Of a stretch of 64,000 nucleotides of DNA, positions 1 through 64,000 are shown piece after piece. Within the stretch, counting starts at the first letter, position 1, and the number at the start of each line of letters is the position of its first letter. This DNA is from Paramacrobiotus metropolitanus (lineage: Eukaryota > Tardigrada > Eutardigrada > Parachela > Macrobiotidae). The position numbers and the translations under genes are program-made. The stretch is from contig NW_026570277.1 in assembly GCF_019649055.1 (NCBI RefSeq), positions 496,001-560,000 on the forward strand. The letters run 5' to 3'. The notes under the pieces are model-generated. The model did no database searches and was not told where the DNA came from. It was given only the letters and a program-made list of their open reading frames with translations.

Positions 1-1
1 G

Positions 2-1773
2 AAGAACGGTACATGGGAGATCGCCAACCCCCTTGCTTATGGCTGCAATTTCGGAGCGTTAAAACGACTTTTTGACGCGATCGAGTAAATATGGAACTTT
101 TGTGCTTTATAAAGCTTTCTGTGTTCCATAGATTAATCAGGTAAATGCTTGGTATTTACGCAGTTCTATTTCTGTTGTAGGCCATCGTCTCGTGAACGGA
201 TGGTTGTATTAGAACAACTGCCGCAACCCAGAAAGCCGACAATGCAGGAGAAGAAACAGTTGGCGGCAGCTCGACTAGCATTTTCGGGCAATCTTACACT
301 GTTCGCAAATCCCAGCCCGCAATCATTTGATGAAACAAATTGTGGAGGACGCGTTTTGGAAACTTAAAGAAGCGTTTGCTAAAGATTTGGAAAAAAAAAG
401 GAGTTATAGAGCAGAGCACTCGGCTATCCGAAAATAACGCGCTGATTTCCGCACTTGGAGTTGCGGTAAACTGAATATACTCGTATATACTCGTATGTTC
501 CCTGTTTGCATACTTTTGTTTGCAGGCAAAAGTTGTTCTGTCGGTTGCCTTGGACAAGAGCGCATCACAGGAGAAAATCGCGCAAATTACGGAGACTTGG
601 ATAGCGAAGTACTGTGAATACTTTCGAACGTGCCAGCTGAAACGAATTATGAACACTCAAGTGCGGTCGGCAACGGTGGGCGATGAACCGCTGGGATCCA
701 TTCAAGCAGCTCTTGTCACCTTTTTGTTAGAGTTCATGCAAACAAATCCGAAGGTACTGAATTTAAACTATTTACTAATACAAAACGGTGGATCAAGATT
801 ATTTTATCGGTACTGAAATTATTGTTTGACGTAATTTGTAATTATGGATGACATGCTTTCAGTGGCACGAATTTTTTACGTGGCCGGTTCGTACGGAGAG
901 TCTTGGCAGCAAAGAGTGTTTTGCGATTCGGACAACGCATATTTTCCAGCATTTGGCCGATCGAAAGGAGACCAACGCTGAAATCGTCTCCCTGCTGAGG
1001 GAAACTTCAGAAGCGGCAGTAAAGGCGTGGTTGAACGAAAAGCCGGAAAAGAATTCCAAAAGAGGCGCAGTCAACATCACCGTAAACACGTTCTGTACGG
1101 GAAAGCCGGCTGCTGGAGACGCGATGCCAATAACACTGCTGGGAGAGAGCTGGCAGTTGATTATTGACGGTGAGATTTCAAAAGTAGTTTCAAAACAGTA
1201 GCGCAATAATGCTACGGCAGAACTACATTCTTTTTGCAGAAGCAACCCGGCAGAGCCATGATCCAGCACAACTGAAATGTCACATTGCCAACCGAGCAAT
1301 TTACAAGCGCCTTCTTCAAGAACGGAAGTGTTCAGAAGTAGCTACCGATAATCAGGTAGTTATGGTTTGGTCGGAAACAATTATTTAAAAACTTACGGTA
1401 TTATTTTGTGTCGTTCGAGTAGAAGTGTAGAATTTAATGTGAATTTCAGAGTTCTGGTGGCAATAAAGGAAATGAGCGGTCATCGTCGGTCGAGGATGCA
1501 GAGCAGAGTCGGAAGCGACCCCGGTCGCCGGATCCGACCCTCCAGGGTCCCGAGACAGATGCTGAGATGTGTCCGCTGTCAGCGGAAGCAATCATGCCGA
1601 AGAGGGGTTACCGCTTACGGTCATCCGGCGCCTGGGTTCGATATTGCAAACGAGTTCGTGCAAGAAGACGATGTTGCTGCTACAGCGGCCGCCGCGAAGA
1701 AAAGCGCCGCTGCACGAAGCCGCCAACTGCTGAAAGCGGAAGGGTTTTGCGATCGAAATCATCGAAAGTTTAA
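2..1773 (+). pseudogene. KDZ-element companion gene, copy 1 (frameshifted, 5' end outside window)
   Basis: Seven exons can be followed by splice sites: about 2-84, 181-465, 526-753, 863-1169, 1240-1355 and 1450-1773, with another exon presumably left of the window. Exons at 526, 863 and 1240 read cleanly with matching phases (0, 0, 1, 0). Exon 181-465 needs at least one frame change to reach a helical segment ending near GVA. The last exon lacks single bases present in copy 2 (at about 1565, 1605 and 1700), which breaks its frame. The intact C-terminus seen in copy 2 is Ser/Glu-rich and ends in a basic nuclear-localisation-like stretch (KKKRR). The family is not recognised. A hAT-like reading of the middle was considered but is too weak. 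It lies just upstream of a KDZ transposase fragment on the same strand, so it is probably an accessory protein of that transposon. Confidence 0.5.
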
Positions 1774-2805
1774 TTATTAACAAGCTGTTTTTCGTCCATT
1801 GTTTACACATCCCCAAGCAAACAAATTGTTAGAAAGTTTTAACCAGCTATGATTGCTAATGAACCCTTCTTAATGTATATTTATTTTAACATACAAGCAC
1901 GTCATAAGACCTTCAATGACAATAATGATTATGGGTGTTTTTCAATGTTTAAAATTTATCATCTTAACGAGTGTAAACCTGCGGAAGTATACTGATCTTG
2001 GCTGCTGCTTAATAAAAAGGCAACAATTCTGTTTATTTCAGTGAAAACAATGCAAACGAAGGGAACGAAAAAGAACGCAGGAATTAGGGAGTAAAAAGAA
2101 TAAACAACATACAAAAAGAATAAAACAAAGTACAAAAATGAAAAAATAAAAAAGCAAGTAATAATGCAGTTTGTGTGCACTACGTCGCAACAATGCACAC
2201 CGCACTTTCAACGACGAAAGTAGCATGGGGTGCACCCTTTCGCCTTGTAGCGAAGATGTAACAAAATTTTGCCACAATCTACATAATAATTAAGGATGCA
2301 GATGCGGTTTCTGTACGCCATTTTAGTTGAAGATCAGCGTTTGTTATAAGTGAAACATGTCCGACAAGGAAACCTTGTTTATACTAAACAATGGTTTTGA
2401 TATCGTGCGGAAGGCTGCTCGAGCACTGCACATGTGGCCGGAGCTCAGTCCCAAGTTTCCCGCCATTTGGAAGGTTTGTGATGTTTCGGTATATAAATAA
2501 TTACTAACGACGTTGTAGGTTTGCGTTTATCTTGCAGAAAATAACGACACATTTGAACTGCAACGAATCCACTCTACTGCGAGTTGTAAACGAGTTGAGA
2601 GCCCTTCCCGAAGTATTTGAAATGTTCGCACGGAAAACCAGCGATCATGTTATTCTTCTACCGCCCACTGACAAGTGTTTGGTCGACGATTGCTGTCAAA
2701 TCCGAAACACCAGGAACGGCCAACACGGAAACCCTTCTCCTCTACGCACGCATCATGACCCTTCAGATTTAGTTAGAAAAATATAGATATTTTTTGACTA
2801 CGGCT
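378..2805 (+). repeat. Left copy of a 2.4-kb segmental duplication
   Basis: This segment matches 6729-9172 almost base for base. Differences are a handful of substitutions, an 11-base gap near 1799 and several one-base length differences in homopolymers. Identity starts at the gctaaagatttgga string and stops inside the KDZ gene after tttttgactacggct. The left copy keeps the 5' part of the companion gene and loses the rest of the transposase. The right copy does the reverse. Confidence 0.9.
2357..2805 (+). pseudogene. KDZ transposase, 5' fragment (copy 1)
   Basis: Exon 2357-2473 begins MSDKETLF and is followed by a gtttgt donor. The second exon starts at 2538 after ttgcag. It carries the LPPTDKC stretch seen in the full gene at 8724-10820, then the homology ends abruptly at about 2805. 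The remaining zinc cluster and catalytic part are absent, so this copy cannot make a transposase. Confidence 0.75.
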
Positions 2806-4034
2806 GCCACCAACGGCAAGAATGACCTTTCAAGAGCGGAACAGATAAAAGCCGTCAAAGAACAAGCCGACCAACTTGGCCAACGGATCGCAAATGAAAT
2901 TGAGAAGCGAAAGGTCAAGAAAACGATGAAAACTCCGAAGCCAACTCCAGAACAGATTCTGAGAGGGGAAGTCCAAGATGAAGACGAAGCCGACAAAGCA
3001 TTACTTGATCGGATAACTAAAGGACGAAAACAAATAAACCCGAAAGTCAGGCTTATAGGAGTTTATGATATTATGACCGGAACATGGGACGGCATAAAGG
3101 TCATCAGAAATAAACCCGCTAATCGAAGACATTTCCGATCACGCCGTTGAATGAAAATCGCACATGAACGATTGGCGCAAAACAAAAAAGAACGGAAGGA
3201 TCAAAGAGCGAGTGAAACACCTAAAGGTCATCAGACGTTAGCGGGAAGTTTTGCCGGGGCGGAAGGTCACCCGAGCGCGAGAACAATGAAAGAGAAGAAG
3301 AATGAAATTGACTTCGTTTACAGTCGCTCATGAGAGAATGGTACTGAGCAGGCAAGAGGGAAGGACCAAGAAGAAGTTGGAAGCTAAAGGTCATCCGACT
3401 TAAGACGAAAAGTTGGAAGATAAAGGTCATCAGACTTCATCCGAAAAGTTTGCAGCCAAAGGTCACCAGACTTCAGCTGAAAAGTTGGAAGATAAAGGTC
3501 ATCAGACTTCATCCGGCAAGCTGGGATCTAAAGGGCAGCAGAAATTGCAGCCGGGGGGAAGGTCACCCGAGCTCAAGCGATGAGAAGCAGAAGAAGCGCC
3601 CAGTTAAAGAACTCAGCGGAGAACTTAGCACTCAACGAAGGAAGGACTGAAAGGTCATGGCGCTGATGAAGCAGAGAAAGGTCACCGTACATTAGCAAGA
3701 AGCAAAGTGTGGGAGGAAGGTCTACCACACAAAATGAAGAATCAGAACCAGAAATGAGAAGGAGATGAGCAGACCGTAGTTCTCAAATTACTTTCGAACC
3801 ACACTCTACAAGAAGAGTAGCGAATGAGCTAAGATGGGAAAGGTCATCCACATACAGTTGAGAATGGTTCAGCTAAAGAAGGATGACAAAGGTCATCATC
3901 AAAGAGCAGCGAAAAGTTTCAGCTCAGCACTGAATAGCTTTTTTATCATAGGCTTAAAGATAGACGTTGGAAAATGAAATCAATGAAAGGTCACGGGACT
4001 TACAATTGTTGAGATTGCAGGTTGAAAGGTCAGA

Positions 4035-5000
4035 ATGGCTGAACGGAGCCAACCTCATCAGAAGGCAGAGAAGGGACAAAGACCTTCGATCAAAAAGGAC
4101 ACCGGCGACCCGTTGACAAATTACAACGAGGATTGTCCAGATTGCAAGCGCAACAACATTCTTTCAAGTGAACGATTCCCTTGCTGGGAATGCGTGGTGG
4201 CCGTGCAGATGCCAAATCAGCTCCTAATAATACCGCACGAAGCAAGAAGAGGCAATTTAGATGTATTTCGACACCTGGTCAGAAGAAAAACGTGGCTAAA
4301 ACTATCGCCCGAAGATAGAGTGATCTTGGAGGATAAATACCGAATGTGGGTAGGACGCAGACCTGGATGGGATGTCACTCTTGAACCTCCGAGAACTGTG
4401 GAAGCGGATGCGTTCAGAAAGAAGTTTAAAAAAAACACAGCAAGAATGATGCAGAAAAAGCGCTTGGAAGAAAGAGAGAAAGCTGCGGCAGAGAAGGGTT
4501 TAGCCAATGCAGCTAAAGGTCATGCGGGACTTGCAGTACCCGTTTCGGACGCGATATTGAATAAACAAGAGGTAGAGGAGGTGATAATCCGCGAATCACT
4601 TATCCAGCAATTGGATATCATCCTCAAGGATCCACTCTCACTAACGAAAGAGGAACATACGATATTCCTGCAAGAAAAGGTCAACCTGACGAAAGGGAGC
4701 CGATGGTCGCAGGTCACCAAAATTGTGATCGAAGACAAAGTCGAGGAAATGCGCAAGTTCTGTACGCAAGAAAAAGAAATGACGGAGACCTTTAGCAGTT
4801 TCAAGAGAGACCAGTTCAAACGACCGAAATCATCCTCGAAAAAAAGGTCAGCCGACAGAAATGAAAGGTCACGCGTCTACGAAAGGTCATCCGATCATTC
4901 TAGAAAAAGGTCACGAGAATCAGAAAGGTCACGCGTAGACGAAAGGTCATCCAATCATCCACAAGAAAGGTCACGGGACTTAAAAAGTAAGGATGGTTGA
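4035..5000 (+). CDS. Hypothetical 321-residue protein with two CxxC pairs and an R/S-rich tail
   Basis: An open frame with an ATG at 4035 runs 321 codons. Near residues 34-55 it has CPDC and CWEC, spaced like a zinc ribbon. Residues 85-115 contain a basic Trp-rich part (KYRMWVGRRPGWD). The middle is charged and probably helical, and the last 60 residues are Arg/Ser-rich (repeated ERSR/ERSS). The tail is encoded by repeated AAAGGTCA motifs, so its composition may be a by-product of the DNA repeat. I do not recognise the family. It lies between the two copies of the KDZ-linked duplication and may belong to the same mobile complex. Confidence 0.45.
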   Translation: MAERSQPHQKAEKGQRPSIKKDTGDPLTNYNEDCPDCKRNNILSSERFPCWECVVAVQMPNQLLIIPHEARRGNLDVFRHLVRRKTWLKLSPEDRVILEDKYRMWVGRRPGWDVTLEPPRTVEADAFRKKFKKNTARMMQKKRLEEREKAAAEKGLANAAKGHAGLAVPVSDAILNKQEVEEVIIRESLIQQLDIILKDPLSLTKEEHTIFLQEKVNLTKGSRWSQVTKIVIEDKVEEMRKFCTQEKEMTETFSSFKRDQFKRPKSSSKKRSADRNERSRVYERSSDHSRKRSRESERSRVDERSSNHPQERSRDLKSKDG

Positions 5001-5370
5001 CGCAAGAAAACATTTGATCTGCATTCAGCGCAGAGGTGACCGAAACCGTCACAGTGCTACTAGCAGCCGGAGCGAAGGAGACGAGCTGCAAGAGAGGGAA
5101 AGGGAACCTCGAGATCGAACGTCTGATCGTAATGAAAAAGAAAGACAACGTTTCGATCGGAACCGCGACAATGGGTCAATTGATCAGTGATGATCTTTAG
5201 GGCATCGCTGATGTGCTAGTTACGGCCATCAGTCGGCAGCACAGAGAACGGTAATGAAGGTACAGTATCAGGGCGAAGGAGACGTAATTTGCTGAACTGT
5301 CGTACCGTTTGTGTTTTTGTTGTTTTCAGAATTTTGTTGCAGAGGATCAAGGCGATCTGAAATATGGGGA

Positions 5371-5618
5371 GTTACGGAGGTCATCCGGCCCTCGAAGAAG
5401 GAAGAGTAACGGCGCTAACCGGCCTTCCTCATTACATTTAAAACGTCACCTTTAGAGTGTGGTTGCGGCCTACTGAGTCGGCACACTCTTGCGGAATGAC
5501 AGAAGCCACAAGGGTGAAAAAGAGAAAGAGTTCAAGAAAATAGGAGTAAAACTTTCAGATGTTGAGGTTACGGCGATAACCGGCCTCAGAAGAAGAGGAG
5601 TTACGGCGTTAACCGGCC
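5371..5618 (+). repeat. Four dispersed copies of a GTTACGGCGNTAACCGGCC motif
   Basis: Copies start at about 5371 (degenerate), 5405, 5566 and 5600. The motif is partly self-complementary (GTTA...TAAC). It lies in the non-coding right part of the AAAGGTCA-rich segment. From 5200 to 6700 no convincing gene was seen. A 19-base direct repeat containing gtcgtacttgatacgc occurs near 5997 and 6047. Confidence 0.6.
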
Positions 5619-6728
5619 CTCGAACCTGGTAAGGAAAAGAAGAAAAGTGCGCGTCAATTTGCACAAAAAGAAAAGAATGGATGTGCGACGAAAGAAAATG
5701 GTTGAAAAAGAATGATGACCTTTACAAGGGAGGCAAGCAGAACTGCTTGAAAGCCAAAATCGTCTAAGTTCCTCCATGACCTTTAATATGGAATTCATGA
5801 TGGAAAATAGATGACCTTTTGGGATCGTCACGGCCCAAACGAGTCGCACATCAAAGAGAATGGGATGACCTTTGAGAACTTCACTGCTCAAGAGAGTCAT
5901 CGAGAAAAAGAGAATGATCTTACCAGGGAGGAAGCATCAAGCTTGTCTTTCAAGACGTCCCTCCATGTCTACGAGGAAGAATCTCATTTTGCAGAAGTCG
6001 TACTTGATACGCGAATTATCCAAAGATGAAGCAGCAGTATTCGGAAGTCGTACTTGATACGCACCTATTCCTAAGAAGCGGATCTCTCATTGTGATGATA
6101 AAGATTGCTCAAAAGAGCGGAATGGACCAAAGCGGATTACGGTTGACAGGACCCAGTGACCTTTAGGAGTCGGAGGATCCTAGTCGTTTTGATAATGAAT
6201 TCTGTTGATATTTTTTACTGTTTTTACTTTTGTTCCGAGATCTCTTTATTCACACATGTAATTGGAATTTGTGATGTTAAAGGGAGATTAAATCTCGATG
6301 TTTTATTAATCGCACAGACGAGCCGTCAAGGGTCCCAAGGAATTGGACGTGGATTCTGCTTCGACGGAGCTCAGCCTCCCTCCCAGAGGCATGTGAGCGC
6401 AGGCGTACATGCGTACACCCTCGCTTTGGCAGTCTGTTGTGTTTTGCTGCACGCCCGCCTTACGCGTGGCGGAAGCATGGTGTTCTGCGCGCACCCGCAC
6501 TGTGTGGCGGCTACGTGCGCATTTTCCACGCTTGCTGCAGTCAGCAATGCGAAGTTGTCGAAGTGGAAATTCTATCGAATTTAGTCTTGCTTATAAAGTT
6601 CTTGCAATCGCGTCGTTTCTCGCTTGCCATAGCGTAGGCGCTTTATAGCATTGCTTGATCTGTTTGGCAGCCAGAATTCCGTTAATTCTGTTCTGCGCGT
6701 GAACCTTCATCAGGTCCACGCTTATACG

Positions 6729-8128
6729 GCTAAAGATTTGGAAGAAAAAGGAGTTATAGAGCAGAGCACTCGGCTATCCGAAAATAACGCGCTGATTTCC
6801 GCACTTGGAGTTGCGGTAAACTGAATATACTCGTATATACTCGTATGTTCCCTGTTTGCATACTTTCGTTTGCAGGCAAAAGTTGTTCTGTCGGTTGCCT
6901 TGGACAAGAGCGCATCACAGGAGAAAATTGCGCAAATTACGGAGACTTGGATAGCGAAGTACTGTGAATACTTTCGAACGTGCCAGCTGAAACGAATTAT
7001 GAACACTCAAGTGCGGTCGGCAACGGTGGGCGATGAACCGCTGGGATCCATTCAAGCAGCTCTTGTCACCTTTTTTGTTAGAGTTCATGCAAACAAATCC
7101 GAAGGTACTGAATTTAAACTATTTACTAATACAAAACGGTGGATCAAGATTATTTTATCGGTACTGAAATTATTGTTTGACGTAATTTGTAATTATGGAT
7201 GACATGCTTTCAGTGGCACGAATTTTTTACGTGGCCGGTTCGTACGGAGAGTCTTGGCAGCAAAGAGTGTTTTGCGATTCGGACAACGCATATTTTCCAG
7301 CATTTGGCCGATCGAAAGGAGACCAACGCTGAAATCGTCTCCCTGCTGAGGGAAACTTCAGAAGCGGCAGTAAAGGCGTGGTTGAACGAAAAGCCGGAAA
7401 AGAATTCCAAAAAGAGGCGCAGTCAACATCACCGTAAACACGTTCTGTACGGGAAAGCCGGCTGCTGGAGACGCGATGCCAATAACACTGCTGGGAGAGA
7501 GCTGGCAGTTGATTATTGACGGTGAGATTTCAAAAGTAGTTTCAAAACAGTAGCGCAATAATGCTACGGCAGAACTACATTCTTTTTGCAGAAGCAACCC
7601 GGCAGAGCCATGATCCAGCACAACTGAAATGTCACATTGCCAACCGAGCAATTTACAAGCGCCTTCTTCAAGAACGGAAGTGTTCAGAAGTAGCTACCGA
7701 TAATCAGGTAGTTATGGTTTGGTCGGAAACAATTATTTAAAAACTTACGGTATTATTTTGTGTCGTTCGAGTAGAAGTGTAGAATTTAATGTGAATTTCA
7801 GAGTTCTGGTGGCAATAAAGGAAATGAGCGGTCATCGTCGGTCGAGGATGCAGAGCAGAGTCGGAAGCGACCCCGGTCGCCGGATCCGACCCTCCAGGGT
7901 CCCGAGACAGATGCTGGAGATGTGTCCGCTGTCAGCGGAAGCAATCATGCCGAAGAGGGGGTTACCGCTTACGGTCATCCGGCGCCTGGGTTCGATATTG
8001 CAAACGAGTTCGTGCAAGAAGACGATGTTGCTGCTACAGCGGCCGCCGCGAAGAAAAAGCGCCGCTGCACGAAGCCGCCAACTGCTGAAAGCGGAAGGGT
8101 TTTGCGATCGAAATCATCGAAAGTTTAA
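6729..8128 (+). pseudogene. KDZ-element companion gene, copy 2 (5'-truncated)
   Basis: Exons: about 6729-6832, 6876-7104, 7214-7521, 7592-7707 and 7802-8128. The first piece reads as a charged helix ending ...SALGVA before gtaaac. Exon 6876-7104 has one extra T and exon 7214-7521 one extra A compared with copy 1; each breaks the frame that copy 1 keeps. The last exon is clean: acidic and Ser-rich, then an Ala run, then KKKRRCTKPP and a stop at 8128. Combining the intact exons of both copies gives one continuous protein, so the ancestral gene was functional. It precedes the KDZ transposase by about 600 bp on the same strand. Function unknown; the basic tail suggests a nuclear protein. Confidence 0.5.
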
Positions 8129-9172
8129 TTATTAACAAGCTGTTTTTCGTCCATTGTTGAAGTTTGAGTTTACACATCCCCAAGCAAACAAATTGTTAGA
8201 AAGTTTTAACCAGCTATGATTGCTAATGAACCCTTCTTAATGTATATTTATTTTAACATACAAGCACGTCATAAGACTTTCAATGACAATAATGATTATG
8301 GGTGTTTTTCAATGTTTAAAATTTATCATCTTAACGAGTGTAAACCTGCGGAAGTATACTGATCTTGGCTGCTGCTTAATAAAAAGGCAACAATTCTGTT
8401 TATTTCAGTGAAAACAATGCAAACGAAGGGAACGAAAAAGAACGCAGGAATTAAGGAGTAAAAAGAATAAACAACATACAAAAAGAATAAAACAAAGTAC
8501 AAAAATGAAAAAATAAAAAAGCAAGTAATAATGCAGTTTGTGTGCACTACGTCGCAACAATGCACACCGCACTTTCAACGACGAAAGTAGCATGGGGTGC
8601 ACCCTTTCGCCTTGTAGCGAAGATGTAACAAAATTTTGCCACAATCTACATAATAATTAAGGATGCAGATGCGGTTTCTGTACGCCATTTTAGTTGAAGA
8701 TCAGCGTTTGTTATAAGTGAAACATGTCCGACAAGGAAACCTTGTTTATACTAAACAATGGTTTTGATATCGTGCGGAAGGCTGCTCGAGCACTGCACAT
8801 GTGGCCGGAGCTCAGTCCCAAGTTTCCCGCCATTTGGAAGGTTTGTGATGTTTCGGTATATAAATAATTACTAACGACGTTGTAGGTTTGCGTTTATCTT
8901 GCAGAAAATAACGACACATTTGAACTGCAACGAATCCACTCTACTGCGAGTTGTAAACGAGTTGAGAGCCCTTCCCGAAGTATTTGAAATGTTCGCACGG
9001 AAAACCAGCGATCCTGTTATTCTTCTACCGCCCACTGACAAGTGTTTGGTCGACGATTGCTGTCAAATCCGAAACACCAGGAACGGCCAACACGGAAACC
9101 CTTCTCCTCTACACACGCATCATGACCCTTCAGATTTAGTTAGAAAAATATAGATATTTTTTGACTACGGCT
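6729..9172 (+). repeat. Right copy of the 2.4-kb segmental duplication
   Basis: Partner of 378-2805. Here the companion gene is cut at its 5' side, while the transposase gene continues intact beyond the end of homology at 9172. Confidence 0.9.
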
Positions 9173-10820
9173 ATAAAATGTGCAACTATTTTTGTAGTCT
9201 ACTGTCAGCGACATCGATGGCACGCATATAAAGTGCTGGAGGTTCAACCTCCGTTGCCGCTCCTGCAAGAGCTACTACCGCTACTCAACGTTCTTTCACT
9301 CGGAGAAAGAAAAATTTTTCTTGTATGAGAAACCGAGACCTTTTGTGGAAATTTCCCGTGAATGGTGTTGCACAAGGCGGCTCTGTGCTTTGATAACAAC
9401 CGACATGTGAGATATGACACACCGACGCTAAACTAACTGTGTAAATTTAATTACAGTTCACAATTGGTTTAATGTTTTATTTCAGGTACTTCAAACAGTG
9501 CAGCTTTCAGGCATTTTCGTCTTCTGTCAAAAACGCGTTCGGAATTGCTGAGGGTATGAGCTTTGCTGCTTTGGGATACATTCAGGATATATGAAATGTG
9601 TACTGTAAAGAGCTTTGTAGATTACAACCGGAAGCAATTGGCCGAAGCATTCTTTAAATACCACATTGAGCAGTATTTGCGAAGTCTTGGAAAGCTGAGT
9701 ACTGGATTTACTGCTGAAAATGACTGGGACGAAGCGCTGACAGAGCTGAATAAAATTCTCAGTAAGGAATTACTGCCACATGTACACCACGCGCTTTGCA
9801 TAGCAAAAGGCTGCAGGGACGTTGTAGCAATGGATGGGAACTGGAAATTCAGTCACGTCATCTGTTCCTTTCAGATCAAGGTTAGTCTTAACGCAAAATG
9901 AATGCTCCTGTAATAATTAACGCTAAAAATAATAATTTTTTCAGAAAACTCATCCCAAATTTCCGCTACTCAAATTTCCTTGCCAATGTACGGAAGAGCC
10001 GTTGCCTGGATTCTCGTATTGCAAAGCGCACTTGGCAATTGCGGAAAAAGAAGGTCTACCCGTTACTGCTAAGGCTGAGAAAACGGCGAGGCTTCCCGAA
10101 GCGGCTCTGATTGCGGCGGAAAGCGAAAGCGACACCAGTGAAATATTCAGTGCTCCTCTGACTTGCAAGAAGAACTTGGGTTTGCATAAATACCTTAAAT
10201 CGCGATCACGGGGATGGCTATTTTTTGTAACTGCTGGGGGCATCATCAAAATGTTCCGACCGTTATATGTGTAAGTCTCAGGTTTTACAAAAGATATTGC
10301 ACCTAATGGAACAGGTTACTGTTGCAGGTCTGAATCATCGTCGCAAGTGTTTTTCCATACTGCTGAATATCTGCTTAAAGAGTTATCCACACGAGACCCG
10401 GCAGAGTATTCGAAATTTACTTTATGCTATGATGACATGTGCCACTTAAACGCCCTTCGACAAGCAGCGAAAAAGTTGCCATATCCGGAACCTTATTCAC
10501 AGATGTGGTTCCAAATTCAAAAAGTAATCGACAGATTTCATATGCGGAACCACAAGCCGGAGTGCTTTAAAAACTATAATGCTGACGAAGTGCTGGCAGC
10601 GATACATGGAGCTGAGACATCCATCAACACGGAATCTGCAGAACAAGTATTTTCTCAGCTGCGTAATCTGAAAGCTTCGCTGTTTGTCATGGGAAAGAGA
10701 AGACAAGAATTCTTTTTGCATGTTATAAGCAGAATGCATAATTGCCACGTGGAGAAGTCGATGTCAAAAGATACTTTTCCGATACATTTCAACGGGCGCA
10801 GACGTTGTAATACTATTTAG
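8724..10820 (+). CDS. KDZ (Kyakuja-Dileera-Zisupton)-type transposase
   Basis: Exons: 8724-8840, from 8905 (with at least one frame irregularity before 9410), about 9487-9880, 9945-10270 and 10328-10820. The N-terminal half has a cysteine cluster (LPPTDKC; later RCRSCKSYYRYSTFF and EISREWCCTRRLC) like the CxC domains known to accompany KDZ transposases. The core shows MDGNWK near 9828, a Cys/His group (CQC...FSYCKAH), YDDMCH near 10430, FHMRNHKPEC near 10540 and NTESAEQVFS near 10640. These are probably the D, D and E of the DDE triad. It would catalyse cut-and-paste transposition. A frameshift around 9060-9170 and another near 9560 mean it may be inactive, or that the consensus has small errors. 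Assignment by motif recall only. Confidence 0.7.
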
Positions 10821-10984
10821 CGCTTTTCCGATGCAAAAGAATTTTGTTTGTCATGGAAAAGTTGCGCATGCTTTCTCCTCGGTTTACTAATGAGTGATTG
10901 TTGAGTTACTTTTGTTGAGTACTTTAGTTAGCAAAATGACAATGATATGGTAAACAATAAACCGATAAAAATTGCGGTGTTCCA

Positions 10985-11700
10985 TGACGAGCAGTTACAA
11001 ACAGCGGCTAACAGCGAAGGACAGTTAGAAACAGCAATTAACAGCGAAGAACAGTTAGACACAGCGTAGAACAGCGAAGAACAGTTAGAAACAGCGATTA
11101 ACAGCGAAGAACAGTTAGAAACAGCGGCTAACAGCGAAGAACATTTAGAAACAGCGATTAACAGCAAAGTACAGTTACAAACAGCGGCTAACAGCGAAGA
11201 ACAGTTAGAAACAGCGAAGAACAGTTACAAACAGCGGTTAACAGCGAAGAACAGTTAGAAACAGCGAAGAACAGTTAGAAACAGCGGTTAACAGCGAAGA
11301 ACAGTTAGAAACAGCGGCTAACAGCGAAGAACATTTAGAAACAGCGATTAACAGCAAAGTACAGTTACACACAGCGGTTAACAGCGAAGAACAGTTAGAA
11401 ATAGCGATTAACAGCGAAGAACAGTTAGAAACAGCGGTTAACAGCGAAGAACATTTAGAAACAGCGATTAACAGCAAAGTACAGTTACAAACAGCGTAGA
11501 ACAGCGAAGAACAGTTAGAAATAGCGATTAACAGCGAAGAATTAGAAACAGCGGTTAACAGCGAAGAACAGTTAGACACAGCGTAGAACAGCGAAGAACA
11601 GTTAGAAACAGCGATTAACAGCGAAGAACAGTTAGAAACAGCGATTAACAGCAAAATACAGTTAGAAACAGCGGCTTACAGCAAAGAACAGTTAGAAACA
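10985..11700. repeat. 30-bp minisatellite, about 24 units
   Basis: The unit is made of three 10-bp sub-blocks: acagcggtta, acagcgaaga and acagttagaa, with small variants. Because the period is 30, both strands have long open frames without being genes; the - strand reads SSLLIAVSNC repeatedly. A degenerate edge continues to about 11790 and abuts the truncated first exon of membrane gene copy A. Confidence 0.95.
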
Positions 11701-11839
11701 CTTCTAAACACCGGCGAACGGTTGCAAACAGTCGTGTACATTGGCAAACAGTAGAAATAGTTGCAAACATCGGTGAACAGTTGCAGTATCGCTGTTGTAC
11801 GTATCTGTCACTAATGTCCCGAAGTGTGCCTACCCTCTA

Positions 11840-14800
11840 ATAACACGGGCCGATCCACGAACGCCAACGGATTTCGATCGTTTTCTGAGTTATCTGGGAT
11901 ATGTGAGTGCTGAATAACTTACTAATATTACAATTATTAAATATAAATATCGTAATCAAATTACGAGGTATTAAAGGTAATTACTACCCGTATATTAATT
12001 TGAATTTATCAGTAACGCAAAAGAAGGTTTTCTGAACTATAATGATAATTATTATTTTTGTCAATAATAGTAATAATTATTGTTATTGTCAATAATTGAT
12101 AATACCAACAACTAGAAAGTAAATTTACCCAAACAAAAACACACAAGGGAAAATTGTTTGTAAAACCTTTTTTAACCAAACGGGCATCAATGGTTAAATT
12201 TTTCAATGAGTCTAGCGCTACAGAAACGTCTGGCAGATATTCTCGAGGGTTTTGTGTTGAATTTACATAAAATTCATTCTACTGCAGAGCATTATAGAAA
12301 TCGTACTCTCTAGCTGCAGCAAGTATAAGTTACTGCAGTAGAACATAAGGATATGGCTAAGGATAAAATTATTCCACGTAAAAAAGTTCTTTGAGAGATG
12401 TGGAGTTAGAGATAATGATTCGTGCAACTTGCGACAGGATGTCGACGAGTGTTTTTGGGATGATGTTGTCTATAACTGGCGCGAATCCGACGAGGACATG
12501 CGAAATCCCAGAACAATGCAAATTCGTTTCGGTTACGTCGGTACATACTTATCCCTGCTTGCAACGGCGACACTCTTCCTGGTATTGTGTTGCTACCTTT
12601 TTGCCAATCGCCATTGGCGTTTACCCCTGTATGAATCGTTTCACGTACCTCTCTGCTCAGCATACAGCCGTTTCGTTGGCTGTGCCTACAGCGATTCGCC
12701 ATACGTTATCAATGCCGAAGACGAGTCTGAAGACGGCTGGGATGTGGTAAAGACCGTTGGCGCCGTGAAGATCGTCAAAATTGGAGACCCTTCTTCTCGG
12801 AATTTAAGGGACAATAAGCCGGATTTTTACACTCTTGATGATATCCCAGATGGATGGCGGGAAGTTTTATTCTACGGATCGTACTTCTTTATTTTTATGG
12901 TGTTACCCTGCCTGGGCGCATTGCTTTGGGGAGCCTTCTTGACGACACCATTGGCTTGGCTGGCCGCATTAGTCGCAAGAGCCATAGCCATGTATTACGG
13001 GGAAGAAGCAATTTTTCCATGCTGTGTGACCTTTATCACTGCTCTCTCCATCTACTGCTGCGGACGGATGTTAGGATTGTGGATGAGGGAAAGCTATTCG
13101 TGGTCATGTTGGAAGAAAATCAGGTTCAAATATTATGTTTGAGAACGTTTAAACATCCTAGACTTATACTTCAAACAAGTCGGGACTTATTGTAAGTAAA
13201 CCAAATGATACAGTGAGTTTTGGTTGTAACGGCTTAACCAAGTCTGGTTTTTTTAAATACGTTTAAAACAAATTGTAAATTTATGCGGTATACTTTCTGG
13301 TATAACATCAGCGCGCAATGCGTACCACAGTTTCACGAAATGGGTTGATTGGGCAGATTGCTGTGCGGATCCGAAGCGCCTGCATTTACAGTCGCTGAAA
13401 ATTCCAGCGGATCTGAAATGAAAGGATCGCGTGCAAATGAAATGCGAACTGTGAAAGTGTGGAGCGGTATTTTTACGTACGGTATGGCTGTTCTCCTTAT
13501 CAACTTGGCTCTGGTAGAAAAGGTCGTTCCTCAGACTTCCGGTTATGTCTGGGATGAGTGGGATCCTCTTTCTGCCGCTGTTTTCTGCGCTTCCAATTCC
13601 TCGGCAGACTTCCACGTAAGTGATTTAAATGGAGTTTTAAACGAGCGTTAAAAAATTCGATAAGGTGAATGACCAATGGGACTGCAATGGGATAAATGAC
13701 TTTCTGCTGCTTTGTATACGCAGGTGTTGAAGCCCAATGTAGCTGTGGTTTCATACTGGGTGGATATCGGATACTGGCTGGACAAGTTTCCCGACTTAAC
13801 TCATTTGGAAGAATTGTCAACCATCTCACCACCAGCGGGAGCGCTTTTTTGGTCTGGAGCGCAGCCATTATCAACATTACGGTATCAGTCTGGATACTTT
13901 TTACGGTTGGCGATACGGGGCATCACATTCTCATGAATAATATTTCTGAAGGAGATGCTGCGCAAATTTCAAAACATTCCGAAGAGTCAGAATCATCCGA
14001 AGAATGGTAAGTACTAATGTATCAGGTACGAAACGAAACGAAAGCAAAACGTTTCTTTTTTCGACAGTTGCATTGCTTGTACCAGACGAAGGTGCAGGTT
14101 TCCGGCAGGGTGTAAAACCTGGCAGTGGCACCTGCCATTGGCGCTGTCAGTGGCATGGCAAGGAATAAAACCTGGAGACTCTGGCAGCCGGTAACCGATA
14201 AAAGGTGGCAGATGCCGCACAAAATGTGGCGCACTTAATAAGCGAGTTAAATGTGGTTGGTCAACCGCATGATTCTTTAAGATGTCAATATTGATAGGAA
14301 ATTAACAGCATTACTGGTCATGCATAAGTCCGTAAGTAAGCGCAAATATACGCAATTTTACAAGGTCACACTGTGTTCCGTTGTTGCGCAGAGTTCCACA
14401 AAAAAAAATGACAAAGAAAGAATGTGCGTTCAAAATACAATCGCGTTGCTTCCTGATCTAGGAAGCACGCCTCTGAATTATTGCTTGCGCTTAAACGCGG
14501 TGCTGTTTTGGTTAACAACCATAACACACACATTTTGATCACCTACAGGCCCGGTACATAGTGCAAAATCGGTGTACATAAACGGTCACTCTGACTTAAG
14601 TGCACCCCAAACCTTTTTTTCCCTCGTTCGATAAGTACACAATTGTGTGAAAACCGTGTACGGGCGCAACGTCCGGTGGGAGAGAGCGTAATGATAGAAA
14701 AAATGTCACTAGTTTGAACGCACAAAAACATAAAAATTATACACGAGTTATACAAAAGTTTCATCGTACATAGATTACCTGTATTTGAATTCTGACTGCA

Positions 14801-17800
14801 AAGGCCCACTCCCCTTTAAATTTTAATGAATATTTTTCGTCAGGTTTATTTTGAAATTTAAAAATAAAACATGTTTTTGAAACCAAGCTCAACGTAAAAA
14901 CGATCGTTTTCATGATAATGGATGTTTTCGTGCAAGATTTAAAATCAATTTATAATAGGACTTTTTTGCACATCCGTATTTCCGAACTTATGGAATTTTA
15001 TTTCGTCCATAACTCCCGAACGGATGTTGCGCTCTTAAACTGTCTTCACGCCAATGAGCATAACTCATTTGTCTATAAAAATGTCTCAATAAAAAGCCGA
15101 AAAGTGCTTAGAAGTGCAGCGAAAGCAAAAGATACCGTACACGGTGCATGTACGCGTATACGAATTTGTCACCATGTACCGGTACACTTCCATTAGCGAG
15201 GAGCTTGCCGAACAAGTCCGCGTCAGATTAACATACAGCTAACGCTTCGAAAGAAATCACCACCATATCCGCGGAGGTTTCTCAAACATCTCTGAAATCG
15301 AGTTCTTTAGTTGGATATGTTTTCATTTTCGAAAGCAATAGCTGAATTTCGAAAATTCTAATCTAATACCAAATATATGCTGATCTAACGCGGATGTGTT
15401 CGGGAAAGCCCGCCGTAAGTAGCAAATTCAGCATTGAGCTGCGGTACATATCCCGGAAGCTAGCAAAATGACCTTCGGTTATACATAGTTTATGCTTGAA
15501 ACTTAGTTTTTCAAAGCGCAGAAACCTTAGACCTAACTTCATCTTGAATTTTCGTGCTACAGAGTGCTTCCTGTTGACTGTGGTATTGAGGGTATTCCCG
15601 ACATGAGATTTCCATGTAAATGTCACATGAGACTGATTAATTGGGCATAAAAGGTGCAAACAGAAAGTAAGGTAATATGTACTTATCATTACTTACACAA
15701 AACCGGTATAATAGTGGAATACTGGAACCGCGGATATGCGCAGACTAGCACGAATAGACTTTCAAATAGTAACTTTATCCACAATGCACATTTCATGAAA
15801 TTAACGGTATTACGACAGGAGCCGGCAATATTGCAGTAGGCAATTAGGCATTCTAAAAATAGCGTCATGCAGCGCAACTGATTTTAACGTCAGTGTATCT
15901 AACATCAAAATGTACCGTTTGGGAAAATCTGCCTGTGTGGTCGTTTATCTGCCTGCGTGGTCGTGGTCGTTTATGTACAACGGGCGAAATGATCAGCTAG
16001 CAAAACAAATAAGATAAGGATAGCTGTTTGTAAGCCACCCTTTAAATGCACAGTCTGTTTATACGAGTACAAGGCGCTGGTTTTTTTGGAATAACAACGA
16101 AGTTTGACCTGCACGTTCTGTATACAAAACATAAGCCGAGCCGGCACCATAGTGACCGGTTGTCTGCAGTCAAAACACTAATGTAAATCGTGTCACAAAA
16201 ACGGCTCCACTCATATTATTAAGTATTAACTATCCTTTTCTCTGTTGAAAGCGTTTCGTGATGATTTACAAATTACAGCAGCTATCTAAATTACACTGTA
16301 GTTTTCTTTCTGATCCGAAACTGTTCGTCCTCCGTATTTATACGGCAGTCGTGGAGTGTTACTGGGTTATGTTCAAAAAGCATTATTTGTACAGTGTTGA
16401 ACATTATCAATAAATTAATTTTATAATGACTGCAAAAGTAGAATCACCAGACCATATTTTAGTAATAGTACGATGAGTAAGGATGCAGTACTGATGCGGA
16501 TGGTTAACAATTAGCTATATAATAATTATATTGTAACTTTATTCAGTACGTTTAACAAACGGCAACGCCTTGCGTTCACATGATCTAAATGAAAAAAACC
16601 CTGAATAATTAGCTTGTTATTCTCGGTTACCACCCCGACAGTATAGTGCTGCCGGGGTATACTAACTTTTTACGTATGGTGTATGTTGCAATTTCAGTTA
16701 AATTTTATCCTCGCCTGACGCACTGTGCATTGTGTGCAGTACGTATACGCTTCATGCAAATTATTCGGACAAAATGTAGATTAAGTAAGCAACTGTGCTG
16801 AAAACTTAGAATTTCAATAGCTAATTATTAAAAAGCACAAACGATCGGTCTAATCACATATAGCAGTTGATCTAAATTAACCGAAACATGTTACCTTATG
16901 GCTTATGTAAAACAGCACATAAATACTAAAATCGTATTGCTAATGCAATTTTGGACTTAATCATTCTGCTTGTTCCCAGAAGTGCAACGTTATACACGTA
17001 CAGCATGAATTTCTTATTCATTCCCGATTCAGTCTTCTGGAGAGGGAATGAATGATACAAATTAAAATTTGGCGTGTGTTTATGTGCAAATAATTTTGCT
17101 TGCTGCCTTCTGCTGAAATCTGCTGCTGAAATTTTGCTTGCTGTCTTCTGCTGAAATACGGCTATCCAAAAAATAATTGGTAAAACCAAATTAATAAGCT
17201 AGCAAAACTGTGCTCGACGTTCATATTCCCAGGCTCCCACCTGCTCACATAAAATCTTGTCAGATTTGTTTTTTAGTTTTAGTTAAACAGAAGCGCTTAA
17301 TCACTGGCGTTAACTAAGGGTACTTCTATCCATCACAAGTTAACTACCAAATGTGTGTGCGTAAACAATTAAAAATTCATTCATTCATCAATCAACCGTT
17401 CTTGATTAACCGATTAACGTACCCGTATTACCCCGCTTCACGATCAACCGGAAGTCATATTCCAACGGTTTGCCTTAGAGATCGGGAAGTGCCGTGATTG
17501 TACTTGTAACGCGTCCAGTGATTCTGTTTTCTTACGTTACTTTATGCAAACGGCGAAATGCAGTGTGACCTTTCGAACTGTGTATGCCGGTATGACTTCG
17601 TGCATGTCCAGCAGTGGCGTAACGAGCCTAATAATTTGGTGGCCATGGCCCACCCCAAACAAATAGTTATACTGGACATTGTTCAGTAATGGTGTTAACA
17701 CTTTATGTAAAGCTTACGGTGTACTGGCAAGCTGATGGTGTACTGGCAAATTTTCAAAAATTTTGCTTTCGACCAAGCCCGCTTATTAGTCCCATATTTT

Positions 17801-18408
17801 CTGTGGCATCTGCCACCTTTTATCGGTTACCGGCTGCCAGAGTCTCCAGGTTTTATTCCTTGCCATGCCACTGGCAGCGCCATTGGCAGGTGCCACTGCC
17901 AGGTTTTACACCCTGCCCAGGTTTCCCCACAGTAGCGCAGTGAAAAGTCGAAATCGTAAGCGCAGAGTTATGTATTTCCGACGGAGACCGTATAAAATCC
18001 GTTAATAATAATCATGTAACTAATATACGTAGTAATAATATTTGGGTTGTTGACAGGTCAGAAGAGGATGAGCCAGAAGAGCCGCCTACTTACTGTGCTT
18101 GCTCAAAGTGGATGCCTGTCCTACGTTTCCTGGTCCTTGTCCTTGCCAGACCGTTGATGTGGTACCTGCTACCGTGGCCCCTGATGCGGTTCCTTCTACC
18201 GGAATTCCTACATTTACCCGGCATTTTATTGCTGTCGACGATCATTCTGGCATGGGCGTATTACGAACTGATGCAACATGTTAGAATTCAATGGAGAAAC
18301 GGCGATTTTCAACCGATTTTAGACCGACTGAGTCAGCCGAAAACCGCAGATACCCAAATTAACCTTCAACCACACGAAGATATCCAGGTACTAAATGCTG
18401 ATTCTTAA
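11840..18408 (+). pseudogene. Multi-pass membrane family, copy A (5'-truncated, frameshift in E4)
   Basis: Exons: E1 remnant about 11840-11902, E2 12438-13123, E3 13357-13615, E4 13724-14006, E5 18057-18408. E2, E3 and E5 are open with canonical sites and family phases (0, 2, 0, 2). E1 keeps only its last 20 or so codons (ADPRTPTDFDRFLSYLGY); the start codon and first membrane segment are missing where the minisatellite begins. E4 switches frame by one base near 13830. E2 holds the family signature CCGRMxGLWMRESY. E5 has ARPLMWYLLPWPLMRFLLPE and ends at a TAA. Intron 4 is 4 kb long because it contains an inverted-repeat element. Probably a non-functional copy, unless an upstream exon was missed. 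Confidence 0.75.
14094..17931. mobile_element. 3.8-kb TIR element inside intron 4 of copy A
   Basis: About 165 bp at 14094-14262 is repeated in inverse orientation at about 17765-17931, with near-identity over the outer 130 bp (for example aataaaacctggagactctg on the left). Between them I see only short open frames and no recognisable transposase, so it is a non-autonomous or foldback element. The inserted host gene continues with E5 at 18057. No clear target duplication was resolved. Confidence 0.7.
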
Positions 18409-18854
18409 TAACACACCTTCGGTCAGTCTTGCTCCATACCTGTTACCTTCGTGTTAAAGATCTTCGTCCTTCTTACGAATAGTAAGCAGCTGTGCATAAA
18501 CCGGCATTAACGGCAAGTGCCATCGGTGTGTGAAATTTGTGCGCCTAGAATTTGTTAACCTCGAAGGAATTTACAGAATAATTTGTGCTGAATATTTGTG
18601 CAGAATATTTTCTGTAAGAATTTCCCTGCATTTGTATTTCTGTACGACTACATTTAGACCAAATTGCAGTTTATTGTATTTTCTTTGAAATATTTCTGTT
18701 TGTTTTATCGAAAATGTACAGTGATTCTAAAACTATCGCTGTGCCATGAAAATGTTGTTGGCCCTGCCTTGCGCTATTTATGGCAGTTTATATTGGATGA
18801 GAATAAATATATGCAAACTATCAAAACTCACACTTTGAAACTTTCGAAGTACAG

Positions 18855-19875
18855 TACTTCGCATGGGGCCTTAAGTTTTCCCCTCATACAGTACGGGAAA
18901 TTTTGTTTTCCCCCGCACATGTGCCGCTTAGTCGCTGATATAATTTATTTTAATTGGTTTCCTTTGTGTACAACAGCAATGATTACACACTACGGTTACA
19001 AGTTCCAAAAACAACCAAAATCATTCCCTTCCCCAAATTTACTTTTGCCCGGCAAAGTGCCTAAAACTGCGGCAGCGTTTCCCTTCATTATCGCCAAACT
19101 GATGCGTTGTTTCAAGAAGGCGGTAGATCGGCTTTCTCCTGTCTTTCCCCGAATTAGGCGTCCAACGAAGCTGACTATATCTTTCGCGGCTTCTCCAAGC
19201 GCGCCAAGCGTTTCCACCGCGAATGGATAGAGCATATACTGTTCTCCGAGGCAACGGTACTTTTGTCGCTTCCGACTTTCCGCTTGCCGAGCCGCTGCAC
19301 CAGCCGCTTTTGCAGTTCCTTTAAGGTACGACTGTGCCATTGTATCTGCGCATGTGGCATCCCATGCCAGCTGTTTTCCATCACGGACGGGTACCAGAGT
19401 AACTCCATCCGGCCGCATGCCATTGTCTCCCGACATTCCCTTGGGCTCTAGTTCACTAGGAATACCCGCCGCAAAAAATCCACGATGAAGAATGCTGTTT
19501 AACTCGGAATGTAAGCTCCATCTGCCTTTGTTGTACAAGCAAGACAAGCCATGGTGACCGTCCGGGGTTACCGGAAACGAGCATGCTTGGCAGTCGTGAT
19601 TAGCTACCACAGGTAAGCTTAGTCGCTTACACGCTTAAAGCTGACTGCAGTTTAAAGCCGCGTGCGCTGCGGCAACTCATCTGAGTTGCCTCTGCTCTTT
19701 CTTGCTCAGTTGCGCAATCGGATATGCCGAGTTGGCCAGAAACCGGTTTTTAGCTGCAGCCAGCTTTTTAGGCTGCACTCGTGTATGAACATAAGCGACA
19801 GCGGCACATGTTGCGGGGGAAAACAAAATTTCCCGTACTGAATGAGGGGAAAACTTAAGGCCCCGCTGCGAAGTA
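18855..19875. mobile_element. 1.0-kb TIR element carrying a retrotransposon fragment
   Basis: About 75 bp at 18855-18927 (tacttcgca, ggggccttaagttttcccct) recur inverted at 19801-19875. The interior is largely the reverse-strand C-terminal fragment of a non-LTR retrotransposon protein. Either a DNA element captured the fragment, or the inverted repeats arose after its insertion. Confidence 0.7.
18996..19610 (-). pseudogene. Non-LTR retrotransposon protein, C-terminal fragment
   Basis: About 200 residues are open. The start has a zinc-knuckle-like CQAC...DGHHGLSC, then the pattern RPDGVTLVP...LAWDATCAD, then the Ala/Lys-rich region and YPFAVETLGALG before SLAIMKGNAAAVLG. This order matches the tail after the reverse transcriptase domain in many animal LINE-like proteins. 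No reverse transcriptase catalytic motif is present and no credible start codon was found, so it is a 5'-truncated relic lying between the inverted repeats at 18855-19875. Confidence 0.65.
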
Positions 19876-20388
19876 TGCCAGTTGACCTAACAAATAAAAA
19901 ATTATTTATTTTTTTTGTACTTCTTGTTATATCCGCACGGGTATTTTACACAGTCATGCCCATGTCAACATGCTGCGGCACAAGAAGTTTAATGTGTAAT
20001 GTTCTTTAACGTCCGCCCACAATTGCCACAAAATCTGGGTCAAAACCCAATCCGAGGCAGCAGACTCGTCATAATCCGACAAAAGTGAAGCACAAAAATA
20101 TTTGTAGCAGTAACAGAAATAGCAGGAAAAGAAAAGTTCACTTCTACATTTCGATTAAAGACGCATGGTCAGCATTGTAAAGTTGTTTGAATGATGGCAC
20201 ACACTTCCATTCAACATCATTTAAAGCTGTCGCAAATCTGCTGAGGCTTTGATAAGCTTCAGCTGGAATCCGCAGATCGTTCCAAATAGTTTTAAATCAG
20301 CACACGATACTCGACGAATACTCGGCTTAGTCGAAAAGGGAATGTTAGGAATTATCTCTTCCTCTAATTATTTCACTATAAATTGCGC

Positions 20389-21712
20389 TTTCGCGAAAGG
20401 GTCGGCCAAGATTATCTTTGCCTCCCTTTTGCCTTTGCCTTTTCACTTTGCCTTTTTCAACTTCACATTTACCTTTGCCTTTGCCCCGTCAAAACCTTAC
20501 CGTCCCATTTAACCTTCCCAAAACGCTGTTTTATATACCCTTTGCCGTCGGCTGTAACCGTTGCATGACACAGCACCGTCAAGCACTTTACCATTTTCGG
20601 GACTTATAGTCGGCATCCAGGTTGGGAAATTACTGCTCTTATTGTTAATACAAACATTAAACAATGACATCGCCCTAAAATCCAAAGTCGATGATTGTGA
20701 CCGTCATTACGCAGAAACTGGACAACTTAAACCTTAAAGGTTGCATCGATTTGGAAAGGACTGTAAGTTACAATTCTGAACCTGCAAAAAACTTTTAGAA
20801 TTTTTTTGAAAAGTCGGCATCCTTAATCTGGTTAATGCTTTTGCGTTCTTGTGCAACGGGACATACATAGTTCCTTCAACCCCGGGCAGTGGGCACTAAC
20901 AAAAGGATCAAAGGGCAAAGCATCACTAACATTTCCTGTGCTATTATCACAAGCCCATTGGCTGTAGGCTACTCTAGGATACATTCAGGATATCAGAAGT
21001 TGAGTCCTACGGAGTACCATTTGTCCAAGTAAAGCTGCGGTCCTCCAGAAGTTGGAACAAGCTCCGTACATACTGAGCGGCAGTACTCACACAGAAGCCG
21101 AAAATTCTAAACCTTCTGTTTGCACTAATTACGCCGAAATGTAAGGGTTGGTGGCCATTTCCAAAAAACAGTCTCAAATTCTAAATTTCTGGCGATAAAG
21201 TGTTGGTATAGTGGTTTAATGCACAGTCTCAGCCAACCGTATTTGAACCGGAAGAAGCACAGCCAAGTTTTTTGATAGTGGGAGAGATTTTATCAAGGCG
21301 TCATTAAGAGAAGGGGGGGGGCAAGGGGATCGTCATTCGGTCTATCATTATAATTCGTTCATCACTATCGCCAGTTTTGTCCTTTGCTATGACAAATTCA
21401 TGAAACTGACAAAGGAGGATTACTAGCGGCGCCATACTCTAATTCTATGTTAATAACCAGAGCAAGAATTTCCCAAACGTGGATGCAGACGCTGAAGTTC
21501 AAAAATGGTAAAGTGTTTGACGGTGGTGTGTCATGCAACGGTTATAGCCGACGGCAAAGGTTATTTAAAACGGTTTTGGGAAGGTTAAATGGGTTAAATG
21601 GTAAGGTTTTGATGGCGGCAAAGGCAAAGGTAAAGGTGAAGTTGAAAAAGGCAAAGTGAAAAGCGAAGGCAAAGGGGAGGCAAAGGTGATCTTGGCCGAC
21701 CCTTCGCGAAAA
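20389..21712. mobile_element. 1.3-kb foldback element with about 240-bp inverted repeats
   Basis: 20389-20632 reappears inverted at about 21468-21712. Both contain the outer ttcgcgaaagggtcggcc-like end, the gcctttgcctttgcc purine/pyrimidine-skewed run, the atgcaacggttatagccgac block and tggtaaagtg. Identity is moderate with small gaps. The 830 bp between show no recognisable gene. Confidence 0.7.
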
Positions 21713-22030
21713 GGTCAAATTGTGCATAATGGGCTTGTGATGTCCAGTGGCCAGTCATTAGCAGTGATTAACAGAGCGTCGCTCTCTTTCATGTAACAAT
21801 CAGGCTTGACTGGGATAGTTGGTTGTATACTTGGCCGTAATAAGTTTGAGCAGTAAGGCGTGCTGCCAAGGCTTTTACTGTATACATCATTACATGTTGT
21901 GGAAGTAAAATAATTACTGTAGCTATGGTTGCTGTGTTCATTTCATTCAACATACAGGCGACACCAGTACAACCAGATCACCAACTCCAGTTTCGAGCCA
22001 AAAATCGATACTGGCATCGATCTGTTCTCT

Positions 22031-22091
22031 GTACTACTGATTTACGCTTTTGCCTCTAACATGTTGGAGCAAAAGCGTAAATCTGTAGTAC
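22031..22091. repeat. Short hairpin, 23-bp stem
   Basis: 22031-22053 pairs with 22069-22091 at 22 of 23 positions around a 15-base loop. It lies about 300 bp upstream of the start of copy B. It could be a small foldback element, a small-RNA precursor or a chance remnant. Confidence 0.5.
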
Positions 22092-22393
22092 TACACTGTT
22101 GTTTACGGCAAATCTCCACTGCTTTGCAAATCGATCGTGAATTGCATGGCACAGCGGAGCGGTTATACAGAGACGCTCGTCCTAGCCCGGTACCACATCC
22201 TGTTAATACATTCCTTCCTTGCATAGTATACATGTGTCATGTGATAAAGCGAAGGTAGACACTAGATCGACGCTCAAAAGCTACTGGAAATCTCAAACGC
22301 GCATCATCGAACCCATACTGCAAGTTTACAATCCAACACTATTTCAATATGCATGAATTGTTGTGCAGCTGAAAACTCCCTAGTCAACAGAAA

Positions 22394-25323
22394 ATGAGCA
22401 AATATCGTGCAATCTTTCAGTCCTTTCTCAAGAGAGATCTTTCTTGGGCCTATCAGGAAATCGTCGCTGAAGCCTCTGTGGTGCTTTGGGTGACTTGCCA
22501 ATTGTGCGTAACTTTGGCCACTCGCATCCTTCCTAGCTGGAGACCAACGAGAAGCGCTTCGTGGGATGCAACGTATTTCGATGGCGTCCTCAGTTTTCTT
22601 GGATACGTGAGTGCTTAAGCAGATCTTTGGGTTTATTCCAAAAAATAACGCGCAGTGTGCAAATAATAACTCCCTTCACTGTTATCAGTTAAGTGTAATT
22701 TGACTGCGTATATTGGACTAATAATTGGTCATTGTACGCTGACGCTTTAGCAGACGGAAACACAAAATTTTAATATTTTAAGTTTGTTGTTTGTGAATGT
22801 ACGATATCTCGCTTCACACTGCATTACAAAACGGTTACCGTTTGGTTCTCTTTTCGTTGTTAGAATGTCACAATGGAACAAGAAGAACGGATGACCGAAT
22901 ATATTTGTACTTTTGCGGAATAAGAAAGTACAGATAGAGATAAACTGATTCTTTGTGTTGCGACAGGGCCTCGATGGTTGTTTTTGGCATCGTGTGGCCT
23001 TTCACTGGCGAGAACCTGTCGAGGGCACGCAAAATTCCAGGTTCAGTTCCATATTCTTTGGACATATTGGTATATCGCTGTCTCTGGGCATAACGGCCAC
23101 CTTTTTCCTGTGGTTTGCTGGCTACCTTTTTGCCAACCGCCATTGGCGTTTACCTCAGTACACATCACACCACTTGCCACTCTGTCATTCATTAAGCCGA
23201 TACTTCGGTCAAGCATACAACGATTCACCTTATGTAATCAATGCAGAATCCGAATCAGAAGCTGGCGGGGATCCTCAAAACACCGCTGACGCTGTACAGA
23301 TACCCATATCCACTGCGAGCTCTTCGGCTCTTCAAGCTGACCAGCGACTGGCTTATTCCACCATAAATGATATTCCATACAGATGGCGAGGGGCTTTGAA
23401 GATAGGATTTTTGGGGGGTGTTATTATGCCGTTAACCTGCCTATCCATATTTTTGTGGGGGACCTTCTTGACAATACCGCTGGTTTGGTTAGCAGAATTT
23501 GTTACACGGATCATCGTCCTGTATTACGGAGAAGCAGCAATTTTTCCTTGTTGTGTTTTTATTATCACGGCACTCTCGATATACTGCTGGGGAAGAATGT
23601 GGGGATTGTGGATGCGGGAAAGTTATTTGTGGGCCCTGTGGAACAAGATCAGGTTTCAAATCTACTATTACGGTTAAACACTTTTACTTTACATTGAAAT
23701 CGATTAACGCTTTCCCGATGAAAGTTTTATAGTTGATAGAACATTTTGCGAAAATGTCATAATGCTTATTTAATGCAAGCAAAGGAAGCGAAATCCTAGT
23801 GCGAACGGTATAGCGGATTTCACTGACCTTATTATCGCTTGGATGCATAAAGAAAAATGACCATTCACTGTCGTTAGATACTTTTTCGGTAAACATCCTC
23901 CGAAAACCATGCACTGAATTTTACGAACCGGTTTTATTGCGCAGGTTATTATGCGGATGGCGACCACCTGCCCTAGTACTCGATGCATGTCCCAGACAGT
24001 GTGAAATGAATGAATCCAACGCCAAGCTTGTACGGATCGGGGAAGTGTGGTTTGGACTTTTCGCATACGGTGCTGCTGTTTTGTTCAACGTGTATCCGCT
24101 TTACGAAACGTTTCCCCAGATTTCTATTGATGCCTGGAAGCCGGTAACTGTCACCTTTAACTGCGTGGTCAATTTATCGCTGGAATTCCAGGTAAGCGTT
24201 ACGGTGGAGTTTTGTACGGGCGTACGACAATTTTTTCTTAACATTGTAAGATATACAGCAAGTGTGTTTATACTTGGTTTAGCAGTAATAAGCAGCTTAA
24301 CCATCCGATGCATGCCCATGCGTATTTATCAACCATTTCCGTTCGTGCAGAGCACAATCGTACCACATGAATGCTCATCTTGAATTTTATACGCAGATGC
24401 TGACACCGAAGATGGCTGTGCTCTCGCATTGGGTGGATGAGAGCTATCTGCTGGAAAATTGGCTGGAAAACGATACCTACGCAACCAGTTTCCGGGAACC
24501 ATTGGTTATATCGCCAGTAACGGGAATCGTTCTTATGTACTGGAGCGGAACAGTTACCGTTTTGGCGGTGCTGGCTATGATACCTCCGATTGTGGCTCTT
24601 GTCCTCTTACCTTGCATTATGGCAAGTGCTGATCAAGCACCGCAACCGCCACGGCAACGGTAGGAAACCAAAGCAGAAACCTATTTTACCAACTGCAGTA
24701 CAAGACGGAGCATGTGTCCCATAGTAGCGTAATAAAAAACGCAGGATTCCTGCCCCTATCACGCTAGTGATATGGAGGAATTTTTAGTACGAATTTCTGT
24801 TAAGATAATCCAGAGCAGAAAAAAAAATCAGAAATCGGCTAGTCGGTCCGTGTACAAAAATTCCAAAATTCTTTTCATTGGTAGTGTGCACTGTGCAGCA
24901 CGAAGACAACCATATGCGCATCAGATCTTCAGTACTAGTACTCGATTCAAACAGAAGCCTTTGTCTGTGTAATTTGGGGTGGAATAAGCCAACTTCTTTT
25001 TTTTAACCTACATTATACGTCTTGTGCGTTGTTACAGGTGCAACGAGACAACTAATTTTTGTGGGTGCGCAATGTGGATGCCTGCCCTACGCTTCCTTAT
25101 TATTATCATAGCCAGACCGCTGATGTGGTACCTGCTACCGTGGCCCGTGATGCGGTTCCTTCTACCGGAACATCTGCAGCTGCCCGGCATGTTCTTCCTA
25201 TCGACGACCATTCTTGCATGGGCGTATTATGAATGGATACGGTATAATGGATTACAATGGAGATTTGGTGCTATTACATCGTGTTTATGCAGATTTTTCC
25301 AACGGAAAGCGGCACATGCATAA
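22394..25323 (+). CDS. Multi-pass membrane family, copy B (intact)
   Basis: Five exons: E1 22394-22606, E2 22967-23652, E3 23945-24191, E4 24397-24659, E5 25038-25323. Together 565 codons, with intron phases 0, 2, 0, 2 and GT-AG borders. E1 holds one membrane helix after SWAYQEIVAEA. E2 has a helix pair around FFGHIGISLSLGITATFF, two helices after WRGALKIGF, and FPCCV...CWGRMWGLWMRESY. E3 has one helix after EVWFGLFAYG. E4 has HWVDESYLLEN and a helix after MYWSGTV. E5 has two helices around RPLMWYLLPWPVMRFLLPEH. That makes about eight membrane segments, with Cys-rich E3-E5 junctions. No family is recognised. Role unknown; a transporter, channel or receptor is equally possible. Confidence 0.8.
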
Positions 25324-27602
25324 GAAACCCTTCAACAAGATGAAGGAAATGCTTTAACGATTCGAAGATGATTCTCAAAAGCACACCGTTGGTCAATCTG
25401 CCCTTTCTACATATACTTCGTGCCACCAAGCTCAACAGAATGCACCGCAAAACTTCCATACTGACGACTAGGCGACTAAAAGAACAGAAAATTGTCCGTT
25501 ACTTAGTCAACTTGATTCAGAATTTCATCCTCAAGATTGTATTGCATCAATGTATAGTATGTACCTATTTATTTCTTACGCCGGTTATTTTTTGTCATAG
25601 CGGCTAATGGCCTACAAGTAAATGCTGGAAACTTTGGACAATTTGGGAATGACCATTTCAAAAAATTAAGAAACCGCCTCTTACAGAGTAAGCTGTAGAT
25701 AAAATTTAGTCAACGAATAAATTCCAATTCAGAAAATATTAACTCCAGCAACAAGCCAGGATTCGATTTGCTGTTACTGTACGCAAAAGTGAAAACCATA
25801 ATAAATATCATGACGATGCATGCGGGAACTTCCAATCTGTCTCCTTTTACCAAAACGTGCCACACTGGGTGCACCAGCGTTCAGAATCAAAATTGGCCCA
25901 GTTTGTAACATGTTACAAATCCCTGCATACTTAGACGGAGTCAGAAATAGCTGCCAGTTGCCGTCGTCTTTAAAATCTTGATAAGAATCACATTAGCTTG
26001 GTCGTCCGGATTTTTTACGTTGGTAATCGGATGCAAGTTTTCCACGCTCCTTGACTTTGTCAGAGCGGTTTCCGGTGATTACAGCTGCCCGGCATCGTAC
26101 TGACACTAACGCTTGTCAGCGCAGGGATACACGTTGCGCGGAATTAGATACGCGAAGTTGGACCCTAGTGCAGAAATGGCTGTGTTTTGCACGATGTCTG
26201 CTTCATTCCCGCGAGCCGAAAGTTGCCGATGCGGAAGTTAGCAAACAGCCGGAGGAAGGAGAAGTCCTTGTCGGGGAAAACTAATTTTCATCTGCAGACC
26301 GATCGGTCACAACCCCGGCGGTTGGCTACTGTGTCATACTGATATTCCCTTTTGCGTTACGTGACCTTTAACGCTTCCACGCTAGAACACAGTTGCATTT
26401 CAGGAGAAACCATGCATACAATTAACGACTTGTATATCCATGAAGCAAACTATTTCATTTAATTAAACAGCTCGAAAGAAGAATAAATCGACAAGTAAAC
26501 AAATTTTGTTAACATTCAAACACCACTAAACTGAAAATACAATAGTAAGTTTAAAGATGTGGTTGTGTGTTCCATAAGAAATTTAAAAATTAGGAGCTGT
26601 GACAAGTTGTCGGTAAGAATCTGTTTTACAGTTCGCCGACGCTCGCCGAAGAATCTGTTCGCCGACGACATTTTCCCAAAAGAAATCCGCGAGCAGAACT
26701 CGAATATACCGTCCAAGGTATCCAAAACCCGAAAGTCAAGGAGGAGACAGGTCTGCAGTGATTCAGGTAACACAACGGCCGGAGTTCGGAAGCTGTGTTT
26801 CAGTACGTTGGTACAAACAGCAACAGCATAGTAATGCATATAGCTACAGGTGTATGACCATAGGGATACAGAGCACATGATACGAATACGTATTATGACA
26901 GTACATGCGATACTTGTCTCCTTTAAAACCGTTTTTGGTCACGCCCACTTGACCACTGCAGAACAAACTAGTTTCTCACAATTCCCGCTATGCGTGTTCT
27001 GTCTTCGAGCAGAAAATGGCGTTAAGCTTAAGGAGAGCCCTCTGGCCGCTCCTCACCAAGTAATTAGGGAGACTCGAGAACGAATTTGTGGCGCAGGGAA
27101 TCTTTAATCAGAACAATATGCTGTTTAGAATCCACCTCTGCACCTTCCTCATTAGATAAATAGATGATTTCTGCTTCCGCCGCTCCGGCTGACCAAACCG
27201 GCGTCTACGCGGCATAAAGCTGCCGTTTATTCCGCTGTATTCGGATTTGGAGTGAGCCGTGGGTCGCATTAGATGATTTTTTCGAAACCTATTGACTCAT
27301 ACATAATAATATAATTATGTGATGGAGAACCCAAGTGGAGGTTTTTACTCGTATTTGTTATTCCGACGCTTTCGATTTTTGGGAAATGTTTTGCGTCAGG
27401 TCTTACAAGTTGCCCTATCCTGTTAGCAACAAAAGCTCTTTTCTATTCCTTACTGTGTCATTTGGCACTCAAGTACTTGTACGGTAAAAATTGCAAAAAC
27501 ATTAACGACGTTAGAACGATTTCTTTTTAGCGAAAGCTTTCTAGAACCAGAATCTAAAAAAAAATTTAGTTAAACGTAATTTTCACGTGTGGTTTACAAT
27601 AG
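25324..27602. other. Spacer between copies B and C
   Basis: No intact gene is seen. The only family-related piece is the E5 relic near 26083. The rest is unique, A+T-leaning sequence with short open frames that have no coding character. Confidence 0.5.
26083..26160 (+). pseudogene. Relic of a family E5 exon
   Basis: One frame reads LQLPGIVLTLTLVSAG then, after a stop, IREVGP. This matches the LQLPGxLLxLTxIL...WIRHV part of E5 in the other copies. The upstream half of the exon and the other exons are gone. It shows that a further family member once lay between B and C. Confidence 0.5.
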
Positions 27603-28701
27603 GATGTCGACGGATGTTTCTGGGATGATGCGGCCTATTACTGGCAAGGTTCAGACGAGGATGCGCGAAATCCCAGCAGCCAGCAAATACAGATACGCTT
27701 CGGGTACATCGGCGCATACCTGGCTGTCTGCGCAACGGCGACGTTCTTCGCGTTTTTCTGCTGCTACCTTTTTGCCAATCGTTACTGGCGCCTACCGCAG
27801 TACGAATCATACCACGTGCCACTCTGCCCAGCATTCAGCCGGTATACTGGATGTGTCTGCAGCGATTCACCGTACGTTATCAACGCAGGATCCGAGCCAA
27901 AGGTTGGCTGGGATATAGTTGACAGGGGGGAAACCGAGGGGACCTCCACAGCCCCGGAAAGTCCCGAATCTTGGGAGCTGAACTGCGGGTTGTTCTTCCT
28001 AGGGTAGGTTTTTCGTTGTTTCCTGCTCTTTTGGCGATTCTTTGGTTGACCTTCTTCACGATACCACTGGCATGGTTAAGCGGGTTGGTCACACGGATTA
28101 TCATCATGTACTACGGACAAGAAGCCATTTTCCCATGCTGCGTGACCTTTATCGCCACTCTCTCCATATACTGCTGTGGAAGAACATCGGGATTGTGGAT
28201 GCGGGAAAGCTATTTGTGGTCTCTCTGGAACAATATCAGGTTACTCTTTTATACGAATAATTCTTAATTTCACTGAAACCGGTCGGGCTTTAATTTCTGA
28301 TAATATTACTATTTACCTGATAGTAGTACGTAGTAATTTTTACTGTTGTCGTTAGTTACGCAGTCTTAGGTTAAAAATCCAGCCATCCGGTATAATCCGC
28401 AATCAGTAGCCGGTAACCGATTATCACAAACGCGGCCTCGATTGCACAGTGGTATATGGGGATGTCAACCGCCTTCGCTGCCAGTCGATGATACTTCCCG
28501 CGGATGTCAAGAGTGCGAACCCACTGCATATGATGGTTTGCGATGTATTGAAGTGTGGATTGGGATGTGTATGACGGCACTGCCGTCGTCAGAAATATGG
28601 TCTAGCTTCTGGACGAAACCTTTCCTCAGATTTCTGGTTATAAATGGAATCCTGTTTCTCCTGCTGTTAGCTGCGATTATAATTCCTGGGTAGACAGCCA
28701 G
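27603..28701 (+). pseudogene. Multi-pass membrane family, copy C (E2 and E3 only)
   Basis: E2 27603-28239 starts DVDGCFWDDAAYYW and ends ...CCGRTSGLWMRESYLWSLWNNIR, but changes frame near 27960-28000 and is about 50 bp shorter than usual. E3 about 28448-28701 contains EVWIGM and ETFPQISGYKWNP in two frames and has an in-frame TAG. No E1, E4 or E5 was found nearby. Sequence after 28701 is low-complexity T-rich DNA. Clearly a broken copy. Confidence 0.75.
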
Positions 28702-28759
28702 GTAAACGATTCAGTGAAGTGTTATCGAAAACAGGATTATCAAAAAATATTGTTAATGA

Positions 28760-28995
28760 CTTTTGTATTGAACACACGCTATTATTTATTTGTTTTATTT
28801 ATTATTGTTTATTTGTTTTATTTATTTAGTATGAATTATGTTTGGTGTTTGGTATGTCAGTTTATTATGTTTAGTATGTCTGTGTTGTGTTTAGTATCTG
28901 TTTAGTATGTGTTTATCATGTTTAGTATGGGTTTAATATGTCTGTTCAGCATGGTTATTATGTTTTCTTTATTCCGTTTAGTATGTCTGTTCGAC
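28760..28995. repeat. Low-complexity tract of tttatt and tgtttagtatg units
   Basis: Imperfect repeats of tttatttg and then of tgtttagtatg or close variants fill this stretch directly downstream of truncated copy C. No coding potential. Confidence 0.75.
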
Positions 28996-29747
28996 AAAAT
29001 AATTGCCGACAATCTTATTACAGTTCGTGTTTTCTAACGCTATCCTCGTACGGTGGGTGTTGCATCGGTTATGGAAAATAGACAGGCGTCTGTTTACTCT
29101 GTTTACTCGTATCTATACGATCGTTATGGTATAAAATTTGGTGCATTTTACGTAGGTGGTTTAATAAGCCTGCTGTGTACATAAACAATCGCAGAGGCAG
29201 CAGTAAACGCCCAGACAAAGCATATTCTCGCAAATCGATAGCTCATTTCGCTTTCCCGAATTTTCGTTTTCTTTCCGATATTCTGCCATTACACGGGCCG
29301 CTGATAGCGTAAGTGTTCTGCTTTACAAACTGATTTTAAAAGCTCACGTGTTAAAAGATGTGAAGACGTGTATGACGCTTCAGAATAGAAGTTAACGTGG
29401 TATACCTAAAGTAAGTGGTGCAGCAAAAACCAAAACTTTATTGTTGAACGTACTATCTCAAGTGACCGCGTGATGTTGTGTGATAAAAGCACAGAGGAAA
29501 ATGCACACTGTCGAATTTTCCAGCCAAACCGGAATCTGGGCATCGAGTTAAGTGGAATACTTAGAAATTCATGCTGGAAATCCGCTGACATTGGCGGATC
29601 GACTCGTCTGTGTGATGAGTCAGGATGATAAGGACGATTTCGATTTCAGTATTACCTGGAAAAACGCATAAATAAAGCAAAGCGTGTACACATATCGGCA
29701 TCGCTACGGTGGCATTTTGCGGGACACAGTTGATCAACAAAATAAGT

Positions 29748-30429
29748 ATGCCGAAACTGGAAGAGCTGCTCGGTCTCGCCGTCTTGTTACTCTTGGGTAA
29801 GCGCTGTGACCTTTTTTTCTTTTTAAAAGTTAACTTTATCATTAATACAGGCGCTATGTTTCGCTATGCTGGAAAACAATACTGAAGCATGCTTTGCCTT
29901 GCCGTTTAATTTATTCGTACATCACTTACTGTGCTCTACAATGGCGCTCTTCTTTGTGTTTACTGTGGTTGCAAAACAGTTGTGCTGTACCGTCTTGCTT
30001 CCTTTGAAGCTTCATACGGAAAGACTGTTGCTTATTAAATGAATATTTTACGAATTTTTAGAATCATAAAAAATATAACTTTTGCCGTATACGGATATGC
30101 TATACATAAATCTATTGGTATATATTCGTAGATTTTGATATAATTCTATACCTAAGTACATTGTCAATAGCATGTTTACGTGAATACCGGTGATGGCTTA
30201 AGTACGATGAAATTTTGTATACTGTTACTATGCATTTTCCAAACGTCGGTCCAGCCAGAAATAAGTGCATGGTGCTATAATATCTACACATCCACCGCAA
30301 TAGGTGCCAGTGTAATTTGATACTGCAGGTCTCTTCTTCAAGGGAGCCCAAGCCGCACCTGATGGTTATGGCTGGGGAGGCGGTTGTTATGGCGGCGGCT
30401 GGGGTGATGGCTGGGGTCGTGATAAATGA
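29748..30429 (+). CDS. Small secreted Gly/Trp/Tyr-rich peptide
   Basis: Two exons, 29748-29796 and 30329-30429, joined by a phase-1 GT-AG intron (donor gtaagc, acceptor ctgcag). The 49-residue product starts MPKLEELLGLAVLLLL, a signal peptide with a likely cut after AQA. The mature part is about 24 residues: APDGYGWGGG, then one Cys, then GGGWGDGWGRDK. Composition resembles the YGGW-type antimicrobial or cuticular peptides of ecdysozoans; that is analogy, not proven homology. An AATAAA signal lies near 30650. It stands alone between family copies C and D on the same strand. Confidence 0.6.
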
Positions 30430-31809
30430 TTGGAAATCAGCCGCGGCATCCGAAGTCCTGCAGAATTATTCACCCCATATAAAGACAGTTTACCCTGAAA
30501 TAACCGTAGTTTTCCCAGCTTAAGAAGGCCGGTATTCAGACGTCCATCAACATGGACTGTGTTGTCCCGTTTATGCCTGCGTAATTGCGCTTTTGGTATT
30601 TTCTGATAGACTGTATAAGCCTGGCTTAATCAAGCATTTTTAGGTGAAAATAAATATTTATTAAGCTTCGCAGCGGTCAAGCTACTGTGGTACACACAAA
30701 ACTTGTTCCGGCACCCATAAGCTTCAAGTGCGACTACGTACTTGCATGCACGTCTGCTAACTATTATCTGAGATTTTCTCATAATTTTCATCTTACTAGC
30801 AGCCTTATCGAATTGTACTTAAATAGTGGACGTCAAACGGCTACAGGAAAAATGTACCAAACGCTTCCGCGCGACCCAAAAGATTTTGTTCTTTACGGCT
30901 GTTTACACCATGATCCGCATCACGTGGAAAACAACGGTTCTGGTTTCATAACTCAGGTAGTAAATTGAGCGGAAAATACTTATTACCTGCTGTGTTAACC
31001 AATAGCCGATGTTTGTAGTAATATTACAAAATCCTAACCATCTATATTAAGGCGTACAATCGCCATCGGGTGGATGTGTCTGATAGTTTTCCTGTTAATC
31101 ACTGATTAAACAGGCTGTTGAATGAAGCGATGTTTTAGTTAAAAAAAGATAATTTTAATGTTGGTCTTCCGTCGTACATGGCGGCAATTTTAACGGCTAA
31201 ATTTTGAAATAAAGTTTGCGAGTCTGCGGCAGTGTTTGTTTTCACTTGTGACCTTTTCGTGATTGTTAGCAACACTACCATCTCAGATGTGATATCTGGT
31301 TTCATTGGTTCCGCCTGATAAGCGTACCATTTTGATACTTTTTAACCTGACTCTTTCAAATATGTACATATATCATATTATATGTGTGTTTCCTTAGGAA
31401 AAAGCATTGCTGGTTGTTTTGCGCAGCTATTTATCGTTTTTGCCGATTCCGATTGGGCTATCCTGTTCGTCAGCAAGCACTGTACCATAATTTTGTGTTG
31501 TGTGTGCGCCAGACATGATAAAAATTTAAAAGCAATCATTATTTCAGTTTGGATTTTGTACTTACTGCATTTGAAATTTACAGAAATACATAATATGTAA
31601 TGCAATTCGTTAAAAGTCTGTGTAAAAACTGACTCGGCAGGCCTATGTAATACACTGTACCAGTACATACGAGTGCTGCGCATGCACAGTACATTCTACA
31701 GTACCAAAAACCAACCACGCTGAAGCTCTGATTGCCGTGTACCTATACGACATAATACGAGCAACTAGGAAGTACAGTGTACTTCTTTCAAAATTAATAC
31801 GACATCGGG
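30430..31809. other. Spacer with no recognised gene
   Basis: Short open frames only. No family exon, inverted repeat or known motif was seen, apart from the probable polyadenylation signal near 30650 that belongs to the upstream peptide gene. Confidence 0.5.
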
Positions 31810-32200
31810 CGTCAGTTTAAACAGGCTACATTAATAGCACTTTCGATAAATCGATAACTGTCATCGATCCGAGATGTAAGCATTGTCTTCCAGTACAGCA
31901 CAACCTTTGCTTTGCAAACCCATGGACACACTATACCACGGCAGCAAATTATACTGCGCGTGCTGGCCTTGTAAGACCGAGATCGATCGTGTAGTACGAG
32001 TTTCCTTAGAGTATTTACATAGAGTGCTCTGCAATGTGTTGCAACATCGCTGTGCACTGTGCAGTGTATTGAAATACTGAAATATTTTTATATACTACAA
32101 AGCATTCAGACCGATAGTCCAAATCCAACGCTTTCCCGTTATACAGAATTCTGCACAGTTAACTGAATTAAAATGAGACCATGTTGATTCATGCAAAAAA
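31810..32200 (+). promoter_or_regulatory. Upstream region of copy D, homologous to that of copy E
   Basis: It shares with 34440-34897 the blocks agcactttcgataaatcgata, cgcgtgctggcct or its variant, and agatcgatcgtgta, in the same order and at similar spacing before the E1 start. The duplication unit therefore included the presumed promoter. No clear TATA box was assigned. Confidence 0.5.
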
Positions 32201-34296
32201 ATGAGAAAACATCGTCGAGGTTGTCAGTCCTTTTTGCATAGACATCATTCCTGGGCTTACCAGGAAATTGTCGCAGAAGCGTTTGTCGTGCTTTGGGTGG
32301 CTTGTCAACTGTCGTGGATATTTGCTGCTCGCATTCTTCCTAACTTGAGACCAACGAGGGCCGATCCGCGCAGGAAAACGTATCTCGACTTCCTTCTGAA
32401 TTCGCTGGGATATGTAAGTGGCTGTGTAAAAGTTATAATTAGGTTTAACCAGATAAACTGGCTGTCAAACATTTCTATCCACTTCGGATGTTACTTGCAG
32501 ATCTACTTTATTTCAAAACGTATTTCCTTGATCCACAGGTGCAGAAGTGATGTGAAACCTTGTGAGCAATTGTACGCATCACAAACATCCGTTTGCACTT
32601 TGCGCCTTAGAGTTTAACTAACACTGCCGAAACAGAAGACAAAATCGCCGAGCTGTATTCACTTTATGCTTCGTGTTTCTTTAACTGTTTTTTATTTGAT
32701 TACAGAGCGATACTTCTGTTGAATACATATTGCTGTGTGTCTTAAACAGGATCTTGACGGATGTTTCTGGGACCGCGTAGTCTCTTACTGGCAGGAATCC
32801 GAAAAAATTCCACAGAATCACAGCGTACTCTTTGGTTACATTGGTGCATACCTGACTCTTTGCGCAACGGCGACCCTCTTCCTGTGGTTCCTTAGCTATC
32901 TTCTAGATAGTCGCTCATGGCGTCTGCCTTCCTACAAAGCATATCACGTACCTTTCTGCTCCGCAGTCAGCCGGTTCTTCGGCTACGCCTACAGCGATTC
33001 ACCGTGCTTTGTATCGGAGACGGTAGGTCGCAGCAGCGCAGAAGCAGCCGTAGATACTATGGAGGCCGTCACCTCCGGTGAGACGGATTCCGATTCTCAA
33101 ACAAATCAGCAACCGACATTTCGCACGATCAAAGATGTCCCGGCTTGCTTCCGTGGATCGATTCGCTTTGGATACTTTTTATTTGCAGTGGTACCGTTTA
33201 TACTTATATCCATATTTCTTTGGGTTTCTTTTTAACGACGCCACTGTCATGGTTGGCCGGGTTTATGACAAGGATAGCCGTAATGCTTTATGGCGACGAA
33301 GCAGTTTTCCCATGCTGTGTCACCTTTATCACGATCCTCTCCATATACTGCTGCGGTAGAATGTCGGGTCTGTGGATGCGAGAAAGCTATCTGTGGTCGC
33401 TGTGGAACAAGATCAGGTAAAATGTTCGGCTATATAGGTGCTACAACTTTTTCAACTTCCCTTCAAACGACCTGGTCCGTGATGATAGTCGATGATAAAA
33501 TTTTTCAAAATGCTAAAGTTGTTAATCTAAATCAAATTAAATGTATATGTGAACAACAAACCTACGGGTAGTTTATCTGTTGCGCAGGACATTACGCGGA
33601 AGGCCAAGTCCACCAACATGCGATGCAGAACCACTCGGGTGCGAAGAAGATGAGTAACGTGTTTATGTTATGCGAGCTTGGGAAGTGTGGTTTGGACTGT
33701 TTTCGTACGGTGCGAGCGTTCTCGGCAACGTGGATCCTCTGTACGAACCGTTTCCAAGAACTGCTTCTTCGAAGAAAACTACCAGATATCAACGGAATTC
33801 TGGTAATATCTGGCAGCCTTTTTCTTTGGCTATAAACTGAAGTTTCAATTCCTCAGCGGACATCCTGGCAAACAACTCAATGGAATCGAGCAAAAACGTA
33901 AGAAGCGTAAAAAAATAATTTTCTAAAGCTTTCGTAACGGAAATGGCTCGGCAGATGGTACTGATTTTGTACTTATCCACTGGTGCATTTTTTGGTATTG
34001 TTTAACACCAGTCTAACTAAGCAACATGCGCGGTATTCGTAGTTTCTGAAGCCTGCCGTGGCTCTGGTTTCCTACTGGACGGATGTGAGCCAAATGTTGG
34101 GAAACACGACCAACGTATCCACTTTCGCAGACCTGTCGGTTATCTCACAAACAGCCGGAAGTGCTTTTGTGGTCTGGAGTGGGACGCTGACCTTCATATC
34201 GTTTGTACTTGCGTTTATGGGCGAGATCGGGTGTTGTAGCGCTGTTATCGGTTTCTGTCGCAGGGCTCGCGAAAATCCACAACCGGAAGGGGAGAG
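32201..34296 (+). pseudogene. Multi-pass membrane family, copy D (no E5; stops in E3)
   Basis: E1 32201-32413 is intact (SWAYQEIVAEAFVVLWVACQ). E2 32750-33416 is good except for a one-T deletion in the run at 33229-33233 that breaks VSFLTTPL. E3 33588-33867 keeps phase from end to end but has a TAA near 33654 and a TGA near 33838; its donor looks like GC rather than GT. E4 34043-34296 is clean (SYWTDVSQMLGNTTN). No E5 is present before copy E starts at 34898. Either a decaying copy or one able to splice into the next unit. The loss of E5 removes the last two membrane segments. Confidence 0.7.
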
Positions 34297-34439
34297 GTAT
34301 GATTCCAGAAACACCAACTGCAAAGAATTGTGGACAGTTAACTACTAAACTGTATATTGTGGTCAGATCATGTGGCACTGAAACTCTGATTACCGTACAC
34401 CTTTTATATGGCTATGCGACTAATGCGAGTAATACGGAC

Positions 34440-34897
34440 GTCAACTGAGACCGGCTACAAACAGCACTTTCGATAAATCGATAAATTTTACCGATCGTTT
34501 CCCAGTTCCCACTAACCGAGATTTAAACTTTGTCTTTCTAGTACAGTATAACCATCCCTTCACAGATCGATGGAAATCGCTAAACAGAGGCGCTTCAATA
34601 TCCTGGGCCAAACTATGCATGCTGCGCATGCTGGCCTAGTGAATCCCAGATCGATCGTGTACACCGCGTTTCCCTACAGCACTTACATACCGCAATGGGA
34701 GGGCGTAATTCATGACCTGCGCTCTACAGTGTATTGAAATATCGCTCTGCAGTATATTGAAATAATTACTGAAATGTCCACGGGTATAGCACAACATTGA
34801 AACCCGTGCAGTTACGCGGTGCGATGCTATCCCATTATGCAGAACTGTATGACAGTGAAATAAGTTAAAACAAGTTTAAGTCGATTCACGCACGAAA
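34440..34897 (+). promoter_or_regulatory. Upstream region of copy E, homologous to that of copy D
   Basis: Carries the same ordered blocks as 31810-32200 (agcactttcgataaatcgat, gctggcct, agatcgatcgtgta). Local ~20-base direct repeats with gtattgaaat occur near 34730-34760. Presumed promoter and 5' untranslated region. Confidence 0.5.
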
Positions 34898-37643
34898 ATG
34901 AGAAACTATCGCAGAGATTGTCGAGCTTATCTGCAAAGACATCAATCCTGGGTCTATCACGAAGTTGTCGCCGAAGCCTTTGTTGTGCTATGGGTGGCTT
35001 GTCAGTTGTCGGGGATATTTGCTGTTCGCATACTTCGTAACTGGAGACCAACGAGAACCGATCCGCGCAGTAAAAGCTCTTTCGATTTCCTTCTGAACCT
35101 GCTGGGATATGTAAGTGCTTTAAGTGGTCAAGTACTACGGTATGTATGCCGTGAACACGTAAAGCCAGAAAAATACTGTAGAGCATAACCCTGCACTTGA
35201 AAGCTTTTTTTACAGCTTAGAGAGACGCAGGCTGTAGGAGCACATTCACCATTCACATGTGCTGCCTATGACTAGGCAGGCAGAACATGTGAGTGCAGTG
35301 CAGTCGGCTCCTGTCGTACGAAAAGGCTGTCAAGTGCAGGGTTACTCTACAGTAACTGTATATATATTCTAACCACTTCGAATGTTATCAGGTCTATTTT
35401 TAAAAAATTCTTATCCATATTACACAGATTCAGAATAGTGCACAAAAGTAATACATAATATAGCAGACACTATGTCGCAACATTCTTCCTCCCGGTGTGC
35501 GAATTTTTGTTTGGAACACTGTTAAAAAACTTCGGCAACAACAGAGGGAAACACCGAGCAATAATCACTTTGAACTGTACACGTTTTTTAGTTTTATTTA
35601 TACTGTACCTTTGCCCAGCGATGCATGCTGGTTTGTGTCTTACAATAGGATGTCGACGGATGTTTCTGGGATCGTGTGCTCTCATTCTGGCAAAGATCTG
35701 ACGAAATTCCGCTGAATCACAGGCTTCACAGCGTGCGCTTTGGTTACGTTGGTGTGTACCTGTCCCTTTGCGCAACGGCAATCCTCTTCCTGTGGTTCAG
35801 CTGCTACCTTCTTGCTAATCGCTCCTGGCGTTTGCCTCTCTACAAATCATACCATGTACCGTTCTGCTCAGCTTTCAGCCGGTTCTTCCGGTACGCCCAC
35901 AGCGATTCACCGTACGTTATAGCGGAGACGGTTGGTTGTGGCAGTGCAGAAGCTGCCGTTGATACCGTGGAGGTTGTCACCTCCAGTGAGACCGATTCGA
36001 ACACTCAAATTGACCAGCGGCCACCGTTTTACACCATCAGAGATGTTCCCGCTTGTTTACGTGGATGGGTGAGCTTGGGATATCTCCTATTTGCTGTGGT
36101 GCCGTTTATGTTTCTATCCGTATTTGTTTGGGTGACTATTCTCACGATCCCACTGGTATGGACAGCCGGATTTCTGGCACGAATAGTTGTCATGCAGAAC
36201 GGGGACGAGACAGTTTTCCCATGCTGCGTGGCCCTTATCGCCGCGCTCTCCGCTTACTGCTGCGGACGCATGTCAGGGTTGTGGATGCAGGAAAGCTATT
36301 TGTGGTCACTGTGGAATAAATTCAGGTAAAAATTTCGAACACGAAGAGCTACTGTACTGCACATTCTTAAATTACACTGTTAACGATTCGGTTTGCGGTG
36401 AAAGTTTCTCTTGGGAATTAATTAGATATGAAAGTAATAATTATTTTTAGTCGTAACCAAATTTGTCTATTTAAGTTCGGTAGCAGATCTCGACTACTTG
36501 GCAAAAGCAACCGTAATCCATAACAGATTTTCGCGAACTGGGTTCACTATGCAGGACATTACGCGATGGCCAACCGGTTCCGCTACAATTCGATGCAAAC
36601 ACAGCAAATCACTGCGTGTGCGAAGAAAACGAAACCCAGGCATATATTTTCCGCACATGGGAAGTGTGGCTGGGACTGTTTTCGTATGGTGCGGTCGTCC
36701 TGGATCACGCGGATTCCCTTTTCGAACTCAGTCATTGGCACCCATTCTGTTTGGCCACAAACTGCATCTCAAATTCCTCAGTGGATGTCACGGTAAGCAT
36801 TCTCCGAAATCCAATAACGGTGTACGAAAGCGTTTTTGTATTGTTCTATGTTATTCCACAGTAAGTTTCATAGTTTTCATTGTGTACATAGTTTCTGAAG
36901 CCTGTTGTGGCGGTGGTTTCATACTGGACGGACGTGAGCCAGATACTGGTAAATACAACCAACGTAACCCTTGCACCGGACCTGTCGGTTATCTCTCAAA
37001 CAACGGGAAAGGCTTTTATGGTCTGGAGTGGTGCGACTACCGCCATTGCGTTTTTATTTGCGTTTGGCAGCGAAATAGGATGTTGCATCGCTCTCTATTG
37101 TAGCGCTTGCGAAGCTCCACAACCGGCGCGGGAGAGGTATGATGCCAGAAACTGTAGAAGAACCACATTACTGCCGACTGCAGCCATTGCATTACACGAT
37201 AATCACGATTAGACGCCCCTTACGCTAATCCATACTGCAAAAATCGTACACGCCATTTGGCTCCCACAAATAATTGAATCTGTAAACAGCTCTGTCAAGC
37301 CGTTGGTATTTTGTACAGGTCTGAATTACCATTTTGTGCCTGCTTACCGTGGATGGGGATGCTACGTATCATCATTCATTTCACAGCCAGACCGCTGATG
37401 TGGTACCTGCTTCCGTGGACCCTAACGCAGTTCTTGCTCCCGGAACAACTGCAACTCCCCGGCATTTTGTTGATATTGACAATCATTCTTGCATGGGTTG
37501 GTTATGCATGGATCCGACATGTTAAATTACAATGGAAAAACGGCGATATAGTATATTTTATGCCATTTTCACGCTGGCTCTATCGACGGAAAGCGACAGA
37601 AGCTCTAGCAAACCTTCACCCAGACGAGGAAAATGCCTTGTGA
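34898..37643 (+). CDS. Multi-pass membrane family, copy E (intact)
   Basis: E1 34898-35110, E2 35649-36325, E3 36555-36792, E4 36892-37136, E5 37319-37643: 566 codons including stop, phases 0, 2, 0, 2. The protein has about eight hydrophobic segments: residues roughly 25-46 (E1), 100-127, 211-252 (two) and 263-283 (E2), one in E3 after EVWLGLFSYG, one in E4 after AFMVWSG, and two in E5. Between the E2 helices lies an acidic loop (SSETDSNTQ). E4 has a possible N-glycosylation site (NTTNVT). E5 has the conserved CACLPWM and ARPLMWYLLPW stretches. The best reference model for the family here. Function unknown. Confidence 0.85.
35187..35343. repeat. 157-bp imperfect palindrome in intron 1 of copy E
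   Basis: The outer ends taaccctgcacttgaaagc and its inverse pair, followed by inner blocks tgtaggagc/ggctcct and tcacatgt/acatgtga. The whole segment can fold into one long hairpin, like a small foldback MITE. Confidence 0.6.
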
Positions 37644-38173
37644 TACACAACTAATTCGCACCAGCAGGCCGTCATTCAGTATTCATCTAACTAATCCTGC
37701 AACATGGCATAGATCTCGGTTTCCAGCATGAATAATATGATTAACAGGGAGTTGCCACCGGCGGCCCAGCCTTCAAGAGAACGGGCTTGAGATATCAGCA
37801 CCGCGTTACAAAACGTGCAAATGCTACCGTCTCCGCGCACTCCAGAAAGAGTAAATGCTAATCTTCAGTCTTCCGCTATGTACAATTTTCCTCCAATTTC
37901 TGGTTTGGTTAGGGAAGCTTTTTCGGCTGCTATTGACAGCAATCTTAATTCGTCGGACATTCAATTAAGCGAAGCAGTGAAGTTTTAAATAAAAAGTAAG
38001 ACAATGATTTTTTAAAGAAGCATTAATAACGAAACCACGAATTAGACAACGAACGAATTAAGCAACGAATCTTTTGCAGCTAAGCTTTTGAAATAGATTG
38101 GAAATATACAGACGTGCGTTCCAGGTTTTTGAGTTCATGAATACCTTATATAGACGTGCGTTGTTAATAATTG
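37644..38173. other. Spacer between copies E and F
   Basis: No gene or repeat recognised. It contains the likely 3' end of copy E. Confidence 0.5.
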
Positions 38174-39012
38174 TAAAAGCCTATTGTGGCTGTGGTGTCA
38201 AACTGTGCGGAAGTGCGCCACGTTATGGGAAACGCGACCAATCATTGGTCGCGTCAATTTACCATTTGTCAATTTTTATCATTGGTCAATTTAATCAATT
38301 TACCTGACCTGTCGGTACACCATCAAAGACGTCCCCGAAAACCTCCGTGGATGGGTCAGCTTGGGATACTGCGTACTTGCTGTAATGCCGTTTATGCTTC
38401 TATCCATTTTTCTCTGGGTGATTTTTTTGACGACACCCTTGGCGTGGCTGGCCGGATTTGTGGCACGGTTAGTCGATATGCATTGTGGCGACAAAGCAGT
38501 TTTCACATGCTGCGTGACCTTTATTGTCGTGCACTCCTTATACTGTTGCGGAAGAATGTCGGGGTTGTGGATGCGGGAAAGCTATTTGTGGTCAGTGTGG
38601 AACAAAATCAGGTAACGATCGTCAATGTTAAACCTTGTATAGATTATACTTCAATCGACTCGGTCCGTAGTGTTAGTCCTGATGAAATATTTTTTGTGGT
38701 AATGCCTCTTATATTTGTATTTGTAAGTAAGTGTGATTAACCCAACAAAATTTATTTTAAGTAAGCAGCAGATTTGGAATTACTTTTCAAAAACAGAATC
38801 CCGTAACCCATAACACATTGTTGTAAACTGCGTTGACTGCGCAGAATATCACGCGATTGCCAACCAGCTCCATTCAAACTGCCTGCAGACTCCAGCGTGT
38901 GCTACGAAGATAAATCCGATGCACATATTATTCGATCCTGGGAAGTGTGGTTTGGACTATTTTTGTACGGTACAGGCGTGACCGCCATCGTGGATTCGCT
39001 GTGGGAAACCTC
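38174..39012 (+). pseudogene. Multi-pass membrane family, copy F (chimeric: E4 start fused to E2 second half, then E3 part)
   Basis: 38174-38244 reads KPIVAVVSNC...VMGNATN, the start of E4. It is followed by a 23-base perfect palindrome at 38232-38254 and short repeats. At about 38300 gacctgtcggt, an E4 string, joins directly to ACACCATCAAAGACG, a string from the middle of E2. E2 then continues cleanly to 38611 (CCGRMSGLWMRESYLWSVWNKIR). An E3 follows at about 38845 and stops matching near 39012. Gene order is scrambled, so it is a rearranged pseudogene. Confidence 0.75.
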
Positions 39013-39531
39013 GGTTGATTATTGCCAATGAGCCAACCTCTACATAACTCGCGCTTCCCATAGCACGAACCGCGCTGGCCAGGATTCGGCTGATTTTCCT
39101 GCTGTGAATAGATAAATTCACAACTTAACAAACTCAAGTGTGTCAACGTAGGCTCCGCTGATTTCTCAGGAACCGACACTCCACCGCTTCGTACATACAA
39201 GAGTGCATACTGTACAGTACTGTACGTAATGTACAACTACGTTATTCAGATACCGTAATTATCGAATTAAGTTACAAATGACCACGTGCTCAATTACATG
39301 GGCTTGTACTTCAAACCAGCTTATACTTTAGTATTTACCCATATTTGCTTATAACTCAAACGACAATTACTTGTAGCTTCAGATAATTACGGTACATCTG
39401 CAGTAGAGATTTAGCACCAGAAGACTTACAGTAATTTTACACTAGAAAATAATAATACCAAACATTTAAAAACTAAAAAATAAGTAAATGCGAAATGTAG
39501 GAGGACTTGAGGATTGCACAGAGTCCAAATT
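39013..39531. other. Convergence point between + and - halves of the gene cluster
   Basis: No gene seen. Copy F (+) ends on the left and copy G (-) on the right, so both halves point toward this spacer. Around 39205-39225 there are overlapping gtacagtactgtac self-complementary strings. Confidence 0.5.
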
Positions 39532-42500
39532 TTAGCTCGGTATTTCCGGTTTCAAAAGCCCATTGCACTCATTGGGCTGCAGACTATCTGCCTGTCGTGG
39601 ACTGGGTGTCAGTTTACGGAAACGGCGAAGATACGGTTCATAGCGGCCTTCTTTCCATTGCCTTTGTACATGGCGTATCCACACATAATACATCCATACA
39701 AGAATTCCGGTCAGTACCAGAAGAACGCCGGGCAGCTGCAGGTGTTCCGGGAGAAAGAACTGCGCCAGGGGCCACGGTAGCGCTGCCCACATCAGCGGTC
39801 GGGCAAAGATAATAATAGCAAAACGGTCGACCCACACTGCCGTTACGCACGCGCAATGGGTCGCCTCGGGCCTGTTGAAAGAAAAATCTGCCTTTGGATA
39901 CAGGTTTTGCGTTACGACTATTCAAGTACTTATGCACATTGTGCCCGGGACCAAGAAATTTAAATTTTCGTTTCAACGCATATTGCGGTGACAAGCGATT
40001 CGTTTGCCGAACTCAGTGCTGGCGATTTTGCCCACTGGGTGTGAACTTGTCAAGCATATTCTTATTTTACTCCCAAATTTTGAACCGCGAACCGATTACC
40101 ATTATTTCTAATTTTACCTAATATCTTCAGAAAAATCTTTACCAGTATTTTTTATGCGAAAAATCTGCTGAGCGCGTTATCAGAAGTTTTAGCGAGTGCA
40201 CCTGAATGTGAATTCCTTCTTGAGGCCACTTCCCTAGAGTACTTGTACGCGCGATTTACCACAGTTGGCTGTAAATAACAGGAAAAATGGTTGTATCATT
40301 AGCATACCTCTTCTTAGCCGCTTGCGCAGGTTTAGCCCAGCGATTCCTCTTGGGACAGCACCTGCCGCGTATACAACAAACGATGCAGGCTACGATCGCC
40401 ACTGCGACACCTACAGCTTCCGCAGCTGCCAGCAGTATCCAGGGTAAAAGTCCCATGAAGACAACTGTACCGCCCCATGCCAGAAAAGCGATTCCTATTG
40501 GTTGCGAAATAACCGTTAAATCTGATGAAACGGTCAGGTTGGTTGTGTTTCCCAGGTTATTGCTGATATCCACCCAGTACGAAACTAGTGCCGCAAAAGG
40601 CCGTACCATCTGTAGCATACCATGATTGTTAGAGTTTTACAATGCTTCCAAAGTCGATGAAAAAGCGTAGCAGCATTTGAAATACCGGTATTTATGTTTC
40701 AGTAAATATGATTCCAATACTAACAAATACATCTTTTAGGTATGCTTTCCCAACTCGTGTTTACCCAGGCGGCTCGGCTTTTTGGTATGTAATTAATAAC
40801 TCTGAATCTATTGCATAGTTCTTCATACAGTTCTGATCCATACGTGATTCTACTCGTATATGTGTACTCGTATATTGATACTGCACGAGCCTTATATAGA
40901 TATAATATAGAATTTATTTTAATGTATCGTATAGATATGGATCATAATTATGATCCATATTTTTACGATACTGCCAAAGTCCACAACCGGGCTAACATAA
41001 GTAAGAAACGCGGACGTCGGTACATAAAATTTAATAGTTTTTGTTCACCATGGTACATGCTACAATCTGCAAATTTTCCATGGTTTACTTACATAATTGT
41101 CCGCCGAAGAATTGAGAGTGCAGCTCACTGCAGCGCCGATAGCCCAAGGCTTAAAATCGGCCAACGCGGGACTTTGCGGAAAGGCTTGGACCAGAGAATA
41201 CGAGTTTAGGTATACACCAAGCCCGAAGGTTAAGAGCCCAATCCATGCTTCGTATTCTCGCACCACCTCCGTATCTGACCCTAAGGCCTTTGGAACGGGT
41301 ATTGTTGGCAGCGGTTTACGTCTGCATAAAGCCCTAGGTAATAGGGAATTTGTAATCACTAACTGTAGTACTGTACACGCCTTGCAGCTGCAGGTCTGCA
41401 ATTGTAATTTCGTGTTCACTATTTGATTATTCCGGTTATACAGTTTTTGGACCGTGGACTAGATGTGACAGTTATCCGTTTACTTGATCCTATACCGATG
41501 TTTCTGTATGTAATGAAACTGTATATGCCAGCTGCTACCTTATTTGACTGCAAAAAGAGGATAGATAGCTCTCTCGCATCCACAATCGCCACATCCTCCC
41601 ACAGCAGTATATGGATAGTACCGTCATAAAGGTCACGCAGAAGGGAAAAATCACTTGCTCGCCCAACAGCGTTACGAAGGATAGTGTGATGATTCCAGCC
41701 AACCACACCAACGGTATGGTCAATACTGCGGCCCACAGAAATAACGCCAGATATACGAACGGAAACCAAACCAAAGCAAAGAACGCGACACATATCACGG
41801 TTTGCCATCGTTCGGGTAGATCTTCAATTCTGCGACAGGCACGTTTCTGCTTCTCGCCTTGGGACGGAGTGGTATCAGCGATCACAACGGTGATCGCTCC
41901 AGTGGTGTCCTCGCTGCCATTATTATTCGGTGATTCGGATGAGGGGATCAAAGCGACCGGGGTTCACAGGAGTATCGCTATCGGGAGAACCAAAAAAACG
42001 GCTGATGGTTTGGCAGAGTGGTAGGTGCTGTGATGGATAACCGGGCAACCGCCAGTAACGATTGGCCCATAGATAACAACAAAAGGAAACGAAGAGCGTC
42101 CCCGTTGCGAAAAACAACAAATATGTTCCGATGAAGCCAAAGTTAATTCTGATCTCGCTTAGGCTTTCCGTGGACTGGCCGGAGGCTTCCCAATAAGACA
42201 TGACCCGATCCCAAAAACATCCATTCGTTTCCTGCCAGAAAATACGGTAAATGCAATTCGGATTTATAGCATTTTAAGTAACCTTCGAAAGGAAAGGCGC
42301 GCGCAAACAGAATTCTCATTACTATTAATATTTACAAAAATGTGCCAAGACGAACGTGAGGAGGTGTTAGTGTAACTTTAAATAAACCACTACAGATGAC
42401 GTTTTTATCGGCATCAGCCTACACACATAACAATACGCCTGCGCGGATTTACACTAAGTAAAATGATAAAATTAAGGGCAGTCGATTGCCTCAACCGTGT

Positions 42501-44427
42501 ACGGCTGCAGCGGGCGGTTGTCAGGCGACAGCAAAACGCCATTCTGTGTTATAAAATTGGTCGCCTCGTCGTTACTTTCTCCATTGACTTCTGTGTCAAA
42601 CTCAAACACTTGCACCTCGTTTATTTCTCAGAATTACCTATCCGATATCTTAAAAGATAGGGAAAAATAAAGAAGATTTCTGAACCAAAAAGGTGCTACA
42701 GAAAGCAAATAAGACAATATAGAGCCATTAGGGATTTCTCGTAGACAAAGCACTGAATGCATGGTCAAGGTGTACGCAGAGATCCTATTCTATGTCTACG
42801 AGAACCTGAAATGGGAACATCTTGGCATAATCACTATCAGTGGCACCTTGTTTGGTATCGAAAAACGTCTTAACGCGAGGTTCCCAGTGGTTCGGTCCCT
42901 TTGCGGTAACTCTTATAACACGGTCATAGCACGACTTTACATCAAACGCACTTGACGATATATCAGGAAAATGATTTTACTACATTATAGCGTTAGCAAA
43001 AAGTTTATTTTGTTCACAGTAAACTAATTGTGAAGTTTTAAAGTCAAAAATTTTAGGGTGAAATTTACTGAGTACTGTTCATCCAAAAAAAGTTTGGGAA
43101 ACGCTTTTCGGTGCGGAAACAGTGTGAAAGCTTATCACACATTGGAAATTTCAATATCATTCCTATTAAAAATTTAAAGTGCAAAAAACCGATCCAGGGG
43201 TGGTGGGGTGGTGCCGCCCCTGAACGTTTTCTGCTATAACTCTCAAAGCATACAGGATATCAAAAAACGGTATGTGTAACAAGCTCAGCAGGTAGCGCTC
43301 GATTTAATGACACTTTTTGAGTAATTTTTTGATAACGCGTTGATTTGATGTGAAATTAAGTTTGATTTCTCACGAAACGCGTTTAAAGTCTATCGTGGTT
43401 TGTTGCGCTATGTTCAGTACAGAAAATCTACAGCTGGAACGCTGAGTGAAGCAAATGAAAGGACAGAAGGGCTGGAGACTGCCGACGCGCACGCCGCATG
43501 CAGAGACAATAGCCGTCGGTCAACTAAGTTATCACACCATCCTGTCACTAATTGCTTCGGCTCAGCATTCCTTTGAAACGGCTGATTACTTCACCTGCGC
43601 TAACAATAGCTTTGCATCAGAATCCCATCCATCGCTCTTGACTATAAAAGACCTGATTCATAACCCGGATAGTCTAAAGGCAGCGCTAGCCGATTTTTCT
43701 CTGTTGAACAGCGCTTCCCCCTACGGCACTCATAACGGAAAATCGTTTTTTAACGTAAACAACTTTTTTACATACATGATAGCGCCATATTCTGATAGAG
43801 GAGACTTTATTCTTTACAATGAGCTATAAACCCCAAAATGAATTTCCACTGGGAACCTCGCGTTAATTTTTTCTGTATCTTTGGAGATATCGGTTGCGTT
43901 TTTACATTCAGAAATCCGTAAGACACAAGTCGATGAGCTTAACGTATAAGTCTATGGGATGGAACACTGTGAGGCGACCAATTTCATAGCATTGCACGCT
44001 GTTTTGCCAGCCGCCCAGGGAGGCGTACACGGTTGAGGCAATCGACTGCCCTTAATTTAAATACAGATTGTTAATGTGGATCGAAGTATCTTCAATTTAA
44101 AAGTACAGTAGCAATGCTAGAAGCAATTATTTCTTTAGAAAAATGTCCTAATTTTTGCATCTATAACACTGAACCGCAGCAAGTAAGGCAGAAGAATTTA
44201 TTATATTCACTTACATATCCAAGAAAACCCAAAACGCTGTCGAAGTACGTTGCCTCACGTAGATCGGCTCTGGTTGGTTTCCAACTGGGGAGTACGCGAG
44301 CGGCAAATATCACCGACAACTGACAAGCTATCCACAACACTACACAACTTTCTGCTACGATTTCCTGATAAACCCAACAAAGATCTCTCGTCAGAACATT
44401 AATTAAATCTCGACAAAATGTCTTCAT
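39532..44427 (-). CDS. Multi-pass membrane family, copy G (complete, one frameshift in E2)
   Basis: Reverse-strand exons: E1 44215-44427, E2 41539-42231, E3 41093-41333, E4 40308-40609, E5 39532-39871. All borders are GT-AG with family phases, except that E2 is one base out of frame near 41950 (between ...PVNPGR and LIPSSESPNNN). E1 has CWVYQEIVAESCVVLWIACQ. E2 has CCGRMWRLWMRESY. E4 has SYWVDISNNLGNTTNLT, a long helix and a basic end. E5 has ARPLMWAALPWPLAQFFLPEHLQLPG. Intron 1 is 2 kb and holds a TIR element. Probably a live gene if the E2 indel is a consensus error. Confidence 0.7.
42469..44058. mobile_element. 1.6-kb TIR element in intron 1 of copy G
   Basis: Outer ends aaattaagggcagtcgattg (42469 on) and its inverse at 44037-44058 are perfect, and similarity continues inward for about 100 bp (tgtacg, gggcgg, attggtcgcctc). 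A second matching block, aacgcgaggttcccagtgg, pairs 42873-42891 with 43847-43865. It carries one open frame on the + strand. Confidence 0.7.
43446..43829 (+). CDS. Hypothetical 127-residue protein inside the TIR element
   Basis: An ATG at 43446 opens 127 codons. It has no signal peptide or membrane helix. The C-terminal part is Phe/Asn/Tyr-rich (NNFFTYMIAPYSDRGDF). Not recognised, with no DDE motif. It may be a fragment of an element-encoded protein, or chance. Confidence 0.25.
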   Translation: MKQMKGQKGWRLPTRTPHAETIAVGQLSYHTILSLIASAQHSFETADYFTCANNSFASESHPSLLTIKDLIHNPDSLKAALADFSLLNSASPYGTHNGKSFFNVNNFFTYMIAPYSDRGDFILYNEL

Positions 44428-45799
44428 TTTTGAATTAATGTGGGACCGTGGTTCAGTTTATAGAATAATTATAAACTAATAATGATAATTGTATTAACCC
44501 AAACTAACCATGTAACGAACCTCGATCGTCCGTACACTATAATGGTATTAGCCCCATTCGGTTGTTTGAAGTTTCTGCAACAATTGTACTCGTACTCTAG
44601 TTTACAACTGTGTTACGATCGATCGCGGCAACACGCGGCCAGCTGTTCCCGTGTGCTCCCCTTTTATATGGCTTTACTACAGCGTGTTATGAAGTACATA
44701 TACGGGCTTCTATGATTCTGCGCCTGGATACATCATATTGTACAGCTGCTTAGTACTCGTAGTACGGTCGCTCGGAATTACGGATCCTGGCTTTATGTGC
44801 TGTTGTGGCATTGCAGTTCACACCCTTTATCGATTAATTCGATTGCTTTTTTCTCTTGTACACGATGATAAACTACACAGGAATGACCGTACAGTAACAT
44901 CCGCTATCGGCTTCATTATATGGACAAAAAATAACCATTGCCAAATACGTTTTTAATTATGATATGTAGTAAACATAGAATTTCTTTTATTGAGCAAAAG
45001 CCGTTCACATAGCTAATTTAATAGGCCGTACGCATAATGCTACGTAAACGATTCAAATTTATACACGTTAAAAACAACCAAAAATTGTTAGCGCCGTCTG
45101 ACATTTTGGTACGCACATCCACTGTGCGTCCCCAAACATTCAATTAGTAGTGTACGTGCTACATACCGTTAGTACATAGTACTCATGATAGTAGTGATAC
45201 TGATACAAGTACTGTACATACCTGCAGTTTATCACATTCTCACTCTCCAAACCGGCGTTTACAACTCAACCGGAAGTTACACAGTTCTGAACTATTATGT
45301 ATACTCGTGCCTTTTCGTAAAGTCATTGTGACAATTTGTTGCGCCGGAAGTTGTAGGCAACATCAGACAATCTTGCAATCATACTAAGAAAACTGCATCA
45401 CGTACTGAATTTATCGAATAATTTCTTGGCAAGTCATAGATGATTTTCAGATTTCTAATGCATTTTTCCCAAATAAGTCTAACACACATCGTGGCGTTTA
45501 TTCATCTGCAGAATTCTCATAACAGTGTGGCAAGAACGTAGCATAAAAAAGAACAAAAAGGCGCGATTATTCCTTACCGTATAAACTTCAATAAAAGCAA
45601 GCGGCATTATTGTTTTCAGCGAGATCAAAAAGTTCTGTGAAAGCGAAATAATGGACAAGGGACGGAAAACCTGTCTTCCCCAATGAAGGAACCAGCAAAA
45701 GCAAAGCGGTAACACAGTAAAACAGCATCAAAATAAAATAAAAAAAATAAAATACAAACTAATTCCACTGCAAAACAACAATCTCCAGTAGAAGGGCCA
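44428..45799. other. Spacer between copies G and H
   Basis: No gene, TIR or tandem repeat recognised. It contains the upstream region of copy G and the 3' side of copy H. Confidence 0.5.
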
Positions 45800-48700
45800 T
45801 CATCCCGATTTCGCACTGCCACCATCAGTACCACTCTTCCCGCTCTCATCCCCTTCGTTGCGCAACAGATTCCACAAGAACACCACAAACAACAAATACA
45901 ACCACAACGTGTACATCGTCAGCATCACCAACAACCCCGGGAACTGCAGCCATTCCGGGAGAAACAGCTCCGCCAGGGAAACGGCAGGAACCGCCAGAAC
46001 GCCAGCTGCCCAATGATGATGGGCAGATCGTCGTTCAGCATGTACCACAACGGGCACAGGCAGCGGGGTTCCGCCAGGGCGGTCCACATCCGACACTGCC
46101 AGCAGGGGTCCTCGGGGGTGGCGTTGGAGAAGGGCAGGGCCAGGGCGCAACACCGCTGCGCTGTTGGGGAAACGGGGACGCCGTGGGGAACGGGAGGGGA
46201 GAGGGGTTCGTGGGGTTTAATTGGCAGAGACTGCGGTCTTCCCATTTCTCCCGGCTGCGACTGGCCAGCCGTTTCTCTTTGGCCAGTTGGCGCAGTTGTT
46301 TCTCTTCGGTTTTGTCGTGGTGTCGGCTTTTGGTTGGTTTGTCTTTTATGTTATTGTGGCGGGAATGTTTGTCGTCGGAGTTGGCACTGTCGGCGACTCC
46401 TTTCTTCTTGGCTAGCTTTGCGCTACAAACAGTAAACATAAAAAATAAGAAACAGAAAACAAATTTCGGACAGTTTCTCTGTCATTGTCCGTCATTCTGA
46501 AGCTGAATGATTTTGTATACAATGGCGTGAAAACCGTTCAATCACGCAACTTCCGGTGGCCGTATATCACGGCAAGAAAACCACAAAGTTTAAACGTGTT
46601 GCCCTGCACGGAAAGTCAGGTTACTATCCGATCTTCTCGAACTTTGCTGTAAAAGGAGCAGTTTTATGGAGTTTTTCTCAGATTGGAAAGTAAATTTTAA
46701 AAAAAATTGTAACACATTTACAAAAAATTTCAATTTCAAAAATTTTTTTACTGTATTCATTATGGAGTGCGCGCTAATGATATACAGATTTCTACGTTGT
46801 CGAAAAGCGAAAGTAAGGCACAAAGTAGGCTAATTCGATAGAAGAAATGCCAAACATTGACAATGAAGCTGATTATAATAGTATGGCTAGAAACCGGTAA
46901 CGATGATTTAGAAGAATGGTTGCTTACCGTTTGGGATACTTCCCGTCTGAGGAGTCCATGCAGGCGGTCATGCAGGCCAGAAGGATACAGCCACCCAGTA
47001 GAAAGCACATCACGATATGCGGCAGAACAGTCACGAGCCGCAGGCCCGTACCCCACGCGGAATACACCGGACCCAGCATCTGTCCGAAGCCGGCACTTCC
47101 CCATGTGAAACTCAGCACACCGAGGTCTTCCTCATCTACTTCAGCAGCTAGGTCCTTGTCGTTCCAGTACGATAACATGGCACTGGGATAATCCAAACCC
47201 TGTGCAAAATCAACGAATTACATTATATACTTCGCAGTTTTTCGCATTCCCGACATTTTCACAATATATTTCGAATTTTGACAAGAATAATATTATCACG
47301 TACCGGACACCACAGACACGGTATTCTCCGCGTTTTTCCACACGGCAAAAACTTTTCAAAAATTGATTACGTGATAATTATTGTTCTTATACAAGCTTGT
47401 ACACGAGATTAATCAAACATTAGTTTAATGCGGAGCAATGCAAAGAATACCATGTTTCTGGTGACCGATATGCGAATCGATATGGCGAAAGTGTCCGGAA
47501 GACGAAAAACGTCGAAGTACAATCAAGGTTTCATTGCAGTCTTGTAAAGTTTCCGCCAGTCAATGTCGGATGCGTTGGAAAACATTTTCATTAGGAAAGT
47601 CCTTACCTTAGCGAGATTTTTTGTCCGCCAAAACAATTCGGACATCCCGGTGCAGTTGGCAATTTTCTCCGGAGTAGTGGACGCCGCCAATAAGGAGGAC
47701 ACACTGCGGTGAACCGCCCAGCAGCCGTTCAGCAGAATAATCGCGCGCATCGTGAAGATGAGACGCGGTGTGCGCTCAGCGGTTAACGGCTCCACCGGCG
47801 GCGCGTCCAGTAATTTGTTGAGGGAACCCAGGTCGCTCTGCGGTAGGATGCCACCGAAAAGGTTCTTCAAGAACGTAGCCACCCACTGCGTCGGGGAGGT
47901 TCTGCCGGTCGTCGTGCTAAAAATAAAAATCAAGCATATCGTGCTAAAAATAAAAATCAAGCATAACAAATTAAAGTCTTTACCACTGACACGACTAAGG
48001 GTACAAATTCAATTTCTGTTTAATATATTTTTAAAAAAATTTAAATCGAATTATCAATTTTTTAATTTCCTCTACTCTTTGAAAATTATACACTTCGCGT
48101 TCTGATTGCGTGCGCGCAATCGTGAATTGTACACTATAGTACTTGAATTTTTTTAAGCAATGGGCATTTCAACGCGCGGTTATTTGAAGTATTGTATGAC
48201 GTTAGTGGACGTCAGCAGCGCTCGTAATTTTCGTTTCAAAGATTTTTTAATACATATGATTACGGATTTAATTTTAACGTAATATTTTTCACTGTACGTA
48301 CTTTATCCTGAAATAAAATAACGCCTGATCGATTTTGGTAACGTTACGGTTAAAGTATTTCACGCGTTGCACTGGGATCGAATTTTTCCGTTTTAATTTG
48401 TTGAATTATTTCTTACGACACGGCAAAAAAATAAAATAAAATAGGAAAATAAAATATGTAGGATACAGAATGACGTAGGAAAAAAATACGAACAAGATAC
48501 TAAATAACTACTGATTAAAATACTGAATAAAATGACGTAGGAATAAACTTATCAACTACATAAATAATAATTATACGTAATATTTATTAAAAGAACTGCA
48601 CTTCATGAAATACGTCGAATCGGAAGCGCTTTATTTTCACCGATAATTCGTAAAACAAGCATACGTACGTGGAACTGAACAGCCGGCTGAAATACGTCTC

Positions 48701-50464
48701 CTGCATCCACCAGCCCCATATCCGTCCGGTACAGTGCACCGCCAACAACGACACCACCCCCACGCCCACAGGGAACACCGCTTCCACGTCGAATAACCCC
48801 ACCAACACCCATACGAATATCCCGGTGACGGCCAACAGCGGCAGGGAGCACAGCACCAGGATGCAGCACACCCACACCAACCCGGGCAGGAACCAGATCC
48901 CGTACAGCACCAACCGGATCACACCCACCCACCGCACCGACCCGGTGAGGTCCTCGATGAACTCCAGGAGGGCGGTGAGTTGGCTGCAGATGTGGACGCC
49001 GTGGCGCCAGCGGAACTGGCGCCAGTGGAAGTTGTAGAAGAGCGAGAAGACGATGGAGACAGCCAGTAGGGCGGTGGTGCTGTATAATAAAAGGGTGCCG
49101 TAGTAGCCGACGGCCGGGGCGGTGGCGGACGGCCGTGTGGAGCCATATGTGGGATCCGCGAGGAATTTCTTCCAGGCGTAGGCCGTTCGGTCCCATATGC
49201 ACTCGTTGATACCCTACGAAAAATTCACTTATTAACTGAGAGATTTCAGTAGCCATCAAAATAGTAACTAAAGGTGCCAGCTCTGACACACTATGTCATA
49301 GTTAAAATTTAAATTGACAAAGCAATCAAACAGTATCCATCACGACCGTTGCATTGCTTTTAATGACAGCCCAAACTTAACACACTTCTTCAGTCTGTTA
49401 GCAAATTATTTTTCGGATTTCTGGAGAATAGTAAAGGTTTCCACCATGCACTAACGGATAAAAAAGGTTTTGATTTGAACATTCTTTAACAGAAATAAAT
49501 TACCCCTGGGAGCGTACCACGTCCCATTAAAATAAATTACCGCGTTACATTTGTTTTTACAAAACAAGACTGTAATTACTTTAATAGTCATATTTTTTTT
49601 TAATTTTTTCGGAACGCAGGCAATGTAGATGGCGCGGCCGTTGAGCAAATCATGAGATTGAAACACAAAATTTATTGTACATTACCAAATAACTTAAATT
49701 TACTGTACTGTAAATTAAAATTTACTTTGAAATGTTTAAATTTACTTCACAAGCCAATAACAGTGTATTGTAGTCACTGTAATGAAACAAACTGCTTGCG
49801 TTAAATTCCGCAAATGCGGTGGCTACATTCTGTACGGCATTTCTCCACCACCTAAACAAAATTTTATTTTAAATTTGTTTGACTGAAGTACGTCCGGATG
49901 AGCAAACTCAAAGGCGCGGCGAGCGAAGTCAAATGTTTATCATTAACAACGAGTTACGACATACAGTATAAATACGCACTCATATTTCAAAGTCACGCGA
50001 TGTCTTTCATCAGGGAGAGCCTGTCTAAATTCACAATAAAAAACACTGCTGCTGAAGAGCTTAAGAACATTTTTAGGCTTTATAAACTTCGATGCTACAT
50101 ATAACTGATATAAGCATCAAGAAAATTGAATTTAGAGGGAACATTTAGAGAACTACATTACAAGCAATTTAGGAAACAGAAATGAATTCAGAACCAAAGC
50201 TATAAGGGACAGACAGCGCTGATCCAACGGATTAGAACCACTAGAAAAAATTATTTCACTTACAAATCCGAAACGTTGCAGGAACGTGTCGAGCTCCGTA
50301 ACAGCATTGGGATGCACCCGACTACTCTGCCATTCGACAAAGAATCGCTGGCCCAGTTTAATGGAGATCTGACTGGCGAACCACAGCACGATTAGCGCCT
50401 CGAAAATGATCTCCTGATAGACCCAACACCCCCCTTTATCCAGATAGGAACGCAGCGAGCGCAT
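45800..50464 (-). CDS. Multi-pass membrane family, copy H (divergent, G+C-rich; frameshifts in E5)
   Basis: Reverse-strand exons: E1 50264-50464, E2 48669-49213, E3 47607-47916, E4 46928-47199, E5 45800-46422, phases 0, 2, 0, 2. E1 has CWVYQEIIFEALIVLWFASQ. E2 starts GINECIWDRTAYAW and ends VHCTGRIWGWWMQETY, the same architecture as other copies but lacking the acidic loop. E3 has two membrane segments' worth of hydrophobic residues. E4 has AMLSYWND. E5 starts with a long basic, Lys/Arg/His-rich stretch and has FLPEWLQFPGLLVMLT, but changes frame twice (near 46130 and 45980). E2 and E5 are visibly more G+C-rich than the neighbours. An old paralogue. Confidence 0.65.
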
Positions 50465-53400
50465 CGTTTCTCCCCCTCTACACAATCACATTCCAAAATA
50501 CCACATAATTATCACAAATTTCCTGCGGTAATTGCGTGGGGAACAGTAAAGAACTGGGCAAAACAACGTCTTTACTCTGGCCGCACAAATAGTCCTTCAA
50601 CTGACTAATGCTGTTCGTCAACTGGTGTGCACTGTGCAGTTAGATAGGTAAGGTGCGCCCGCGGGGGTTTATGCGCCGCACTGCTGCGCGGCCGGCATGA
50701 TACATCCGCGTACAATTATTGTGGAGTGGCATTAATTTTTGGCTGCAAGCGTTAGCATCTGATTAGATTTTCCTGTTGCATACTCGCACCGCACCACGGT
50801 ATTTTTAATAGCCGGAATTTAACACGAGAGAATGTACCGTACGCACGCATTCTAATCAGCTGACACATAGCTCCTGATCGACAACACGGAGCATACAGCC
50901 GTTACGCTGCATGCTTCCGGCTGCCGCATATTACAGCGTGTACATGTATTATTGAACTGTACTGTTTTAAATGCTGACGTTGCGAGTTTGCGTGTTCACT
51001 AAAAGTCTCTCCCCTTCGAGTAGAAGTATAAGACTTAGGTTAGTAGTAGCTGCAAGTTTGCAACGCCCAGCATTATTTGTAGCTTATTAGGCCTTATTCT
51101 CTGGCCAGAGTATGCTCCGTACAGTACACACCCCTATAGTACGAGTTATGTATACTGCGAATGACGGGGAATTATTTCCATGACTTCCAAGGATTATCGG
51201 GATAGTAGTCGTTATACTTTCGTATACATATAAATATAGGGAAGTAAATTGCATTACGGTCGCGCCGTCTCGAATTCGGAAAGTGCGAATTAACTAATCC
51301 TGGTTTCACCAAATTATTATCACGTTAAAGAGACGCCAAATTATCCGATCTCTTCGAAAACGTCCCCATTTCCCCACAACCGCCGCGATTAAATATTTAT
51401 GCAACCATGGAAAATTATTTCTTGCTGTTTAAGATTCAAAAATCAATAAGAAAAAGCCAAGAGATATTGGAAGCGCTTGAGAAAGAATGCTTTGTTAAAT
51501 GGTTGCGATCTATTTGGGACCGTATACTAGGCTATTTCCATTTTTAACAGACCATACAGTTTTGTGATTATGCTTACATTATTATTATTATGACCATGGG
51601 TACATATTTGAGATAAAGAATTTGTTTCCATAGAATTTTTTGACTGAGTCATTAAAAGGCAACTTATAATCAGACGGCAAAAAAATAAAGAGGCCGGCAG
51701 CACAACACGTCGGATCAAACTGATAGGTCGAATAGCAATGATATCCCAGTTGAGCGGAAATTCTAATTGTCCATCTAAGAGTGAGTCTTGTAATTCACGA
51801 TGGCGATCGCGATTCCTAACCGTGCGATATCGTAATGGTAGGTGAATTTACGGACTCGTAAGTCACAAAACTGACAAATGCCATGCTGTAGCAAATGACA
51901 CACCGTGCGATCGCTTTCGCAACTGCGATCACACACCTGCTAGTGTCCAGAAATCAAAAGTGTAATGCAAATGTACCGGAACCGGAAACAGCACTACTTC
52001 GACATTTGTCGAAGTGTGTAACTGGCTTTTCGCAATGTACGAATGTAGTATTCCTCTGTATTATGTTCATGGAAACGTTTTAAATTTAAAAAAAATTTTC
52101 TGGCAGTCAACATCAGTTAGTAAGTCTGCAGCTGCTTCGAAATGCTGCTGCAATTTAAAATAAGGTTACTTCTCACCTACTAGACAGAACAAAAAGGGGA
52201 TTGATTATTGTACCCATTGATTACCGGGAAGTTTTACAAATTACTAAAGGAATAAAACAACGTCTGTTTGATTTTAGGTTTTTGAATTTGCTACGCTAAA
52301 ACAGCTGGAAACCCTAAATAGCACGTGTTCTACGTAGCTATCTAGCAACGTAAGAATAGCATGTGCCATGACGCATGCTGTAAAATCAAACAAATTAAAT
52401 AAACTCTAACATCAGCAGCATTTTTTTAAGGTTTCCTCATACTCCCGGCCACGGCAAGATATGCTGGATTTCCCCCATGAAACTGTTTGTGATGCGTATT
52501 CTTGTATTATGCATACATGGTGTTGCAGAGCAATCCCCCGATCTGGTTATGCAGCTATCCCTTACGTTTAAGTTCTAATGGGGAACGAGTATAGAACAAA
52601 ACAGATAAAAATAACTGTGAATTTGCAATTCTTTTAAAACTTTAAAATTTGTAATGAAATGGTCAGAGGCAACCATGTACTTTGTAATTCTCTTTACAAC
52701 CCTAGGATTGTATGCGCAGGCCTGCGCATATATACCTACGTAAAAGTAAGAACAATTTCCGCTTATATCTGTTTGCGTCACACTTGACCTTTACGACATC
52801 GGCAAATCACTGTTTTCGAGCTGTGTTCCATTGCAAACAGCATTGTTTTTGATGTGGCACAACATGCAAAAACCGCAGTTCGTGCCAGTTTAATTCCCCG
52901 GAGACTTACCGCGCTTGCTTAAGATTCTCCGGTTCTATTGAGTATTGGTAACTGTGTAGTGTACATATTTGAAGGAATTGTGGTGCTGGCGGTATTTCCT
53001 CTAGACTCAGCAAAACTGACGGTCCCGCCCAAAAGCTTTTCTAGATTTGGGTCGAGCCGTTGGGATTTTATCAAAGTTATGCATTTCTCACTGTTCAGTA
53101 ATTAAATAAATTACGGTAATGGCACTATTTCCTCGTCCAAAAATTACCAACTGTCTGTGTTACATATTATTGCACATTACGGATGCAGTTTACGGCAGTG
53201 TTAATTTATTGTAAACCTATCATCGCGATAGAACCAAGAAGTTATCGCTGAAGTTTAAATGCCGCTAAAGCATTATATTATTCGCATGCAACACACGAAT
53301 TATACCAATAATCGTAATAACATTTTTTATGGTTGGTTCAGCATGTGCCACAGGCTACGCGGAATCTAGGTATGTGTGTACCGACTACCGAGTCAGCAAA

Positions 53401-53740
53401 ATTGGGGAATCACAAAAATTACTGTAGTGTTCTCGTGGTCAGAGAACCGGAAAATAAAAGGAGTCAAGATCGCCACGAAGAGCATAATTGTGTCTGTGGA
53501 CATTCAAACGATTACTCGTATACGAACGGACGTTTCAGATATTCATATTGGCTTTTGATTAGAACTGCGGGAACCTCCAAAGCATTCAAGCAATCAAAAA
53601 CATATCATTAGCAGAAGCAGTATACTACAGAAAAGCAACCTGCGGAGAATAGCCACTATTATATATCGAACAGAAATCTGATATATGTATACTTCTATCC
53701 AATAAAATCATAGATGCGCAAAAATTCAGATATTAAACCG
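50465..53740. other. 3.3-kb spacer with no recognised content
   Basis: Between the start of copy H and the end of copy I. Only short open frames without coding character. Poly-A/T and gtac-rich patches occur. No family exon or inverted-repeat pair was found by eye. Confidence 0.5.
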
Positions 53741-54828
53741 TCAAACAGAAGTAACGTTAAGAATTGCGGAGTCATTATTCGCATGCGCTTTTTCTTCAAG
53801 TTTCAAAGCATCCAACATGTCGAAGAACGCCTTTCTCTTATCCCATACGGCTTCCTCGTGACGTTGCTTGTCACGGCGACTGTCCAGAAAGCGCCACTGC
53901 ACCCACACCCACAGCACGCTCCACAGCAGCAGAATACCGGGCACTTGCAGGCGTTCTGCTAAGACCAACGCCGCAACGGGAAACGGTAGCTGCGACCAGG
54001 CGAGACATTCCTTAGCGTAAACAAAGATACCACCCATCGTGTCGGCAGCGGTTTCGCATGTACAGTGCAGCGGCATACGCTAGCCACCGCAGAGCGAACA
54101 ATCCCAACGGACTCCTCGCAAGCCATATACATCGGGCACATTCTCATCGGTGTGACCGGTGTTAACTTTGCTCCATTCAGCACACAGTTTACACTCGTCA
54201 GGAGGTGTGGCTGTGGTCGACAGGGTCGTTGTACCCGCATCCACCGTTTCCTTGACATCATCTTGTAACGCTTCCGGATCGTCCCTGCAAAAAATGAAAA
54301 AATAATTGTTTATGCTAACAGATAATAACTAAAATTCTGGATCTATAGATTTGCAACTTTGTCAAAGAAATTTTTCCGGCAAAAGTGATTTGATGAAAAC
54401 TGTCAAAGGAAAAACACATCGTCGCGAGTAGTCGCTCCGGGAAAAGCTGCAGAAGAATAGCGACTTGCACTTTTAGAAGCCGAGTTTTTCTGCACTCACT
54501 CTTCGTCGTCCAACCGACCAGTTAGTAGCCAATATAATTCCAAGCACTTCCAGTACAAATCAACCATACGACGACGCAGAATAGGCCCGACCGTATTGAC
54601 AAATCCGATTAAAATTGGGGAGAGCACAACTGCGGTTAAAAGAGCACCGCTCCAGGCCAGGAACGCATATCCAAGGATCCAGGAATACGGAGAGAGCCGC
54701 CCCCGAAAATGGTCGTATCCGTACAAATTACGGTAATCCAGCGCTGCCCAGTAAGAAAGCATTGCCGGTGTGCGTCCAAGACCCTGGAAAACTTCTCGGT
54801 TGGACATTCAACTAAACGATCGCCGAAA

Positions 54829-55334
54829 GGCGCGATTCAAGTATTACGTAACGGAATTTTAGACCCTTTTCTACCACCCTACCGTTCGATATAACGCTGG
54901 CATAACAAATTTTTTCACCACCCTACCGCTTACGTAATGGCCGGTCTGACCCCCCCCCCCCCTACCAATAAAAAAATTTATTTTTCAAGTTTTCCATTTA
55001 TATAGCGTACACGGTGGTTAACGATGGTTAAAGTCGACCGTGCGACAGGCCCACAGATAGCATAGCAGCACAATAATACTTTTTGCAGAAAACACGCTGA
55101 TACCCACAGAACGCTGAAAAACTGAACACAATCTAGAAAGAAGTAAGAACCAAACACAATTTTTTTATTTTCTTGGATAAATCCGATTCCTATTTCTTTC
55201 TGTGTTAAACGTAACAGTGTTTAGATGTCACGTAACAGAAGCGGTTGACCCCCCCACCCCATGTAACAAATGCATAACGGATCGCATAACTACCCCCCTA
55301 CCGGGTCAGTGTTACGTAATACTTGAATCGCGCC
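54829..55334. mobile_element. 506-bp MITE with 24-bp perfect TIRs
   Basis: The left end starts GGCGCGATTCAAGTATTACG and the right end is its exact inverse over 24 bp. Both sides are flanked by AAA, a possible 3-bp target duplication. The interior has C-runs (near 54950) and no coding frame. It lies directly beside E4 of copy I. Confidence 0.8.
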
Positions 55335-55368
55335 AAAGTATATATACGAATACTCTTGATTCTTATCT

Positions 55369-55428
55369 GGTGCTGCCACTTGATGGTGCTGCCACTTGAT
55401 GGTGCTGCCACTTGATGGTGCTGCCACT
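55369..55428. repeat. 16-bp tandem repeat, nearly four units
   Basis: The unit tggtgctgccacttga is repeated with no internal mismatches. Just outside the right TIR of the MITE. Confidence 0.9.
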
Positions 55429-55534
55429 AATCGGACGCTGGAAAAAAATTTAATGCAAGTACGGTTCAAATTGATTTCAAATGCAAGTGCGCAGATACCG
55501 GTATAACTGATACACACACATAGATAGTATTATA

Positions 55535-55595
55535 CGAGTATTATATATATATAGTACATATATATAGTATTATACATATATATAGTATTACATAA
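55535..55595. repeat. AT microsatellite (tatatatagtattata)
   Basis: Three imperfect copies of a tatatatatagta/ttatacata unit. No coding content. Confidence 0.8.
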
Positions 55596-57715
55596 CTGTT
55601 GCAAAATGTTTGGAACGCTTGAAGTTAGAGGTACCAACGAGAAAAAAAAGCTTGTTTCAATAAATTTGTGCATGTACAATGTACAATGTACGTACGGATA
55701 CGTATGCACAAATACATACTGGTATTCTGGTATTGCAGTTTCGTCACCATAACCAAACAAAAGTTTCAGGCTTTTGTAGAAAATTTGATTTGGTATGATA
55801 AATGTTGCGCTTAATGTGAATAAAATATGTTCATGGCAACAGATAACAGAACCTCTGGACCAGTTGCGGCGGTTGGCTAATAAATACGCATGCTAAAATG
55901 ACCAAAATAGTGTGAGAAGTTCAGTCGAAATGTCTGTACGTAGCGATCCATAAATAAAAGTTTCTCACACACAGAAATCGGGGGGCTGAAAATTTAAAGA
56001 GATCTTTGCGTTAACAACTTTGTAATAATTTGTACCATAGCTTTTGGGCAATCCACTGCAGATACATGTGGTTCATCCACAATCCCCATATCCTTCCCGT
56101 ACAGTGTACAGCCAATAACGGCAACAGAACAACACAACAAGGCAGCACGGACTTTGCACCGTAGTCGTTGATTGTGACCGCCGCGATGCTCCCTGCCAGA
56201 ATAACCAACGGCAGCATGCCGATAATCAGCCATAACAAGAGCAAGGCCATTAGCCCCATCACGGATACAACGTACACCAAAATCATCGGCACACCGCACA
56301 GAAAACACTCAGATCGTGGGTCACAATAATTGGTGATGTCGCGAAAATAGGGAGTGATCTGGCGGCAGTAGCGCAGATGCTGCGGCCATGGCAGGAGATC
56401 CCAGTGCCGATTAAAAAATAGCGAGCACAGGACGGACACTGCTAAGATGACGGCAGATGATACGATGAGGAACGTTCCGAGATATCCAAAAGTCGCGGGT
56501 AAATGGGTCGCCGTGATAGAACGCGAAGTATTGTTGTGCTGAAAGGCCTCGGGTCTGTTGATCCAAGGAGATGCCACGTGATCCCATACACAACCATCGA
56601 TGTTCTAACATAACAAGTAAGTTTCTCTTTAATTAAAGAAGTAAAGTGTTTTTCGGTTAAACCTGTAGACAATTTGACTAGTTCTCGATCGCAGTCAGTC
56701 AGATACGATGGCTCAGTTCCGCAAAGCAGTGCACTTATACTTTTGTTTTCTGCGTAGCAGCTGTAACGATAACAAAAAATTTTTATAATGACTTATGGAA
56801 GACACTGGATTATTGTATGGTACTGTTTTAATTGCCAGATAATCGCTTTCAGAAACACGTTGTCTTTGACAAAATTTCTTTTGATTCAGGTTCCAGAAAA
56901 ATGTAGGAAATATGGCAATATTAAACAGATGTAATTTCAAATGTTTCCTGACGTTTGAGCCGTTTATACGAGCATGACCATACTTGAGCCGGTTTCTGAA
57001 TGTACAGTACTGCAAATTCGCATAATAATGTACGTTATGCCTGCAATAGTTATTTTCACAGATAGTATACTACATACATAATAAGATCATAGAATATTCT
57101 TACAAGTCCCAGTGCCCTGAGGAAAGCTTCCAGGCCCAAAAAGCTCCATGCACTACGGTCCACACGATCGTTCTGCCATTCCGGCAGAAAGCGGTAGCCC
57201 AGTTTGACGGCTACCTGACTGGTCAACCACAACACAACCATGGCTTCCGCCATGATTTCCTGGTATGCCCATGCTGACTTTTTATCCAGACGATTCCGGA
57301 CGGCCGTTCGCACTGTGTCCATCATGTGCACATGAGGTTTCCCTTCCCCGAGAAAATGACTAGACGTCAACCGTGCAAATACAGTGTACTCCGAGGTAAA
57401 CGGTTGAGATGTGACACAAATGCTGTTCCTATTGACAGCCAAAACACGGTCCCTCGTCAGAAAAACCATATACTTTAATGGTAACTTTTGAATTAGACTT
57501 AGATATTACAGATGATCTCCTTGTTTTATAATACTTACGAATATGAAACATTTAGATATGGATATAGAACATCATTTTGTATTTATTTCGACATATACCA
57601 CATAACTGGTACTACATAAAAAAACCAACATCCGAGACATACTTTCTCACGAAAATACCAACATAATTAGATAAAAAAATCGATTTTGGTTAATGCGCCA
57701 GAACCATAAACGGAG

Positions 57716-57812
57716 CACTAAAAGAGCGCTAGAAATTACAAAAAAGGCAACAAAGATGCATAACAAGATAAAATGCATAACAAGATAAAATGCATATCAA
57801 GATAATTATCGC
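57716..57812. other. Possible left terminus of the En/Spm-like element
   Basis: CACTA occurs at 57716-57720, followed at 57754-57800 by about three units of atgcataacaagataaa, which could be subterminal repeats as in CACTA elements. The first GTCGAC palindrome is at 57833 and the BEN gene stops at 57952. The opposite end lies outside the window, so TIRs and target duplication cannot be checked. Confidence 0.3.
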
Positions 57813-57951
57813 CACAGGGGCAAGTATAGCCATGGATGTCGACATCCAAATGCATCAGTCCAGGTCCGCGGCGTATCCTGACTGATCAGGCTTGGAGTGG
57901 TTCCGGCGATAATAGTACAGCTGGCTGAAAGCCTGCAGCAATTCAATCTCT

Positions 57952-60900
57952 TTAATTGGCATTGCACTTTGCCAGGATCCCTGGATGGTACTGATTGATG
58001 TACCCTGTAAAAAAGTGTAGCAAATAATTCCTAATGATATAAAAAAAATGTTTTTGGACACTTACCCAAAACATCTCTCAGCAAGTCGTTGCCAAAGGCA
58101 CCTTCAACCCAAAGCGGTCTCCAGTAAACAAGCGCAGGGCATTGTCTTCGGATCCAAAACAGTAACGCAAGGTTCACAGCATCCATCATCAGTACGCGAG
58201 CTGGTGTAAGGTTGACCTTAAAATTCTGGAACCGCGCGGCAGGCAGGTAATGACCAGATCCAGGGAACAGCTCCACCACATCTGCCGAACGTGTGCGCCA
58301 CTGTCGGCGCAACTGTTAAGTAGGGCGGTCTGCTCCTCAGTCCGCTCTAAAATAATAAAAATGTTGATGTCGACATCAAAATTAATTTAATATGAAAAAT
58401 ACGTTCGGAATACTTTTTTGTCGCTTTTCCTTCCGAGCAACCGGTGAAAACGGCTTTCGTTTGCTACCCACAAAATCTACAAATACGAAAACTTAAAACA
58501 TCGCTGACTTGAGAAAATCAGTTTCATTAAAAAGATTAATTACCTTCCTCTCCCTGCGCGAACGTCGGCGTGCGCATGCGAGCTGTAGCACCTGCATTCC
58601 CGGTGTGATCCCGTTTCTTGCCAGATGGAAGATTTTGCTCATACGTAGAGTAAAATTCGCGTTTTTCTGCAGAAATGTGTAAATTACAATTTTTTTCCGT
58701 TTCTTTAACACGACACAGAAGCACAAAATGATTACCGTTATTTCGCTTGTTCGCGTAAGGGCGCAAAGACACCATTTTATTTCGGGTCGACCCGAATCCT
58801 GAAAATGAACAAATGCGCGTATCCGTATCCAGTTAAACTGATTACCAACCAAACTGATTAGCAAAGTGCTTACCAAACAAATCCGCCGCAGTCGGTTTGC
58901 TTTGCACGGAATCTGTAAAAATTGTAACGATAATTGGAGTTTCGGTATTTGCCTCGTTTACCGCTTATGTAGTGTTATCGTTTTAAAGTTAAAAAGGCAA
59001 ACAAATGCTAGGATTTCAGGAAACAGTATCTTACGTCCATGATCCGAGATCTTGTGCTTGCGCTGTTCACTGATTTCGTGCGTCCGCTCAGTGGATTTAC
59101 GGCCGACCATGGTTTCATCTGCGCATACAAATTTATAACAAATTACCTAATTTAAAATTTGTCGGTCAACCGACACAAAAAAGGGACGCAAAGCATTGTC
59201 AAGCAAAATCATAATAGTCAATTACGTTAATTCTTACAATCGTAAGTACGTACGTTAATTGTTACGTAAAATTGATGGACAATACTAATAGAGTGCGGTT
59301 TCTGTCAAAAAGTTTAGGCATATTACTTGATCTCACCTTCTGAGTCTTTACTGTATCGCACATTCCGCATGCCCAAATTGAGATCTGTAAAAACTATGTT
59401 ATGTAGAACACTAAAAGCTCGATTTATTATGAGAGTTTACCTTCTTCAACTGACTTCCGGTCAGGGTGTTTCTCGCCTAAACACACACCAATAATTTATC
59501 ATACTGAAGGTCGACCTTCACAAAATGCAGTCTGCCAAAAGCTTACGCAGTGGCTTTATTTCCTATACCAAAAACTAACATACATTCGTGTATTTTGTAT
59601 TATTTGCGTACCGTTTTTTGTTTCGCCGTCTACCGTCGATAATACGCGTTGCGGCTTGCTGACCTCACCTAAATCAGGATAAATGCAGACTGCGATTATG
59701 GAACAATATCGTGTTCAAAAACGTGCCTTCATCAGAGCTCGTATCTGGGAATTGCCAAATATTTATCTTGCTTTTCACACCACGGAAGTCTGCAAAAAGT
59801 GATAACAACATTATAATTTTTCGACAACTGGTTGAAGGTCGACCTTCATTTAAGAAAGCAACCTGGAAATACTAATTCAATTTTAAAAATAAATAAATGG
59901 TTGAAATACTAAATATTAAAATATTTTATTAGATATTTAAAAAATCATTTCTTTGATTCACGCAAAAATCAGTTTTATGGTTGTTTTTTTATAATTTCGC
60001 TAAGAACATTAAAATAATCGATTCAGAAAACCCGAGCGGAACAGTACGGAGAACAATTTACCTTCCTCCTTGCGTTTGGACTGGTGCTGAGAATTTCGCC
60101 CCGTTTCCTTGCTCTCAGTTTCACCTATAATCACCATAAATGAAGGTCGACCTTCAGAATATTATTTAAAACAACGATAAAAATGTTCGGATACCGTCGA
60201 CTGGTTTTCCAGTATACGGATCAAATTTCCAAACGGACTTCTGGTTTTTATCGGTCCCGCCAGAAACACAATCCTGTTCAGTACGCAAATTTCCGATTTC
60301 TTCGAAAAGCGCGTCAGCGGCAGCCCGTTTCGATGGGGTTAACGACTGTTTTTTCTGAATCAGAAAATTAATCCAAATTTTATAGCTGACATATTTATGG
60401 AAGTCGACTTCCAACATTCAAATACGTGTACCTTTCCGCTTCTTGGCTTCAGTGAATTAAAACGCGCCACAGCTTTTTCCTTGCTGGTGGTAACTAATAC
60501 AACTTCGGCATCGAAAAACTGCTGTGCGTTCCCTTCACGCTTGTAATGGACGCTGATGAAATTGCCAGGCACTAGGAATTCTCCGTAGTCATACCCATCG
60601 CACAGTTCCCACTGTGCTTTTGTTGCCGACTTGCTCATTGGTAACACCATGGGAATCTTGTCGCTTTCAAACACAACGACCAAGAAATCTGAAACAAAGT
60701 GCACGACGACATGCAATACATGTGAGCCGCAAAATGTAACAATCTACTACAAACATATAAACCCAAAATATCAAAAATGCACTAATTTCCCCAGTTTTAA
60801 AGGTCCTGTTCTTTTTGCATGTCGACATGTACTTGCCGCACTTCGATAAATTAGGCGCTTTGGGTAACAAAACCGTAAAAACTAGTAATATTTCAAGCGC

Positions 60901-61119
60901 ATTAACAGAAGCTAACGTTCCGGCTTTTAGGAGAAAGTGAAACGGTTACCGATCTTAACTGAACAGATGGAACCGGCACTACCTAAAAACGAAAAATTGT
61001 GTACCGTTTCGTTCAGCATGCCGGCGATGGATCTCATCTCTTTCCATCAAAGAAGGGTCTTCGCATTGCTCTTCCATGGACGTGCCCTTCCGCTCACGCA
61101 GCTTTCGCTCGCATGACAT
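57952..61119 (-). CDS. Probable BEN-domain protein of the En/Spm-like transposon (14 exons)
   Basis: Exons: 61005-61119, 60432-60688, 60195-60354, 60062-60124, 59612-59668, 59441-59476, 59337-59384, 59035-59118, 58874-58912, 58736-58798, 58544-58666, 58403-58476, 58066-58312, 57952-58004. All borders are GT-AG and the frame closes at 473 codons. Residues 39-124 form a globular N-terminal unit (FLVVVFESDKIPMVLP...FISVHYK) like the small domain preceding BEN in animal proteins. Then come about 200 charged, low-complexity residues. The last 110 (VVELFPGSGHYLPAARF, then ARVLMMDAVNLALLFW and a final helix) fit a BEN domain, a DNA-binding fold. Most internal introns are phase 1. It is divergent from the transposase, like the TnpA/TnpD pair of plant CACTA elements by role, not by sequence. 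BEN assignment is by pattern only. Confidence 0.65.
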
Positions 61120-61610
61120 GGTGTTTCAGGCTGGAAAATCAAGATTTTCACCAGTATGAGCGTTCAAAAATTATACTGGCTGTCGACAGCCAATACGTTT
61201 GAAACAAAAAGGTTCCCAAATCGCAAAAGCCATCAGATTTTGAATAATACTGGAAACAAAAAAACTGACATTTAATTCTTTGTTTTTTGTCTAGCGAGAT
61301 AACGCTCCGCAAGTGAGAGAAGTGGAAAAATCTTCATGTTTAATTTTAAATCATGAATACCAGCCAATAGCAGGAGGCAGAAAATTAGCTTGGCTCAGAA
61401 TGCACCTATCGCAGAGCTTTGTTCAAATGGAGGGTACCAGTCCATTCCTGATCGGGTGCCTTTTTAATGGTAACCGTGTGGTGTGCGGCAAATTTGCATG
61501 TCGACATGCAAACTCGCCTCCACAAAATTTCTAAATTTAAAATTTAAATGTTCTTTTAAATTTATTATTGATTTGTTGTTTATCTGTAATTCAGTTTTTT
61601 TGCATTTATA
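61120..61610. promoter_or_regulatory. Shared upstream region of the divergent BEN and transposase genes
   Basis: The two start codons (61119 on -, 61611 on +) are 491 bp apart. Two palindromes (61177, 61495) sit inside, each about 60-120 bp from one start. The 61495 site is the longest of the array. A bidirectional promoter with element-specific binding sites is a reasonable inference. Confidence 0.5.
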
Positions 61611-64000
61611 ATGTCTGCACCAAAACGAAGTAGTGGTCTTGATCGGCTTTTTGGGAATAAAGGCTTAAGCAGAACTTCTTATTATCGAAGAAAAGTTGCG
61701 AGTTTTCCTGGTCTGGATGCTCAACAGTTGCAGAGCCCACAGCGACCCATTGAGGTAAGCACATAATAAATAAAAATGATAAAAATTTCGGTAAACGATT
61801 TATGGTAATTGCTCAGCACTTAATACTTTTTTACCCTGCAGTAGTTTATTGTTTTTAACTAGGGCGCATCAGAGCATGATTGCATGTCGACATGCAGCAC
61901 TGCTGTTCGCAATTTCAGCCACAACGATGTAGTTGGCTCTGATGCTGAAGATCTGATTGAAGCAGAACCAGATTTAACAGCGCTATACAACAGAGAAGGA
62001 GAAAGCAACTTTGAGAAGGTTTTATCGTTTTTACGTATATCTCGGAAACATCGGATGTCCCGCATCCAGCTGGATGCGATGCTGAAGTTTTTTGGTCAGA
62101 TATCCGGACAGGAATTTCCCGACAATCTTTATAAGTTAGACAAGATCTTGCAACCACACCTGCTACCAGCCGAAAAGCATTTTTATTGTCCTGCTCATGG
62201 AAATTATATTGGAGAAGATTCTTCTTTGATCGAGCCATTGTCCTGTACAAGCGCTGATTGCGAGTCGACTCGCAAAACGAAAAAAGAGCTGGAGGATATC
62301 GGTGGCGTTTTCTACGTGTTCCCCATGTTGGAAAGCATAACAAGATATCTGAGCCTTCAGAAAAATAGAAGTGAAGTTTTCTCAAGGAAGCCGCAGGACA
62401 CGCGCATGTTGGACGTTCAAGATGGAAAGCGATACAAAGAGCTACTTGTTGGGGCCGCCGATTTAACAATTACGTTTCATATGGATTCTGGAAACGTCTT
62501 CGGGATTGGCGGCAGTGAAAACGGCTGCGTGACAATTTTCGACTATCTGATTAATGAACTTCCGCCAAGAAAGCGGTACCGTCGGCCATTTTTGTATGCC
62601 ATTGCAGTGGGAAAGATCCAGCCGAGTTCGCAGATTTTGCTTCAATTATTTACGACTGAGTGCAAGCGCCTTTGTGTGTCGACACACAATACTTTTAGAA
62701 TTATCCCTGCATTGTTTATTGCTGATGCCGTTGCAAGGATGGATGCTATGCTCCACGTATCATTCTTAGCGGAGTACGGCTGCACTTACTGCCTGCATCC
62801 TGGTGAAATTGTAGCTGGGGTCCGTGTGTATCCTTGCGGTGTGGGTGGAGCATTTATACTGAAGACTAAATCAGTGTATTTGGAATCTTCGAAGGATGCA
62901 GTACGTGACGGACACCCTGTTACGGGCTGCAACGGACCTTCCCAAATACTGCGGTTAACGTCGATCGATCCCTCTATGTCATGTCCACCCGATGTACTTC
63001 ACGCAATATGCCTGGGACAAATGAAGAAAATTCTACAGTACTGGACGAAAGATAGCATGAAGTCTTTGGCAGCATATGCTGCAATGTCAGACGAAAGGAA
63101 AAAAGTGTTAAACAATGCTCGCCTTGTGGAGGTCGACCTCCAAATTTCAAGAATTAAGTTTCCATCTGAATTTTCCCGCTCCATTCCACCTCTTTCAGCA
63201 AGCGGATACTACCACGGTACTGAATATCTCAATCTGCTGCTGTACGGCGCATTTTACGTCTTCGATGGCCAAGTGCCTCATGTCCTATACGAAAATTTAA
63301 TGGATCTTGTAATGGCTGTGCACCTTTTGTTAACGGATCACCAACTGTATCACGGAAATTTGCAAGAACATTCCGAATTGGTGCGGAAACTTGTGGAGAA
63401 GTTTTCTGGGCAATTCGAAAAACTGTATGGAAAACGCAAAATGCTGTACAATACGCACCAGTTAAATCATTTTGCACAAGCGCTGTGTAACTGGGGTCCA
63501 GCCTACCAATGGTCAACTTTCTATGCCGAGGATTTCTTAGGCCAGCTGAACCGTTCGGTCCATGGAAGCACGGATGTTTGCTCACAAATTATTCGAAACT
63601 ATCAGCACATCGAGTTGTTGCGACGATATGAAGATAACATTTCCAAAGCGGTGTTGAGCCATCATGGAGCAAAATATCACTTTGCGGGTCGACCCGCAGA
63701 AAAACCCCCGCTTTTATCAAAGGAAGAAGCGGCGATTTTGAACTTTCTTGCTGCAGATGAAGTGCCAGCAACTCTTCAGTTTTATAGCGCAGTTGTCAGA
63801 GATGACAATGTGATTTTTGAGTGCCGAGGATATGGAAAAAAAATCCGTAGGATCAACAGTTGGATTCAAACTGTTGCCCATGAAGTGGCACAGCTCCTTG
63901 TGTTTTTTTACGACGCGGATGCCCATATTTTCGGAGCGGTTGTTGACATCATCCCGAGTGTTGCATTCAAAAAGTTTAAATTGCCTAGCGGAGAAAGCCC
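61611..64000 (+). CDS. En/Spm (CACTA)-like transposase, 3' end beyond the window
   Basis: Exon 1 is 61611-61754 (48 codons, donor gtaagc). Exon 2 opens at 61863 and is still open at 64000, giving 760 residues so far. After a basic N-terminus there is a Cys/His group (FYCPAHG...CTSADC, residues about 150-180). Then LTITFHMDSGNVFG near 250, FIADAVARM near 335 with YGCTYCLHPG after it, DVLHAICLGQMKKIL, an ELxxLLYGAFYVF-like helix, KLYGKRKMLYNTHQLNHFAQ, and GPAYQWSTFYAEDFLGQL near 600. This order matches tnp2-type transposases of animal En/Spm elements; D255, D336 and E602 (approximate) are candidate DDE residues. Five palindromes are embedded in its coding sequence in differing frames without disrupting it. 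No stop or frameshift is seen, so it may be active. Confidence 0.75.

Follow-up and report, generated by a model that had tools for sequence, protein, structure and literature searches.

Spaced GTCGAC-centred palindromes with variable but pairing arms in two unrelated transposon families of the tardigrade Paramacrobiotus metropolitanus

Two unrelated transposon families of the tardigrade Paramacrobiotus metropolitanus carry conserved, regularly spaced palindromes with a common GTCGAC centre, whose arms differ from site to site and pair with each other beyond chance. They were found in a 64,000-nucleotide stretch of contig NW_026570277.1 (positions 496,001 to 560,000; hereafter, the window), within a transposon designated element A, and in other copies and families of the same genome. 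We give slightly less than even odds to the reading that these palindromes work at the DNA level as functional cis elements and are recognised partly via self-pairing.

The preliminary description had placed the palindromes in a 6-kb transposon. A transposon does host them, but its real extent is about threefold longer: element A measures ~17.2 kb (C57:553451-570644), running from position 57451 of the window to beyond the window end, where more palindromes are found, and it includes a stretch of ~7 kb without sites. The features located in the window are collected in Table 1. Copies of element A are present on other contigs, and 3-bp target duplications were observed in five of the six copies with both ends read, two long and four short (GGT in C57, ATA in C19, GAT in C37, TAA in C31 and TAA in C9), being absent at C1:1899k. 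A 3-bp duplication agrees with the EnSpm/CACTA superfamily (2-3 bp), in which the termini begin with CACTA or CACTG; termini of this type were not found in element A, which ends in CCCTCGTCA...TGACGAGGG. The transposase-like frame presents no in-frame stops at aligned codons in copies C19, C122 and C116. Neither the 754-aa protein nor its first 705 aa gave any Pfam match, a Tnp2-type transposase domain included, and the sole relative found, P0001, matched DUF4218 below the cut-off (21.8 vs 27 bits). The divergent gene 2 is annotated as LOC129588360 in the C29 copy, and its last exon is frame-disrupted in the window copy. A BEN domain was suspected in gene 2 by eye, and no BEN match was obtained for it in Pfam profile or PDB sequence searches.

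Table 1. Features of element A in the window (positions in window coordinates).
Feature	Position	Strand	Remark
Left terminal inverted repeat of element A, CCCTCGTCAG	57451..57460	+	C57 copy, 3-bp target duplication GGT
Palindrome 1, TGGAT-GTCGAC-ATCCA	57833..57848		
Gene 2, divergent, multi-exon	57855..61125	-	Exon structure inferred visually from inter-copy conservation
Palindrome 2, arms TTGAT	58364..58379		
Palindrome 3, arms TTCGG	58781..58796		
Perfect TGTCG arms, centre GTCAAC	59160..59175		One or two arm pairs lost in C19, C122, C116
Palindrome, arms TGAAG	59505..59520		Misaligned in C116, whose own TGAAG site is close by
Palindrome, arms TGAAG	59833..59848		
Palindrome, arms TGAAG	60141..60156		
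Palindrome, arms TGGAA	60398..60413		
Degenerate site TGCAC-GACGAC-ATGCA	60700..60715		Arms paired in C122 copy
Palindrome, one arm pair mismatched, TGCAT-GTCGAC-ATGTA	60816..60831		
Palindrome, arms TGGCT	61177..61192		
Palindrome, arms TGCAT	61495..61510		Chance extension of pairing to 61493-61512
Palindrome at transposase start codon, arms TGCAT	61881..61896		
Transposase-like open frame, 754 aa	61884..64000	+	Continues beyond window end
Palindrome within transposase gene, arms TGCGA	62259..62274		
Palindrome within transposase gene, arms TGTGT	62673..62688		
Palindrome within transposase gene, arms TGGAG	63127..63142		
Palindrome within transposase gene, arms TGCGG	63683..63698		TGCAG in C116 copy, both sides changed, both synonymous

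The second palindrome-bearing family is a true hAT transposon with such palindromes of its own, and it is considered unrelated to element A because 8-bp target duplications flank all four copies read (C54, C371, C120 and C347), its dimerisation domain matches PF05699 (21.9 bits vs a cut-off of 21.4), and the best translated match between the two families, in a search for a shared protein domain, reached only E 0.1. Its arm words TGTAG, TGAAG, TGCAC and TGCGG are also present in element A. Moreover, six short relatives of ~2 kb, devoid of long open frames (the longest stop-to-stop frame is 120 aa), share six sites in the same order at 54-83% identity; their arm words are four in number and all present in element A as well, which also has the same first word, TGGAT, and the same last word, TGTCG. 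One site class presents an asymmetric TCGT loop yet paired arms, and the ACGA/TCGT loop of the degenerate site in the window recurs in the hAT and short families.

The unit may be written as TGNNN-GTCGAC-N'N'N'CA, with TT...AA in some sites, corresponding to a 6-bp stem and a 4-nt TCGA loop; arm position 2 is mostly G and arm position 5 mostly G or T. All the palindromes first reported between 57833 and 63698 were recovered, namely 14 perfect GTCGAC-centred ones of 16-20 bp and two with one mismatched pair, one in an arm and the other in the centre, while chance alone would give about 0.09 perfect 16-bp palindromes in 5.9 kb if the four bases were used equally. The nine GTCGAC found at positions 1-57000 of the window have at most one paired flanking base each. 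When all GTCGAC were taken, the five flanking pairs were matched in 82 of 106 in eight element copies, which are related, so that their sites are not independent events, and in 0 of 18 in a background of 113 kb chosen from the loci studied. In 33 sites from three elements, not selected for pairing, standard pairs occupied 94.9% of the pair cells against a shuffled mean of 63.8%, and the covariation score was 0.748 against 0.174, values that none of 500 shuffles reached; among the five measures, pairs with two-sided change (5 vs 4.0 shuffled, 93/500) and further pair types (16 vs 13.5, 38/500) were not outstanding. Pairing ends abruptly, since the 27 fully paired sites are all paired at each of the five arm positions and only 4 of 27 are paired one position further out. 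It is also tied to the centre: among 64 palindromic centres in the three elements, GTCGAC was fully paired in 27 of 33 cases and the remaining centres combined gave one. In these counts by centre and by loop, for which shuffles were made by first-order Markov resampling, small excesses were also seen at loops 3, 6 and 7 of the hAT copy C54 (5, 5 and 5 vs ~1).

A genome scan for the pattern had been proposed, equal palindrome density throughout the genome being the outcome that would speak against the claim. The bare pattern TNNNNGTCGACNNNNA showed no genome-wide enrichment (2539 matches vs 5489 for the reversed pattern), but background GTCGAC sites were unpaired and the paired ones were concentrated in transposons. 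Three perfect palindromes occurred among the 52 TNNNNGTCGACNNNNA matches listed, all within one short element copy. Among the matches listed, perfect GTCGAC palindromes outside both families were found at C21/C27, C38/C72, C11/C29 and C22, which is close to the 2-3 that chance is estimated to yield. GTCGAC palindromes in a Maverick-like region (L040) and in a gene pair (L041, L042) may be due to chance. CpG decay as the origin of centre changes is disfavoured, the CpG observed/expected ratio of the window being 1.10.

All element copies compared derive from a single species, P. metropolitanus, and the same places are occupied by palindromes in these other copies. Over the 8 kb that align, C116 and C57 share 67% identity, and at 14 of their 19 aligned sites neither arm has changed; the stem is intact at 16 or 17 of 19 sites per copy. 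Differences from the local consensus amounted to 31/1512 bases in stems (~2%) and 12/504 in loops, against 1338/8498 in flanks (~16%). The per-copy and the stem and flank counts omit one TGAAG site (alignment column 2148/2174), which is misaligned in C116 although both copies have one, and the stem and flank counts also omit C371, 99.5% identical to C54. At 4-fold synonymous sites, C57 and C116 agreed in 13 of 16 cases inside palindromes and in 106 of 232 outside (p=0.008). Alignment of homologous sites for compensatory arm changes, as had been suggested, revealed a few: in element A, TGCGG/TGCAG in the transposase gene, where both changes are synonymous; in the hAT family, TGCTG/TGCGG, a transversion pair whose second form is common to two copies. 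A third event, at alignment column 3390, is doubtful, as homology of the C116 row is uncertain there. The earlier proposal of selection on symmetry is supported by the pairing of the arms, by their differences from one site to another and by the few compensatory changes observed. The arms vary between sites, yet at any one place they are strongly conserved, a constraint overlooked in the preliminary description. Only two compensated differences are clean, against 24 cells with lost pairing, some of which reflect shared inheritance and one or more of which had changed on both sides; the word found at each place could therefore be important for its own sake.

Within site-bearing blocks, the spacing is regular, with coefficients of variation of 0.27 (element A, 20 positions of the left 7.7 kb only), 0.34 and 0.26 against ~0.9 for random placement, and mean spacings of 279-383 bp in coding and non-coding DNA alike. 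Single-stranded DNA folding predicted hairpins in 10 of 10 sites, with energies from -2.8 to -5.1 kcal/mol.

The unit would then consist of a near-fixed GTCGAC core (TCGA as hairpin loop), a preferred TG/CA rim and three paired positions that vary between sites. If the unit folds on itself, as a cruciform or short hairpin, and is recognised in that form, or if a putative reader senses both arm pairing and core, the coupling between the two arms would be most simply explained. Since the spacing is regular and ~2-kb copies without long open frames retain six sites, a host or element protein may be loaded at intervals along the element, where it would most likely keep the element open against silencing or help to assemble the transposition complex. 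Action on DNA is suggested by the retention of sites in these short copies and by the usual loop being its own reverse complement. Several observations stand against this DNA-level reading: a stem of 6 bp is on the short side if a cruciform is to extrude from duplex DNA, we know of no single-stranded stage in cut-and-paste transposons, arm words recur between families, and element A has its long site-less stretch. Pfam and PDB sequence searches with the second protein of element A identified no reader. A bolder version, in which a shared host factor would read the regularly spaced units by their self-complementarity, as hairpin or cruciform, together with the TCGA loop in two unrelated superfamilies, forming a eukaryotic code, for self/non-self distinction or anti-silencing, whose content lies in symmetry and not in sequence, is speculative and rather unlikely.

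The palindromes could instead be ordinary double-stranded sites for paralogous homodimeric proteins of the host or the element, each reading one arm word around the shared GTCGAC core. We think this unlikely, while giving it real weight: symmetric sites are expected from homodimers, at each place the arm word is strongly maintained, words recur between families, and element A and the short family begin and end with the same words. One reader per word, however, would demand more than 15 readers for one element, and the compensated word differences between copies, as well as the paired arms around the asymmetric TCGT loop, argue against it. RNA hairpins in element transcripts, with a 6-bp stem and a UCGA loop, bound by a protein accepting many stems, are improbable to a somewhat greater degree. 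In RNA hairpin recognition, the loop is typically fixed and the paired stem free, as seen here, and several sites fall, as judged by eye, within untranslated parts of gene 2 or its inferred introns. Sense-strand G-U-compatible changes in the two families with coding sense numbered 4 vs 1, or 6 vs 2 with three fragment sites, which is not significant (p=0.29), whereas they numbered 6 (+) vs 5 (-) over all families and 2 vs 4 in the short family; such wobble counts are too few to exclude a role at the RNA level. Against this reading, the sites are kept in short copies without long open frames, which may nonetheless be transcribed or spliced, and the self-reverse-complementary loop is what a two-strand DNA signal predicts.

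A mechanism that writes palindromes, also raised in the preliminary description, fared worse. Quasi-palindrome correction is a known type of mutation, and template switching at a hairpin could generate palindromes without selection; but pairing stops sharply at 16 bp and is almost confined to GTCGAC centres, the spacing is regular, words are more conserved than flanks and mostly kept at each place, and mismatches persist uncorrected in some copies, making this origin very improbable. Chance or an assembly artefact can practically be dismissed, being refuted by copies on different contigs, which have the same sites within different flanks and target duplications.

Among known systems, the available excerpts of the literature offer partial parallels to the DNA-level cis elements favoured here. 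As in the VANC-binding motifs of Arabidopsis VANDAL transposons, a short motif is repeated within a transposon; those motifs are read by a sequence-specific protein with anti-silencing activity, and the VANC21 motif, YAGTATTAY, is a 9-mer that hardly varies, lies chiefly in non-coding regions, often in tandem repeats, and is rare in other transposons (PMC5735166). The tardigrade units, unlike this single motif, have many arm words that vary but pair, stand singly and spaced, also in coding DNA, and follow a design common to two superfamilies. By analogy, the product of gene 2 of element A is a candidate for an element-encoded protein that would bind the motif and counteract silencing. In CACTA (En/Spm) elements, subterminal TNPA-bound repeats are described as cis-determinants of transposition, and the soybean Tgmt* repeats, located in the terminal 159 and 732 bp, can form stem-loops, with TTGGCAG in 14 of 14 (PMC2613891). 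Element A shares repeated motifs and the 3-bp duplication with Tgmt*, but its sites occur over a large part of the element, with differing stems. Integron attC sites span 57-142 nt and serve bacterial recombination; folded from a single strand and bearing extrahelical bases, they are likewise recognised by folded structure with poor sequence conservation (PMC2727003); the tardigrade arms also pair while their sequence varies, yet these units are 16-bp palindromes in animal transposons, with no recombinase implied. The BEN-domain proteins NACC1 and BANP, whose domain is found in animals, also read short sites, recognised by fixed CATG or CGCG cores and examined as palindromic duplexes (PMC11472053); the tardigrade arms covary, a feature not mentioned there. 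The excerpts on KolobokP, zebrafish EnSpm p53 sites and tardigrade repeat curation held no match to the palindrome arrangement.

Selective maintenance of complementarity between arms that vary in sequence usually points to RNA structure. If such selection acts on the DNA of cut-and-paste transposons, in regions both coding and non-coding and in two superfamilies within a single genome, a hitherto unknown reader of DNA symmetry would be implied. The defined 16-bp unit, its natural compensated variants and the short natural copies offer a direct handle on transposon recognition, protection or movement in a tardigrade, and hint at an unfamiliar marking of mobile DNA by symmetry.

The transposon that enters the window (element A) was found to exceed the 6 kb proposed in the preliminary description, and its palindromic sites go on beyond the window end. 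The window, C57:496001-560000, belongs to a 170-Mb genome, in which the left ends of four further copies (on contigs C19, C122, C116 and C29) coincide with the base corresponding to the left terminus of the window copy, C57, which reads CCCTCGTCAG. From this end and the right terminus, TGACGAGGG, the length of element A is about 17.2 kb (see table). Target duplications of 3 bases were observed in five of the six copies, of element A or its short relatives, in which both ends were read. The element encodes a 754-aa transposase-like protein, whose aligned codons in three other copies contain no in-frame stops, and a second, divergent, multi-exon gene (gene 2); a P. metropolitanus protein retrieved by search, LOC129588360, sits on contig C29. 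A Pfam search detected no domain in the transposase, and one metagenomic relative (P0001, 23-26% identity) gave a sub-threshold match to DUF4218. The 3-bp duplication agrees with EnSpm/CACTA, but element A was not filed under that superfamily because its termini and the domain tests do not fit. Inside the element, C57 and C19 carry different cargo gene fragments. TCGA palindromes were looked for in the interior, from about 7.7 to 14.9-15.6 kb, and none was found.

The count of 14 perfect GTCGAC-centred palindromes plus two imperfect ones in the window was confirmed, and their number far exceeds chance. Element A of C57 holds 23 GTCGAC hexamers, against a mean of 2.5 and a maximum of 7 in 200 Markov resamplings. 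The five flanking pairs were all matched at 82 of the 106 GTCGAC present in eight element copies, and at none of 18 in 113 kb of background. When all 64 palindromic hexamer centres were compared in three elements, GTCGAC was fully paired at 27 of 33 places and all other centres yielded one such site in total; arm pairing ends after five pairs (27/27 there, 4/27 at the next position). Stems of six bases with four-base loops occurred 36 times each in C57 and C19 (means 5.6 and 5.1), and the remaining loop lengths lacked such an excess, although loop 6 showed a slight one, in part a recount of the same sites.

In the genome-wide scan suggested in the preliminary description, the bare pattern TNNNNGTCGACNNNNA was rarer than its reversed control (2539 vs 5489). 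The listing covered 52 of these places, every one on contig C1; three were perfect palindromes, and they lie in a single short copy. The four patterns combining TG rim, core and one further pair exceeded their reversed controls (74, 112, 16 and 58 vs 27, 10, 7 and 24). Among the places listed for these (50, 50, 16 and 50), 42, 40, 14 and 39 were perfect, 135 of 166 by our own reading, against an expectation of roughly 1 in 16; these counts cover the TG-rim form, and the listed places were not all traced to an element. Two pairs of GTCGAC with identical contexts suggest duplications inside the window.

Features and their coordinates (window positions unless a contig, C, or single locus, L, is named)
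Feature	Location	Remark
Left terminus, element A	57451
Right terminus, element A	C57:570644
Palindromes in the window	57833-63698
Imperfect site	59160	arms perfect, centre GTCAAC
Imperfect site	60816	one arm mismatch
Asymmetric-loop site class	60700-60715; L036:5715-5730; L043:1059-1074	TCGT/ACGA loop
MFS-like cargo fragment, C57 copy	L002:3555-3893 (-)	below Pfam cut-off
Glycosyltransferase family 4 pieces, C19 copy cargo	L023:2434-3005 (-)	one above cut-off; ALG2-like by eye
RING-like zinc-binding open frame, right part of C19 copy	L023:7224-7529	below Pfam cut-off
hAT element	C54:640282-643368	arm words TGCTG or TGCGG, TTTGG, TGTAG (twice), TTAGG, TGCAC (loop TCGT), TGAAG
Quasi-palindromes, GTCGAC-like, C22	L039:2231-2461	four in 230 bp; one perfect (TGGAA)
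Related loci by eye	L041:1279 (C38); L042:1430, 2107 (C11)	such palindromes in each
Maverick-like by eye	L040:66-1835 and 1926-2645	poly-alanine capsid-like frame (no convincing Pfam match) adjoins thymidylate kinase (PF02223)
Identical GTCGAC contexts	2682/9049; 27606/35652	pairwise

Other copies of element A carry the sites at aligned places: of 19 aligned sites, 17 in C57 and 16 in each of C19, C122 and C116 retain all six stem pairs, and C57 and C116 agree in both arms at 14 of the 19, at an overall identity of 66.6%. Six short relatives (54-83% pairwise identity) have six sites in common, in the same order, each with intact stems in four to six of the six copies. Odd loops are also kept, with TTGA at site 2 and TCGT at site 4, each in five of six copies, the closing pair of site 2 being broken in one of these five. 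The asymmetric loop with TGCAC or TGCAT arms appears as one site class in element A, the hAT family and the short family.

Departures from the local consensus amounted to 31/1512 in stems (2.05%) and 12/504 in loops (2.4%), against 1338/8498 in flanks (15.7%). Four-fold sites of the transposase were the same in C57 and C116 at 13 of 16 positions inside palindromes and 106 of 232 outside (p=0.008). Of the three inside differences, two are both sides of one pair (TGCGG/CCGCA vs TGCAG/CTGCA) and the third lies in a loop. Inside palindromes the closer copies C19 and C122 each agreed with C57 at 16/16, alone not significant (p=0.14 and 0.086). Three measures taken on 33 sites unselected for pairing, namely the fraction of cells that pair, the number of cells altered on both sides and the covariation score, were higher than in any of 500 shuffles or six slid controls. 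The numbers of pairs with two-sided change and of pair types, reached by 93 and 38 of 500 shuffles, were not outstanding (three slides reach 5 pairs).

The second family, unrelated to element A in translated comparison (best E 0.1), comprises hAT elements on C54, C371, C120 and C347, with 8-bp duplications in all four copies and the dimerisation domain PF05699, in whose coding region at least the TGCAC site falls. Seven sites occupy the same places in all aligned copies, and the C54 element has 8 six-base stems with four-base loops against 0.6 expected; loops 3, 6 and 7 are slightly in excess as well. The outer pair is mismatched at TTAGG in every copy and at TGCAC in C120 and C347, and one pair at TTTGG in C120. 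This last mismatch is absent from the 97% identical C347, so part of the lost-pairing class is private decay. Compensatory arm change, which the preliminary description had proposed to look for, was found in two clean cases, TGCGG/TGCAG in element A and, in the hAT family, TGCTG/CAGCA vs TGCGG/CCGCA, a double transversion whose second form is common to C120 and C347. Loci L041 and L042, outside both families, show TGCCT and TGTCT arms, with alike flanks (gcggt) at L041:1279 and L042:2107, and may represent a further such change.

A constrained, paired and spaced 16-bp unit is present in two transposon superfamilies. The mean interval is 383 bp over the leftmost 7.7 kb of element A (20 sites, CV 0.27), 352 bp in hAT (7 sites, CV 0.34) and 279 bp in the short copy C37 (6 sites, CV 0.26), where random placement gives a CV of about 0.9. 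This regularity suits factor loading at intervals more than end recognition alone, although some 7 kb of element A are free of sites. The nearest known systems are VANC motifs and CACTA subterminal repeats, and integron attC sites for structure reading. A literature search, with thin coverage of subscription papers and repeat databases outside its scope, found no description of the arrangement. To our knowledge, no known system combines all these features.

A signal at the DNA level is favoured because the short copies keep the sites and the loop is self-complementary; stop-to-stop frames in those copies do not exceed 120 aa, and spliced genes are possible. Reading of the sites in RNA is a less likely alternative. 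One-sided transitions giving G-U do not discriminate between the two levels: they are balanced overall (6 on the + strand, 5 on the -), but split 4 vs 1 in element A and hAT, where there is a coding sense, and 2 vs 4 in the short family. Adding three fragment sites to the former gave 6 vs 2 (p=0.29). The split count slightly raised our estimate for RNA and slightly lowered that for the preferred explanation. All ten sites tested as single-stranded DNA were predicted to fold into a stem-loop (-2.8 to -5.1 kcal/mol), a form that is possible, not strong.

The strongest alternative is that different arm words have different readers. Pairing was lost in 24 cells and compensated in three (two clean, one doubtful), and arm words recur between families, which counts against completely free arms. 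Our best explanation, a tentative one, is a DNA-level cis element read partly through self-pairing. The core would be bound by a shared host factor or, in trans, by the gene 2 protein of element A. Binding would also depend on pairing between the arms, in which case the unit would be read at least partly as a hairpin or cruciform. Such a unit may serve resistance to silencing or the organisation of the element for transposition.
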